Shown in pieces: positions 1 to 64,000 of a DNA stretch of 64,000 bases. The number at the start of each line of letters is the position of its first letter. Positions within the stretch are counted from its first letter, which is position 1. Location: positions 40,546,888 through 40,610,887 of the forward strand of contig CM046856.1 of the NCBI GenBank assembly GCA_025617745.1. The letters are read 5' to 3'. A program made the translations under genes and the position numbers. The notes beneath the pieces are model-generated. The model saw only the letters and a program-made list of their open reading frames with translations, was not told where the DNA came from and did not search any database. This stretch comes from Heliocidaris erythrogramma (lineage: Eukaryota > Echinodermata > Echinoidea > Camarodonta > Echinometridae).

Positions 1-1370
1 AGGCAGCTACTGTGACATTGTCCGTAAGAACGAGTACAGTGCCACCAAGACAGGGCCTGAAATGATGAAGAGACAGGCTGACCGCCATCATTTCCAAAAC
101 ATTGATATGGGGCATAACTCTTAAGTGAGACCAGTCCCCTGAAATCATCTCGCCCCGGCAATGACCGCCCCAACCGAGAAGGGAGGCGTCTGTCGCCAGA
201 GAAACTGACAGAAGAGGGGTACAGAGAGGCTTGCCTTGGGCAAGAAACGAACTGTTCATCCAGGGGGCGAGAAGGACCTTGATATCTCTTGGGAGTGGAA
301 TCCACCCCAAAGGAGAATCTTTGCCCAGTCTGAAAAACTTGAGGAGGTGCCTCTGAAAGGGCCTCATCAACAGCCTGCAGTCTGGCAAGACGTCGACTAG
401 ACTGGCCAGATAGCCCAGGAATTGAAGCCACTGTCCGGCTCTGACCCTGCGGGCCACTCGCAATGACCGTGCGGTCATGGTGATAGTCTGAATTCTGTCC
501 CGACTGGGGCGGGCAAGCTGATTCGGGATATCTATCTCCGCACCCAAGTACATCGGGGTACGTGTGGGAGATAATTCCGATTTTTCCCAGTTTATCAGAA
601 AGCCTAAGTCTTGCGTTAGCCGCAGTAAAAGGCATAACTGATCCAACAGGAAGGACTCTGAGTTTGCAACTAGGAGCCAATCGTCTAGATAGACGAATAA
701 TCGGAGGCCGCGATTCCGTAGAAACGCGGCCAGGGCCGACACTATTCGGGTAAAGACTCGAGGGGCCGGCCTCAGCCCGAAGGGCAGGGCACAAAATCGA
801 CAGAGAGTGAGTGGGAATGTGAAAGTACGCGTCTTTGAGATCGAGGGAGATCGCAAGGTCGTCCCGCTTGATCAAGGGCAGAATAGATGCCAAGGTCTCC
901 ATGCGAAAATGCACTGGAGGTATAAACCTGTTGATTCTTTTCATATTTAGAATCATACGTAAACTTCCCGAGCGCTTGGGAATGACAAATATTGGGGAGA
1001 GACAGAGATGAGGATGATCTCTCACCCTTTCTACAGCGCCCATTCCCAGCAGCGTGGCGATCTCTGAGGAGATGTGCTGCTGGAAAAGGGCGGACATTGG
1101 AGGCGGGCGGATTCTGATGGCGCCGTTTGGAATTGGCGGATAGCACAAAGGCATCGCCGGAGATTGCTTCCCAAACTGGGAGGAATCTCCGGAGCCGCCC
1201 GCCTACACTGTCCACAAGCACTCGGGGTAAGGTATCAAAAGGCCGACTTGGGCCTGACCGGGCCCTTGGCGGCGGTCTTACGCCCCCCTCTTCCTCTCGC
1301 CGAGCCTCTACCACGGTTGCCCATTGTAGGGGTCTCAACCTGAGGGATAGTCACAGTCACTCGACGATTT
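1..1370 (-). pseudogene. DIRS A reverse transcriptase/RNase H, partial and broken
   Basis: The protein is the RT-RNase H polyprotein that copies the DIRS RNA. Reading leftward, one frame is open from about 870 to position 1. It contains the RT catalytic box YLDDWLL (about 672-691), preceded by LPFGLRPAP and followed by the RNase H start ATDAS (about 182-196) and LTDNVTVAA near the left edge. The upstream RT block (LDLKDAYFHIP, about 815-845, and a VIPKRSG motif near 990) is in a different frame. About 50 bp that encode the stretch between these blocks in other DIRS copies are missing near 805. So the copy is dead in RT despite long open stretches. The C-terminal part lies outside the window. 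Confidence 0.8.
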
Positions 1371-2600
1371 GAGCAGTTAGTGCCTGTCGAGACCGACTTA
1401 GACTTCGGAAAGGACCGAGCAGGCTGAGTGGGCAAGAATTGTCTGGCCATCTCCTTTGCCTGTTTGCGACCCTCTATCTCTTTGTGGAAGACCTCATTAA
1501 ACTGGCCCCCAAAGAGTTTGGGATGCGAGGAAGGGATACCCCGCAAGAGAGGCAGGATGTCTTTCTCTAGCACTCCCAGTATCGAGAGCGCCAACTTGCG
1601 GCGTAATGTCAATCGCCGCTGATGAGAGCTGAGACCATTGAAGTCCAGCTAACAAAAGCAGGAGTTCATCCAACAAATTGGATTCCCCCTCGGTCACATT
1701 CAGTTCAACTGATCTGGCCCGAAGGTGTAACAGTGAACCCAGGTACGCCGAAAACCTTAAGCCCGACCTGACTTTGGTTTCAAGTTCCCTAGGGGCTTCT
1801 CGGCGGATCTATAGGACTGAGACTTGAAATTGATATTCAAACGTTGTCCCATACCCAAAATTTCCTGGGATAAACCCTTGGCTGAAAAGAAGCCCTGGGT
1901 ATTATCCCGATAGAAAGAGAAGGCACTACCACAGGGACGTCGGGTAGCCCTCCCGATCCCCATACTCCTGTTTGAAGTCCTCTGTAAGAGGAAGTCCTCT
2001 GTAAGAGGAATACCAGGAGACGGGCCATGCTGTCTGAATAACAGCGATGGCTGATCACTGTCCGACTGGACTTGGGGAAAAATTTCTGGCATATACTTCT
2101 CTAACAGGGCCTTGGCATCTGCCGCCAGAGCCTGACAAGGCTGGGGGTCGTAGCCGGCCTGAGATTCTGAAACAGACGGGGTAGAAACCTGCGAGACAGA
2201 ATCAAATTCGGGAGAAGTAGTCCGGTGGGGAAAATCCCATGGGGGTGGATATGCCCACGGACCAGTGACAGACTCCTCCCCCGGCGGGGCTCCGAGAGCC
2301 GCAGGCACGGGAGGAGTAGGTCGAGATACCGCATACGGACAAAATTGTCCCAGGTTCTCATGAATATCTGAGACCGGGAAAACACCGGGGTCCGACTCAG
2401 GAACATCCTCCATCACAGTGACAACTGACTGGGGAGAACCCGTCTCAGAGCCAACAGCGTCGGGGGATTAGTATCCCAACCATGCTGCTCAGCAAAGAGT
2501 CTCATTAATCTGAGCAACTCAGATTGAGAGTCGGGGGGAAGAGTGGGCGGAGCCTACTTACCCGATTTGGGTTTATCCTTGGATTTACCCTTCTTGCCTT
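1235..2600 (-). pseudogene. DIRS A gag-like ORF, fragmented
   Basis: Fragments of the DIRS gag-like protein appear in order. A lysine-rich segment (AKKLKGKKGKSKDKPKSGK) lies around 2550-2610. An acidic/proline-rich part with a GAPPGEES motif lies at about 2270-2300 within an open frame from 2416 to 1757. A C-terminal segment (1612-1235) contains LFGGQFNEVFHKEIEGRKQ and ends in an arginine/glycine-rich tail. The same GAPPGEE and LFGGQF motifs occur at the matching place in the other two DIRS copies, which supports the call. The lysine-rich part is followed directly by a GTAAGT donor-like sequence (near 2560), so an intron is possible, but frame breaks fit decay equally well. The molecular role is inferred from position only. 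Confidence 0.6.
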
Positions 2601-2854
2601 TAAGCTTCTTAGCGGGGGTGTGAGCCACCGTAATAGAAGGCCGTTTAGAAGCACGGGAAGTGTTAGGCTGCAGTATAGAAGCCTCACTACCCAAATTGTC
2701 AGGGCCGGGCTCCCCAGTGGGGAGAAGCAATTCGGCCGCACCTTAGGGACTGTGCTTCCCCGACCAGAGCCCGGATTCGCATTGACTGCAGGGGGGTGGA
2801 CGGGCTGCTGCATCGCAGCACTGCTGGGAATAGCCCTTATAAAAATCTTAGGTT

Positions 2855-3177
2855 GCGGCAAGCTTGCGGCAACCTTAAATAGCTTTTATTAATGACTGCA
2901 AGCTTGCGCTAGCTTCTCGCAATCTTACCGCAAGCATAATACAAACTTGCCTTCTCCTGGTAAGCTTGCTGCAAGCTTGATGCAAGCTTGCCATAAACTT
3001 GCCATTAGCTTGCAGACTATCGCAAGGTTGCAAATATGGTTGTGATATTAATGAACATAATTGCAAGGTTGTAGACTAGATTGCAAGACCAAACTAAAGT
3101 ATCGCAAGGTTGCGGACAAGATTGCAAGACTAACTGAAAGTATTGCAAGGTTGCAGACAAGATTGCGAGACCAAATG
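2855..3177. repeat. GCAAGGTTGC-type tandem repeat, left block
   Basis: A degenerate tandem repeat built on AAGGTTGCAGACAAGATTGC-like units (roughly 41 bp towards the right end, shorter and more scrambled GCAAGCTTG units on the left). The array continues at 3842-4140 after an inserted TIR element. No coding potential is seen. Confidence 0.8.
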
Positions 3178-3835
3178 TGACCCGACGCCTCAAAACCTAC
3201 AATAAGTCGCCAAAATTATATTTTTGGTTTTATACATTTTCTGAAAGTAAGGATTCTGAGCTTTCCAATGGTATATCACTTGCCTAGTTTATTCAATGAT
3301 AACACTTTTAAATATCACATTTAGAATCAGTACGTAACCAGCAATCAATAACTCCTATTCAGAGAAAATGGCCATTTAAGTTTGGAACAAAAGAGTGCTA
3401 AACCTTCGCTCTCTGTGTGCGCCCAAGTAAAACTGGGTATTCAAATGGCCATAGCAACCGGTATGAAGGGATTATCAGATTAAGCTGAATTTTGGCATGC
3501 TGCTCCAAGTGGACCTATTCATTACTCACTCCAAAAATCAGTTTAATACCTTTAGAGCTAAAGTAGTAATTTGGCATTGAATGAAAGTATTACAAAAACT
3601 CTCCAAACATTCATTACCTTGACAGGTGAAAAAAGGGAGTCATTTTAAAATGCCCCCGAAACATATTTTTAAGTGGAATTACGACTCACAAACTTGAGAC
3701 ATGATAGAATGATAATGAAACTACCCATTTCTATTAAGAACAGAAAATCGACTGATCCAAGCAAATTTACTATTTTGGGCTGTTTGCTACGTTGTGGTCC
3801 GTGCGACTTATTGTAGGTTTTGAGGCGGCGGGTCA
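3178..3835. mobile_element. Non-autonomous DNA transposon with ~30-bp TIRs and 6-bp TSD
   Basis: Near-perfect inverted ends start TGACCCGACGCCTCAAAACC on the left; the complementary end finishes at 3835. The element is 658 bp and is flanked by CAAATG at 3172-3177 and 3836-3841, a 6-bp target duplication of the host tandem repeat. The interior has no transposase ORF. The superfamily is not recognised. Confidence 0.8.
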
Positions 3836-3841
3836 CAAATG

Positions 3842-4140
3842 TAAGAATCACAAGGTTGCAGACAAGATTGGGAGACCAAATGAAAGAATCACAAGGTTAC
3901 AGACAAGATTGGGAGACCAAATGAAAGAATCACTAGGTTGCAGACAAGATTGCGAGACCAAATGAAAGAATCACAAGGTTGCAGACAAGATTGCAAGACT
4001 AAATGAAAGAATCACAAGGTTGCAGACAAGATTGCAAAACTAATTGAAAGTATTGCAAGGTTGCGGAGAAGATTGCAAAACTAATTGAAATTATTGCAAG
4101 GTTGCGGAGAAGATTGCAAGATGGAATGAATCATTGCAAG
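3842..4140. repeat. GCAAGGTTGC-type tandem repeat, right block (~41-bp units)
   Basis: About seven copies of a unit of roughly 41 bp of the form AATCACAAGGTTGCAGACAAG followed by ATTGCGAGACCAAATGAAAG. It continues the 2855-3177 array across the inserted 658-bp element. Confidence 0.85.
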
Positions 4141-4151
4141 GTTGCATATAT

Positions 4152-4340
4152 TATGATGTCACAGTGGACAACTAACTCTCTTCATATTGTATATGAAATT
4201 TCAAATCAAGACTTTCAGAATTCATGGAGCCATGTCATACTTGGAACAAAAAATCAAAAGAATTTCTATTTTTTTGTAATGAAGAAATTGTGAAATTCTG
4301 TGTACAATATAAATGGAGAGTTGTCCACTATGACATCACA
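4152..4340. mobile_element. Short MITE-like foldback element
   Basis: A segment of about 190 bp with inverted ends (GATGTCACAGTGGACAACT on the left, complementary sequence ending TGACATCAC on the right) and an AT-rich loop. No ORF. The exact termini and target duplication are not certain. Confidence 0.55.
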
Positions 4341-4347
4341 GATGCTG

Positions 4348-5700
4348 GCTGGCGAAGTTGCCAACTCGAGAAACCCCATAACAAGGTGTAGCCCAAGACT
4401 AGGTTTGTTAAATTAATGCCCTCTGCAGAGGCAATCTATTAAAGCATACAAGGTTATGCCACACATGTATGCGTCCTGAGCTCCTTGTTTACCAAGAAGC
4501 TTTAATAGTGGGGGGTATGATAGTGGTAGGGATGAAGCATGACCCAAAGAGTAGAACAAAGAGAAGATTCAAGGTTGCAGTATATTGAAAAGAAAGCAGT
4601 CAAGGAATAGTATTCCTCCCTGTAAATAGTGAAAATTCCCCAGGATTGCAAACAGTTGGTAAATTAAAATTGCATTATTATCAAAGTTTATATATGTGAT
4701 GTTACTTATACCATACTACTTGGTTCTGTAACTCACTCATATCTGTATAATTATTTAAAGACCTCAGCCTGACCCAAAACAACCATATATTGACGTAAAG
4801 CTTAGTAAACAAAGAATATAATTACCCTGGTTATTCATAAATTTTCGTCTCCGTTTATCCATATAAAATAAAAAAGATAATTTTTTTGGTCCGCCCCCTC
4901 CCTATGGCGTAACACTGCAGGGGGTCGCTAGACGTGTGACGACATGTCATGTATACAGCTCCGAGTGCGTCTACACGATATGTCGTCATCAAATTTTCAC
5001 CCCCCGCAAAGTAGCGTTCCTCAGAGACGGGGCCCAAACCACCGGGGCTCAACATTCGGGACGCTAGCTGTTACTCATTCCACAGGAAACGGAATCTCAT
5101 GAAGTTGGTTTCAATTTGTTCAGAAAATATATAGCTCCCCGTGGATGAATAAAGGGTATATTTCAAAATTCGGTCAGGCTGAGGTCTTTAAAGCTCAAAG
5201 TAGAGTGATGGAATTTGGAACTTTGCTCTCAATCAAGCATGGCATTGCATATACAGTACATGTACATATAGTCTTGTATACCACCCAATCTACAGTAATA
5301 GACAGTGATTCGTGTGAAGTTAGATTTATTGATATGCTACAAGGAGATATACTCTATATTCTCTATATAATTATTGTGTGCTTTATATTCAGAAGAACAT
5401 ATTATTAATTGATTTCAATAAGAAATATTACCTTCGATATTCTTTATCTGAGAGTGAGATATAAGGGCCATTCTCATTATATTCTGTGAATGGCTGTATA
5501 ACATATCAGCGATATTGTATTGAGTTGTTGATGATCACTGCACTTTCATACATGTATGCACGAGATCATTACTAGTAGGTTATCATAAAGTTAAGTTGTA
5601 GTTATGTTTTATTCACATTTGAGTGTTATTGTTGGAATTAATTTATAGGAATCACGTATCAATTCATCATGGTTGATGACGATTTAGTCAGGTTCTAATT
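4348..5700. other. No gene seen
   Basis: AT-rich unique-looking DNA. A GC-richer island at about 4885-5070 interrupts it, but its short open frame (5055-4855, minus) resembles nothing known. No splice-bounded conserved exon or terminal-repeat pair was recognised. Confidence 0.5.
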
Positions 5701-6012
5701 CTTAAAGTAGATATTCAAAGAAAATCACAAATATGGCAATTAATGTATCACTAGAAACTGGGAAGCTTACAGATGGCAATCGTAAGTTTTATGTCAACTG
5801 CGTATCTGATGATTATAAAAACAACACAAATAAAAGCTCTTCTCAGCATCTGGAATATCCGAGGATTCGCCAGAAATATAGCGATGTTTTGATGTCGTCA
5901 CACTCGGGATCGATCCTGCTTAAGCAGACGACGTCCTATAATGAATGAACGTAATTGCAATGGAATTATTTATCAAATTATAAAGAGTTTGGTGTATTTA
6001 AACATGACCTTA
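5700..6012. repeat. Repeat X, left part (interrupted by the Ty3 element)
   Basis: This matches 53140-53455 almost base for base, including the segment from AAGAAAATCACAAATATGGC through the CTTAAGCAG palindrome region. The copy is interrupted at 6012 by the Ty3-type element and resumes at 11179 with a duplicated 20-bp target. Unlike the 53-kb copy it has only one arm and no inverted second arm. Confidence 0.85.
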
Positions 6013-6105
6013 GATAAGAACGTGGTCTCTTTGTGCATGCTCAGATCATATGACAATGATCACGGTCTGCAATGAAATAAAAAGATGAACATGTATTAAG
6101 TATCT
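6013..6105 (-). repeat. 3' LTR of the Ty3-type element
   Basis: A 93-bp direct repeat of 11086-11178 with one difference (C at about 6039 against T). The termini are AGATA...TATCT-like rather than the usual TG...CA. Confidence 0.88.
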
Positions 6106-6309
6106 TCTATCTCCCCCCAAGTCGTTGATATCTGTCCTCTCAAGAAATCACGACTGAAACTTTCTAACAAAATCATGCGTGAACATCAAATGTGATCTGA
6201 ACTAACAACAAGAACACGAAAATGTAAAACAAGAAACGTTCAAAGCGTCCATATCGCGGGTCCAGATAAAGTGTCCATATTGTAAAATGTCCTAGTTCAA
6301 GTGTTTATA

Positions 6310-9300
6310 TCACATATGGTAATCAGTGTGCCAAGCAGGCTTGCCGGTACGGCGGGTGGACCTTCTGGGTGCCACAGCAGGGACGGCATCTGGTGTGGTG
6401 GCAAGTTCAGGAGCAGTGGATTGGGGAAGAGATGAGGCAGGCGTCGCAGTTGCAGGAGTCTCGACGGATGAGGGCACATCCATCGGTGGGGGTGGTGTGG
6501 GTTGTCGAGTGTCGGCTGCCAAGGAAGGTGGCTCCGTCGACGGCGCTGGTTGCACGGGCGCCGTGTCGGGTGAGATGTATGGCTGTTGGACACACTGACG
6601 CTGAGGTCGGTGATGCAGGCGCATGTCGTCAGCGATCGTCAACCGAGGTGTCGGTGGATGGACGGGGATGTACTTCCTCAGGAATTTCCTATTGCGTAGG
6701 GTAACCCGGCCGGAGCCATCGACTCTTACAACATACTGGTCAAACTGGCGGACCTCGACTATGATGCCAGTGCTGTCCCACTTGAGGGGGTGAGGCCCTG
6801 TCTGATTCTGTATGCGGACACTGTCGCCAACGGTAAGGGGCGGCAGGCGTTTAGCATGTTCCGACCAGCGTTCAGCACCTCTCATGTGGCGGTTACGGAG
6901 TGCCGCTTCACGTGCCACCAGAGTCTCTCGCCATGTGTCATGTGGCTTGTATTTGCCCAGTGCTATGGGAATGAAGTCTCGAATTGGTCGTCCAAACACA
7001 CACATTGCAGGAGAGAGTTTGGTATCTCGATCTGGCGTGTTCCTATACTGAAGCATAGCCCGTTGAAATGCATCAGTGTCGAGGGCCCCTGTAGAGCTGG
7101 TGTTGTCCATGATAAGACGTTTAACTGTTTTGACACCAACTTCGGCACGACAGTTGCTGTGGGGAAAGGCGACAGAGGAAAGTCTGTGGTGTATGCCCCA
7201 ATTCTTGAGAAAGTGTCGCGTCACTACGGCTGTGAATTCAGGACCGCCATCTGAAGCCAACTCATCAGGGATGCCAAAGGTGACAAAGATGCGTCGGAGA
7301 CAACTGACGAGGCCATCAGCACCATTGGCAGACTTCTCTACGATAGGCCAATTGGAGTACCTGTCGACCACAACAAGGTAGTTGCAGCCTTTGTAGTGGA
7401 AGTAGTCCGCGCAAACACACTGAAAAGGATAGGCGGGAGATGTCAAGGGCATAGGTGGTGCACTTGGGTTGGAGGGTGCTATCCGATTACAATGGTTGCA
7501 TCTTGCACGCAGGGCTGTGATGGCAGGAGTGATACCAGGCCAAAAGATGGACGCTTCAGCTCTCGCAGTCATGGACGTGACCCCTTGATGGGCCGCATGT
7601 AAATGAGCCAGTACCTCATCCCTGAGAGAGGGTGGAATGATGATGCGATCCCTGTACAGCACCACTCCATCAACGGTGTGGAGGTCATTGCGGAACTGGA
7701 AGTATTCACGTAGTGGCCCTGGTAGTTCGTGGCGAAACTCAGGCAATCCAGACTCCACAAGTTCAACGAGACACTGCATGTTCTCATCACTCGCTGTGGC
7801 GGTGCGGACTCTGTCCCATGTGACTGATTTCAGGCAGAGTCCATCCAAAGAAGACGTGGCAGAGGATAGGACACATTGCTCAAAGGTGCCGACATGTGAT
7901 GCTGTTGTGCGCAAGCCAGCCATGAGGGTTGGGGAGTGTGTCAGTGCGTTAGGCATGGAGTCAACGGTCGCAAGATCATCTGGGAGGACGAGCTTTTCTG
8001 GTTCACCAGTCGGGTGACGCGAAATGCAATCAGTAGCTCGATGTCTGATGCCTGGAACATGTACCATCCGGAACCTATATCGCAGTGATTTCTCCTTCAA
8101 GTTCCTCAGGCGGGGGTTGGGGATGTCTTCTAGGGATCGGTCAGCGAAGATCTTCAAGAGGGGCTTGTGGTCAACAGCGATTATGAGGTCCTTGCATCCC
8201 AGTACGAAGTATCTGGCTTTGTCTAATGCATCAACGACTGCAAGGGCCTCCCCCTCCACAGGGGCATAGCGTGATTCTGCAGGGTGTGTGAATCTGCTAC
8301 CAACGAGCGTAATCTTCCATCCTGTGGTACAACAGAACGGTTCGGTGTGGGTGCAAGCACAGTGTTTCTGAAGGAGCCAGAAGCCAATGCCATTCTTGGA
8401 CCAATCTGTCGCCAGGCACGTGGGCTTGCTTGAGTCAAAGATTTGGACGCCCTCTTCGATCTCACCGGCTATAACTGCTTTGGATTCGTCAAATGCACTC
8501 TGGAGGGTCTCATCCCATGTGAAAGGTGTGCTGGGTTTCAGGAGCTGACGAAATGGGAGCATCTTGTCAGCCATGCTGAAGGCGTATGACACTTGGTTGA
8601 CAAGCCCAAACCAGGAGCGTACATCTGTGATGGTCTTGGGTGTCGGGAAGTCCAGAATCGCCTGTAGGTATTTCTGGCATGGGCGAACACTGTCAGAAGT
8701 TATCTCAAAGCCAGCAAATTCCACAACATCAGCACCGAATACGAATTTGTCAGGGTTGAGGGTGACCCCATGCCGGCCACAAGTATCAAGCCAGTTGACG
8801 GCCTGGAAGAAGCTGTCTTCCAGTGTGTCTGCCCAAAGGAGGACGTCATCCACGCATTTTGTCTTGTTTGGGATGTCTGACACGATCTCGTCATAACGCC
8901 TTGTGTACCCGTCACCTGAGGCAATGTATCCTTGTGGGGCCGTTTTGTAGCGGTATCTACCCCAAGGTGTAATGAATGTGGTCAAATGACGGTCCTCTTT
9001 GCAGATGGGCACACTGTGATAACCATTCCATGCATCAAAGACTGTCTTCTTCTGTCCATGGGGGACTGACCGAGCTTGGTGGAAGGGCGATGGCGTATGA
9101 TGTGTTTCCCGTGTGGCGTGGGCATTCAGGGCTTGGAAGTCAACAGTTCGCCGTGGGTTGCCGTTTTTCTTTGCACAAACGACCATCCTGTGGCACCAGG
9201 TAACAGGCTCACCAATCGGGACTGGTTCTATTACCCCTAGCTGTACATCATGATCTAATCCGGCTTTTACGGCATCCCGCCAGTGGAGAGGAACAGGTAC

Positions 9301-11064
9301 TGGCGTGTGATGCACAACTGGTTCAGCGTCAGGGTCCACCATCAGCTTGATAGGAGGGCTGTCCATGAGGGGCATGGGCTGGTGCTCACATGTGTTGAAT
9401 GTGCTTGATTTGTAATAGTCCAAGAGGTATTGCTGCAGCCTTGAACGATTCGCTTCAGTTGCAGAAAATGGCAAGTCCTTGGGAGGTGGTGGAGGATGCT
9501 GACGCTGTGGACAGTCACAAGCCTTCTCAGAGGTCTCCTGCAGGGCAGCTGCTGTGTCCGGTTGGCGTGTTGCACCCAACATAGGGAAGCTGTCTGGGAT
9601 GATCCCAAGGTCAATACAGGCCTCCTTGCTAAGGAAGAATTTTTCAGATCTGTCGGTAACGTAGGTCATCTGCCTGGTCTCAACAACTCGACCCTGTGCA
9701 TCTTTGCCTGAAATGCGAAGTATAGTGGCCCCAAGAATTCTAATTCCTCCTTTGGTGGCAGTGTGCATTCTCATGGTGACCGGGATGAGGTCCGTTTGAT
9801 GCAAACCGAGGTGGCGAATGACCTTTATTCCCACAAGGCAGCTTTGGCACCCAGTGTCTGCCATGGCAGGGACAGAGCGAGTTACTGTGGTGTAAGGTAG
9901 GCTGTAACCGAGTGCCTTGTAGTCATCAGGCACGATTTTGATGTTCAAATCAACGAAGGGTTGAGAAGCTGACCTTTTTTTCAGCCATGTTTTGGACAGG
10001 TTGTCGTATACATGATGGTCAATTGGGATGGGTAGGCCACCATGAAGTCGTTCCACATCGTGGATGGTGCATAAGGCATCAAAAATGGCACCTTCATCGT
10101 CGTCTTTAGCACTGGGTCTGGAGTGTTTGGGCTTGTCTTTTCCGCGGCATACGGCTTCCATGTGGTGATATTTATCACAGTGTCCACACTTGTGGCCATA
10201 TGCTGGGCACTGGGCTTTGCGGATTCTGGCTGGGGCAGTCTTACCATGGCCCTTCTTGCCGCAGTACGTGCACAGGTCCTGTTTCTCTTTCAGGTTTGTC
10301 TGCTTGGCTTTCCTGTACATGCTGCTCGTGGCATCCACAGACTGCGAATCGAGGAGTGAGGATGCTGAACGTTTGCCAGCCTCTTTGGCTTCAATGAACT
10401 GGAAGACCTCCTCAAGGGTCATGTTCTGGTTCTTGTAACCAAGGAGATCGAGTTGGATTTCAGGGTCAGCGATACCTCGAGTGAGCACATCTCGCATCAT
10501 GGCGTCGGTGTAGTTGACATCAGCGTTGCAGCCAGGACATTTCATGAGGAATTTGCATATGTCTGCCTGACCACGTAGGCGAGCCCCAAAGCTGCGTACC
10601 GTTTCGTCCCGATCCTGACGCATATTGTGTAGTGTGACCCTGGCAACCATTGTATTCTCCTCACGCACTGCAAGTTTTTTGATGGCTGCTAGTACCTCAT
10701 CTTCAGATTTGTTTGTGAGGCTACCACCAGCCGACCGTGTGAGGTCCTTTCGTAAGGGCTCATCGCAACATTCCAGTAGTTGTACAACTCTGTCTTTGCC
10801 CGATACCTTTGTGGCTTCGACGTAGTCTGACCATCTCGACTTGAAGTAGGCCCATTCCTCACTGGACCCAGCAGCAGTAATTGTAGGACGTTTGACCTTT
10901 TCAACCTTGGCAACTTGTCCAGAGGTGTGTATTGCGCTGTGGGCGGTGATGAGTGCAGCTACAATAGCAGCATCATGGTCAGGAGTGGCGTAGTGACAAC
11001 CAGGGATGGGGCAGGATACGACAGGCATTGTCAGTTTTTCAATGTGGCTCAGGCGTTGATCCAA
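6310..11064 (-). CDS. Ty3-type Gag-Pol polyprotein
   Basis: One open frame; the first ATG is at 11028 (the frame is open a little further, to a TTG at 11064). Residues numbered from 11064: a C2H2-like finger [15 protein letters not shown] (18-46), gag, paired zinc knuckles (265-306), aspartic protease ADTGCQSC (402-409), RT (about 605-800) with [11 protein letters not shown] and the catalytic box CVDDVLLW (737-744), and RNase H with [18 protein letters not shown] and VDHKP (887-967). The integrase follows: an HHCC finger (1154-1192), then catalytic D, D and E at about 1219, 1272 and 1309, and a GPY/F-like module around 1400-1470. All expected domains are present in the Ty3 order with no stop, so activity is plausible. 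The RT box has CVDD instead of the common Y-x-DD; I recall similar boxes in invertebrate K02A2.6-like relatives. Confidence 0.93.
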
Positions 11065-11073
11065 TATCGTTGC

Positions 11074-11084
11074 ACCGTGATCAT
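11074..11084 (-). promoter_or_regulatory. Putative self-primer binding site
   Basis: Directly inside the 5' LTR the sense strand reads ATGATCACGGT. This is the exact complement of ACCGTGATCAT within the LTR (11129-11139). In Tf1-type retrotransposons the first 11 nt of the RNA fold back on the primer site and are cleaved to prime minus-strand synthesis. The position and the 11-nt length fit that model. No TGG-initial tRNA-complementary site fits instead. Confidence 0.6.
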
Positions 11085-11085
11085 A

Positions 11086-11178
11086 GATAAGAACGTGGTC
11101 TCTTTGTGCATGTTCAGATCATATGACAATGATCACGGTCTGCAATGAAATAAAAAGATGAACATGTATTAAGTATCT
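11086..11178 (-). repeat. 5' LTR of the Ty3-type element
   Basis: The 93-bp 5' LTR. If the self-priming reading is right, the transcript starts at 11139 (sense ACCGTGATCAT), which makes U3 only about 39 nt. A T-rich TTTTTATTT stretch lies roughly 12-22 nt upstream of that point. Confidence 0.85.
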
Positions 11179-11312
11179 TGTATTTAAACATGACCTTATT
11201 TAACACCATTGTAAAGGGAAAGTGGAACTGATTCTGATAGCTATAACCGTTTGATTGTAAATACACAGGAGAAGGGTCAATGATCAATGAAATAAACCCC
11301 ACTTTCAAATTG
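11179..11312. repeat. Repeat X, right part
   Basis: Continuation of repeat X after the Ty3 insertion; it matches 53437-53558 and ends at AATAAACCC. In the 53-kb copy an inverted second arm follows at this point. Here the sequence changes to unrelated DNA leading into a THAP-domain fragment. Confidence 0.85.
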
Positions 11313-11354
11313 AAAAGCCCTCCGAATAATAGCAGGATGGTATTCGTTCACTAA

Positions 11355-11602
11355 TGCCTAATCAGTGTATAGTTGCGGGCTGTAGCAAGACCCCTAAAGA
11401 TGGTGTAAGCCTACATCATTTTCCTAAAGATGAAAATCTACGGAAATTGTGGGTCGCAAAGGTAAAGCTCACACGGGCAGAGTGGCAAGGGCCGGCCAGG
11501 TGAGTGGAGTACAATCTGCAGCGATCACTTTGCCGAAGATGATTTTGAGGATCCTGGCTTGTATTCCGAATTTGGAATGAAGAGAAGGATCAGCTAGTTA
11601 AA
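11355..11602 (+). pseudogene. THAP-type zinc-finger domain fragment (frameshifted)
   Basis: A start codon at 11355 opens MPNQCIVAGCSK, then LHHFPKDENLRKLWVAKV and EWQGPAR. After a one-base frame change near 11503 it continues EWSTICSDHFAEDDFEDPG and stops at about 11600. The C-x4-C ... C-x2-H spacing, the LHHFP, W and P positions and CSDHF are those of the THAP C2CH DNA-binding domain, found in THAP proteins and in P-element-type transposases. A GTGAGT donor-like and a CTGCAG acceptor-like sequence flank the break, but the implied intron would be only about 20 bp, so decay is more likely. No transposase catalytic domain follows, so host gene or transposon origin is undecided. Confidence 0.75.
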
Positions 11603-11693
11603 AGATTCAGCTATTCCAATGATCAGACTTGGAGTAAAGTCCTCCAATCTGTTTTTCAACGACAGCAGCTGCAGCAGCTTCACCCGTAGACCG

Positions 11694-11747
11694 AAAATGT
11701 CTCTCGTTCGTTAGCTAAGACAACCTAACGAACGAGAGACAGAATTT
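11694..11747. repeat. Strong hairpin
   Basis: A perfect inverted repeat (arm TGTCTCTCGTTCGTTAG, loop about 10 nt, complementary arm), with weaker pairing continuing outside it. It could be the end of a small foldback element or a relic. No terminator role is implied in this eukaryotic setting. Confidence 0.7.
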
Positions 11748-12129
11748 TTGGTCTACTTCACCTGTAACTCCAGGGAGCTCCAACGTATTCTGCGAGCTGT
11801 TCAAACATATTGAATTTCCCCTTGCCACTCCAGCTTCTTTGCCTTCGGGGTCTGATAAATCATCTGATAAATCAGACTTTGTATCTGCATGGCTCAGAAA
11901 AGTCCTCCATTCGCGGGCACTTTTCCTCTCTCTATATAAGTTACTCAAATTCAGCCAAAATCTAAGTCACTACTATTATGTAAAGCGAAGTGAAACTAGA
12001 TGAATCTCCGACCACACCTGGTCGGAATTTATGCCTCCGCCATCACTAGATTGGCAATGTATGGCATACATGTACACTTTAAAAGGATTGGTCCATCAAA
12101 ATTACAAATCTTTTCACTTCAAAAGCACA

Positions 12130-12290
12130 GGAGACAGAACAACTGAAGTTATTGCAAGAACGAACCATTTTTATGTAGTACATAATGACGCCTCTGACCT
12201 TTGACCTTCAGACCCTAAAATCTAATCAGTTCATCGCCCCTCCCATATGCAAACATGGGCCAGGTTAGAAGCTGATCTGTCAAACAGCTC
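12130..12290. repeat. TGACCTTTGACC repeat, single copy
   Basis: One diverged copy of the ~148-bp unit that is tandem at 13130-13425 (ACGAACCATTTTTATGTA, TGACCTTTGACCTT, CTAATCAGTTCATCG, CCATATGCAAACATGGGCCA). It carries a DR1-type double half-site at 12195-12206. Confidence 0.8.
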
Positions 12291-12299
12291 CCAGGACGA

Positions 12300-12825
12300 A
12301 AATCCAATTGAAACCAGTTGGAAATTCCAACTGGTTTCAACTGGTTTCAATTGGTATCAAATGGTTTTAATTGGTTTCACGTGGATCCAGTTAAATTCAA
12401 CTGGAAATGCAAAAATACCAGTTGAGATGAATACTTTTCCAGTTAAAAATTAGCAAATGGTTCCAGTTGGAAACAATTTTGTAAATATTTCCAATTGAAT
12501 ATTTCCAGTTGGAAACCAGTTAGCCCCGGTTAGCAAATATTTCCAGTTCAATATAGTTGCCAACTGGTTCCAGTTGGAAATCCAGTTGGAAAGCATTCAG
12601 CAAATATTTACAGTTGAATATTTTCCGTTGCCAACTGATTTCAGTTTGAAACCAGTTAGCAAATATTTCCCATTGAATATTTCCAGTTGTAAATCAGTTA
12701 GCAAATATTTCCAATTGAATATTTCCAGCTGGAAACCAGTTAGCAAATATTTCCAGTTGAAACCAATTACCAGTTGGTTCCCGTTGAAAATCCAGTTGGA
12801 AAACCAGTTGAAAACCAGTTAATTT
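12300..12825. repeat. CCAGTTGGAAA-type minisatellite
   Basis: A degenerate array of CAGTTGGAAACCAGTTAGC and AAATATTTCCAATTGAATA elements with a rough period of 45-50 bp. The short frame at 12574-12822 is an artefact of the repeat. Confidence 0.85.
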
Positions 12826-13005
12826 GCATAACGTAGTGGGGTGTGTGTATATATTTACATTTCACATTATTTCCTGGAATGAGTATGTTTTACAATAAAT
12901 AATCTGGGTCATTAGTATCAATTATAGGTAATAACAAAGGAATTATAACATTAACCATGAACAAATGCAACCTGTATAACACAGAGATATGGTACGTTCA
13001 TTTAA

Positions 13006-13107
13006 CTGGGCGTTGTGGCGTACGCCTGTAATCCAGCTACCAGTGGAAGTTATCAGCGGACCCAGGTTCTAGGCTGGGTCACGTCTTTCGGATGGTGACG
13101 TTAAAGT
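13006..13107 (+). repeat. SINE fragment with a 7SL-like head
   Basis: The first 40 bp (TGGGCGTTGTGGCGTACGCC, then TGTAATCCAGCTACC) align by eye with the 5' Alu domain of 7SL RNA, including an A-box-like TGGCGTACGCC. The following CTGGGTCACGTCTTTCGG and GATGGTGACGTTAAA resemble the central/3' part of other invertebrate SINEs. It is too short and lacks the rest of 7SL, so it is not a functional SRP RNA gene. A SINE piece is the better reading. Confidence 0.5.
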
Positions 13108-13129
13108 TCTTCAGTTCTTCAGTTAATTC

Positions 13130-13430
13130 GAGAACTAACCATTTTTATGTAGATAATTACCTCTGTGACCTTTGACCTCTGACCTTGAGACCCCAAAATC
13201 TAATCAGTTCATCGTCCTCCCATATGCATACATGGGCCAAGTTACAAACTGATCCGCCAAACGGTTCTGAAGTTATCGCGAGAACGAACCATTTTTATGT
13301 AAATAATGACCTCTATGACCTTTGACCTTGAGACACCAAAATCTAATCAGTTCATCGTCCCTCCCATATGCAAACATGGGCCACGTTACAAACTGATCCG
13401 CTAAACGGTTTTGAAGTTATCGCGAGAATG
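13130..13430. repeat. Tandem pair of ~148-bp units with DR1 sites
   Basis: Two tandem copies of the 12130 repeat, each containing TGACCTTTGACC (13166-13177, 13316-13327), which is a perfect DR1 arrangement of AGGTCA half-sites on the other strand. Non-coding. Confidence 0.85.
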
Positions 13431-13510
13431 AAAAGGGGACGGATGACCCGAAAACATAATGCCTCTGGCACCACTTACGGTGGGCGGAGTCATAAAAAAA
13501 AAAAAAAAAC

Positions 13511-14013
13511 GTAAGTGAAATAAACATAAGCATTCACCAACGCTATGTACGAGGGGAACATAGCCACTGCCGTACTAAAGCTGTGAAGGACATTGCACAT
13601 ACAGACGCATAAAACGGCTGTGCACGCATTTATGACCAATGCAAAACTTTCGTTCGGCAAGCTCAGAAGGATGAGAACATTGTTCAAAAGAAAAGCTAAA
13701 AAACAAAACAAGAGCTGTATATTTGGGCAAAAGCGTTTTCTGATCTTGTAGAAAATATATTGCTATTGATTATTCACTCCTAAGATTATATTGATTAATT
13801 TCCTTTTTTCATAATTGTCCGTTGAACAGAGGGGTCAAATACCGCATTCTGCGTACAATATTATATGCTGCAGCCTGCAGATCTTGTGCCTCTTACTTTT
13901 CATACATCACTTGGGGGTTAGCCAATCAGCTCACGAGTTTTAAACCTCTACTTTTGCCCCTTTTTTGCCAAAACAAGACATAATTTGGACAATCGATTGG
14001 CAGATTCGTGATT
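13511..14013. repeat. 503-bp unit, copy 1 of a tandem duplication
   Basis: It runs from CGTAAGTGAAATAAACATAAG to CAGATTCGTGATT and is followed immediately by copy 2. The copies are nearly identical. Copy 1 has a short frame starting MYEGNIATAVLKL with a stop after KL. In copy 2 a single base change opens it to 68 codons, so the frame is not conserved coding sequence. Confidence 0.9.
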
Positions 14014-14285
14014 CGTAAGTGAAATAAACATAAGCATTCACCAGTCGCTATGTACGAGGGGAACATAGCCACTGCCGTACTAAAGCTGTGTAGGACATTG
14101 CACATACAGACGTATAAAACGGCTGTGCACGCATTTATGACCAATGCAAAACTTTCGTTCCGCAAGCTCAGAAGGATGAGAACATTGTTCAAAAGAAAAG
14201 CTAAAAAACAAAACAAGAGCTGTATATTTGGGCGAAAGCGTTTTCTGATCTTGTAGAAAATATATTGCTATTGATTATTCATTGC

Positions 14286-15104
14286 TAAAGGAAAAAAGAA
14301 ACTTATTCAAGAGATCACCAAATTAAATTCTCTGCATGGAAATGTACCAAATTTGGATATAATGTTGATTCAATGCATGGCTTTAAATGACAGTCAATAA
14401 CAAAAAGTTTTCTTCAATGCCACAAAAGAAATGTGCACTGAAGCAAAGGACTCTCTAATCCCCAAGTCACAAAGACAAACTGCAGCCTTGTACACCATAT
14501 GCATGTCAATGAATGAAACAAAAGAATTTCAAAAGGGATTTGCACCCCTCGAGCAAGAGGATATTGATGTTCTGCCATGGTGCGCCCGTTCACCAGACCT
14601 TTCTCCAATTGAACATCTCTGGGAAGAGCTTGGTCGACGTGTGTCAAGGCGTGACAATCAACCCATCAATAGGGAGACGCTCATTGCAGCACTGCAAGAG
14701 GAATGGAACAATGTTCCCCAGGCTACCATCGCGAATCTGATCGGAAGCATGCGAAGACGGTGTACAGCTTGCCAGCAAGCTAGAGGTGGACATACTGGCT
14801 ATTAATCTGTTTGGCTATTAATCTGTTTGGATATGAACTTGCAAATCCCTTTTGAAATTCTTTTGTTTCATTCATTGACATGCATATGGTGTACAAGGCT
14901 GCAGTTTGTCTTTGTGACTTGGGGATTAGAGAGTCCTTTGCTTCAGTGCACATTTCTTTTGTGGCATTGAAGAAAACTTTTTGTTATTGACTGTCATTTA
15001 AAGCCATGCATTGAATCAACATTATATCCAATTTTGGTACATTTCCATGCAGAGAATTTAATTTGGTGATCTCTTGAACTTTTATAAGTTTCTTTTTTCC
15101 TTTA
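14286..15104 (+). mobile_element. Tc1-like element with ~256-bp inverted repeats
   Basis: Long, nearly perfect inverted repeats (14288-14543 and 14846-15102; outer ends AAAGGAAAAAAGAAACTT) bracket a short remnant of transposase. TA lies at each end, as expected for Tc1/mariner. Most of the transposase gene is deleted, so the copy is non-autonomous. Confidence 0.88.
14545..14805 (+). pseudogene. Tc1-like transposase, C-terminal remnant
   Basis: Tc1/mariner transposases cut and join the element at TA sites with a DDE active site. Only the last ~85 residues remain. WCARSPDLSPIEHLWEELGRR includes the third catalytic acid (E in IEH), followed by a helix-rich C-terminus ending near RRRCTACQQARGG. 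The open frame formally starts at 14431, but that start lies in the left inverted repeat, so the residues before about 14545 are fortuitous. The two catalytic D motifs and the paired-type DNA-binding domain are absent. Confidence 0.88.
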
Positions 15105-15363
15105 GTGTATATTGCTATTGATTATTCACTCCTAAGATTATATTTATTAATTTCCTTTTTTCATAATTGTCCGTTGAACAGAGGGGTCAAATACCGCATT
15201 CTGCGTACAATATTATATGCTGCAGCCTGCAGATCTTGTGCCTCTTACTTTTCATACATCACTTGGGGGTTAGCCAATCAGCTCACGAGTTTTAAACCTC
15301 TACTTTTGCCCCTTTTTTGCCAAAACAAGACATAATTTGGACAATCGATTGGCAGATTCGTGA

Positions 15364-16289
15364 TTAGAAGGCAAAACTATATGGAAAGAGCATCCATTTT
15401 CTCTCTAATTTAGTCAACCTTTAAGATCGTGCATGGAATGAATCCCGGAAAATGATGTGCATGGCATTATGATTATCTCCATGCGGAGATTGTGTACGTT
15501 GCGTAGCCGGGATCGAAACTCGACGGTCCATATAATCTGCCAAAGTGATCCATTTTGTACTAATTTTACTGTCAGGCTTTACACATTAAACATGTCCCTG
15601 CACATTATTACTACTACTCACATTTTCTTTGTCTTTGAATTACACAAGATCTTACACAGACCTAAAACCACTTTGTATTATTTGTTTTCATCTTTGTTGT
15701 TTCACGTATTAAACTGAATCGATCGCACCCAAAATATACCGTCTCAATCCTGTCTCTTTTGGGGAAAAAAATCAACAATGAATGGTCAGATCATGTCAGG
15801 AAATGCACCACTCCCCAAATTATCAGATTTTCATCTTGCTAGATCTATCAATAATTATGAATTAAAGAGATAGTTCTGAGTTAGACTTGTGTGCTAGTGC
15901 TTACCCAACTCTCCAGAATATTCTTAGCTCAATAGGAATAATTTTATCTTTTTCCCACATTAAGGCATTAGAAAACCGCTTTCTGGTAAAAGTTTCGTTA
16001 AAAAATCTCATTGCTATTATAAAGTGAGTACAGTATCTCACACTACTGTGTTGATCTCATACGATTGTTCATCCAAGCCACTCACCCACGGGGTCTTTTC
16101 ATTTAAGGGATCAGAATCCTACATCTATACTTCCAAACATAATAACTGTGATTTAGCATTTTGCTTTTCATCAACTTCATTGTACATAAATGATTTAATT
16201 ATGCTTATGTTTTACGTTCTTTAAAACGAAATTAATATACAATTATCAAATATATCTTGTTTTGTTTGTCAATCATCATTGTGCAAACC
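15364..16289. other. No gene seen
   Basis: AT-rich DNA between the tandem duplication and DIRS B. The short open frames (for example 15457-15717, plus) show no recognisable motif, and no terminal repeats were found. Confidence 0.5.
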
Positions 16290-16538
16290 AAGAAAATTAT
16301 ATCTAATTTTGTTATTTACTAGATAAATCTATCTATCTACCTAATTATTTGCTAGTTTCCCAAACTATGCCGTCATTCGAGAAAAAAACTAAGTCTGAAA
16401 CGCGCATTCCCCTGCCCGCGCACGCGCTCCCCGTCCTCCAATATAAGATCGCGCAGCCGCCATGCTCTTCCTCTTCCGAGCAGTCAGAGACAGAGTCTAG
16501 GACATGTTGTCAGGCAAGGAGAGGGGCTGGAGGGAGGG

Positions 16539-16635
16539 ACATAGGTAGGTACATAGATTTATCTAGTAAATAACAAAATTAGATATAATTTTCTTGATTT
16601 ACAGCAATAAATCAATGTATCTACTTATTTGCTAG
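16539..16635. repeat. Internal complementary region of DIRS B
   Basis: The left half is the inverse of the element's own left end (AAGAAAATTATATCTAATTT). The right half (GATTTACAGCAATAAATC) is the inverse of a DIRS right end like the one at 60770-60810. This is the classical DIRS signature, thought to template the circle junction during replication. Confidence 0.85.
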
Positions 16636-16659
16636 AATAGCACGGATAAAAACCCGGTG

Positions 16660-17530
16660 GCATGTCCCAGGACGGGAGAACTAACGCGGGGCAGAAAGGG
16701 AAGACGAAGCAGCTCTCAAAACAGAGGTAGCAAACCTAACCTCACCCGAAGGAACATCCTTAAGATAGAAGGAGTGAAGGAGGTAGGGGAACGCCAAAAG
16801 GCAGCCCGCAAGAAACACTCCTGGTATCGTGCGCTCTTGGAGGATTCTCAGACAGAAGAGCCTCCGAAGCCGCAGCTTGGATAGCCTCGACAATCCAACG
16901 GGAGATAGTCTCCCGTGACGCTGGGGAAAAAGGGTGACGGGAAATGAGAAAGAGCTGATCATCCTTACGAAAGGCCTTAGTCCTATCCAAGTAACATTGG
17001 AGAGCCCTAACAGGGCACCAAGATTTATCCTCAGTTCTCAGAAGATTTATTCTCAGAAGAGAATTCTCAGAAGATTTATTCTCAGAAGATTTATTCTCAG
17101 AAGAGAATTCTGACAGAGGACTCAAGAACACTTCGATCGAGCCAGAAGAATCCGTCTGATTCTTGGCAATAAACGAAGGTCGAGGGACAAGACGTACACC
17201 TTGCCTTTCCCATCTGATATGCCCGGGCGCCGGAGAGAGAGCCTGAATAGTGCTTCTCCTCTGCCCGGAAGCAATAGCAAAGGCAGTCTTAATCGAGAGA
17301 TGGTGTAACATCGCTTTGCACAACGGCTCAAAAGGCGGTTTGGCGGAAGCGTCCAAAACCAAAGGAAGGCTCCATGCAGGAGTCAACTGGCGATTTGCTG
17401 GTCGTTTTAAGAAGAACGACCTCAGCAAATGGGTCAAGAAGGGAGAGTTCGAAACTCCCGAATCATCAGAAAAACCAAGGTGAACCGCAGCAATAGCTGA
17501 ACGGTATCCACGAATGGTAGAGAGAGATCT
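16660..17530 (-). pseudogene. DIRS B tyrosine recombinase, broken
   Basis: The tyrosine recombinase would integrate the circular DIRS copy without target duplication. The main open frame (17437-16760) shows RSFFLKRPANRQLTP, the first catalytic arginine in ASGQRRSTIQAL, a WCPVRALQCYLDRTK block and HDTRSV with the catalytic H-x-x-R. It then shifts frame. The tyrosine region (SFYLKDVPSGEVRFATS) is in another frame (about 16735-16785). An in-frame microsatellite-like expansion (SSENKSSENK, about 17030-17110) sits where other copies have a short linker. The copy is not functional. Confidence 0.85.
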
Positions 17531-17639
17531 ACCCTTATCGAAAATAGCACCGACCGGAGCAGAACGGGGAGAAACTCCCGTCTCCCCACACCAATCATGG
17601 AAGGCTTCTAACCTCGAGTTATCAACAGCTCGGGTAGAT

Positions 17640-18003
17640 TTTCTTCTACTCTGGACTATGAACTGGGAGGCTCTGTCGGGGAGGATGCGAGGACTGCAGG
17701 ACTCTCAGAGAGAGCCGTCAAATGTAGAGCCGCTGGAGGTCTGCTCTCCGAGGAAGGGAGAGTGGCCGACCGTCCAGCAGAGAAGAGGAAACCAAGGTCT
17801 CCTCGGCCAACAAGGGGCTATGAGCAGAACCCACGCCTGATCCTCCTGAATTTTCCCCAGGACCTGAGGAATTAAGGAGACCGGCGGAAAGGCGTAACCC
17901 CGGAAGTTCCCCCACTGAAGGGAGAACGCGTCGAGGGCCCAAGGTTCCGGATCTCGCACTCGAGAACAGTATCTCGGGAGGCGATGATTGAGAGATGTTG
18001 CAA
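17640..18003 (-). pseudogene. DIRS B RNase H-like C-terminus, truncated
   Basis: The frame encodes the equivalent of the DIRS C segment around LPKYCSRARDRVAWAPS and ends at FATSLNHRLPRYCSR-like sequence near 18003. It is cut there by the junction with DIRS C. Several frame changes are present. Confidence 0.7.
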
Positions 18004-18066
18004 ACTTGTAAAATCAGCACTGATTTTCTTATTTACTATATAAATCTATATACCTACCTATTGTGC

Positions 18067-18215
18067 TAGTAGTCTTGACTACGCGACCCCTTCGAGAACT
18101 TAACACAAATGAGTCACAATAGTGTGCGCACCCCCCGTAATCCTATTGTTCCCCTTCGCCACTCACGCGCGGCAACACGCAACGGCCATCTTCCTCTTTT
18201 GCGAGCAACCCCAAG
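18067..18215 (+). repeat. DIRS C left inverted terminal repeat
   Basis: It begins CTAGTAGTCTTGACTACGCG and is the near-exact reverse complement of 23475-23623. Small substitutions (GTGCGCACC against GTGCACAA, for example) separate the two. Confidence 0.88.
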
Positions 18216-18257
18216 TAGAAACATGTTGCTTGCAAGGTGCGGGGAAGGAGGGAGGGT

Positions 18258-18346
18258 CATAGGTAGGTAGGTATATAGATTTATATAGTAAATAGTAATA
18301 TACAAATTTACAACAATAAATCATATATACCTACCTATTATGCTAG
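18258..18346. repeat. DIRS C internal complementary region
   Basis: Its left half is the inverse of the extreme left end (18031-18066) and its right half (AAATTTACAACAATAAATC to CTAG) is the inverse of the extreme right end (23621-23657). About 9 bp between the halves (GTAATATAC) match neither end. Confidence 0.85.
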
Positions 18347-18399
18347 CCCAGCGCCAACTCAAAGACCGGGAGGCATGTTTCAAGCAGAGGGGAATAGGA

Positions 18400-19314
18400 T
18401 TACAAAGAAGACACAGGGGCCTTCAAGGTGGCTGACGCAAAAATAGCCTCACCTGCAGGGACATCCCTAAGGTAGCAAGAAATGAAGGAATTGGGCGAAC
18501 GCCAATAAGCAGCCTTCAAAATATCATCAAGCGCCACACCTTGAAACAGAGCCCAGGAAGTGCAGACACTACGAGTGTCATGAGCATGAGGCTTACTGTC
18601 AGATACAAGAGCCTCTGTGCCAGCAGCCCTAATAGCCTCGACGATCCATCTAGAAATGGAATCAAAAGAAGCAGGAGAAAAAGGCTCTCGAGTGATCAGG
18701 AACAACTGATCATCCTTACGATAAGACTTAGTCCTATCAATATACCATTTGAGAGCTGTAACAGGACACCAAACTTTGTCCTCGCGCACTGACGAAAAAA
18801 ATCCAGCAAGCGGACAAAGAAAAATCTCTACAGGGCCAGAGGAAGCCGTTTGATTCTTGACAATGAAAGAAGCCTTAGGAATCAATCTAACACCTTTTCT
18901 CTCCCAGCGAACATGACCAGGAGTAAGACAGAGGGCATGAAGAGTACTGCGCCTCTGCCCAGAGGCAATGGCTACCAAAAAGAGCGTCCTAACCGTAAGA
19001 TGGTGAAGTGAAGCTTCACCTAACGGCTCAAAAGGAGACTTCGCCAGGGCTTCTAAGACCTTAGGCAGGCTCCAAGACGGGACTAACTTAGAACGTGGAG
19101 GACGTTTCAGAAAGAACGACCGAATCAAACCACTCAACAGCAGGGAATTAGAAATCCCCAAACCATCTGAGAAGCCCGAGTGAATGGCCCCGATCGCCGA
19201 TCGGTAGCCTCGGATAGTAGAGACGGATCTCCCTTTGTCAAATAACGAGATTAGAAAATCCGCAACTGAACCAATAGGAGCCTTAGACCGGGTTTGATTT
19301 CGCTCTTTACACAT
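18400..19314 (-). CDS. DIRS C tyrosine recombinase
   Basis: An open frame of 304 codons. It is a DIRS-type tyrosine recombinase, the enzyme that inserts the circular DNA copy into the genome. An N-terminal core-binding part (GRSVSTIRGYRSAIGAIHSG, about 28-48) leads to the catalytic domain. The active-site residues can all be placed: R in GQRRSTL (about 122), H-x-x-R in HAHDTRS (about 246-249), and a tyrosine in SFISCYLRDV (about 282). The length is a little short for a full DIRS recombinase, and the true N-terminus may overlap the RT frame upstream. It is the only DIRS protein in the window with no break. Confidence 0.9.
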   Translation of the reverse strand: MCKERNQTRSKAPIGSVADFLISLFDKGRSVSTIRGYRSAIGAIHSGFSDGLGISNSLLLSGLIRSFFLKRPPRSKLVPSWSLPKVLEALAKSPFEPLGEASLHHLTVRTLFLVAIASGQRRSTLHALCLTPGHVRWERKGVRLIPKASFIVKNQTASSGPVEIFLCPLAGFFSSVREDKVWCPVTALKWYIDRTKSYRKDDQLFLITREPFSPASFDSISRWIVEAIRAAGTEALVSDSKPHAHDTRSVCTSWALFQGVALDDILKAAYWRSPNSFISCYLRDVPAGEAIFASATLKAPVSSL

Positions 19315-19377
19315 AAAGGAAAAAGACCGAAAGACGGGAATTATAAATTTCCCCAGTAGAAACTCTACGACTAGACA

Positions 19378-21483
19378 TTAAAAAGTCCGCAGCTCTATCA
19401 GAGAGAGACCCGACTGTCTTGCAGATTCCCCGACAGGGGCCAAGCAGTCAAATGAAGGGACTCCGGACTGTGGTGAAGAATCCCCGAGAGGGGATGCAAC
19501 ACCAGATCCGGAAGAACGAAACGGTTGAGCCGCCAGAAGGCTCATTAGCTCCGGAAACCAACTCCTCCTGGGCCAAAAGGGAGCTATCACAAGCACCCGA
19601 GCCTGATCTTCCCTGATCTTCCGCAAAACTCGCGGCATCAGCTGGAAGGAAGGAGCCCAAGCTACCCGATCGCGAGCACGGGAGCAATATTTCGGAAGTT
19701 GGTGGTTTAGAACCGATGCAAAAAGATCCACTTCCAGTGGACCCAGGCAACTGCGAATGCGGCAAAAGACCTCTGGATGGAGCATCCATTCTGATGGAAG
19801 ACACCTGCCCCGAGACAGAAAATCCGCAATGAGGTTTTCCTGACCAGGGATGAAAGAGGCCACGGGTGTGATCGCCATGCGACGACACCACCTCCACAGC
19901 TGTGCTGCTAAGGCATTCAGGGTAGCAGAACGAGTGCCTCCCTGCCGATTGATATAAGCCGCCACAGTGACATTGTCCGTGAGGATCAGAACTGAAAGAC
20001 TGAGAAGTCGACTTCTGAAATGAAGCAGGGTTAATAGAACTGCCATAAACTTCAGGACATTGATATGGGGAAGAGTCCCAAGATGAGACCAATCCCCCGC
20101 GACCGTGCTGCCATTGCAATGTCGTCCTCCCCACCCCAACCGAGAGGCATCCGTCGAAACCGAGATCGACGGAAGGGGGGTACGCAAGAAACTCCTCGTT
20201 CGTCCAACGAGAGAGAAGAGACTTGATTCCTATTGGTACTGGAATCCAGACCAACAGAGAATCCTTGCCCGGCTTGTAAAACTTGAGGAGATGTCTCTGA
20301 AACGGTCTCATAAAGAGCCGGCAATCCTCCAGAACATCGACTAGACTGGCTAGATACCCCAAGAACTGAAGCCACTGTCTGGCCTTGACCTTTCTGGCCA
20401 GCATGAGCTTGCGAGCTGCCGAGTCAATGGTGAGAATCCTGTCTCGACTGGGCCGAGCCAACTGATTCCGAATGTCTAACACAGCCCCCAGAAAAACTGG
20501 GCTGCGAGTAGGAACTAACTCTGACTTTTCCCAAATTATTAGGAAACCCAAGTCTTGAGTAAGATTGACGAGCAAACAAGTCTCGTCTGACAAACGATCG
20601 CGCGACTCCGCTAGGAGAAGCCAATCGTCCAGGTAGCAAAATAGCCGAAGGCTGCATCGCCTCAGTGAGGCTGCCAGCACGGCTACAACCTGAGTAAAAA
20701 CCTGAGGGGCTGGGCGCAGCCCGAAGGGAATGCGCGAAAGCGAAAAGTCTCTGAGAGGAAGGAAAACCCTAGAAAATCGCGCGAAGCGCGATGAATGGGA
20801 ATATGGAAATACGCATCTTTGAGATCTATCGAGACTGCGTAGTCCTTCCTCTTGATCAACGGGAGAATGGAGGCGAGAGTCTCCATCCGAAAATGTACTG
20901 AAGGAATGAATTTGTTTATTCTTTTCAAATTCAGTATCAAACAAAGTTTTCCCGAGCGCTTGGGAATAACAAAGATTGGAGAAAGGGAAAGAGACGGCCG
21001 GTCTCTTACCCTTTCTATAGCCCTCTTTTTCAACAGAGATTCGATCTCCGATGAGGCAAGAGAACGAGCAAGGGCAGACATGTGAGGTGACCAAGTTCTT
21101 ATAGCCCCTCCGGGGAGCTGGGCGGACAGATCTATGAAGAATCCGTCTCGCCCGACAAAGAGAACAAAAGCGTCCCCGGAGATGGCCTCCCAAGCGGGGA
21201 GAACGGAACAAAGACGGCCACCTACCAAGTCGCGGACAAAGGCCCACGTCGACTTAGAGTGAGCGTGAAACTGCGTAATCAAGACAGAGACCTGTTTTCG
21301 TGCATCGATTTCTCTTTGAAAAACCGTAGCAAATTGACCGCCAAAAAGCGAAGGACCCCGAGACGGAACATCCCGGAGAAGCGGTGCGATGTCCGACTCC
21401 TTAACCCCAAGGGCCGTAAGAACCAAGACTCTGCGACGGTACATGACCGAGGCAGCTACAGTGGAAAGCTGTGACCACTGCAA
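19378..21483 (-). pseudogene. DIRS C reverse transcriptase/RNase H (two frameshifts)
   Basis: RT-RNase H of DIRS C in three pieces. The first frame (21483 to about 20760) carries LFGGQFATVFQREI, FVIPKRSGKLCLILNLKRIN and SIDLKDAYFHIP. The second (about 20760 to 20200) carries PFGLRPAPQVF and the catalytic box FCYLDDWLLLAES. The third (20187-19378) is RNase H with VSTDASRLGWGG, LTDNVTVAAYINRQGG and a SFIPGQENLIADFLSRG block. A missing base near 20757 and an extra base near 20190 restore each other, so two single-base indels account for the breaks. Its ancestor was intact until recently. Confidence 0.9.
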
Positions 21484-21499
21484 ACTAAACAGGACGCTT

Positions 21500-23075
21500 A
21501 ATTAGAAGCGCCGCTTCAATGCGGTCATACTCCAGCTTGAAATCCTGCGCAAGAGAAATACCCTCGGAGGAATCCTGCTGCCTGAACCAACGCGAAGTCG
21601 AACCCTGTGCGCAGGCTGACTGAAAAGCAGGGAGATATTAGGACAACAAAGCAATCGCTTCTACCCCACAAAGGGAGAGCGACTGAGGCTCTGCCTGCCC
21701 CAGAGATTCGGAAACCGAAGCTTGAGAGGCCGCCTCTAAATCTGGTTCCGCCTGAATTGATCGTGACAAAGGATCACGAACAAAGGCCGAAACAGTCGGA
21801 TCCTCCCATGGACCACCATAAGTCTCCTCACCCGGCGGAGCCCCCGAGGGCTGCGAGAATAGGAGGCGCATGTGATCCCGTCTCACAAAAAGAAGAATCA
21901 ACAATAAAAGGCTGATTAGTCTCAATGTCAGACCTTAAAATAGGGACAGAAGCAGGGGATGTGGTGCCCGGTACAAGGGACCAACCCTGAGTCTGGGCAA
22001 AAGCCCACATCATGCCGAACATCTCAGCTTGAGAGGCCGGTGGGTTAGCCAAAACCCGACGGGCAAGAGGCAGGCAAAGCCTTGCCTCTTTTAGCCCCTT
22101 TCTTAGGCTTCTTTTTAGCTGGCTCAACAAGAGCCGAAGCCGAAACCCACTTTTTAGAGCGTTTATTCGGTTTCGTTCGCATCCCCGAAGCCGCTTCGGA
22201 AACACGAACCGAACCCTCTGCTGAGGGACGCTCACCTCCCTCTACGGGAGAAGTGCGCCGAGGGTATGAACCCAAAGACGCGCACAAATTACCCATATCG
22301 GCTGAGCAAGAAGATGCAACAGCCATGGGACCGGCGCTCAAGGCGCCCAGTGCGAGGGCGGACCGGGATGACCCAGTATTTGCCCACCGACTACTAAAGG
22401 CCTGTGAACTCGCTATTGTACCACTAGAGAGTGGCAATAGGAGAGCACTAGCAGTCGCGCACTCAGGTGATTGCACCTGTTGCTCCGTAGAGCGCCCATA
22501 AATGTAGGCTCCAGTCTTCCCATCAGCTGGCAAAGCAACAGCCCCGGTAGCACTCGTTCCCCCATACGGCGTCAGCCGGGGGCTATCCAATAACCAGGTG
22601 CGAGGGCAGACTGGGACAATGTCCCAGTATTCGCCCAACGACTACTAATAGCATGTGAACTCATTATTGTTCCGCCCGTGGGCGACAATTGGAGAGCACT
22701 AGTAATCACGCACCCAGGTGACCTCAGGTCAAACCGGAAGTAATCGCGCGCTCCGGTAACCGCACTTATGGGCGCTCCGTAGAGCGCCCATAATTGTTGG
22801 CTCGAGCCTTCCCATCAGCTGGCAATATAGACAGCCCGGGAAGTACTCGCTCCCCCATTGGCATCGGCCGGGGGCTAGGGTATGAGAACCCAGACCAACA
22901 TGGGCTGGCAAAACCCTGCAGGGAAACACCACTGGGCAACTTACCTGCAGCTCTCCTCCTTCCCCCATGTACCGACGTACTCGGGAGAGTTCTAGAGGGC
23001 CGAGTCGTCTTGCTAGACGACTCTTCGGAAGAAGCAGGTCTCCGCGACCTAGCTGCTTCTTCTTCCGAAGTCATA
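21500..23075 (-). pseudogene. DIRS C gag-like region
   Basis: The N-terminus probably starts at about 23070 (MTSEEEAARSRRPASSEES). A lysine-rich block (AKKKPKKGAKRGK) lies near 22095-22135, a MMWAFAQTQGW motif near 22005, and GAPPGEETYGGPW near 21795-21845. These are the same motifs, in the same order, as in DIRS A and D. The frames are discontinuous. Two tandem segments of roughly 250 bp (about 22360-22600 and 22610-22880), both ending in a CCATCAGCTGGCAA to GCCGGGGGCTA stretch, show an internal duplication in the leader/N-terminal part. The function is inferred from position. Confidence 0.6.
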
Positions 23076-23474
23076 ACACTGCAATAAAACAGACAATAAA
23101 GTATACCAAAATATGAAATACTTTGACTCAGTGCAGGTAATAATAATAATAAATTTGGAGATACGCACAACAAATTTCACAGCAAAAAACCGTGACAGCA
23201 AACACCGAACCCAAAGGCTCGGTGCCAAACGGAAACACCCGCAAACACATAGATATAACTTCGTGGAGCTAACCGTAAAAGTGAAAAATAATTGCCAAGG
23301 TAAGGAATCAAAAATCCCTAGCAATCGGCAAAAGTGACTAACAAAACACAAGAGTACTATAATCTAGACGAATATAAGTACCGAAAAGTGCTTTTAAGAT
23401 GCGAAAAAGCGCGCTGAAAAGATACAAAAAGACCTGATTTCAGGAGCGCCATGACTTGACATCCTAACTCGTCG

Positions 23475-23657
23475 GGGGCGAGCAAGAAAGAGGAAGATGG
23501 CCGTTGCGTGTTGCCGCGCGTGAGTGGCGAAGGGGAACAATAGGATTACGGGGGGTGTGCACAATATTGTGACTCATTTGTGTTAAGTTCTCGAAGGGGT
23601 CGCGTAGTCAAGACTACTAGCATAATAGGTAGGTATATATGATTTATTGCAGTAAAT
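23475..23657 (-). repeat. DIRS C right inverted terminal repeat
   Basis: The reverse complement of 18067-18215, extended by GGTAGGTATATATGATTTAT to about 23657. The extension is mirrored in the internal complementary region. Confidence 0.88.
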
Positions 23658-23699
23658 TTGACCTGATCTTCTTCGGACAACACAAAAGGGCAGAACAGA

Positions 23700-24058
23700 A
23701 GGAGACGTCAAGTGACCCTGTTCTTAGGTCATTGTGGCAGATAGTCAACTAGGGCTGGCCTGAGACAGTGAAGGAGTTGCCGACATCACTAAGACAATTC
23801 TGGTCTTACAGAGAAGAGATTGGGGTGTCACACGGAGTACTCTTCAAAGGAAGTCAAGTGATCATACCAAAGACACTTAGGGAAGATATCCTTACACAAC
23901 TTTACCTTGGACACATGGGAATTGAGAGCACACGGCGACTAGCTCGTGAGACAGTGTTCTGGCCAAACATCAACAAAGACATTGAACGTATCACAAAGCA
24001 ATGTGATGCATGCCAGGAACACCAAGCAAGGCAACAGAAGGAGCCATTGCTTCTGTAA
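23700..24058 (+). pseudogene. Ty3-type integrase zinc-binding fragment
   Basis: An orphan piece of a Ty3-type pol. After a stop near 23750 the frame reads LPTSLRQFWSYREEIGVSHGV, then IIPKTLREDI, LGHMGIESTRRLARETVFWP and CDACQEHQARQQKEPL. This is the H2C2 zinc finger that precedes the integrase core. No catalytic core, LTR or RT is attached. It abuts the right end of DIRS C. Confidence 0.82.
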
Positions 24059-24059
24059 A

Positions 24060-26337
24060 ATTTCAACTTCATTAGTTTAAAAGATATAAAACATTGCATT
24101 TTTTTTAAAGCATATTTCAATTAATCTTTAGCCAAGAAAATAGATTTTTACATTTATTTTAGAAAAGATTGTTACTAACGAGGCTGTTTGATTGACGTGC
24201 TCATGTTGATTTATCGATGAGGGGATGTGTTACAGTGAAGCGAACAACTGCGTGTTCGAAACAAAAGACGCATGACGTTTGCTGGTCGCCTACACTCGGA
24301 TTATCCATTTAATGTGTGAGAAACATTCCCTTTCAGTAATTAGCTGAGTGTCCTTCTAATATCCTAAATGTCGTTGAATTTGGTTTTGAGTTCTATTTCT
24401 GTATTGTTCGTCTGTAAGGTCTAGCATAGTGATAGACCAAAAGCTTCAGTCTCTGTAGCGTCGGTTGTTCCGCTGAGACTCTGTCTGGCTCCACAAGACC
24501 TCCGTAGAGACTGAATGCTCACATATCGCGTAGTGTGTGGACGGTCATATCAATTGAATAGTCTCCGCCCATTGACATCTTTGATAGACGTGAGCGACTG
24601 AGCGTAAGCACGTTGTAGACGTATGTGCAGATAATAGAATTGACCCCGGAACCGGAAGCGGTTCTCGGGAAAGATCGCCATTTTTTAAATTTCTGTGTGT
24701 GTTTGTTTGTTTGTGTGTGTGTACGTAGTATTGCATTCAGTGGCGTACGCGTTAACAGTGCAGTGCAGTATAACGTAACCGGAACGTAGCGAACATGGTA
24801 TCGAACAGATTGTAGTCGGCTGCTCAGTAAGTCCTAATTCTATTTCTAATTATTACCTTATCTACTTTATTTTTAAAACTTTTAAATATATCATGGTCTA
24901 GACCTTTCTAAGTTCAGTAAATACATCTACTACCTAGATCTTTTTCTATAATAGTGAAAAACTATTCCGACGTAAGCTTAGGTCAGCTTAGGCATCGGCA
25001 ATCAGTCAAATTTGACTATTGTTGCCAATGACATTATACATGTAATTCAAATTCAGTATTTCTTCTTTTTTAGAATCAAGGAAACTTTTAATACTTTATA
25101 TACATCTGTATTTAAAACTTAGTAAGGAAATAACAAAACACCACATGCTTCAGCACCACATGCTTCAGCTCAGTTCCAACTATAGCGCTTGCCTAGCTCT
25201 TTCATAGATGTAATCTTACCGATACGGAGCAGTATTCTGCGCCGTTTTTTTGGACATGCCTAGGTAACTCATGCATAGACATAGGGGCGCTGTGTACCTG
25301 TGCTTACTGATGGGTTGAACAGTTTGGATAATTATCAATTAATGAGATGAAAACACTTGTGGGCTAAGTTAGTAGAAAAGGGGGCTTCTAAATGCACCTA
25401 ACTGTGTGCATCTGTCTATGGGGAAGGTTGAGAAATGTCATATTGAAGATTTCCCCATAACAGACGGTTACTAACAGAGCAGTCAATCGGGAGTTCCGAA
25501 CAAAAGACGTTTTGCCTGCCCCTGGATTATTGTGACAAACGTTCCCTTTAATAGGTAATAAAATGTCCTTTTGATGAGCTAAATGTCTTAGAATTTGAGT
25601 TCTACTGTTGTGTAAATGGTTGGTGAACGGCCAACTGCCGAGTTTGGCGGTCACTGTGGGGTGATTTTTCCGCCTGTTGGGAAGCAAATTGGGTGGTATA
25701 AAGGTCGCTAATCACGTAAACTTCCTGCTGGGGAAATTAGGGTGGCCGTTATGAACAGGTGGTCATTCTATACAGGTGATCGCTAAAGCAGGTTTGACTG
25801 TACTTTCTTGTAGAACAAATGGGAGCGTTGACTTTCAATGCATCTACTCACCAAATTGTCAATTTGAGATCTGCATAAATTCAGTGATCTTAATTTTTCA
25901 ACATTCATACAAATTTGCAATATGTAACTTTTTCATTCTTTGGCCCAATTTCTTTCAAACATTCACCATCCTGTTTCTGCTTTCACACAAATAAACTTAT
26001 TACAAAGGTTGAATTACCCTTTAAAGGTGGGTTTTTACTGGGCATGCAAAAGATCTGCAAAAGGGATACCCCTTTCCCACACCCTACGCTCCCCTCGCTG
26101 CTGGTGTCCCCTCCCCTATTTCAAATTCCTGGAACTGCCACCGTACAGTATGTGATCATAGTAATTCTTTATTTCAGGAAGGATGTTTCTGCTTTACATC
26201 AGAGTAGTAACTTCCTACCAGGGTTGGATTTCCCGTCAATCAAAATCAAGCTTGTACTTCTTTTCAAGGCCTCAAATCTTTGTCCAAACTTGTAATCGAT
26301 CGTTGGGCTGGTTCTAAAGATACATGGGCAAACTTAC
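24060..26337. other. Non-coding stretch left of the KHK-like exons
   Basis: No further KHK exon was recognised here; in particular, no reverse-strand sequence for the GAGDTF motif. An old, diverged direct repeat links about 24165-24415 and 25460-25630 (shared words: GTTACTAAC, GAACAAAAGACG, AACGTTCCCTTT, GTCCTT, TTGAGTTCTA). The rest is featureless. Confidence 0.5.
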
Positions 26338-26484
26338 ATAATCTGCTTTCTGAAGAAAACCGTGTGAGATTCTCTTTGGTTTCTCTGCCTCTATGGATAC
26401 AGTGACAGGATTGGAATCTTTCCTTCTATCATTGTAGACATCTATTACACCGATCATTTTCTCAACATTGACCTGATTTCTGCC
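26338..26484 (-). CDS. KHK: Ketohexokinase-like gene, exon (GRN...KADY)
   Basis: A 147-bp phase-0 exon between a TTGTTGACAG acceptor and a GTAAGT donor. It encodes 49 residues beginning GRNQVNVEKMIGVIDVYNDR, with VTVSIEAEKPK and ending LQKADY. In ketohexokinase the GRN motif follows W-I-H-x-E, the end of the previous exon here, and V-S-V-E-x-E-K-P is a conserved family block. It is the most C-terminal exon found. The next should start with the VFVSKD-like segment, but none is visible to the left. Confidence 0.88.
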
Positions 26485-26819
26485 CTGTCAACAAAAATAA
26501 AAAGCATAATCGCCGCTATGTATACATCAAGTTTTACATTTTGATACAAATATCTACCCAACATTTTAAGCCAGTACACTCGTTGCAAATCTACAGACGA
26601 TTTCCATTACTTAATGAAACATTCTGTGAAGATGCTTCCAAGAATTTCATGACAGAATACACAGTCAAAATTAAGGTGATTGTAGAAACTTTGTCAGATT
26701 TCTTCAATTTCTGTTGATACTAGCAATACTAAGGCACTGTGAACATTTCACCTCCTAAAGTTTGATAAACAAATGAGAGAATAATTTATATGCCAGGCCA
26801 GGCACGTATACCCCAGTAG

Positions 26820-28470
26820 TTTTCGGAAGTGTGAAAATATATTTTTTCCCTATTTTTTCCCTATTTTATTCCTATTTAAACGAAAATAGACCTATTTTTT
26901 TCCTATTTTCTTTGGAAAATATGAAAAAATTAGATCTATTTTTTGGCTATTTTTTATTTTTTCCCTATTTAATTCCTATTCTAAGGAAAATAGGCCTATT
27001 TTTATTGTATTTCCCTCGGAAATAGGAAGAAAATGGAAGTAATTTTAGGCTATTTTTTTATTTTTCACCTATTTTATTCCTATTTCAGGAAAATAGGCCT
27101 ATTTTTATCCTATTTCCCATGGAAAATATAATAGAAATAGGCCTATTTTGAGGCTATTTTCTGATTTTTTCCTATTTTTTAGACCTCATTTCTCTCCGGA
27201 CTATTTTTTCCCTAGTTTTTGCACTTTTCATTTTTGTCAAAAAAATAGTTTTATCCTATTTTTCAGACTAGCTCTAGTTTCATCCTAGTTTTCTCATTAT
27301 TCTAAAACTAGTTTTGTACTATTTTCCAAACTTTTATCTTTCCCCATGATCCAGCACTAGTTTTATCCTATTTTCCAAACTTTATTTTTTCCAGCACTAT
27401 AGTTTTATTCTAGTTTCCTGACTATTGGTTTCTATAGGTCCTAATCAATCATGAATATTCATGAATAACAATCTAAAATATGAAAACTAGTGGAAATAGA
27501 TAAATACATTTAGATTTGGGATTAAGATTTGAACTTTGATAGAAATTTTACTTACATTAAACTATTGTAATGTTGTACACAATTTCAAAAGGCATTTTCA
27601 TATTTCATTAATAAAAGTGTAAATCAATTTTAATAATAAAAGTGTAATCTAGTCAGTAACCATTTTTTATAGCACTACAACTATGTCCCTATATATAATG
27701 AATGTGATACAATTGCTTAGTAGCTAGGTATAGGACATAGGATGTAGGCTAGGATAGGATAGGATAGGATAGGATAGTATAGGATAGGATATGATTACAA
27801 GATAGGATTAATAAAATAATAATCAATAATGTCATGTGATTGTTCCTGTAGACACCCACAGGACACCCATAGAAAAATATATTAATCTTATAGTTAATTA
27901 TTTTCTTATTGGTTTTGTAGATTTTCTCCCGAGGACTATATTTTACATTGCATTTTCTCAATTAGATTCAATCTATTTTCTGCTTAGTTTTCCACTATTT
28001 TATTCCTGTTTTTGTCCTATTTTTTCTGTAGTTTCCCATTATTCAATTCCTATTTCCTCCTATTTTATCCTATTTCTCAATCAAATTTTATCCTATTTTC
28101 TGCCTAGTTTTCCACTATTTTATTTCTATATTTTTCCTATTTTCCATCTCCCACTATTTTCTTCAACGTGTTTTCCCCTATTTTCTACCTAGTTTTCACC
28201 TAATTTAATCCTATTTCCATCCTATTTTTGTTTTTTCCTATTTCCGGAATAATTTCGAAGGACTATTTTCTTTCTGGTTTTATCCTATTTTCTTGGAATA
28301 AAAATAGGGAAAAATAGGGGAAAAAATAGGGGAAAAAATAGGAAAAATGTGTTTCAATCCTATTTTTATCCTATTACAAGTAGCTATCTCTACGCTATAC
28401 AAAATATATTTCCGTTGGTAATTTTTTTGTATTTTTTTCCTATTTTTACCCTATTTCATTTCGACTTGTT
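26820..28470. repeat. CCTATTTT-type degenerate satellite (intronic)
   Basis: About 1.6 kb dominated by CCTATTTTT, TCCTAGTTTT and their complements, with palindromes such as AAATAGGCCTATTT near 26990, 27095 and 27135, and a GGATA microsatellite at about 27750-27795. It lies inside the KHK-like intron between the exons at 26338 and 28746. Non-coding. Confidence 0.85.
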
Positions 28471-28745
28471 GTAAACTCCCAACAAAAGCAGCATATACAC
28501 TATATACACACACAATCTTCACAAATTTGAAATCAAATCTTGTTGCATTTTTTTTTATTCGCACTGTACAATACCGACCTCGGGACCTACAATAAGTCTT
28601 CTTTTTTTCTTGAACTATAGTCCAATACCAGAATAAAAAGCTTAGCTTTTAGAAAAGGAAAGAATAGATCTGTTAAATATTGACTATTGAAATATCAAGG
28701 ATAAAGATGTGACCTAGTTATGAGCAGGATAAAACTGAGAATTAC

Positions 28746-28818
28746 CTCAAAGTGTATCCAGGAATATTTTGCGAGATCCATCTTTTCAAAGTCTTTTAGA
28801 TCTACCTCTGGCAAAGCC
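28746..28818 (-). CDS. KHK: Ketohexokinase-like gene, exon (LPEVD...WIHFE)
   Basis: A 73-bp exon after a TTTTTTAG acceptor; its first base completes a lysine codon from the previous exon (AA plus G). It encodes ALPEVDLKDFEKMDLAKYSW followed by IHFE, then a GTAATTC donor in phase 0. The sequence matches the LPDV...DFEKVDL...WIHIE segment of ketohexokinases and joins cleanly in phase to the 26338-26484 exon. Confidence 0.9.
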
Positions 28819-29080
28819 CTAAAAAAGAATGTACATATAGCATTGCTGGAGGTATTTATTTACAACATGTACATGGACCTTTTCATTATCTTTCATCATA
28901 AACAGTGAGAAATAAAGGCAAAACATTTCATACTAATAAATCTAAATATAAAACAATCATTCATACTCAAGTGTTGAAAATATTGACAGTTGAGATACTC
29001 ACAATTTGTAGGATTTTTCAAGACCTACCTTGTTTTTAGGCCCAACAGTTTTCTTGTCGACTACTTCTGTGGTTACTTAA

Positions 29081-31537
29081 AGGGCTATGCCATCAAAATG
29101 CATGTGGATACCTGTTGTTGAGCAGTCCTACATGCATGTACATCTCATATTTTGATATTTAAACTTCTATGTTTCATAGACTTTTAAATATTTTTTGAAA
29201 TATTTTTTGAAATATTTTCTACAACCTGCTAAGCCCCACCCACTGAAAGAAATCCTGCAGACCATTTGCCCCCCTGTGACATCATCTGTCAATCATCAGT
29301 GAGCTAATAGCGATTTTGCAAGTGAATTACTGTTATTTCATCCTTTAGCAACTAAACTGCCTGGGACCGCCCTTCTTATTAGTCACTGAACCACCTGGGA
29401 CCGCCCATGGACTTTGACCCGTGTAACACTACAGCAAATGTATTGTAGGGGTTATTGGAAGCTGAAACTTTGTGTGTTCTATCTTTACACATAAGCCATT
29501 TAGGATCCGCAATGCAGCGATGCTTTACTGTTGAAAGATATTGCCTACAGCAGACAGTCTAGGCCGCAAGATGGTTTACTGAGAATGAGTTGAGTGAATG
29601 ACTACAATGTGCATAATCCTCAGTGACTAAAAGGTTAATTTTGTCAAAGCTGACACCTATTGCAATAAAACATACAATGACAACATAGCAGTTGCTATGT
29701 CAGACATGCTGGAGCATCAGCAGGAAAACAAAGGCAATGAGGAGGTATTGTATGAAGGCATGCAATTTTATTATGAGTGTGTGCTGAGCTTGGGGATCAT
29801 TGTCTATTGTATTGTAGAAGAGTGGAACGTAACTTCCGCCAGCTCAGCACACAAAATATTTCAAAAAATATTTAACAAGAGCCCCAGGGGGCACGACGCT
29901 CACCTGAGGTGGATCAATTCACATCTGGTGCAGGGGCCCCTATAAAGCCACCAAGAAAAATTTCATGAACAACTTTCATTCTTCATCTATAGAGGTATCT
30001 CTATACACAATACCAAGTCTGAGCTTCCTACCAAGTTCGGTTAAATTTCAATCATGTGTTTTGGAGAAGAAGCTGAAAATGTAAAAAGTTTATGGATGGC
30101 GGACAACTTGCCCCACCCCCCCCCCCCCCCCTCCAGTATGTTACCCCCACAGGGCCCCTATAGGGCCACTCAGAGAAATTTCATAAACAACCTTCATTCT
30201 TCATCTATAGAGGTATCTCCATACACAATACCAAGTCTGAGCTATGCCTGGTTCTGGAAAAGAAGATGTTTGAAATTTACATAGTTTTTACAATTGGGGG
30301 CCCTACCCTGGCCCCCCTGGGGGCCACATGTACCATTTTAGCAACTTTGTTTTGGAGAAGAAGATCAGAATGTACATTTTGCCTGGCAGCGCCCCCCCCC
30401 CCCCCCCCCCCCATTATGTTACCCCCAAAGGGCCCCTATAGGGCCACTCAGAGAAATTTCATGAACAACATTCATTCTTCATCTATAGAGGTATCCTTAT
30501 ACACAATACCAAGTCTGAGCTATTCCTGGTTCTGGAGAAGAAGATGTTTGAAATTTACATAGCTTTTACATTTGGGGGCCCTCCCCCTGGGCCCCCCTGG
30601 AGGCCACATGTACCATTTTAGCAACTTTGGATCCCCTAACCCTAAGGATGATTCCTACCAAGTTTGGTTGAATTCCGATCATGTGTTTTGGAGAAGATCA
30701 GAAAGTACATTTTGCCTGGCAGCGCCCCCCCCCCCCCCCCCCCCTCCAGTATGTTACCCCCACAGGGCCCCTATAGGGCAACTCAGAGAAATTTCATAAA
30801 CAACCTTCATTCTTCATCTATAGAGGTATCTCCATACACAATACCAAGTCTGAGCTATGCCTGGCTCTGGAGAAGAAGATGTTTGAAATTTACATAGTTT
30901 TACAATTGGGGGCCCTACCCTGGCCCCCCTGGGGGCCACATGTACCATTTTAGCAACTTTGGGTCCCCTACCCCTAAGGATGATTCCTACCAAGTTTGGT
31001 TGAATTCCGATCATGTGTTTTGGAGAAGAAGATCAGAATGTACATTTTGCCTGGCAGCGCCCCCCCCCCCTTCCAGTATGTTACCCCCACAGGGCCCCTA
31101 TAGGGCCACTCAGAGAAATTTCATGAACAACATTCATTCTTCATCTATAGAGGTATCTCCATACACAATACCAAGTCTGAACTATACCTGGTTCTGGAGA
31201 AGGAGATGCTTCATATTTACATAGCTTTTACAATTGGGGGCCCTCCCCCCTGGGCCCCCTGGGGGCCACATGTACCATTTTAGCAACTTTGGGTCCCCTA
31301 CCCCTAAGGATGATTCCTACCAAGATTGGTTGAATTCCGATCATGGGTTTTGGAGAAGAAGATGAAAATGTAAAAAGTTAACAGACGACGGACGACGGAC
31401 AAATTTCCATCGCAATAGCTCACTCGAGCCTTAGGCTCAGGTGAGCTACAAATCTATGAAACAATAATATTTAGAAGTTTAAATATCAGAACCGCACACC
31501 AACAGGTATCCATTTGCATTTTGATGGCAGGGGCCCT
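29081..31537. mobile_element. 2.46-kb non-autonomous element with TTAA target duplications
   Basis: TTAA lies at 29077-29080 and 31538-31541. The inverted ends start AGGGC (left) and end GCCCT (right), and share TGCCATCAAAATGCA, GGATACCTGTTG and ATATTTAAACTTCT over roughly 100 bp with some gaps. TTAA duplication is typical of piggyBac and Kolobok elements; which one cannot be decided without a transposase. The interior holds a second repeat (29868-31447). The whole lies in the KHK-like intron between exons 28746 and 31842. Confidence 0.8.
29868..31447. repeat. GCTCACCTGAG-ended element with internal ~330-bp tandem units
   Basis: It begins AACAAGAGCCCCAGGGGGCA and GCTCACCTGAG, and ends GAGCCTTAGGCTCAGGTGAG, an abundant repeat type in marine invertebrates as I recall. 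Inside are about 3.5 tandem units (landmark ATGTTACCCCCA at 30138, 30415, 30753 and 31079). The first unit lacks a ~57-bp segment. Each unit has a C-tract of about 10-20 bases that makes the exact copy structure prone to slippage. The short open frames here are repeat artefacts. Confidence 0.8.
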
Positions 31538-31541
31538 TTAA

Positions 31542-31841
31542 ACTGCACAAATTCAAGTTAACGGTTAAAATAAACCACCAGCTTACTTATAACATTAAAA
31601 AAAAAAATTTAAACACCAAAAAACCCTCAATGGCACTGCCCTATGCAAGAACCAAACTGATTATGGATGTACATGAACAGAGGCAAGTAGCCGTGAGTTG
31701 TCATACTGTATCACACATGCGAAATAAAACAAAGAATCTCAGCAATAACAGGTACGGTCTGACTAAAAATTTGGCCGAGACTATTTGTAAAACTGTAATG
31801 ACACTGCGTGTGCATCGAGGAGTGACTACACATTCACTTAC
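31542..31841. other. Intronic sequence, nothing else seen
   Basis: Between the TTAA element and the VITEDLEKYG exon of the KHK-like gene. A poly-A tract lies at about 31596-31608. Confidence 0.5.
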
Positions 31842-31976
31842 TTGTTTTGATGCAGGATAGTCCTCGATCCTGAAGAAGCATTGACAATGACACATGAGAG
31901 AGGTGTAACACAGTTGTCATAATGTTTGATGTTATCATACAACACTCCATATTTTTCAAGATCCTCTGTGATGACA
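31842..31976 (-). CDS. KHK: Ketohexokinase-like gene, exon (VITEDLEKYG...SGSRTI)
   Basis: A 135-bp exon between CCTTGCAG and GTAAGT. It encodes VITEDLEKYGVLYDNIKHYD, then TPLSCVIVNASSGSRTILHQN and a split lysine codon. ASGSRTI is a strong ketohexokinase signature on the sugar-binding side of the fold. The phases fit both neighbours (one base in, two bases out). Confidence 0.92.
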
Positions 31977-32385
31977 CTGCAAGGAAAATCAATTAGCATC
32001 AAGACTGAATGTAGAAACAAAGATCTGTACTCTTGAAGATTTAGCTTTTAGGCATCTTTAAAAGGTGACAAGAATCAGACGAGAGGTCAAAGTGGTTTCT
32101 TACCTGCAATGGATGTTTAGAAGAATCCTGAAAAAAGCAGTGCAGTATGTTACAGCAAAAACTCTTTTGTCATTTATGTTCATTTATCAGATTCTCCACA
32201 ACCACCAACCTACTATAAAATGTAATCAACTTGTAACCATGCATGAAAGGCAAAATAATGCCTACTCTTTATCCTGCAATCACTACTATACTGCACTCTG
32301 ACATTTGCTGTTACAAGATTTCAATTTGGGTTTTAAGTTAGGGTAAGGGATAGGGTTAGGCAGTGTTCAGTCCTTGGTTGAAGTA

Positions 32386-33177
32386 ATGCTAGGAGTCCAC
32401 TGGGCCGGCGCCAGTTGGTGCCAGTTTGCGCCAATGCAATTTGCTGTGGCGCCTAGTGTCGTGTAGTGGCTCAAACTGCCTCCCAACTGGCTCATGGTGG
32501 CACCAAATTTGAATTTGGCGGCAAGAAAATTTCAAAATGTTTGAAATCTTCATCGCGCCACTTGCATCGAGCAATCAGCGCCAAGTGTCCGCCAAGTGGC
32601 ACCAAATGGCGCGAACATATCGCCCCTTGGCACAAACAATCCACCTATTGGAATCCACTGGAATGCGCCAAGTTGCGGCAATGAGATTTTGTGCCAAGTG
32701 GCACCTTGTTTGCACCACTACGCGCCAAATAATTCCATCAGAGGCGGATAGCCCGCGCCAAATGTGCAGTGGCGCGAGCCAAACGGCACCCGATTGGTGA
32801 CTACTTCGCGCCAAATGCCACCTGGTTGCCCGCCATTCAGTGCCACTTGTAGCCTATAAAAGCAGGGCGGCATCGCAGGACTTTCTCACACAACTTGCAA
32901 GATTTTCATATACATGTAGTCGGCAAGTAGCGCCAAGTGGCGGCAAGTTCAAACCAATTTGGCTACCTTTGGCACAAACTAATCACCAAGTGCCGCAAAA
33001 TAGCCGTCTATTGGCGTGAATGGCGCCGTGTAATGGCGCAACATTTTGGAGCAAGCCGGGTGGCATTTGGTGCACGCCATATGGCACCCAGTTTATTCCA
33101 CTTGGCGATACATGCTGAGCGGACATTAATTCGGTGCCACAGCACCAACTGGCGCCAGCCCAGTGAACTCCTAGCAT
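32386..33177. mobile_element. 792-bp TIR element, dense in GGCGCCA/GCCAA words
   Basis: TA lies at 32384-32385 and 33178-33179. The inverted ends start ATGCTAGGAGT and share CACTGGG, GGCGCCAGTTGGTGC over about 38 bp. The interior is unusually rich in GCGCCAAGTGGC-like words, so most of the element can pair with itself. No transposase ORF. It lies in the intron between the KHK-like exons at 31842 and 33793. Confidence 0.82.
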
Positions 33178-33268
33178 TAGGAATTAGATTAGTATAGGAT
33201 AATGACCTTGAAACTACTGTTGCCGAAGCATATGTTGTAGTATACAAAATAATATTGACTGCTAACGA

Positions 33269-33409
33269 GGATGATGGTGGAAATTATCATTCCCTCAGTG
33301 GTGTTCATACATGTACCGGCCCTTCTATCACCCCCGAGACAAAGCCGAGGGGAAGATGGAAGGGCCGGTATGAACACCACCGAGGGAGTGATAATTTCCA
33401 CCACCATCC
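33269..33409. repeat. Foldback hairpin element (~141 bp)
   Basis: Arms of about 55-60 bp (GGATGATGGTGGAAATTATC outward, pairing with the complementary end) close over a loop that itself contains CCCCCGAG...GAGGGG. It lies in the same KHK-like intron. Confidence 0.8.
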
Positions 33410-33603
33410 GATTACAGACCAGTCCATATTTGTTTTATATACCTCATCCTTTTCATTGATTCATGTTGGAATTCTTACGCGATGTGTGTATATTGAACGT
33501 AGTCGTAGCCTAGCAACTCGCGAAAGCGCTGATAATACCTAAATCAAATTTTGTGTACTTCCGTGTGTGCAAAAGTCGCGGAAGGGTTACGCGTTCTATC
33601 ACA

Positions 33604-33658
33604 GGGTTTTGGCGTTCTATCATTTGACCTTGTGTCAATTGATAGAACGCCAAAACCC
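33604..33658. repeat. Near-perfect 25-bp hairpin
   Basis: GGGTTTTGGCGTTCTATCA pairs with its exact complement 17 nt away, and the spacer itself continues the stem (TTGAC with GTCAA) after one T-T mismatch, leaving a 5-nt loop. Its role is unknown. Confidence 0.75.
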
Positions 33659-33792
33659 TCTGACGCAACGATAGATCGAGATGTATCATGTCATGTGTTA
33701 TGCTTTTGACCAATCAATAAATAAGTATCTCTGTATGAGGTATATGAAACTTAATATCCAGCATCTTCCTTGTAAAAGTCATCTGAACTTAC

Positions 33793-33909
33793 TTTGCCAG
33801 TCTATCGGTAGCAAGGGTCCCTAACCATTCCACATGAGAGCCAAGTTGTGACAGAACTACAGACGTGTTTGTGGCATTCCCTCCTCGATTAATTTGCTGG
33901 TCAAGTAAT
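33793..33909 (-). CDS. KHK: Ketohexokinase-like gene, exon (RGGN...DRLA)
   Basis: KHK phosphorylates fructose (and related ketoses) to fructose-1-phosphate with ATP in the cytosol; it belongs to the PfkB/ribokinase fold. This 117-bp exon encodes LLDQQINRGGNATNTSVVLS, then QLGSHVEWLGTLATDRLA, between a TTGTAG acceptor and a GTAAGT donor. The RGGNATN block is PfkB signature 1, which binds the sugar. With the three exons to the left it gives about 157 contiguous residues in correct order and phase, roughly half of a ~300-residue KHK. The first exon (start codon, CLDIV-like segment) was not found to the right, and the C-terminal ATP-site exons are also missing. Nothing in the four exons is broken, so this is probably a live gene with long repeat-filled introns rather than a pseudogene. 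A retrocopy is excluded because introns are present. Confidence 0.92.
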
Positions 33910-35140
33910 CTACAACGAACAGGGGAAAAGGACAATATTTATCAATTAATAAGAACAAAAGGTACAGGACAACTTGAAAATATAATCTAATTGGAAAGAT
34001 GATCCTATGAAAAGGGAAGCCACTGAATTTCTTGTCTCCCTTGAGCAGTCTTTACATGTATTTATGGTCATTTTCACGTTAAAGGGTGTAACTCTGAAAT
34101 TTGAACATTTTCAGTAGTAATATCATAAAGCTACAGAATTCAAAGATTTTTTTGCATATGATTCCCCTACTTGGGTGCTACCTTGGGTAGTATAAGCATC
34201 TTACTTTGATACACTTTGGCAGGCACATACATGTATCAGTTGCGGCTCTACACTGCAATTAAACTGCCCAAAAGCTTTCACTCCGTTCTGCCTAATTTGC
34301 ATAAAATAACAATATTTTACGTAAAACTAGATAAACTGTGAAATCTTGCCCTAGAACCAACCAAATGAAAAGAACTAAACGTCAAATTCCAGAATAAGAG
34401 GAACTGTTGCTCTAACCCATAATGAGTATCACTCATATTAAAATCATATTTAGGTTGTCAAACTTAAAGAAATGAGGAGCCATATTTTTTTTTTTTAAGT
34501 CTGAAAATGTAGCAGTATTTTTCACATTTGCTGTCATTGCGCAAGATCAAAACTTTCATATATGAAAAATCAAAGTACATGAGGGGATCCTTGAAATATC
34601 TTTTCAAAATTATCCGTTGAACAGTTATGTCTGGGAAAAAATCGACGGCAATGTCATTCATAAACCATCTACCGTTCTTCGCGTGTAGTCCCATGTATAG
34701 CGGTGCATGTAGGACGCACAACTTACCTAGCGATATATGGGCAACGTACAGGCTACACAGTACACGTACACCATGCATGTACACTCGAGAGTAAACAGGG
34801 GGCGTGTCTTGTCAGTGATTGTTACCAACAAATTTGCTCTCAGCCAATCAGACTGCAAGGATTTCAGTTGCTTATAACAGAATGGCTGATCGACGGTGAG
34901 CACGAGCTGAGGTAAAATGATGAAGTCAGGTGAGAGCATGCGCACAGAGGGGAATCGTTCGATGATAGACTGTAACTTCCTGGCTTTCCACGTCAAGTCT
35001 TCGATTTTTTATGGCAGTTTCACACAAAACTGCGCAAACTTGAAACTGCGCAGGGAATGAGACTGGAGTTTAAAATCAAGCAATGTGTCATTTGGTGCGG
35101 AAGATGTTGATCATCGTGGTAGTACAATAAGAGTATAAGA
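33910..35140. other. No gene seen (expected region of KHK exon 1)
   Basis: The first KHK exon was searched for on the minus strand here without success. The open frame at 34464-34784 (minus) has no KHK-like sequence. The KHK-like gene's 5' end may lie beyond the transposon cluster to the right. Confidence 0.4.
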
Positions 35141-35910
35141 TGATCTGTTGTCACACGGAGGAGCAAACGAGGGTTGCGACGTTTCGACCGCTAACTGCTA
35201 GTCTTCGTCTCTACTTACCGTGATAAGATGTCAGATTTGATCAGCTCAGGTCCTTACCGTGCTCTACGGAAAGACCCCACCGAGTGTCTCTCCCGCAAGC
35301 TTGCGACCATTCTCCACGGTTTTCACAAGAATGGTGATATCGATGATTCGACATACCGTATGCTTAGACCCTCACAAAAGCAACCTCCTGGAATCTATGG
35401 ATTGCGGAAAATCCACAAACCTGAGATCCCGTTGCGCCCGATAGTATCTTGTGCGAGTTCATTTGCTTACAACACTTCTAAGTAACAAGCAGCATGTAGT
35501 CCGTAACTCAGTCGCGTTTGTTGATTTCTTGCGCAGCGAGACCATACTTGATCACTAGATCAAGGTCTCTTTCAATGTGGTATCCCTGTTTACCAATGTA
35601 CCTGTAGAAGCCGCTTGCGTCGTCACTCTCCAGCGACTGGAAGCCGACGCGACTCTGCCCGATCGCACCAAGCTCTATCCTGCCCATGTCACAGATCTTC
35701 TTAAGTTCATGCTAGAATCCACGTACTTCATGTACGTTGACTTTTATGAACAACAAGAAGGGGCAGCCATGGGGAGTCCTGTTTCCGCAGTTATTGCTAA
35801 CTTGTACATGGAATCCTTTAAGGAAGATGAGCTCAGAACTTGCCCGCTCGAACTCAGCCCAAGAATTTGGAAACGCCATGTCGATGATACCTTCATTGTA
35901 ACTAATATAT
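35140..35910 (+). mobile_element. Penelope-like retroelement fragment
   Basis: A 5'- and 3'-truncated Penelope-like element on the plus strand. A leader with GCGACGTTTCGACCGCTAAC and TCTTCGTC (35174-35211) is of the type that recurs at the ends of these elements; its complement contains a CGAAACGTC core like that of their hammerhead ribozymes. It runs into RT and is cut at about 35907 by the repeat family that follows. Confidence 0.82.
35228..35907 (+). pseudogene. Penelope-like reverse transcriptase, broken
   Basis: The first frame (35228-35485) reads RKLATILHGFHKNGDIDD, then PPGIYGLRKIHKPEIPLRPI and VSCASSFAYNTSK. A short deletion and a stop separate it from NKQHVVRNSVAFVDFL (about 35486-35533). 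The third stretch (from 35577) has VSLFTNVPVEAACVVTLQRL, the AAMGSPVSAVIANLYMESF block and the catalytic HVDDTFIV. KIHKP, GSPVSAVIANLYM and the xVDDTF box are diagnostic of Penelope-like RT. The GIY-YIG endonuclease that normally follows is absent. H replaces the usual Y in the catalytic box. Confidence 0.88.
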
Positions 35911-36012
35911 TTTTAAAGTCATGTGAACGTGCAGCAACCGTTACTGTACTTGTTACTGTACTCTTACATTTTCAGTTATGCTTTTGTGAAGTGTTATCGT
36001 CTGTGTCCTTTT

Positions 36013-37027
36013 TAGGTGGTCTGTCATCGACAGATCACCTTTTAATTTCGTCAGAATTTTCTTTATTCTTTATTTCTTTATTTTTATTTTTCCACCACTT
36101 TCTTGTTACCATGATTCCTCAATATCGGCTGAGTCAATTTTCATCAAAATCTCTAGTCGTGAGGACCTATCAGATCAAGCTCGGGTATCTATTTCAAGGT
36201 CATCAGGTCATCGTGACGTCATCCAGGCGCCATTTTCTGAAATCACATTATCAATCATATCTTCATAACGAGTCATCAAAAATGAACCATATTTGACACA
36301 CATCAGCTTCAGGTCAAGGGTAAACATAAAATTCCATCAAAATCCGTGCACGCATCATGACGCGCACGTAACGCGCGCGTCAAAATTTAAAAATGCTCAA
36401 AATCACTTTTTAATCAAATTAGAGTACGGTTCAGGACATTTTAAGCATTTCAAAATTTCCCAACCGTTCGTGTCTCCGCGCGCGTTATGCGCGCTCGCAG
36501 CGCGTACAAAACTTAAAAATGCTGTTTTTTCGCATGGTTTGTCTTCCTGACACTATTCTTGACAATTTCCAACTATTTACAGTCATTCTCGACCTTCCAT
36601 AATGCCACAGGCGCGCGTCAAACTTTCAAATTCCTCCGCGCGTCAACAGGCATTCTCATGTAAAAAGCGGGAAAAACATGCCTATCTAGAATTCGCCATA
36701 GCTCCTCAGAATGCACGGATACCCCCAAATTTCATTACGTATTCTGAAAGCCTGTGAGTTGTAGATTTGAATTCATGCAGAATCTTTACTTATCTCATGT
36801 TCTGACGTCATCATATTTGCACATGAACTAAAAAATATCATTTTGAAAAAAATGAAGTCATCATTTTTGTATTCTTTAGATAATATTTCAGTAATAGGTG
36901 GTCGATTTTCTTCCAAATTTTGTGTTATAGCTGATTCTCTACCAGATCAGTTGCCACCATTTTTCATTTTGATGAAGGCGTCATAGTGAAATTTTCAATT
37001 AAAGACGCCATGTCAGAATTTCCCCTA
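36013..37027. repeat. Helitron-like repeat family R, copy 1
   Basis: About 1 kb with landmarks AGGTGGTCTGTCATCGACAG (a self-complementary start), TCATCGTGACGTCATCCAGG, GCGCACGTAACGCGCGCGTC, CGCGCGTTATGCGCGC and GCCATGTCAGAATTTCCCC. It is followed head-to-tail by copy 2 at 37028. CRE octamers at 36214 and 36803. The open frames on it are not conserved between copies. Confidence 0.8.
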
Positions 37028-37683
37028 TTTAGGTGTTCTGTCAACGACAGATCACCTTTTAATTTCGTCAGAATTTTCTTTATTCTTTATTTCTTTATTT
37101 TTATTTTTCCACCACTTTCTTGTGAACACAATTTCTCAAAATCAACTCGATCAATTTTCTTCAAATTTTTGTCAATTATCAGACCATATCAGATCAAGTG
37201 CCCCTATCTTTTTCAAGGTCATCAGGTCATCGTGACGTCATCCAGGCGCCATTTTGTGAAATCACATTATCAATCATATCTTCATAACGAGTCATCAAAA
37301 ATGAACCATATTTGACACACATCAACTTCAGGTCAAGGGTCAACATAAAATGCCATCAAAATCCGTGCACGCATCATGACGCGCACGTACGCGCGCGTCA
37401 AAATTTAAAATTGCTCAAAATAACTTTTTAATCAAATTAGAGTATGGTTTATGACATTTTAAGCATTTTAAAATTTTCTGTCCGCGCGCGTTATGCGCGC
37501 ACACAGCGCGTAGAGAACGTAAAAACTCCGTTTTTTCGCATGTTTCATCTTCCTGATAATATTCTTGACAATTTCCAACTATTTACAGTCATTCTCGACC
37601 TTCCATAATGCCACACGCGCGCGTAAAATTTTCAATTACGTGGGCGCGTCAATGGGCATTCTAATGTAAAAAGTGGTAAAAAC
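37028..37683. repeat. Repeat family R, copy 2, left part
   Basis: It starts at TTTAGGTGTTCTGTCAACGACA and follows copy 1 closely up to GTGGTAAAAAC, where the foldback element is inserted. It continues at 40318. Confidence 0.85.
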
Positions 37684-37691
37684 GAATGTAT

Positions 37692-38135
37692 GACATTTGC
37701 TCCGGCGGCAATTGCTCCTGCGACAAATGCTCCTAAAAATACGACAATTGCTCCGCGACAATTGCTCCGCGATAATTGCTCCTGCGACAATTGCTCCGTC
37801 GACATTTGCTCCTGCGATAATTGCTCCGGCGACATTTGCTCCTGCGACAATTGCTCCGACGACATTTGCTCCTGCGACAATTGCTCCGTCGACAATTGCT
37901 CCGTCGACAATTGCTCCGTCGACATTTGCTCCGTCGACATTTGCTCCGAACGAGCGACAATTGCTCCGCGACAACTGCTCCGTCGATAGAAATGCATATA
38001 TGCGACAATTGCTCTGTCGACATTTGCTCCGATCGAGCGACAACGGCTCCGTCGACAGAAATGCTTATATGCGACAATTGCTCCTGCGACAATTGCTCCG
38101 TCAACATTTGCTCCGATCGAGCGACAAATGCTCGT
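37692..38135. repeat. Left foldback arm (15-bp units)
   Basis: Alternating GACAATTGCTCC and GACATTTGCTCC units spaced by CTGC, GTC or CGC. The 15-bp period is a multiple of three, so every frame stays open. The open frames of 99-211 codons here encode RRSNC, EQLSQ or GAIVA repeats and are not taken as genes. Confidence 0.88.
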
Positions 38136-39187
38136 CCATATCACTTTCATGGTGGGTAACAACTGCCCCCTCCCCTCCCCCCCCCCCCCCCCCACCACAG
38201 GATCTTCGACGCACCTGCTTCATTTCTTTATCTATCTTTCTTTTTGACTTCTTCCTTGCCCTTTTCTTTCTTTCTTCCTTCATATTTTCTTCCACATGCA
38301 CAGCCGAATGCATACCGACACGGGCATTGTAGTACTAGTACCAACGGCAAGTTTTGAGGGGGAGGACACATCCACAAGTCCCCCCTCCCATACGCCACTG
38401 GACTCCACGTACATAGGCCTTTGCATGTTTTTATTTTGATTGTTCTTTTACTTTATCATGGTTTATATATTTCCTTTCACTGCCATACGTTTGACGTTTG
38501 CTCTGATTCTTGTTTCTGTGTGTGTGTTTTTTTTATAGTTTTGTTCTTAATAAGCCGACACCAGCTCAGCGCGGCAGGAGCCGGGGAGCTGGTTCCAGGC
38601 ATAATTATGACCAGCTTAGAGAGAGAAAAAGAAAGCTGTACAGTTTAGTCAATATTTGTTTGTTTTTGTTTGCAAGGCGTTTGTCAGCTCCACGCTGAGG
38701 GAGACCCGGGAGCGAACACTTAATACCCCGCTTGACCAGTTTAAAAAGTTGAACTTGGCAACCCAGAATGATTGTCGTACTTTTGTATTACTGGTATAAA
38801 TTATTCTATCTTTCACGTTTGTATTATTTTTGTTTATATATATATATATATTTAAACCATGCAGTTCTGCATCGGGGAGTCAGGGAGCAAGAGGCATTAT
38901 TATGATATTTTCTGTTTGATAGAGTACTGCCATATTAATAAGTATAATACATGTATATGTCAATTTGTTTTGTTTGCGAGGCATTATGCAAGCTCCACGT
39001 GGCGGGAGGCCCGGGAGCGAACACTTAATTCCACCAATTCCCCATATTTTGGGCGTATATTCCCTTCCCCTCACTATTACAATATTAAATTGAACCTATG
39101 AACTTTAGCAATTCGCAACAACCCACATACAGGACTGGCTTGTTTTCCCCACCAGCAAGTGTCATGACTAGTAAAAATGCCCAAGAT

Positions 39188-39228
<41 letters not shown>

Positions 39229-39393
39229 ACAAAATAATAAAACATATAGATGAATAATTAATAGGTATATGCAAAATCACAAGGTAAAGTGGTAGAAAAA
39301 ATCTTTAAAAAGGTTTATTTCCAAATCCCGAAACACCAACAACAGCTATTGTTCTGAATTCGTTGTGTTCGCTTTTGATGAGGATTTTATATA
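38136..39393. other. Interior of the foldback element
   Basis: A C-tract at 38178-38192, TA and GA microsatellites (38836-38852, 39195-39229), and two related segments around 38640-38735 and 38955-39040 that share GTTTGTTTGCAAGGC, AGCTCCACG and GGGAGCGAACACTTAAT. No transposase or other recognisable coding sequence. Confidence 0.6.
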
Positions 39394-40310
39394 AGGTTGT
39401 CGTTGGAGCAATTGTCACATACATAAGCATTAACGACGACCGACGGAACAGATGTCGGCGGACAAGTTGTCGCATGAGCAATTGTTGCGGAGCAATGATA
39501 TTGTCACATATTCATTTTATTTGACGGAGCTAATGTCGCGAAGGAATTGTCGCTCGAATGAAACAAATGTCGGCGGATCGAGTGCTTTCCGCCGGAGCTA
39601 ATGTCGCCGGAGCAAATGTCGACGGAGCAATTGTTGAGGAGCAAATATTTATTTCTATTTACTGAGTTTATTGTCGCGGAGCAATTGTCGCATATTCATT
39701 TTTATCGGCGGAGCAATTGTCGCATATATTCATTATTATCGACGGAGCAGTTGTCGCGGAGTAGGTAATTGTCGCTCGATCGGAGCAAATGTCGACAAAA
39801 CAATTGTTGCAGAAACAATTGTCGCAATTGTCTCATATATTCATTTTATCGACGGAGCAATTGTCGCTCGATCGGAGCAAATGTCGACAAAACAATTGTT
39901 GCAGAAACAATTGTCGCAATTGTCTCATATATTCATTTTATCGACGGAGCAATTGTCGCTCGATCGGAGCAATTGTCGCTCGATCGGAGCAAATGTCGAC
40001 GGAGCAATTGTCGCATATATGCATTTCTATCGACGGAGCAGTTGTCGCGGAGCAATTGTCGCTCGATCGGAGCAAATGTCGACGGAGCAAATGTCGACGG
40101 AGCAATTGTCGACGGAGCAATTGTCGCAGGAGCAAATGTCGTCGGAGCAATTGTCGCAGGAGCAAATGTCGCCGGAGCAATTATCGCAGGAGCAAATGTC
40201 GACGGACCAATTGTCGCAGGAGCAATTATCGCGGAGCAATTGTCGCGGAGCAATTGTCGTATTTTTAGGAGCATTTGTCGCAGGAGCAATTGCCGCCGGA
40301 GCAAATGTCG
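39394..40310. repeat. Right foldback arm (15-bp units)
   Basis: GGAGCAATTGTCG/GGAGCAAATGTCG units. The outer ~420 bp mirror the left arm. The inner part contains a further tandem duplication (about 39835-39960) and more diverged units down to about 39394. Confidence 0.88.
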
Positions 40311-40317
40311 GTTCCCC

Positions 40318-42300
40318 GGTAAAAACATGCCTATCTAGAATTCGCCATAGCTCGTCAGAATGCACGGATACCCCCAAATTCCTCTACATATTCTGGAAGC
40401 CTGTGAGTTGTGGATTTGAATTCATGTAGAATTTTTGCCGATCTCATGTTCTAACGTCATCGTATCTGCCTATGAACTCAAAACTCTCATTTTGAAAAGA
40501 ATGACGTCATCATTTTTGTGTTCATGTGATAATATTTCAGTAATAGGTAGTCGATTTTCTTCCAAACTTTGATATGTTATAGCTGAGACAATTCTCTACC
40601 AGATCAGGAACCAGCATTTTTCATTTTGATGAAGGCATCATAGTGAAATTTTCAATTAAAGACGCCATGTCAGAATTTCCCCTATTTGCGTGTTATGTCT
40701 ATGGAAGATGATTTTTTTTCGACTCATGAATCTACATGACATCGTTCTCTGGGCAATATCTCAGTTATTTTTGGTCTATTTCCTTCCAGATTTTAATATG
40801 TTATAACTGAGACTATAAGCTTTCATAACTGTTGCCTCCAATTTTTGAACAGATGTCGGGATTATGCCCAATTTTCAACTACAAAATGGGATTTGAGAAT
40901 CCCGTTTTTCGTTTACGTGTTATCTCTATGGGAAATATTTTGGTCTATTGGTCAAAGCACTTGCCTCCCATTCCGGTGACCCAGGTTCGATCCCCGGTGC
41001 GTCCATTAAAAAAAAATTTTTTTTGCTTCTTTTTGCCTTTCATTTTACGATCTTGTTCGACTATTATAACATACACAATCACAAACCATGCAATAAACTG
41101 CCTTATTTTGCATGTTATGTTTATTGGAAAGTAGTCTCCAGTAGTTTGTGTACAAAGGCTATGGAAATTTTGATTCCCTGTCGTGTATTAGTTCATGGTC
41201 ATATCTTCATAACGGAAAGTCATTTCTCACTCATATTTGGCAGGATTAAAGCTAATACTGATCCGGTCAATTTCACAAACTTGGACGCGGGCGGACGCTT
41301 ACGTTCGCGCGTAAGTGCCCCCACAACAATCAAATATGCCAACTCCGATAACTCCTAAACAAGAGCGTCGATCTTTCTGAATCTTGCCACAATCCTCACA
41401 TCGTGACCAAACATCATGCACACAAAGAGGCAGATTCGTAGCTCAATTAGTTTTTTTTTTTTTTTTTTTTTTTTTTAAGTGTCGACGTCGTTTTCTTGTC
41501 CATCTTTTCCTTAATAGCTCCTCCATCCTGCCATCTACAACGAAAAAAATGGTTCAGATTTGCAGGAAATGTGGGACCCATTTACTTCCAACTTGAAGAT
41601 TCTTCACATTTCCACTCATTTTCCTCCCATTGACAAATGAAAAAACGGGGAAAAACGGGAAATTTCATATTAATTCTCCAAAAACCACCAAAACCACCAT
41701 TTTTTGCTAGGCCCAATACTTAAAAACTAAATCTTGAATCTTTTTGAAATTTGGCACAGCCATAAAATTTTGTACGAAAACTTGACTGTGAAAAGCACAA
41801 GGTCATCATGTCATCGTGACGTCATCAAGACGCCATTTTGTAAATTTACAAGATCGATTATATCATCATAATCGATCATCAAAAATCAACTATATTCACA
41901 TCACATGAAGTTCACATGACGGGTCATCAAGTCATGTCCTCACAGGTCATCTAAAGGTCAGGACGTGCGCGTACGCGCGCGTCAAAATTTAAAAATGCTC
42001 AAAATCACGTAGGATCAAGTCTGCACACGTTTCAGGTCATTTTGAGCATTTCAAAAATTTGCGCGCGTACACGGGTGCGTGCACGTTTTCCCGTATTTCA
42101 CCATGACGGAGCCCAAAATCGCTGTTTTTTCTTGTGCACCCTCATAGAACACAAAATTCTGAGCAATTTGATACCTTTTCTATCTTTCTACGACAATTAA
42201 TAAGGAAATTATCGTCCGTCAAAGTTTGCAGCACGCGCGGGCGTGATCCCTCACTATAGACCATATATGGGCAAAAACATGCCTATACAAAATTCACTGT
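40318..42300. repeat. Repeat family R, copy 2, right part
   Basis: It resumes at GGTAAAAACATGCC and runs through the GCCATGTCAGAATTTCCCC block, a GCGTGTTATGTCTATGGAAG block, a tRNA-like segment (40933-41005) and a second, diverged GCGCGTACGCGCGC block (about 41800-42290). CRE octamers at 40502 and 41817. No gene. Confidence 0.75.
40933..41005 (+). repeat. tRNA-Gly(CCC)-like SINE/promoter segment 1
   Basis: An A-box-like TGGTCTATTGG and a B box GGTTCGATCCC with a CTCCCAT anticodon-loop-like centre resemble tRNA-Gly(CCC). The acceptor stem does not pair and the anticodon stem is weak, so it is not a functional tRNA gene. Confidence 0.65.
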
Positions 42301-42329
42301 AGCTCCTTAGATAGCCCGTTTCATATTTG

Positions 42330-42860
42330 GCATGGTTAAGGTCACTGTCATTGCAGTCATGTCTATCACCATTATCCCAATCATTATCATCATTATCACC
42401 ATTATCCCAATCATTATCATCATTATCACCATCATCATTATATCATCAATCATCTTCATAATCACCATCACCATAATCATCACCATTATCACATCATCAA
42501 TCCTCATCATTATCCCCTTCATTATCATGACTATCATCACCATCATAATCATCATTACATCATCATCATCACCATTATCATCATCACCATATTCATTTTA
42601 CCATGACCGTTTCATACATTTTTCTACATTCCTGTCCTCAAGAAGCATCTCCATTCATAGCAACATCATTATCATCATCACTATCATGATGATATAATGA
42701 TCATCATCATGATTATCATCAACATCATTAACATCATCACTGTCATGATATTCATGATGATGCTGATGATTATCATCAACTTCATTATCATCATCACTGT
42801 TATGATGATATAATGACGATGATGGTGATGATATAATATCACCGTCATGATAATCATCAC
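42330..42860. repeat. ATC-rich microsatellite block
   Basis: Imperfect (ATC)n over about 530 bp. All long open frames here (runs of I, M or S/T) are artefacts. It belongs to the segment that ends at the Helitron-like terminus at 43084. Confidence 0.9.
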
Positions 42861-43084
42861 CATTATCCTGTTATCTTGCACAAATATTATCACATCTTCC
42901 AATTACCGTTTAAGACATTTTTCTAAATTCCTGTCCTCAAGAAGCATCTCCATGCGTGGCATTCTTGACTTCCCATCTTCAGTTTAGTATTTCCCCATTA
43001 TTATGATCATCCTGATTACAACCATGATCATACAAATTAAAAGACAGACCACCTAATTCGTCCTCATGACGAATTAAATTCTAG
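42861..43084 (+). mobile_element. Helitron-like 3' end 1 (hairpin + CTAG)
   Basis: The conserved tail GAAGCATCTCCATGCGTGGC to GACAGACCACCT ends in the hairpin AATTCGTC-ctcat-GACGAATT (43055-43075), a 5-nt spacer AAATT and CTAG (43081-43084), followed by T. This is the 3'-end grammar of Helitrons. The same tail recurs at 44640-44852. The 5' end is not defined; it probably lies in or before the ATC block. Confidence 0.6.
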
Positions 43085-44540
43085 TTTATTATTTATTTTT
43101 ATTTTTCCACCACTTTCTTGTGAACACAATTTCTCAAAATCAACTTGATCAATTTTCATCAAATTTTTGTCAATTATCAGACCATATCAGATCAAGTGCC
43201 CCTATCTTTTTCAAGGTCATCAGGTCATCGTGACGTCATCCAGGCGCCATTTTGTGAAATCACATTATCAATCATATCTTCATAACGAGTCATCAAAAAT
43301 AAACCATATTTGAGACACATGAACTTCAGGTCACGGGTCAACATAAAATGTCATTAAAATCCGTGCGCGCATCATGACGCGCACGTACGCGCGCGTCAAA
43401 ATTTAAAAATGCTCCAAATCACTTTTTAATCAAATTAGGGTATGGTTCAGGACATTTTACGCATTTTAAAATTTCCTGTCCGTGCGCGTCCGCGCGCACA
43501 GCGCATAGAGAACATAAAAACGCCGTTTTTCGCATGTTTCATCTTCCTGACACTATTCTTGACAATTTCCAACTATTTACAGTCAATCTTGACCTTCCAT
43601 AATGTCGTACGCGCGCGTCAAACTTTCAAATTCGTGCGCACGTCAATGGGCATTCTAATGTAAAAAGTGGTAAAAACATGCCCATCTAGAATTTGCCATA
43701 GCTCCTCAGAATATAGGGAAACCCCCCAATTTCTTTACATATTCTGAAAGCCTGTGAGTTGTAGATTTGAAATCATGTAGAATTTTTGCCGATCTCATGT
43801 TCTAACGTCATCATATTTGCATATGAACTCAAAAAAATGATTTTGAAAAAATGACGTCATTTTTGTATTCATTTGCTAATATTTCAGTAATAGGTGATCG
43901 ATTTTCTTCCAAATTTTGATATGTTATAGCTGAGACAATTCTCTACCAGATCACTTTCCACCATTTTTCATTTTGATGACGTCATCACACTGAAATTTTC
44001 AATGCAAGATGCCATGTCATAATTTTCCCTATTTGCGTGTTATGTCTATGGAAGATGATTTTTTTTCGAATCATGAATCTACATGACATCGTTCTCTGAG
44101 CAGTATCTCAGTTATTTTTGGTCTATTTTCTTCCAGATTTTAATATGTTGTAGCTGAGACTATACGCTTTCATTAGTAGGCCCTCCAATTTTTGATCAGA
44201 TGTCGGGATCATGCCCAATTTTTCAGTACAAAATGTGATTTAAGAATCCCGTTTTGGTTTACGTGTTTATGGGAAATATTTTGGTCTATTGGTCAAAGCA
44301 CTTGCCTCCCATTCCGGTGACCCAGGTTCGATCCCCGGTGGGTCCATAACAATTTTTTTTTTTGCTTCTTTTTGCCTGTCATTTTACCATCCTCTTCGAC
44401 TAGTATAACATAAAAAATCACAAATAATGTAATAAACTGCCTTATTTTCCGTATTATGTCTATTAGAAAGTAGTGTGCAGTAGTTTGTATACAACCCTAT
44501 GAAAATTGTGATTTCTTGTCCTGTATTAGAGCTATGGGGC
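43085..44540. repeat. Repeat family R, copy 3 (5'-truncated)
   Basis: It begins inside the family sequence (TTTATTATTTATTTTTATTT) directly after CTAG and then follows copy 2 through the CGTGACGTCATCC, GCGCGCGTC and tRNA-like blocks. CRE octamers at 43231, 43852 and 43977. Confidence 0.8.
44281..44345 (+). repeat. tRNA-Gly(CCC)-like segment 2
   Basis: Nearly identical to 40941-41005, in the same place within repeat R, which shows that it travels with the repeat rather than being an independent tRNA gene. Confidence 0.65.
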
Positions 44541-44554
44541 TAATCTCCCAAGTA

Positions 44555-44852
44555 TCCTGTATCATCATCATTATCATCACCGTCATGATCATCATCGCTA
44601 TTATTATATCATCGCCATCATCATTATATCATTATAATCATCATAATCATCATCACCATAATCATTTTACAATGACCGTTACACATTTTGTTACATTCCT
44701 GTACTCAAGAAGCATCTCCATTCATGGCATTCTTGACATCCTATCTTCAGTTTAGTATTTCCCCATTATTATGATCATCCTGATTACAATCATAATCGTA
44801 CAAATTGAAAGACAGACCACCTAATTCGTCCTCATGACGAATTAAATTCTAG
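44555..44852 (+). mobile_element. Helitron-like 3' end 2 (hairpin + CTAG)
   Basis: A shorter ATC block and then the same tail as at 42861-43084: hairpin at 44823-44843, spacer AAATT, CTAG at 44849-44852, then T. What follows (GCGTGTTATGTCTATGG) is a different internal point of repeat R from the one after end 1, so the shared sequence really stops at CTAG. Confidence 0.62.
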
Positions 44853-45484
44853 TTGCGTGTTATGTCTATGGAAGATGATTTTTTTTCGACTCATGAATCT
44901 ACATGACATCGTTCTCTGCGCAGTATCTCAGTAATTTTTGGTCTATTTCCTTCCAGATTTTAATATGTTATAGCTGAGACTATAAGCTTTCATAAGTGTC
45001 GTCTCCAATTTTTGAACAGATGTCGGGATTATGCCCAATTTTCAATTACAAAATGGGATTTCTAGTTAATTTTTATTTTCTCCCCCTTTCTTGTTTCCAC
45101 GAAATCTCAAAAAGTTTTCAGTCAATTTTCATGATATTTCGGTCAGTCATCATGTCATATCAGATCAAGCTCGGGTATCTTTTTCAAGGTCATCAGGTCA
45201 TCGTGACGTCATCCATGCGCCATTTTGTGAAATCAGATTAGCAATCATATCTTCATAACGAGTCATCAAAAATGAACCATATTTGACACACATGAACTTC
45301 AGGTCAAGGGTCAACAAAAAATCTCATCAAAATCCGCGCACGCATCATGATCCGCGCACGTACGCGCGCGTCACAATTTAGAAATGCTCAAAATCACTTT
45401 TTAATCAAATTAAGAGTACAGTTCAGGACATTTTAAGCATTTTAAAAGTTTCCGTCCGTGCGCGCGTTATGCGCGCACACAGCG
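44853..45484. repeat. Repeat family R, copy 4 (two joined pieces)
   Basis: 44853-45061 matches the GCGTGTTATGTCTATGG block and 45062-45484 matches the CGTGACGTCATCC and GCGCGC blocks (CRE octamer at 45204). It ends abruptly at 45484 against the integrase of the SCAN-gag element. Confidence 0.75.
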
Positions 45485-45890
45485 CAACGGTATTGCCTCT
45501 GGAAAACGTGCAGACAAATCCATAATCATAAGAAGATACTTGTGACCCGACCTAGTTCTGGGTAAGGGTCCAACACAGTCAACAAGAACCCTAGTAAACG
45601 GTTCATCAAATGCAGGTATCGGTATCAAGGGAGCAGGCTTGATAGAAGGCTGTGCCTTCCCAACAACCTGACATATATGACATGTCTTACAGAACTGCAC
45701 AACATCCTTGTGCATCTTCGGCCAATAGAAATGCCTCATGACCCTATCCCCTGTCCTCCGAATATGTAAATGACCTGCCATAGGCAACTCGTGAGCCATC
45801 CTCAGAATCTCTGTGCAGTAACTTGGTGAACTGCACACCACTCCTCATTAGCTGGTCTCCGGGGAGGTCTCCACTCCCTCATCAATATGT
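45484..45890 (-). pseudogene. Integrase N-terminal part
   Basis: RRPANEEWCAVHQV-like linker, then ILRMAHELPMAGHLHIRRTG, HFYWPKMHKDVVQFCKTCHI and CQVVGKAQPSIKP (H2C2 zinc finger), and the start of the catalytic core VLVDCVGPLPRTRSGHKYLL with the first D. Truncated after FPEAIPLR at the 45484 junction. A frame break lies near 45845. Confidence 0.85.
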
Positions 45891-46003
45891 CACCTTTGAC
45901 ATAATAGCACTCAGGAACCTTATCAGCCTCAGCCTCAGAACATGCCTAGTAACACAATCCAGGAAAATACCAGGAAAATCCTCCTGCAACCGTTCATTTT
46001 CAG

Positions 46004-46414
46004 CTACCTCAACCGGCTTCTCTGAAACCACTGGAGATGCAACAACTTTCTCTCCAGCCAAGTCGTTACCCAACAAAAAGTCAACCCTTCCACGGGTAAT
46101 TCCGGTACGACATAATCCGGACCAATGCCTCGAACCAAAACTTTGGCATTCTCTGAACTCTCTGGTAGGAGAGTCAAATGCCCTGACATCATCAGGGACT
46201 GAGCAGCCCCTGTATCTCGAAGGATGACCACTGGCTTACCTACAGCACCAGTCGAACAGGGGGATACCTCACCATCATGCAAAAAGCTTCTAAAGCTCTC
46301 ATCAACCTTCTTGACCTTATCAGCAAATACTGGAGAAACACTCTCATCAACTTGGACTGATTCCAATTGGACAGACTCCTTGGGTGGAATACTTGATTGC
46401 TTGACTGAGCCCAA
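46004..46414 (-). pseudogene. Aspartic protease region
   Basis: PVVILRDTGAAQSLMMSGHL carries the D-T-G catalytic triplet of retroelement proteases. A frame break separates it from gag upstream, and RT is absent downstream. Confidence 0.8.
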
Positions 46415-47090
46415 CAGGACTTTGTCAAATGTCCTGGCTTATTACAATGAAAGAAGACTTTGGAACTTTGACCAACAAGTCTTTCATTTGATTTCGCGCC
46501 TCTATCTGCTTGAGACTTGTCAGTGTCATTCTCCTTGCTAGCATTTTTTCCCTCACCAAATTTCTTGTGGGATTCAAAGGACCCTTTACCCTTCTTATTC
46601 TGAAATTTCTTGAAAGGAAGCCTATCCCCACTACCTCTGTGTGTGACCTCAAATTCATCAGCTACCACAGCTGCCTTACTCAATTGAGTAATTCTTTGGT
46701 CATCTAGGTGAGACTTAACGCCAAAAGGAACACTCTTTTTGAATTCCTCTAGGAGGACAACTTCTCTCAGTTGGGTGAAATCTTCGTCAACTTTCAGTGA
46801 TCTGTACCACTTGTCAAACATTTCTTGTTCCCAAGCAAACTCAACATAGGTCTGGCCTGATTGTCTTTGCATATTCCTAAATTTACGTCTGTATGCTTCT
46901 GGGACCAACTCATATGCATTAAGAATAGTATTCTTCACTGTAGCATAGTCACATGATTGCTCTTCAGAGAGAGATGAGTAAACTTTTGCAGCCTTTCCAA
47001 AAAAAAAAAAAAAACGCTTTGAAGAAGCAGAGTCCAGTCTTTCTGAGGCCATTCCAACCTCTTGGCCACTTTTTCAAATGATACAAAATG
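46240..47090 (-). pseudogene. SCAN-like Gag, C-terminal part
   Basis: VSFEKVAKRLEWPQKDWTLL, then after a frame change GKAAKVYSSLSEEQSCDYAT, ILNAYELVPEAYRRKFRNM, TYVEFAWEQEMFDKWYRSLK and ITQLSKAAVVADEFEVTH. This is the SCAN-like capsid domain known from vertebrate SCAN proteins and their Gmr1-like retrotransposon relatives. The break is at an A-tract (46998-47014 on plus) that reads as poly-phenylalanine and replaces the residues normally between LLQ and GKAAK. A CCHC knuckle follows (HCNKPGHLTKSC) whose first cysteine is replaced by F. Confidence 0.87.
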
Positions 47091-47094
47091 ATAC

Positions 47095-48601
47095 AAAATA
47101 TGCATCAACAAGGTATAGTATTTACATGTGTGCTGAAAGAGTTTTAAGTAACAATTTTCTTTATCTTGTTGATCATACATGTTTACTGATGAATAGCTGG
47201 CTGTTCACTGTGTAATGCAAAATCCTTTTGTATGCTGCCAGACAGTTTCAGTAACAATTCTTTATTTTGGTTGTTACCTTTATCGTTCTGTGATGCAGTT
47301 CGATGTATGGGCAGTTGTTTTGGAGCTATTCTACATGATTTTTATTCATGCCACTTTCTTTCTATGTGTTAAAAGTCTACCCCTACTGGGTTTGGTAATA
47401 TACCAGAATGTTTATTCCCCACCCATCGTTTTGTGTATCTAAAGTTTTCACATATTCTTGTTTTGCTGTTCAAGCAAATTATGTCGAAACTGCTACATTT
47501 ATTATAACCTACCAGGGATCATACGAAAGTACACTGTCCATTGGGATGGAGACAAGTAATTATCACCTTTTTTGGTCTCGATGAGTGAGAATATTAAGAC
47601 CAAGTTCCGTCTTTGTCAAATATTAAATGCTTGACAATGACATGTTATTTTTCTGTTCGAAATCAAAAGGAGTAAGAGGGGAAGAAAAGAAAAAGGCAAA
47701 AATACTGTTCAATTTTTTGTAAGGTAATGCCCAATTAATCTTTCTTCCCGACCCTTTAATTTATTTTGTATGTCAAAGATTACACCCTTGCTCGGGTGCT
47801 TTACTCGGGTGGTCGGGCTCTGCTCTGTTGCCCAAAACATTTATTGTAACTGACCAAGATGGGTCCTATTGTATTTTCATTTGTATTGTACATATTGAAA
47901 CTACCCACGCACTTGCACTACATATACACACAAACACACCAACATGCACTTGCAAACGCACCGACATCACGCATGCAGTTGATCATCCTCCAAAAAACCG
48001 GCACTTTACATTTTTGTATGAATAAATGATTCACACGCTTACACTCCCGATATTCTTCTTGACGATTGTTCATTCCTACCCTACTCGCATTTCTGGAAAT
48101 TTCCATCTTACGAATCCCAAATTATCAATAACACACAAATCTGTAAGACATTCTGCTCCGGACATTTGGAATAATCTTCCCAATAACATAAAATCTTGTT
48201 CAACCATCTACTCCTTAAAAGCTACACTTAAACGAAAGATACTACAATCATACATGCCCACGCTTTAAATTAGTATTTACTATTTGCACCCGCACATGCA
48301 ATTGCACTGCACCCACTTGATCACTCAGTTTTACCAAGAGAGTTATGTCGCCTAATCTTTTTTACGAGGCCGCCATCCATTTCCAGCCTAACCGCTCACG
48401 ATGGCGGTCTCCTGCGTTCTAAATTACCTCTCTAGTTTATTGGAAAAAAATATTTACATAGGTCTATTATATTCCTTAATTTTGTTAGTATGTTTTGTCT
48501 TATGTTTATTATTGTATACTATTACTGTACATGACTTTTTACTTATGTAAACATTATTGTATGTTATTAGAACGCAGAAATAAAAGCAAACAAACAAACA
48601 A
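47095..48601 (+). mobile_element. 5'-truncated LINE inserted in gag
   Basis: On the plus strand, ending with AATAAA and an AAAC-repeat tail (48580-48601) directly before gag sequence resumes. Only the C-terminal tail of ORF2 is recognisable; its left limit within 47090-47880 is uncertain. Confidence 0.75.
47990..48268 (+). pseudogene. LINE ORF2 C-terminal tail
   Basis: Residues YPTRISGNFHLTNPKLSITH and SVRHSAPDIWNNLPNNIKSC followed by SLKATLKRKILQSY form the common C-terminal block of several non-LTR retrotransposon ORF2 proteins (G/APxxWNxLP..I). It stops at 48268; the 3' UTR follows. RT is absent, so the clade cannot be fixed. Confidence 0.75.
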
Positions 48602-48804
48602 ACTCCCTCTTCATCAAATTTTGGCACAAGGCGAATGTTCTTCGCTACATCGAAACCTTGGGGAGATTTCTCTTTGGTAGAGTTAGTATTTGCATTTGCT
48701 AACTCCATTTCTCTCAATTTCAACTGGTACTCCCTTTCTTCTCTTTCCATTTCTCTTTGTAGCTTTTCTCTTTCAAATTCTAATTTCATTCTCTTCTTTT
48801 CCAT
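48602..48804 (-). pseudogene. SCAN-like Gag, N-terminal middle part
   Basis: MKLEFEREKLQREMEREERE, then QLKLREMELAN and FDVAKNIRLVPKFDEEGV. This charged coiled-coil segment, ending in a FDV...RLVP.F motif, precedes the capsid region in SCAN-type gags. The reading continues at 47090 after the LINE. Confidence 0.85.
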
Positions 48805-48819
48805 CTCAAGTTTTGCTAA

Positions 48820-49138
48820 TAAGCCAGTTCGGGGTTAGCGCATGGTACAAATGACCCCAAATATCCACAGATATTTTAGACATGGAGGGTCCCTTTATGT
48901 GCACTTCAGAAAAATAACTCTGGGAGTGATAGAGGTGCCTCATGAATAGCTTTTGTTTCCCCCTTTAAAAAGAATACTTCCACCTGGATATCATGGAATG
49001 CACCATTAGTGCATAATTGAATAATGATTACATGACATTCATGAGCACATATCGAATATTAGTGTCAGTGGGTTTTAGAATTTGGTACAGATGACCTTTA
49101 TCTGCTCATGCTCAGATTGCATCCCCGAAGTGGCTTAT
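48820..49138. mobile_element. MITE inserted in gag
   Basis: Inverted ends ATAAGCCAGTTCGGGG (left) and CCCCGAAGTGGCTTAT (right), about 320 bp, no ORF. It interrupts gag between the segments at 48602-48804 and 49140-49330. Confidence 0.75.
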
Positions 49139-49139
49139 T

Positions 49140-49330
49140 GGAGTTAAACATCACTTGAAACATTATAAGGAACCTCACTTTCTTTACTGAGCTTCATGTG
49201 ACTAGCCAGCAGATCAATAATCTATGCCTTCTTTAACTCAGGGGTAAGAACTACTCCCAAATGCTGACAAACAGCTCTCAAGTCATTTTTTCTTATTGAC
49301 TTCAACTGACCAATGGACAATCTGTCCTCT
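49140..49330 (-). pseudogene. SCAN-like Gag, N-terminus
   Basis: Reads LSIGQLKSIRKNDLRAVCQH, then LGVVLTPELKKA, a stop codon and IIDLLASHMKLSKESEV. A helical N-terminal segment of this type (…L..L.K..L…) precedes the coiled coil in these gags. Start codon not certain. Confidence 0.65.
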
Positions 49331-49487
49331 TAACAAACACTTCAACATCTACTGTAGTCATGATGAAGCATGTAACAAACAATTACAGAATTTAAGAACT
49401 TATCTGCAATATGTATTCTAGAAGTTTCCAGAGATTTCCAAAAATTCTTTCTAAATATTGTTTTTGACTTGTTATATTTTGCTACTT

Positions 49488-49505
49488 TTTCCGGACAAGC
49501 CCCCA
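49488..49505 (-). promoter_or_regulatory. tRNA-Pro primer binding site
   Basis: Sense strand TGGGGGCTTGTCCGGAAA, 5 nt inside the LTR. It matches the well-known proline-tRNA primer site TGGGGGCTCGTCCGGGAT at 15 of 18 positions, so reverse transcription of this element was probably primed by tRNA-Pro. Confidence 0.82.
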
Positions 49506-49510
49506 GTTTG

Positions 49511-50575
49511 TGATGATCCAAAATCCACAAAAGATAAGAATCAAACAAAAGATATTAACTTTGTATGAGTTATGGTTTAATTTAAATATTTACCAACATC
49601 TGGTATGACATGATATTAAAAAATCACAAATTTTAGTTACAAATACAGTACATGATCTTAACTAGCAAAAACTTGCAGTTTCTCAACTGGGAAACTTCTA
49701 TGAGTCCAGAATGTTCTTGAAGTGTAGAGAAGTTGGCTGCTAATCCACAATTATAGATCCCAGATATTAAATCCAAAAGGGTATGTTGTCCAACTGGCAA
49801 ATGAAGATTCCAGAAGATACAGCCAAAGAATGTCCAAAATAAGTCAGGAAGTCATCGATGCCGACAATGTCGATGACGATGTCCAAGATGATGTCAATGA
49901 TGATGTCGACCACCATGTCGATAACGATGTCAATATTGATGTCAAGCACGACGTCAGATATGTCAAGGATGATGTCCAATATGAAGTCCAAGATGAGGTC
50001 CAAGATGATCTCCACAGGTTGATATCAATATCAATTTCAGATGGTGTTAACTGAGAACTTATGCAATATATGCTCCACGATGTAATCAGGGTATAAATTC
50101 TGAAATTTCTGTGCAAGCTCCCAGCTTATATACAATCTCAACCCTTAATTAGAATTTTCTACATTCTACTACAATATTCATGAAGGTTTGGAACTCTCTT
50201 GTAAGTTCTATATAGTTCTAGTTGTAACAAACAAAGGAAGGGGATTTCCCTTTTCTATAAATAGACTCATTGCAACGTTACACTCTTACTAGGAGGTTCA
50301 TGTAAATGTCAGGATACATGTAATCAACACATTCCAACATGTTTTGCATGTACATTGTAATTATCACACCTCATACACAATGATCTAGAATGTTCTTCCT
50401 CTACTGGATGTGCATTGTGATTCTTTCACTGCTACACAGCACATTCACTTTTCACATATGAATAATACTCTCTCTTCTGGAAATTTCTATGTTCATAAAA
50501 TCATATAGAAAACTAGAAAAATAACTTCCTTCTAGAAGATTCCTTAATTATATGACACAGACCATCTTTTGAGCA
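49511..50575 (-). repeat. 5' LTR of the SCAN-gag element (~1.07 kb)
   Basis: Defined on the inner side by the primer site (the LTR ends sense ...GATCATCA) and on the outer side by sense TGCTCAAAAGATGG at 50575, next to LINE sequence. The second LTR is not in the window, so the limits cannot be confirmed by comparison. It contains a GATGATGTCCAA-type minisatellite (about 49850-50020), whose open frames (ILDI-type repeats) are not genes. Confidence 0.65.
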
Positions 50576-50599
50576 TTAGCAAAAGTTAAACGATCATTT

Positions 50600-51682
50600 T
50601 CAAACAAGACTCGATATAGTTGTTACACATAATCCGTCTCTGGGCTCTGTCCTTACCACCGTTCCAAATGAATTACAAAAAAATATTCTATTCAACTCTT
50701 TGAAAAAGGAATGAGGGATTATCAGTTGAAGTAATACCAATGCTTTTATAACACACACTTTGCCAATTAGAGAAAGATTTCTCATATGCCAACAACTTAT
50801 GGCTTGCTCAATTATTTTCAATTTAACTCTATAATTTAAGTCAAAGACCCGGTCAACGTTTAAGGAAAATGTGACTCCTGAACATTTAAATTCAGATTTA
50901 TTCCATGATACACAAATATTAGTGAAGGGGATATCCAGACATCCCTTTTTTGAGCCAATCCATATTGCTTCTGTTTTAATATTAAGTTTACACCCAGAAT
51001 AATGACTAAACTTGGATAAAGTTTCAAATAGCTGAGAAAAGGAGTTGTCAGACCCATCAATAAAACAATCATCATCTGCGCATAAAGATATTTTGGACTC
51101 TTCATCCACAAAAGGGATACCTCTTATTAGATCATTTTGACACACAGAAAGTGCCATAATCTCGATAAGAAAAAGAAAAAGGTAGGGGGAAATTGGACAA
51201 CCTTGGAAAATGCCTCTATTCATTGAAATGCGTTCAGATAAAAAAAAAACATTATTAATTACATAGCTCTGGCGAGCAGAATACAAAGTTTTGATGGAAT
51301 GAATAAATTTATGGCCAAAATTAAATTTTTCTAGGGTTTGAAATAAAAAATTATGGGAGACACTGTCAAATGCCTTCTCAATATCAAGCAAAATAACTGA
51401 ACCAGGAGTATCATTAGCCTCAGTATACTCTATAATATCTAAAATAAAACAGATATTATGACCAATATTTCTCCCTTGCATAAAACCAGATTGGTCCGCT
51501 TGAATAAGATAGTGAAGATAGTGTAGACAGCGTTTCAAACGGTTGGTGATGCATTTGGCTAGAATTTTATAGTCAGTAGTCAAAAGGGTAATTGGTCTGT
51601 AATTTTTAATGAACATACATGTAGGATCTTTATCTTTCTTGGGAAGAAGAGTTATTATACCGTTCCTTTGGGATGCCGACAT
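50600..51682 (-). pseudogene. LINE ORF2 reverse transcriptase
   Basis: RT of an L1/Tx1-like LINE: IITLLPKKDKDP, NYRPITLLTTDYKILAKCIT, QADQSGFMQGRNIGHNI, VILLDIEKAFDSVSHNFL, GIFQGCPISPYLFLFLIEI and the catalytic ISLCADDDCFIDG. All seven core RT blocks are recognisable. A frameshift at about 50685 moves the next residues (WNGGKDRAQRRIMC) to another frame, and upstream (51690-52046) the link to the endonuclease is also broken. A and D of the catalytic ADD box are intact. Confidence 0.9.
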
Positions 51683-52046
51683 AGAACCGTTTTGCAGGGA
51701 AATTGAAAGAATCTAATAACATATCGCAAATATCAGACCAAAAAAACTACATAAAACTCAACCGGCAATCCATCTAATCCTTTATTTTCACAGACCTGAC
51801 CACACTGAACAATTCACTTTTAGAAAGAGGGGCCTCCAAAAACTGCTTATCATCCTCATGCAACTCCGGTATATTAATGTTATTCAAGTACGCTTCACAA
51901 GCATCATTGTCAATAGTATTTGAAGTATTTGAATTGTTAGGAACAGAGTATAACTTAATGTAGAAATCATGTATTCTGTAATCAAGTTATTGACATTATC
52001 TTTCAATTTACTGATATTTTTCTTCTGCCAAGACCTATTTTCTAAA

Positions 52047-52616
52047 TTAAGTATTTACTCCAGTCCTCCATCTTATCCTAGATCTAATTATCAATCCTCT
52101 AGTTTCGAAATCATAAATTTTGTTCAATTTGTCTTCCATTTCTTCCAGCTGTAAATACAAAGGGTCATCCGATAAGACTAAATTATTTGTTGATAATTGT
52201 GATTTGATCTTGTCAATGCCCTCTAGCAATTTGCATTTTTCTTTATTCCTATCCCTTTTCTTTGGTGCAGAGTATTCAATGGCAACCCCAGTAAAAATGG
52301 AGACTTTATGAATGACCTTAAATGCCTTAATATTTTCCTTTATCAAATTGATAAATTCAGTATCATGGTGCAAATAATGAGTATTCAATTTCCAGTATCC
52401 TCTACCTTTTGGAGGTTGACTATCAATGAAATGGACAGAAACAGTTGAATGATCAGATTGAATTCCAGGCAAAATTTTGGAATTTTTACAATTATTTAAG
52501 AAATTATTAGAGACTAAGATAAAATCCAGCCTAGATAAGACTCGAGGGTTTTTTTGATGTCTTGTGAATTTTTTCAAGTTGGGGTTAAAAGATCTCCAAA
52601 CATCACACAAAATCAT
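52047..52616 (-). pseudogene. LINE ORF2 endonuclease C-terminal part and linker
   Basis: ILCDVWRSFNPNLKKFTRHQ, RVLSRLDFILVSNNFL and IQSDHSTVSVHF are the C-terminal motifs of the APE-type endonuclease (with the S-D-H catalytic block). A charged linker follows towards RT. Confidence 0.88.
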
Positions 52617-52624
52617 ATTCTTCC

Positions 52625-52906
52625 ATTAATAATAATAATATTGGGTTTTTATATAGCGCTCGTATCCACCAATGGTGCTCAAGGCGCTCCAATATTACCC
52701 TGGCTTTAGCCGAGCTGCCCTATAAGGCGCTCAAAGCATTTCAAGGAATAAATTCCTACCAGGTACCCATTTACTACACCTGGGTTGAGAGTGGCAAATG
52801 CAGATTAATGTCTTGCCAAAGGACATTAGTGCCGCAGCGGGACTCGAACAGCGAACCATGAGATCCACAGTCCGGTGACGTATCCACTAAACCACTAAAC
52901 GATTAT
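52625..52906 (-). mobile_element. tRNA-derived SINE inserted in the LINE
   Basis: Sense is minus. The head at 52906 contains an A box TGGTTTAGTGG and a B box TGTTCGAGTCCC (52835-52905), the body has AGGCGCTC..GCGCC words, and the 3' end is an ATT-repeat tail (52627-52640). The target duplication is not clear. Confidence 0.8.
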
Positions 52907-53150
52907 TACAGAAAGCATTTCACCTGCCTTTATACTGGAGTGTTGATGCCTGGAACCTTGATAATCAAGGGGGCCCAAGGACAGTATTAACATCACCAGC
53001 TACTAATGAAGACAAAATGTCAAATTTGTCGATTTCAGCAAATAACTGTAGTAAAATGTCAGGGTCGTCATTATTTGGAGCATATACATTTACAAGAGTT
53101 AAAGATCACATTACAAGAAAATTCAATCAAAGTAAATATTGGCTTAAAGT
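52907..53150 (-). pseudogene. LINE ORF2 endonuclease middle part
   Basis: Sense LVNVYAPNNDDPDILLQLFA, EIDKFDILS and LVAGDVNTVL-like residues: the NVYAPN and G-D-N-T blocks of the APE endonuclease. It is in several frames, bounded by the SINE and the inverted repeat-X element. Confidence 0.75.
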
Positions 53151-53157
53151 AGCTATT

Positions 53158-53778
53158 CAAAGAAAATCACAAATATGGCAATTAATGTATCACTACAAAC
53201 TGGGAAGCTTACAGATGGCAATCGTATAAGTTTTATGTCAACTGCGTATCTGATGATTATAAAAAACAACATAAATAAAAGCTCTTCTAAGCATCTGGAA
53301 TATCCGAGGATTCGCCAGAAATATAGCGATGTTTTGATGTCGTCACACTAGGGATCGATCCTGCTTAAGCAGACGACGTCATATAATGAATGAACGTAAT
53401 TGCAATGCAATTATTTATCAAATTATAAAGAGTTTGGTGTATTTAAACATGACCTTATTTCACACCATTCTAAAAGGGAAAGTGAAACTGATTCTGATAA
53501 CTAACACCGTTTGATTGTAAATACACAGGAGAAGGGTCAATGATCAATGAAATAAACCCGTCGTCTGCTTAAGCAGGATCGATCCCTAGTGTGACGACAT
53601 CAAAACATCGCTATATTTCTGGCGAATCCTCGGATATTCCAGATGCTTAGAAGAGCTTTTATTTATGTTGTTTTTTATAATCATCAGATACGCAGTTGAC
53701 ATAAAACTTATACGATTGCCATCTGTAAGCTTCCCAGTTTGTAGTGATACATTAATTGCCATATTTGTGATTTTCTTG
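53158..53778. mobile_element. Repeat X with inverted second arm (foldback)
   Basis: Left arm 53158-53379 and right arm 53559-53778 are reverse complements, identical for ~215 bp. The ~180-bp spacer matches 5945-6012 plus 11199-11312. Only one arm exists in the copy at 5700-11312, so the second arm here is an inverted duplication or the complete form of the element. It splits the LINE endonuclease. Confidence 0.87.
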
Positions 53779-54102
53779 AAATGTGATCTTTAAAGGAAGT
53801 TCATTTAGAGTGGAATTCAGAACTAATAATCTTCCATTTGGGTCTCTATAGAGGGATTTCCCCTTAAGATTTATTGTGTTTCGAATAAGAATAGCTACAC
53901 CCCGACTATTAGAAGTAAAGGAAGCAAAAAAGGCATGTTCGCCCCATTGAGAATGCCATAATCTTTCGTCATCACTACGAGAGTGAGTTTCTTGGAGGAA
54001 CAATATTTCACAATCAAGAGAGCGAAAATAATGAAAAATCTTTCTCCTTTTGACGTAGTCCTGCAACCCTCGACAGTTAAACGAATGTAGTTTTATATAC
54101 AT
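53779..54102 (-). pseudogene. LINE ORF2 N-terminus (endonuclease start)
   Basis: It starts MYIKLHSFNCRGLQDYVKRR, then ILFLQETHSRSDDERLWHSQ and SRGVAILIRNTI. The N (in FNCRGL) and E (in LQETH) catalytic residues of the APE endonuclease are present. The ORF2 start codon at 54102 is plausible. The frame runs into the inserted repeat X. Confidence 0.87.
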
Positions 54103-54464
54103 AAACTCTAAATACCTTTAAAACATATCTCACATTGCTAAAAAACCAAGCCCATGAAGGAACATGCACATGTACAATGCTCAAAACTAACAAGAGATGT
54201 AATAAGAAATACTGATAATCAAGAAAATTATAACTAATTTTGTTATTTACTAGATAAATCTATGTATCTACCTATTTGCTAGTTTGCCAAACTATGCCGT
54301 CATTCAGGAAAAACTAAGTCAGAAATGCGCATGCCCCTGCCCGCGCGCGCGCTCCCCGTCCACCAATATAAGATCGCGCAGCCGCCATGCTCTTCCTCTT
54401 CCGAGCAGTCAGAGACAGAGTCTAGGACATGTTGTCAGACAAGGAGAGGGGCTGGAGGGAGGTG

Positions 54465-54560
54465 CATAGGTAGATACATAGATTTATCTAGTAAATAACA
54501 AAATTAGTTATAAATTTCTTGATTTACAGCAATAAATTAATGTATCTACCTATTTGCTAG
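54465..54560. repeat. Internal complementary region of DIRS D
   Basis: 54465-54520 is the inverse of the element's left end; 54521-54560 is the inverse of its right end. The join at 54520/54521 marks the predicted circle junction. Confidence 0.87.
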
Positions 54561-54599
54561 AATAGCACGCACGGATAAAAACCCGGGTGGCATGTCCCA

Positions 54600-55430
54600 G
54601 GACGGGAAGAACGAACGTGGGGCAGGAGTGAAGACGAAGCAGCTCTCAAACCAGAGGTAGCAAACCTAACCTTACCCAAAGGAACATCCTTAAAATAGAA
54701 GGATGTTGAAGGAGGTAGGGGAACGCCAAAAGGCAGCCCGCAAGGTATCTTCCAAAGGAATACCCTGAAAAAAAACGCCCAGGACGTAGAACACTCCTGG
54801 TATTGTGCGCTCTTGGAGGATTCTCACACAGAAGAGCCTCCGAACCCGCAGCTTGGATAGCCTCGACAATCCAACGGGAGTCTCCCGCGACGCTGGGGAA
54901 AAAGGGTGACGGGAAAAGAGAAAGAGCTGATCATCCTTAACAAAAGACCTTAGTCCTATCCAAGTGCCATCTGAGAGCCCTAACAGGGCACCAAGATTTA
55001 CCCTCTTTGACAGAAGAGAATTCTGACAGAGGACTCAAGAACACTCCGATCGAGCCAGAAGAATCAGTCGGATTCTTGGCAATAACGAAGGTCGAGGGAC
55101 AAGACGTACACCCTGCCTTTCCAGCTGATATGCCCGGGCGCCGTAGAGAGAGAGAGCCTGAAAAGTGCTTCTCCATCGAGAGATGCTTTGCACAACGGCT
55201 CAAAGGGCGGTTTGGCCAAAGCGTTCAAAAAACCAAAGGAAGGCTCCACGCAGGAGTCAACTGGCGATTTGCTGGTCGTTCTAAGAAGAACGACCTCAGC
55301 GAATAGGTCAAGAAGGGAGGGTTCGAAACTCCCGAACCAACAGAAAAACCAAGGTGAACCGCAGCAATAGCTGAACGGTATCCACGAATGGTAGAGAGAG
55401 ATCTATCCTATCGAAAAGGGGTGATCAAGA
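54600..55430 (-). pseudogene. DIRS D tyrosine recombinase, broken
   Basis: Pieces of the recombinase: WCPVRALRWHLDRTK (about 54955-55000), FVIAKNPTDSSGSIGVFLSP (about 55025-55090), and an AKPPFEPLCKA-like piece near 55200. The arginine-containing GQRRST block is deleted (about 55150-55180). Close to DIRS B in sequence. Confidence 0.75.
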
Positions 55431-55539
55431 AATTCGCAATAGCACCGACCGAGGCAGAACGGGGAGAAAACTCCCGTCTCGCCACACGAAGCATGGAAGG
55501 CTTCTAACCTCAAGTTGTAAACAGCTCGGGTAGATTCTC

Positions 55540-56640
55540 TTCTACTCTGGACTATGAACTGGGAGGCTCTCTCTGAGAGTCCTGCAGTCCTCGCATCCTC
55601 CCCGACAGAGGCCAGGCGGACAAAAGCAGAGCCGCTGGACGAAGGTGGAGGATCCCCGATAGGGGCTGAGCTATGAGGCCTGCTCTCCGGGAAGGGAGAG
55701 TGGCCGACCGTCCAGCAGAGACAGAAGAAAGAGGAAAACAAGGTCTCCTCGGCCTGCAAGGTGCTATAAGCAGAACCCACGCCCGATCCTCCTGAATTTT
55801 CCCCCAGGACCTGAGGAATTAAGGAGACTGGCGGAAAGGCGTAACCCCGATGTCCCCCTACTGGGAGAACGCATTGAGGGCCCAAGCATCCGGAGCTCGC
55901 ACTCGAGAGCAGTATCTCGGGAGGCGACCTAGAGGGACCCAGACCGAACTGAGGCAAAGACCTCTGGATTCAGTGTCCACTCGGAGGGAAGGCACATGCC
56001 CCGGGATAGAAAATCTGCAATAAGATTGTCCTGCCCGGGAGCATAAGAGGTGATCGAAATTACTCGGTGAGACCGACACCACCTCCAAAGCTTGGCGGTC
56101 AGATCGTTCAGAGTAATGGAACGAGTACCGCTTTGTCGGTTGATGTAGGCAGCAACAGAGGTGTTGTCCGTCAAAATCGGGACGGAGCGACCTACAATCA
56201 TGTTCCCGAAAGACGGGAGACAAGAACACTGCATCAACTCCAATACATTGATGTGAGGCAAGGTGCACAGGTGTGACCAGTCCCCCGAGACCACCTGGTC
56301 CGAACAAAGGCCGCCCCACCCCAGACGTGAGGCATCTGCCTAGATGGTGACTGACGGAAGGGGCGTGCGAAGAGACTTGCCTTGAAGAAGGAACAACTCT
56401 TTCGGCCAGGAGATAAGCAGGCGTTTGATTTCCTCGGTGAGAGGAATCCACACCTTGAGAGAGTCTACAGTGGGCTTGAAAAACTTCAGAGATGAAGTTG
56501 GAATGGCCTCATATGAAGCCGACAGTCTTGGAGGACATCCACAAGGCTCGATAAGTGGCCCAAGAAATGGAGCCATCGGCCTGCCCGAACTCGACGTAAA
56601 ACAAAGAGATCGAGCTAGTAAGACAATCGTTTGAACCCTC
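55540..56640 (-). pseudogene. DIRS D RNase H region
   Basis: SLRTPLPSVTI-like start near 56340-56380, GDWSHLCTLPHINVLELMQC, LTDNTSVAAYINRQSGTRS and YAPGQDNLIADFLSRGMCLP (56294-55929) form an RNase H domain like that of DIRS C, but the frames are split at several points. Confidence 0.8.
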
Positions 56641-58300
56641 TCCCGACTGGGGCGGGCAACTTGGTTCATGATGTCTAATTCCTCACCCAGGTAAATGGGC
56701 CTGCGGGTAAGAGTCAACTCCGACTTGTCCCAGTGGACTATGAACCCTACTCTCTGTGAGTACGGAGAAGTAGGTCCATGTGAGACTGAAGGAGGGACAC
56801 AGAGCTCGCCACCAGGAGCCAGTCGTCCAGATAAGCGAAAAGTCTCAGACCACGATCCTGAGGAAAGCGGCTAGGGCAGAGACTACTCGAGGGGTTGGAG
56901 TCAGGCGTGGTGGGGGGTACGGACATAGAGTCCGACCAACCACTCTTCTCCACAATAATCTTCAGATAATTCAGAAGTGTATGGGAGATGCCCGACTCAG
57001 AAGAAGTAGTCGCCCTCGGAGGGCTAACCCGCTTCTTCTTGGCCTCCCCTGGAACAGTTGGTGAAGACTCGGTCGATGTCGAGAGGAGAGAGTCCGCCCA
57101 ACGGCCGGCTGCGCAGGGCCCTGGCGCTTACGTTTTTGGGGGCAGGCGAGCATGATTACCGCTCCCTTTACCCTTATGAAACGGGCGCCGCTTCCGTAGT
57201 GAGCCCTGTGCTTGATACACTAGGAAGATCACGACTCCTTTTACTCTTACCCGCCTTGCTTGGATTAGAAGCGTGCGGAGAGACAAAAGGAGCCGACCCC
57301 TGAGCGAACACATCTGTGGCTAGAGAGCGAGAAGTGTCACTCGTGGTGACGAACTGTGGGCTGGGGTACTGCCCGCAGTTTTATCGGCGAGAGGTATTGG
57401 CCTAGTGAGGCACTCACTCTCCCCGTTATGCAAGTCTCTATTCCCAAGAGAGGTACTGGCCTATTGCGGCACTCACTCTTCCGGTTTATCCTGCATGAGT
57501 TGGTCGCCACCAGGAACCAGTCGTCCAGATAAGTGAAAAGTCTCAGACCACGATCCTGAGGAAACGGCTAGGGCAGAGACTACTCGAGTAACACTCGAGG
57601 TGCCGGTTTCAGGCCGAAGGGTAAGGCTTTGAACCGGAAAAGTTTCGTCTTGAAGGTGAAACCTAGTATGTCCCTTGAAGAAGGGGGTATTGTAAGTGAA
57701 AAGTCTCAGACCGCGATACCTGAGGAAAGCGGCTAGGGCAGAGACTACTCGAGTAACACTCGAGGTGCCGAAAGGTAAGGCTCTGAACCGGAAAGGTGAA
57801 ACCTAGCATGTATCGGTACATGAAAGTAAGCATCTTTCAAGTTCACCGAAATGACGTCTGACGGCAATAGCCGGAAGAATCAAGGCAGAGGTTTCCAAGC
57901 GGAAACGCTCCCTAGGTATGAGGGTATTCATGACCTTCATATCCAGATCAATCTGAGTTTCCCCGAGCGTTTGGGAAAAACAAGGATAGGGGCGAGACAC
58001 AGATGAGGGTTTCTTGTACCCTTTAAATCGCGACCTTTACCAGCAGCTCTTGAATCTCTGTGAGATGTGCTCTAGAAAAGGGGGCGAGAGTGTAGGAGGG
58101 TTGCGGCGGAAGGCTCCGTGTGGGAGGGGCTCTGCGAGCTTTATGCAGAAGCCTCCTCGCATGAAGGAGAGCACGAACTTGTCAGTAATTTCTTCCCAAC
58201 CCTCTCCTCCAACACTCGGTCATCAACTCGGGCCTTCTTCCTAACAAGAGGAGAAGGCTCCGCCTTGACTCCAAACGAACGTGGAGCACTGGGCTGAACT
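56640..58300 (-). pseudogene. DIRS D reverse transcriptase with inserted duplication
   Basis: The catalytic box LFAYLDDWLLVA (about 56810-56845) and a second copy of the same region (about 57510-57560) flank the ~620-bp gag-leader duplication (56889-57507). A third, shortened copy of the segment upstream of the box lies at 57690-57780. RT motifs further upstream (FPKRSG-like near 57960, FRLETSALILPAI near 57880) are recognisable but broken. Confidence 0.75.
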
Positions 58301-60010
58301 AGGGTTCACGACTGGGCTGATAGCCGGAAGTGATACCGCGTCTAGGAGGTGGAACGTTAGCCCGAGCCTGCGACTTCAGAGCCGAGGACTTTAAGGCGTT
58401 TGGAAGTTCCGCCGCCTGCTTGCGTGATTCAACTTCAAGTTGGATCACCTCAGTGACCCTACCTCCAAAGAGGTGTTGACCGGAGTGGGGAACAATGACC
58501 AAAAGGGCCGTAATGTCCCTCTAACAACAGAATGTCAGAATCAGACATCTGGAGTTCCTGGCCCCTAGCCCGAAGGGAAAGGAGCATACCCAAGTAGGTA
58601 GTCAGTCTCAGACCAGACCTGGAATGTGGGAACTTCTCCGCTTTGGTGTAACTTGTATTCTAAGTTGACACCAAGCCTTCCACCTCATGTATGAGGTCAC
58701 TGGAACAAGACTTTCTCGTAAAGAATCGAGAGTGTCCTGCTGGGAGAAGGTGAAATCCCTGGCCAAGGGACGAGCCTTACCAAGAAGGGAAGGAGCTGAG
58801 AAGCAAAGTCATTGTAGACTCGCTTAAAGCCCTCCGTAAGAGGGATGCCCTTGGAGGGACGCTCACCTTTGAAAAAAGGAGAGACGGATGTTCCGAAATC
58901 GACCCGACACGGCAAAAAGTGCAGGGAAGATATTTCTCCAGCAGGGCTTGAGTATCTACAACCAGGGACCGAAAGGTCTGGGGCGTAACCTCAGCCTGTG
59001 AAGAGGCATCATCCTCCGAGAATCCCGACTGCGAAGCCTGATCCCAAGAAGGGCAGTCCCAGGATTCCTCCCCAGGCGGAGCACCAAGTGCTGCTGGAAG
59101 GGGAGCAGCCCCGACCCGACGATCAAAGCTGAATGTGGTCGGGAGACGCCCGAAGAGGGGCGGCAAGACTCATGTGTGTTGGAACCCAACAGCACTGAGC
59201 CGGATACCTGAGCAGAGGAACCGGATCCCAATCCACTGAAAACAGTGGTGGATAACCAAGCGAAAACAGCGTTCCTAGCCGGATAACCAGTAAAACAGGA
59301 TCCGGGAACCGGAAAACCGGTATCCGAAAACCGAATCCGGTATCCGAACCAGATCCGGCCCTGGGAGGGTACAGGGGGAGGGGTTGGAGTCAGGCGTGGT
59401 GGGGGGTATGGACATAGAGTCCGACCAACCACTCTTCTCCACAATAATCTTCAGATAATTCAGAGGTGTATGGGAGACGCCCGACTCAGAAGAAGTAGTC
59501 CCCCTCGGAGGGCTAACCCGCTTCTTCTTGGCCTCCCCTGGAACAGTTGGTGAAGACTCGGTCGATGTCGAGGGGAGAGAGTCCGCCCCAACCGCCGGCT
59601 GGGCAGGACCCTGGGGCTTACGTTTTTGGGGGCAGGCGAGCATGATTACCGCTCCCTTTACCCTTATGAAATGGGCGCCGCTTCCGTAGTGAGCCCTGTG
59701 CTTGGTACACTAGGAAGATCACGACTCCTTTTACTCTTACCCGCCTTGCTTGGATTAGAAGCGTGCGGAGAGACAAAAGGAGCCGACCCCTGAGCGAACA
59801 CATCTATGGCTAGATAGCGAGAAGTGTCACTCGAGCGAGACGAACTGTGGGCTGGGGTACTGCCCGCAGTTTTATCGGCGAGAGGTATTGGCCTAGTGAG
59901 GCACTCACTCTCCCCGTTATACAAGTCTCTATTCCCGAGAGAGGTATTGGCCTAGTGTGGCACTCACTCTCCCGGTTTATCCCGCATGAGTTGGTCGTCA
60001 AAACAGACGA
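58300..60010 (-). pseudogene. DIRS D gag-like region
   Basis: GAPPGEESWDCPSWDQASQS (near 59035-59095), ALLEKYLP (near 58935), AKKKRVSPPRG (near 59520-59555) and an N-terminal KRKPQGPAQPAVG piece. The order is as in DIRS A and C. The frames are discontinuous. Confidence 0.65.
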
Positions 60011-60639
60011 CAAACTCATCACAGGCGAGCCGTACACGAGGTAGGCCCTAACTTACCTTAGTCGAAGCTCTGGGGAAGATAACATTGGTGCGAGATAAAT
60101 CTCTTGAAGCCAACCCTCCCAAGGCTAGGCGAGTCCCCTTATATTTACTGGGGAACACCAGCCGTAAGAGACGGAGACTTCGACATGGCTGAAAAGAAAG
60201 ACAAGCAAACAAATATAGACCTATATATAAAGTAATAAAAATATTATTATTACAAACAAATATAGAACTATATCTAAGGTAAAAACCAACTCACAATACG
60301 GAGTGGGAATAAACTCCTATTAAGGAGAACACAACGTTCTGATAAAACTGCTTGTCTCAGGGGGGTTAAATCAACCACCTACAGACACGGGGGAAGAGCC
60401 CGACACAGTGTACTAGTACACCGTCTGTGAGTAATGCCCAGAAGGGGAAGAAAAACGGCAAAGTAATTTGATTAAAATACTGTGAAGGAGGTTGACTCAG
60501 GAAAAATCCGATACACAAAAATGAGTGTGAATACTTGGTGAATGGGATTTTTATTGCGAATAGCAACCAAAACGCTTTTGGAGGTAAAAATCTCGCAATT
60601 TAGGCTAAGACTTAGCTCATAGATGTCACTTCTCTGATG

Positions 60640-60810
60640 GGCGAGAAAGGAAGAGGAAGAGCATGGCGGCTGCGCGATCTTATATTGGTGGACGGGGAGC
60701 GTGCGCGCGGGCAGGGGCATTCGCGTTTCTGACTTACCGTTTTTCTCGAATGACGGCATAGTTTGGGAAACTAGCAAATAGGTAGATACATTGTTTTATT
60801 GCTGTAAATC
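60640..60810 (-). repeat. DIRS D right inverted terminal repeat
   Basis: The reverse complement of 54263-54412 (GCATGGCGGCTGCGCGATCT, CTTATATTGGTGGACGGGGA), ending at GCTGTAAATC. Confidence 0.88.
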
Positions 60811-61512
60811 AGGCTATCATCAATAATACAAGACAAATATAATCTGCTACAAAAGACAAAAAAAAGACATCAGAAAAAAAAAAAATGTGAACGCGCAGCT
60901 GCACAAGATAGTGGGCAGAGCCTCAAATCAAAACACGGCCCTGCAAAAAACAGCAATCAACAGCAAACAAAAGGTTTGGTATTTTGAAAGAATTGCAACC
61001 TAAATGTTTACTATGGACTTTAAAATAAACAGTAAAAGGGAGGCACATGTACCAACAGAGCAAAAAAAAAATTACATAAAAATATGAATAAACTTTTAAA
61101 GATGTGCAAAGTTAATTAATCTTCAGCTCCAAAACAAAATAGGTCTAAAACAAACAATATACATGTAATGTGAGACATACATGTACATATTTGTTCTAAA
61201 TATTTAAACTAAAGATAGTAAACAGAGATACACATACATGTATCTCTTACACTTTCATATAAGCTAAATTAAACATAACTACGACCAGCCCAAACAGCGT
61301 TTGGGCTGGTCTAACCCCGGGACGACCAGCGTCCCGGGGTTAGATTAAACCCAAAATTGTGCTGTGACAAAAGTAAAGATAGAAAAATCTTGAACAGAAT
61401 AAGTCAAAAGCAACTGACATGAATAAAATGGGTGGATAAGCATAAATGAATAAAGCAGTAGTTTAACAGGGAAGAAAAAAACTCTGCTCATGAATGATCA
61501 AGTTGTTATTTC
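60811..61512. other. LINE ORF1-ORF2 spacer
   Basis: Rich in A and in ACATGTA words. It holds two adjacent perfect hairpins at 61283-61311 and 61311-61343. No ORF. At ~700 bp it is long for an L1-type inter-ORF spacer, so other unrecognised sequence may be included. Confidence 0.5.
61283..61343. repeat. Two adjacent perfect hairpins
   Basis: GACCAGCCCAAAC-agc-complement (61283-61311) and CTAACCCCGGGACG-accag-complement (61311-61343). They share one base. Role unknown. Confidence 0.85.
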
Positions 61513-62349
61513 TTACACATAAATTAGCTTCCCATTCTTGTTACGATAGGCCAATCTCGCTGGGTACATGAAGACCGGTTTCTTCCCAGCTTCCTTAAGA
61601 CTCTTCAACTTGTCCATCCTTTCCTTCCTCATGTGAAGTACACGGCATGAAAAGTCTTCGGATACAAACACCTTCTGATTCCTGAATTTTCCGTCGAGCT
61701 TTAACTTGGCAATACATGCCTTTCGCAACTTTTCTTTCGATGAAAACGTAGAGAGTGCAACATGAATGATCCTGGGTTTAGACTTTTCCTCTCCGTCAGT
61801 GGTCTCCTTACGGACGGTTGGAGTGCGATGACATCTTTCAATCAAGTACTCACTCTGGGGAACACCCACGAAGTCAGAGAAGAAAGCTTCCACCGTTTCA
61901 TGGCAGGTTTCCTTACGGTTTTCAGCTATGCCGTGCAAAACTAGGTTGCATCGTCTTGCACGATTCTCCAAGTCGTCTAATTTCATTAGAATATCCTCTT
62001 TCTCCTCTTTCAGAGACTTTACTTCAGTCACAAGATCATCTAACTGCAAACAGCACGCCCTGATCTTTTCTTCATTTTCGTCAGATTTGCGAGCAATTTC
62101 TTCCAGCCTGTTTATCACCTTAGAGTCGATTCTTTCCTCCAATAGGTTGAATCGGACTAAGAACTGAGCGAACCATGGGGGTGGTACTGCATCAACTCCG
62201 TGGCCGTGCTCAGCGGCCTGCGAGTCCCTAACATTCGCCTTCTTCGGCACAGGCGAGAATTTTGACTTTTCTGGCGTTTCCAACTGTCTCTTGATATTTG
62301 CCATAATGACTGAAATGATCTCCAACTTATAATACACAATTCTACTCAC
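61513..62349 (-). CDS. LINE ORF1 protein (L1-type RNA-binding)
   Basis: An open frame of 278 codons. L1 ORF1 proteins are nucleic-acid chaperones that coat the LINE RNA. A basic N-terminus (MANIKRQLETPEKSKFSPVP starts at residue 16 and may be the real start) is followed by a heptad-rich coiled coil (about 70-128, LLEERIDSKVINRLEEIARK to DDLENRARR), then an RRM-like part beginning NLVLHGIAE, an IERCHRT block and PRIIHVALSTFSSKEKLRKA, and a basic C-terminal domain ending KNGKLIYV. Family members often run 300-370 residues, so this is on the short side. It has no internal stop, unlike its ORF2. Confidence 0.88.
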   Translation of the reverse strand: MSRIVYYKLEIISVIMANIKRQLETPEKSKFSPVPKKANVRDSQAAEHGHGVDAVPPPWFAQFLVRFNLLEERIDSKVINRLEEIARKSDENEEKIRACCLQLDDLVTEVKSLKEEKEDILMKLDDLENRARRCNLVLHGIAENRKETCHETVEAFFSDFVGVPQSEYLIERCHRTPTVRKETTDGEEKSKPRIIHVALSTFSSKEKLRKACIAKLKLDGKFRNQKVFVSEDFSCRVLHMRKERMDKLKSLKEAGKKPVFMYPARLAYRNKNGKLIYV

Positions 62350-64000
62350 AAGATAAAACTCTCAACAACTTCTCACCAGCGTAGATTTGGGGAAATCCAG
62401 AGAATTTAGATGGGAATCGTCCTCATTGCGCGCAGTCGTGCGTCGATCTCCAAGTATGGAGTTTCAAAAGTAGAGTTAGATTTTACTCATTATCGTACCT
62501 GTAGTAATGGCCTTATATGCTGTGTTATTATGTTTAAAGTCTCAGAAATATGACTGTTTAGATGTTAAACACATAATGAAAAGTTCGTGGAAGCCTACAT
62601 ATACATGTAGACATACTGTACAGAAATTTCATTCTTTGCACGAAGAAAAAGACACAAGTGTAGGGTTAATGATACATGTACCAACCAGTTATGGTTTCTA
62701 TGTGAACAAGTGTTTTCAGTGGTTATGTAGGCCTATAGTTCAGCATGTTAACAATAGTAAGGTTCAATTTTGCTTTGTATGGTGCCTTTGTATTGGACAA
62801 TATAGTGTGAAACATGTTTGAAGTCCCCGAAACAAGTACTGTTTACTGAAGCCTAGTGAGAATACATTCTGAACATTTCACTTTTAAGATGACAAAAGTG
62901 ATTTCCTTGGAAATTACATACTTGGCTGTATATTTCCTGGAGTATTAACATATATGTAGATTTGAAATCTGCACACATTCTGTTAACTGACTTTCTAATC
63001 TTGTCTGCTCAACAAAAATGTCATATACATGTATTAAGTTAACATAATTTGTAGTGATGTATTAACCAAGTATTTTTAGTCTTTAAAACAAATGTGTTAG
63101 GTGTTATGTTAACAATTTAACATCCAATTATGAGTGATGTTGGATTTTACTTATGTGTTACCTAAAAACAATATAGTATGTTAACATGAGTGAAGTCTCC
63201 GAAACAAGCATTGTCGTTAATCTGAAACCTCCAAAACATATGTTTTGAACATTTCAGCTGTTTTATGGAATTTTTCTGCAACTTGTAGTGCTATGTTACT
63301 TTAATAGCTGAATTTCCAGCCAAGGACAATTCAACATAGGAAATGGTTGTCTTTATTCTAGTTAACCATTAAGTCACAAATATAACGTTTGACATTCTGT
63401 TGCTTGAGATATACAGTTGGTCTAATATGTTTAACAAATGTTCTAAGTTCTAAGTTCACAATTAAGAATGAGTATTTTATTGAGTAAATAGAAGGACTTA
63501 TATACAATGTTGCCATGATTGAAGTCTCCGAAACACACAACACTGTTAAAGGAGAATTAAAACTAGAATATCAATGTACGTTCAAAGGTGTAATGTATTC
63601 TTAATCACTGACCTGTATCACTTTAGAAATAAAATATCAGAAAAGGGTTTAAATCAAGACAATCTAGCACACGGTATCATCTGCTAAGACTTCATGGGGG
63701 CCGCCATTTTCTTGATGACATGGAGTTGTACATGAACCATTGAAGACCATTTCGGTCAGGAAGATATTTTTAATCCACAAGCTAAATTGCTTCTATTCAC
63801 TATAAAAAAGCCCCATATATGATGGAAAATACATAACAGGTGTATACATTTATTTTAAAAATTGCAATTTATAGATTTCTTTTTAAATTCTCCGGTTTTG
63901 CTAACTAGAAATCGATTTCTTGGTCTTGCCAGGCAGAGCAGAACATAGTTTACATGTATACCACACGCAGTCTGACTTTTGAACTCCATTATCTCAAAGC
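62350..64000. other. No gene seen; degenerate ~330-bp repeat
   Basis: The first ~150 bp may be the LINE 5' UTR. From 62500 onward a word of the form GAAGTCTCCGAAACAA recurs at about 62535 (diverged), 62821, 63192 and 63520, each followed by loosely similar GTTAACAT-rich sequence, as in a very old tandem repeat. No conserved exon was recognised. Confidence 0.5.

What the first reader, a model, noticed from the sequence alone, without database searches (positions are those of the whole stretch)
11074..11139. Predicted Tf1-style self-priming in an animal Ty3-type retrotransposon
Seen: immediately inside the 93-bp 5' LTR lies ATGATCACGGT (sense, 11084-11074), the exact complement of ACCGTGATCAT in the LTR (11139-11129); no tRNA-like TGG-initial primer site is present. 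Known: Tf1-type elements prime minus-strand synthesis with the first 11 nt of their own RNA folded on a primer site abutting the LTR. Inference: this element's RNA starts at 11139 and self-primes. The 11-nt length and the position match the model closely, and the element is intact and recent.
Basis: partly seen in the sequence, partly recalled or inferred. Interest (0 to 1): 0.82.

Follow-up and report, generated by a model that had tools for sequence, protein, structure and literature searches.

The report
Retrotransposon lineage that primes itself
This jumping element appears to start copying its RNA into DNA with a piece of its own RNA instead of a borrowed cell tRNA, and some of its decayed relatives in the same genome keep the two matching pieces matched although the letters have changed.

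Summary
The 11 nt abutting the 5' LTR (sense ATGATCACGGT, 11084-11074) exactly complement LTR positions 11139-11129; shuffled LTRs give this in 8 of 100,000 trials. The host genome holds about 20 near-identical copies; 17 of 18 readable ones keep all 11 pairs, but they are young and not all independent.

The decisive evidence is four diverged families of the same lineage whose best copies keep a perfect or near-perfect complement at the LTR edge in different letters: 7 of 11 pairs show double changes and 55 of 55 cells pair, against 77% shuffled (one row per family). Complement length runs from 11 to 22-23 nt, from a polypyrimidine-YAG to CAT^TG. Two family-5 copies are palindromic 'two-U3' insertions with 5-bp target duplications. 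Five of nine other Ty3 loci sampled show tRNA-type TGG sites instead.

Tf1-style self-priming is well supported by comparison; RNA 5' end, cleavage and priming are inferred. Self-priming is known from Tf1/sushi chromoviruses; this lineage has no detectable chromodomain and LTRs starting TA. The LTR is 99 bp, not 93.

The parts
6011..11182 (-). Whole Ty3-type LTR retrotransposon, family F1
   Evidence: LTR pair, ORF and PPT read; LTR boundaries from other copies
11084..11182 (-). 5' LTR, 99 bp (begins TACA here, TAGA in typical copies; ends TCTA)
11129..11139 (-). Predicted self-primer ACCGTGATCAT (LTR positions 44-54); predicted RNase H cut after it (CAT^TG)
   Evidence: exact complement of the primer site; same layout in five families
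11074..11084 (-). Primer binding site ATGATCACGGT, overlapping the LTR by its first base
11140..11157 (-). CTTTTTATTTCATTGCAG, polypyrimidine-YAG directly upstream of the self-primer; presumed U3/R boundary
   Evidence: same kind of motif at the same place in most F2, F4, F5 copies and in 5 of 7 further F3 LTR copies
6310..11028 (-). Single gag-pol ORF (1572 aa): RT, RNase H, H2C2 and core integrase matches; protease motif by eye; no chromodomain match
6110..6118 (-). Polypurine tract GGGGGGAGA abutting the 3' LTR
6011..6109 (-). 3' LTR, 99 bp, TAGA...TCTA; also holds the 11-mer (6066-6056)
11179..11196 (-). AGGTCATGTTTAAATACA, left copy of the atypical 18-bp flank repeat (its last 4 bases take the place of the LTR start)
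5993..6010 (-). Right copy of the same 18-bp flank repeat

Best explanation
The element is a Ty3-type LTR retrotransposon that starts minus-strand DNA synthesis with its own RNA. Its genomic RNA most likely begins at or within 1-2 nt of the first base after the polypyrimidine-YAG in the LTR (11139). The first 11 nt fold back on the site that abuts U5. The element's RNase H cuts the RNA after CAT, and RT extends that 3' end into U5 and R. The plus strand later copies the RNA primer, so the primer site of each new copy is written from the LTR; this keeps the two sequences matched while they drift. Shown: placement, exact complementarity, covariation across five families, the common YAG and CAT^TG borders, and two palindromic integrants. 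Inferred: the RNA 5' end, the cut, the priming, and the copying of the primer.
For: Site exactly at the LTR edge and complementary over 11 nt (chance about 1e-4). 17 of 18 readable F1 copies fully paired; the exception, L020, has a mutated first site base. Diverged families: F2 ACTCTGTTCAT / ATGAACAGAGT, extending to 14 nt in several copies, 11 nt perfect in 7 of 11 loci scored; F3 ATTGTCGACAT / ATGTCGACAAT (L090); F4 ACCGTGTTCGT / ATGAACACGGT with one G.U (L110), some other F4 LTRs having CAT; F5 GGCTATAATCACTGTGTGATCAT with a 23-nt site (1 mismatch in L156, 2 in L155). One representative per family: 55 of 55 cells paired, 7 of 11 pairs with double changes, 0 of 500 shuffles reach either; slid controls pair 14-50%. 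LTR ends fixed independently of the complementarity: F1 15 of 37 hits end at query 62-63, F2 20 of 41 at 192-194, F3 9 of 17 at 253-255. Of nine other Ty3 loci of the same genome, five show TGGTGTC... at the LTR edge and no self-complement. Two F5 copies read LTR - primer site - reverse complement of U3, inside single 5-bp TSDs AAGTG and AGGTG (TSDs read by eye).
Against: No transcript or cDNA end was measured. The complement in the relatives was found by looking for complements, so full pairing there is partly by selection; the independent parts are the LTR edge and the flanking motifs. Many relatives are decayed: of the 17 loci, 4 have a whole or G.U-only complement (L101, L103, L109, L110), 5 carry broken pairs (L104, L112, L113, L114, L116) and 8 have lost the site, the primer or the whole LTR (L100, L102, L105-L108, L111, L115). 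Of the 18 slices, five reached the gag start and were examined; L084 shows no LTR and no such complement. F1 copies are not all independent: L009/L010 and L018/L019 share flanks. The F1 hairpin is not unusually stable (z -1.2), and for F2 started after its CAG (L086) the primer helix is not the minimum-energy fold. Tf1's flanking 'pretzel' duplexes were not demonstrated. F3 and F4 each rest on one well-paired 5' end; two more F4 ends (L159, L165) are partly broken. All data come from one genome.
Confidence: 0.9

Rival explanations
1. The paired sequences are a conserved leader hairpin for packaging, translation or dimerisation, and priming uses an unrecognised tRNA or tRNA fragment.
For: No priming data; half-tRNA primers are known in plant Ty1/copia elements (PMC6317226 passages). 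The genome's tRNAs were not compared with the site.
Against: The site starts at the LTR edge in the three families where the edge was fixed by other hits (F1, F2, F3), where a primer site must lie. Five families would need five tRNA fragments that each also match their own LTR. Other Ty3 families of this genome show ordinary TGG sites (5 of 9 sampled). The palindromic copies need a 3' end extended at this helix.
Confidence: 0.06
2. The complementarity is a chance inverted repeat of one young family.
For: F1 alone is young and near-identical, so its copies are not independent.
Against: About 1 in 10,000 per family for the perfect 11-nt cases (F4 with its one mismatch is weaker, 45 of 20,000), and repeated with different letters in four other families.
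Confidence: 0.01
3. The element is a member of the Tf1/sushi chromovirus group that has lost its chromodomain, so the self-priming is simply inherited.
For: Tf1/sushi elements self-prime, with 11 nt in Tf1, and occur in vertebrates (PMC10085805 and PMC7175516 passages). No reference RT of that group was at hand for a tree.
Against: No chromodomain or other Pfam match in the 283 C-terminal residues even at E 10. LTRs start TA and mostly end TA instead of TG..CA. Among solved structures Ty3 is the nearest, which is uninformative here.
Confidence: 0.25
4. The palindromic F5 copies arose by DNA foldback after or during plus-strand synthesis, not from a long RNA primer, and so do not report on RNA priming itself.
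For: A plus-strand DNA that ends in the primer site could snap back on its own LTR and copy U3, giving the same product (inference).
Against: It still needs the same helix to form and be extended before integration; both copies have integrase-type 5-bp TSDs.
Confidence: 0.5

Closest known systems
Tf1 of Schizosaccharomyces pombe (Ty3/gypsy, Tf1/sushi chromoviruses)
   Same: Single gag-pol ORF; first 11 nt of the RNA complementary to a site at the LTR edge; cut between bases 11 and 12 (PMC7175516 and PMC10085805 passages).
   Different: Here no chromodomain match, LTRs start TA, complement length not fixed (11 to 22-23 nt among families); RNA 5' end, cut and pretzel structure not shown.
Vertebrate sushi elements (Butler et al. 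2001, seen only as cited in PMC10085805 and PMC6317226)
   Same: Predicted self-priming Ty3-type elements of animals.
   Different: They are chromoviruses; this lineage shows no chromodomain match. RT relationship not tested.
TAR lineage of plant Ty1/copia (PMC6317226 passages)
   Same: Self-priming predicted outside the Tf1/sushi group.
   Different: Ty1/copia superfamily and plant hosts; there, prediction by complementarity.
Ordinary Ty3/gypsy elements of the same genome (O3-O7)
   Same: Short LTRs (137-191 bp), PPT, related RT.
   Different: LTRs start TG (4 of 5 end CA) and have TGGTGTC... tRNA-type primer sites (tRNA-Leu by recall), no LTR complement.

Membership tests
Ty3/gypsy LTR retrotransposon (Metaviridae) | RT, RNase H, integrase in that order in one polyprotein | tested here: met
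   Pfam RVT_1 652-776, RNase H 865-965, H2C2 1131-1185, rve 1201-1286
Ty3/gypsy LTR retrotransposon (Metaviridae) | LTR pair, PPT, short target duplication | tested here: met
   99-bp LTRs; 5-bp TSD exact in 10 of 13 paired copies, one mismatch in 2, absent in the window copy
Ty3/gypsy LTR retrotransposon (Metaviridae) | TG...CA LTR ends | tested here: not met
   TAGA...TCTA in F1; other families also begin TA and mostly end TA. A usual, not a strictly defining, feature: the Zam group lacks it too (PMC3601003 passage)
Self-priming LTR elements (mechanism) | Site at the LTR edge complementary to an LTR segment | tested here: met
Self-priming LTR elements (mechanism) | The complementary LTR segment is the 5' end of the RNA | tested here: inconclusive
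   Complementarity starts within 0-3 nt of the same YAG junction in five families whatever its length; no RNA data
Self-priming LTR elements (mechanism) | RNase H cut at the primer's 3' end and priming by it | not testable with these tools
   Only the common CAT^TG border
Tf1/sushi chromoviruses | C-terminal chromodomain | tested here: not met
   No Pfam family in the last 283 residues at E 10
Tf1/sushi chromoviruses | RT-IN groups with Tf1/sushi in a tree | not tested
   No reference sequences of that group were held
Tf1/sushi chromoviruses | Three-duplex 'pretzel' leader | tested here: inconclusive
   Single-sequence folds show the primer helix in 5 of 6 sequences (one of them, L101, cut exactly at the helix ends); flanking duplexes not compared

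The most novel reading that the evidence does not exclude
Self-priming arose, or has long persisted, in a Ty3 lineage outside the chromoviruses. Its self-primer is not fixed at 11 nt but is whatever lies between a 3'-splice-site-like YAG at the RNA 5' end and a CAT^TG cut. The primer site is rewritten from the LTR each cycle, and failed cycles integrate as palindromic elements with two U3 ends. A bolder part, not excluded: the RNA 5' end itself is made or selected at a splice-acceptor-like sequence rather than at a classical promoter start.
Probability: 0.45. Interest if true: 0.75.

Novelty: new variant of a known kind. Interest (0 to 1): 0.64.

Why it matters
Self-priming in LTR elements was worked out experimentally in Tf1 and, in the passages read, is otherwise mostly predicted from sequence. 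Here five families of one lineage in one genome act as a natural mutagenesis experiment: the paired letters change, the pairing stays, and the length of the complement suggests where the primer begins. If the lineage lies outside chromoviruses, escape from tRNA dependence happened more than once among Ty3 elements. It also gives a general test: in self-primed elements the primer site should track the LTR, and foldback insertions with two U3 ends should occur.

Tried and rejected
Looked for an ordinary tRNA site: none at the LTR edge; the TGG about 20 nt inside does not abut the LTR. The genome's own tRNAs were not compared. Looked for relatives in IMG/VR: no match. Looked for 3' LTRs of single F2 and F3 elements in 3' slices: no convincing pair; LTR ends were taken from genome-wide LTR hits instead. 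First thought the 18-bp flank repeat of the window copy was the family's target duplication; other copies show 5 bp, so it is a peculiarity of this copy. An earlier count said 12 of 13 copies have a 5-bp TSD; the exact count is 10 of 13 identical plus 2 with one mismatch. Considered spliced-leader addition upstream of the primer; rejected as the main reading because the sequence after the primer site is not shared between families.

Rows left out of the count: F1 L025 (LTR rearranged) and the 3'-end loci, which have no site; F2 L100, L102, L105, L108, L111 (site, primer or LTR lost) and L150-L152 (no site, or primer deleted); F4 L106, L107 (site deleted) and L159, L165 (fetched later, partly broken). 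In that script L113 and L114 were mis-anchored; by eye their LTR lacks one base of the primer. Of the 18 slices, 12 had no gag match and L089 only an internal one, so they were not examined for the complement. In one search the F5 row takes the LTR letters of L155 and the site letters of L156; the F5 row is L155 alone. No RT tree was built.

Full report
What is there. On the minus strand, 11182-6011, lies a Ty3-type LTR retrotransposon with 99-bp LTRs, a polypurine tract (GGGGGGAGA) abutting the 3' LTR, and one open gag-pol frame of 1572 aa (6310-11028) with RT, RNase H, H2C2 and core integrase matches. The reported pair is present as stated: LTR ACCGTGATCAT (11139-11129) and ATGATCACGGT (11084-11074) at the LTR edge. 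A dinucleotide-shuffled LTR contained the whole complement in 8 of 100,000 trials.

The family. The genome in which the window lies (G000, 1.06 Gb, 26 contigs, unnamed) gave 37 LTR hits. I fetched all 37 places. Typical LTRs run TAGA...TCTA, 99 bp. Of 13 copies with both ends paired up, 10 have an exact 5-bp target duplication, 2 have one mismatch, and the window copy has an 18-bp flank repeat instead. Two pairs contain an indel (L024/L037 and L031/L044), where the ungapped comparison is meaningless; ten other pairs differ at 0-1 positions and the window pair at 2. Of 18 copies with readable LTR and site, 17 keep all 11 pairs; L020 has its first site base changed. The copies are young, and L009/L010 and L018/L019 share flanks, so this alone is weak evidence.

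Diverged relatives. A protein search with the RT piece gave 122 matches: the own family, a set of decayed relatives mostly at 42-86% identity, and other Ty3 families at about 29-34% (110 of 2975 candidates were scored, so counts are lower bounds). A search with the gag start gave 124 matches. I fetched 18 five-prime slices and 17 more loci (plus one 9-base leftover). Of the 18 slices, five reached the gag start and were examined: L080, L086 and L090 have a whole or G.U-only complement, L093 has one with one G.U, and L084 has none. Of the 17 loci, L101, L103, L109 and L110 have a whole or G.U-only complement, five have broken ones, and eight have lost the site, the primer or the LTR.

Four further families emerged. 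F2 (RT 79-84% to the window element where both were seen): ACTCTGTTCAT with ATGAACAGAGT, extending to CAGACTCTGTTCAT / ATGAACAGAGTCTG. F3 (L090, RT 67%): ATTGTCGACAT with ATGTCGACAAT. F4 (L110, gag 65%): ACCGTGTTCGT with ATGAACACGGT, one G.U; some other F4 LTR copies have CAT. F5 (RT 44% in the element of L116; gag 44-54%): GGCTATAATCACTGTGTGATCAT with ATGATCACACAGTGATTATAGCC, 22-23 nt (1 mismatch in L156, 2 in L155). F5 copies with gag (L113, L114, L116) have shorter or broken complements.

Covariation. Primers of one family mismatch the sites of another at 1-6 of 11 positions, their own at 0 or 1. Scored as a helix with one row per family, 55 of 55 cells form a standard pair (shuffled mean 77%), 7 of 11 pairs have changes on both sides (shuffled mean 2.6; 0 of 500 reach it), and sliding the partner by 1-3 columns drops pairing to 14-50%. 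The rows were chosen as the best copy of each family and the F5 row is the last 11 nt of a longer helix, so the percentage paired is partly by selection. Shuffled LTRs matched as well as the real one in 2, 0, 1, 45 and 0 of 20,000 trials for F1-F5 (F4 and F5 scored at one mismatch).

The site is at the LTR edge independently of the complement. Three-prime and solo LTR hits stop at or next to the first base of the site: 15 of 37 rows in F1, 20 of 41 in F2, 9 of 17 in F3. In F5, copies without the site end CATTTA and then flank. For F4 the edge is inferred from four ragged hits (ends 167-181, site start 170) and the alignment. The last LTR base is A and is also the first base of the site in F1, F2, F3 and F5.

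What the varying length shows. In each family the complement begins directly after, or 1-3 nt upstream of, a polypyrimidine-YAG junction: TTGCAG|A (F1, 18 of 18), CTGCAG|A and variants (F2, 11 of 11), (T/C)TACAG|A in 5 of 7 further F3 LTR copies (L142-L146; not in L171, L172; TTACGG in L090), TTGCAG|A in L110 and most F4 copies (ACAA in L162, L163), A(T)ACAG|G or ATGCAG|G in most F5 copies. It ends at CAT before TG on the other side (CGT in L110). If the plus strand copies the RNA primer to its end, the site records where the RNA begins. It is an inference; the true start could be 1-2 nt upstream, at the A of the CAG.

Folding. The primer helix is in the minimum-energy fold of 5 of 6 leaders folded; L086 (F2, started after its CAG) folds otherwise. 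Only L156 (F5, z -5.3) and L101 (F2 cut exactly at the helix ends, z -4.2) beat all shuffles; the others lie at z -1.0 to -1.6.

Footprints. Two F5 loci (L153, L154) read U3-R-U5, then the primer site, then the reverse complement of U3 out to the LTR terminus, each with a deletion in one arm, inside single 5-bp duplications AAGTG and AGGTG (read by eye). They look like integrase products of a molecule with two U3 ends. Either an RNA primer that still carried U3 was copied, or the plus strand snapped back on its own LTR; both need this helix to be extended. A search with the inverted junction found no further such copy among its 17 matches.

Comparison group. Nine other Ty3 loci were fetched. 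Six gave an LTR pair; five of these (O3-O7) have LTRs starting TG (four end CA) and TGGTGTC... at the LTR edge, and the sixth (O2) was cut by the slice. None of the six has an LTR complement of 8 nt or more there. O2 and O9 contain a TGGCGACGAGGAT motif, and in O1, O2, O8 and O9 no complement of 10 nt or more within 200 bases was seen. O1 and O8 gave no primer site of either kind. That TGGTGTCAGAAGTGG pairs with tRNA-Leu is recalled, not tested.

Known work. Passages of PMC10085805, PMC6317226, PMC7175516, PMC4600332, PMC3601003, PMC5006619, PMC2864245, PMC5445492, PMC8220671 and PMC6934838 were read. They place self-priming in Tf1/sushi chromoviruses (fungi, vertebrates), most Tcn1-clade elements of non-seed plants (though PMC2864245 found no evidence for it in SM-Tcn1) and plant TAR Ty1/copia, and give the Tf1 rule: first 11 bases, cut between 11 and 12. 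Nine library searches listed no paper that, by title or the passages read, reports self-priming in a non-chromovirus animal Ty3 lineage; two of the lists were capped (20 of 29, 20 of 49), and the library lacks most subscription papers. Two originals by Levin and Lin were looked up and are not held; Butler et al. was seen only as cited.

Verdict. It works like Tf1. Whether it belongs to the Tf1/sushi group is open: no chromodomain match was found, and the LTRs start TA, but no tree with references was possible. I file it as a new variant of a known kind.

Noticed in passing
window 5993-6010 and 11179-11196; paralog 53438-53455: The window copy is flanked by an 18-bp repeat instead of the family's 5-bp duplication, and its 5' LTR lacks the TAGA start; a paralog of the target without the insertion lies elsewhere in the same window. 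The insertion mechanism of this copy is unexplained.
   Followed up: partly
L153 and L154 (G000:C9 about 43016734-43016929, C6 about 24216079-24216250): Palindromic F5 insertions with two U3 ends in inverted orientation and 5-bp target duplications, apparently integrase products.
   Followed up: partly
LTRs of F1-F5; window 11140-11157: A 3'-splice-site-like polypyrimidine-YAG sits directly before the self-primer in most copies of all five families; it may be an initiator or a real splice acceptor.
   Followed up: no
LTR ends of F1-F5: LTRs of this lineage begin TA and mostly end TA, instead of the usual TG..CA.
   Followed up: partly
window 18400-21444 (-): Weak, below-cutoff Phage_integrase and RVT_1 matches in neighbouring ORFs, perhaps a tyrosine-recombinase (DIRS/Ngaro-like) retroelement.
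   Followed up: no
window 46240-47052 (-): ORF of 270 aa with a SCAN domain match (E 1.1e-8).
   Followed up: no
window 50600-51682 (-): ORF with a strong RT match (E 2.7e-28), another retroelement, about 1.8 kb from the target paralog.
   Followed up: no
window 37740-37964: Array of about 15 copies of a 15-bp unit (CGACAATTGCTCCGT-like) overlapping ORFs on both strands.
   Followed up: no
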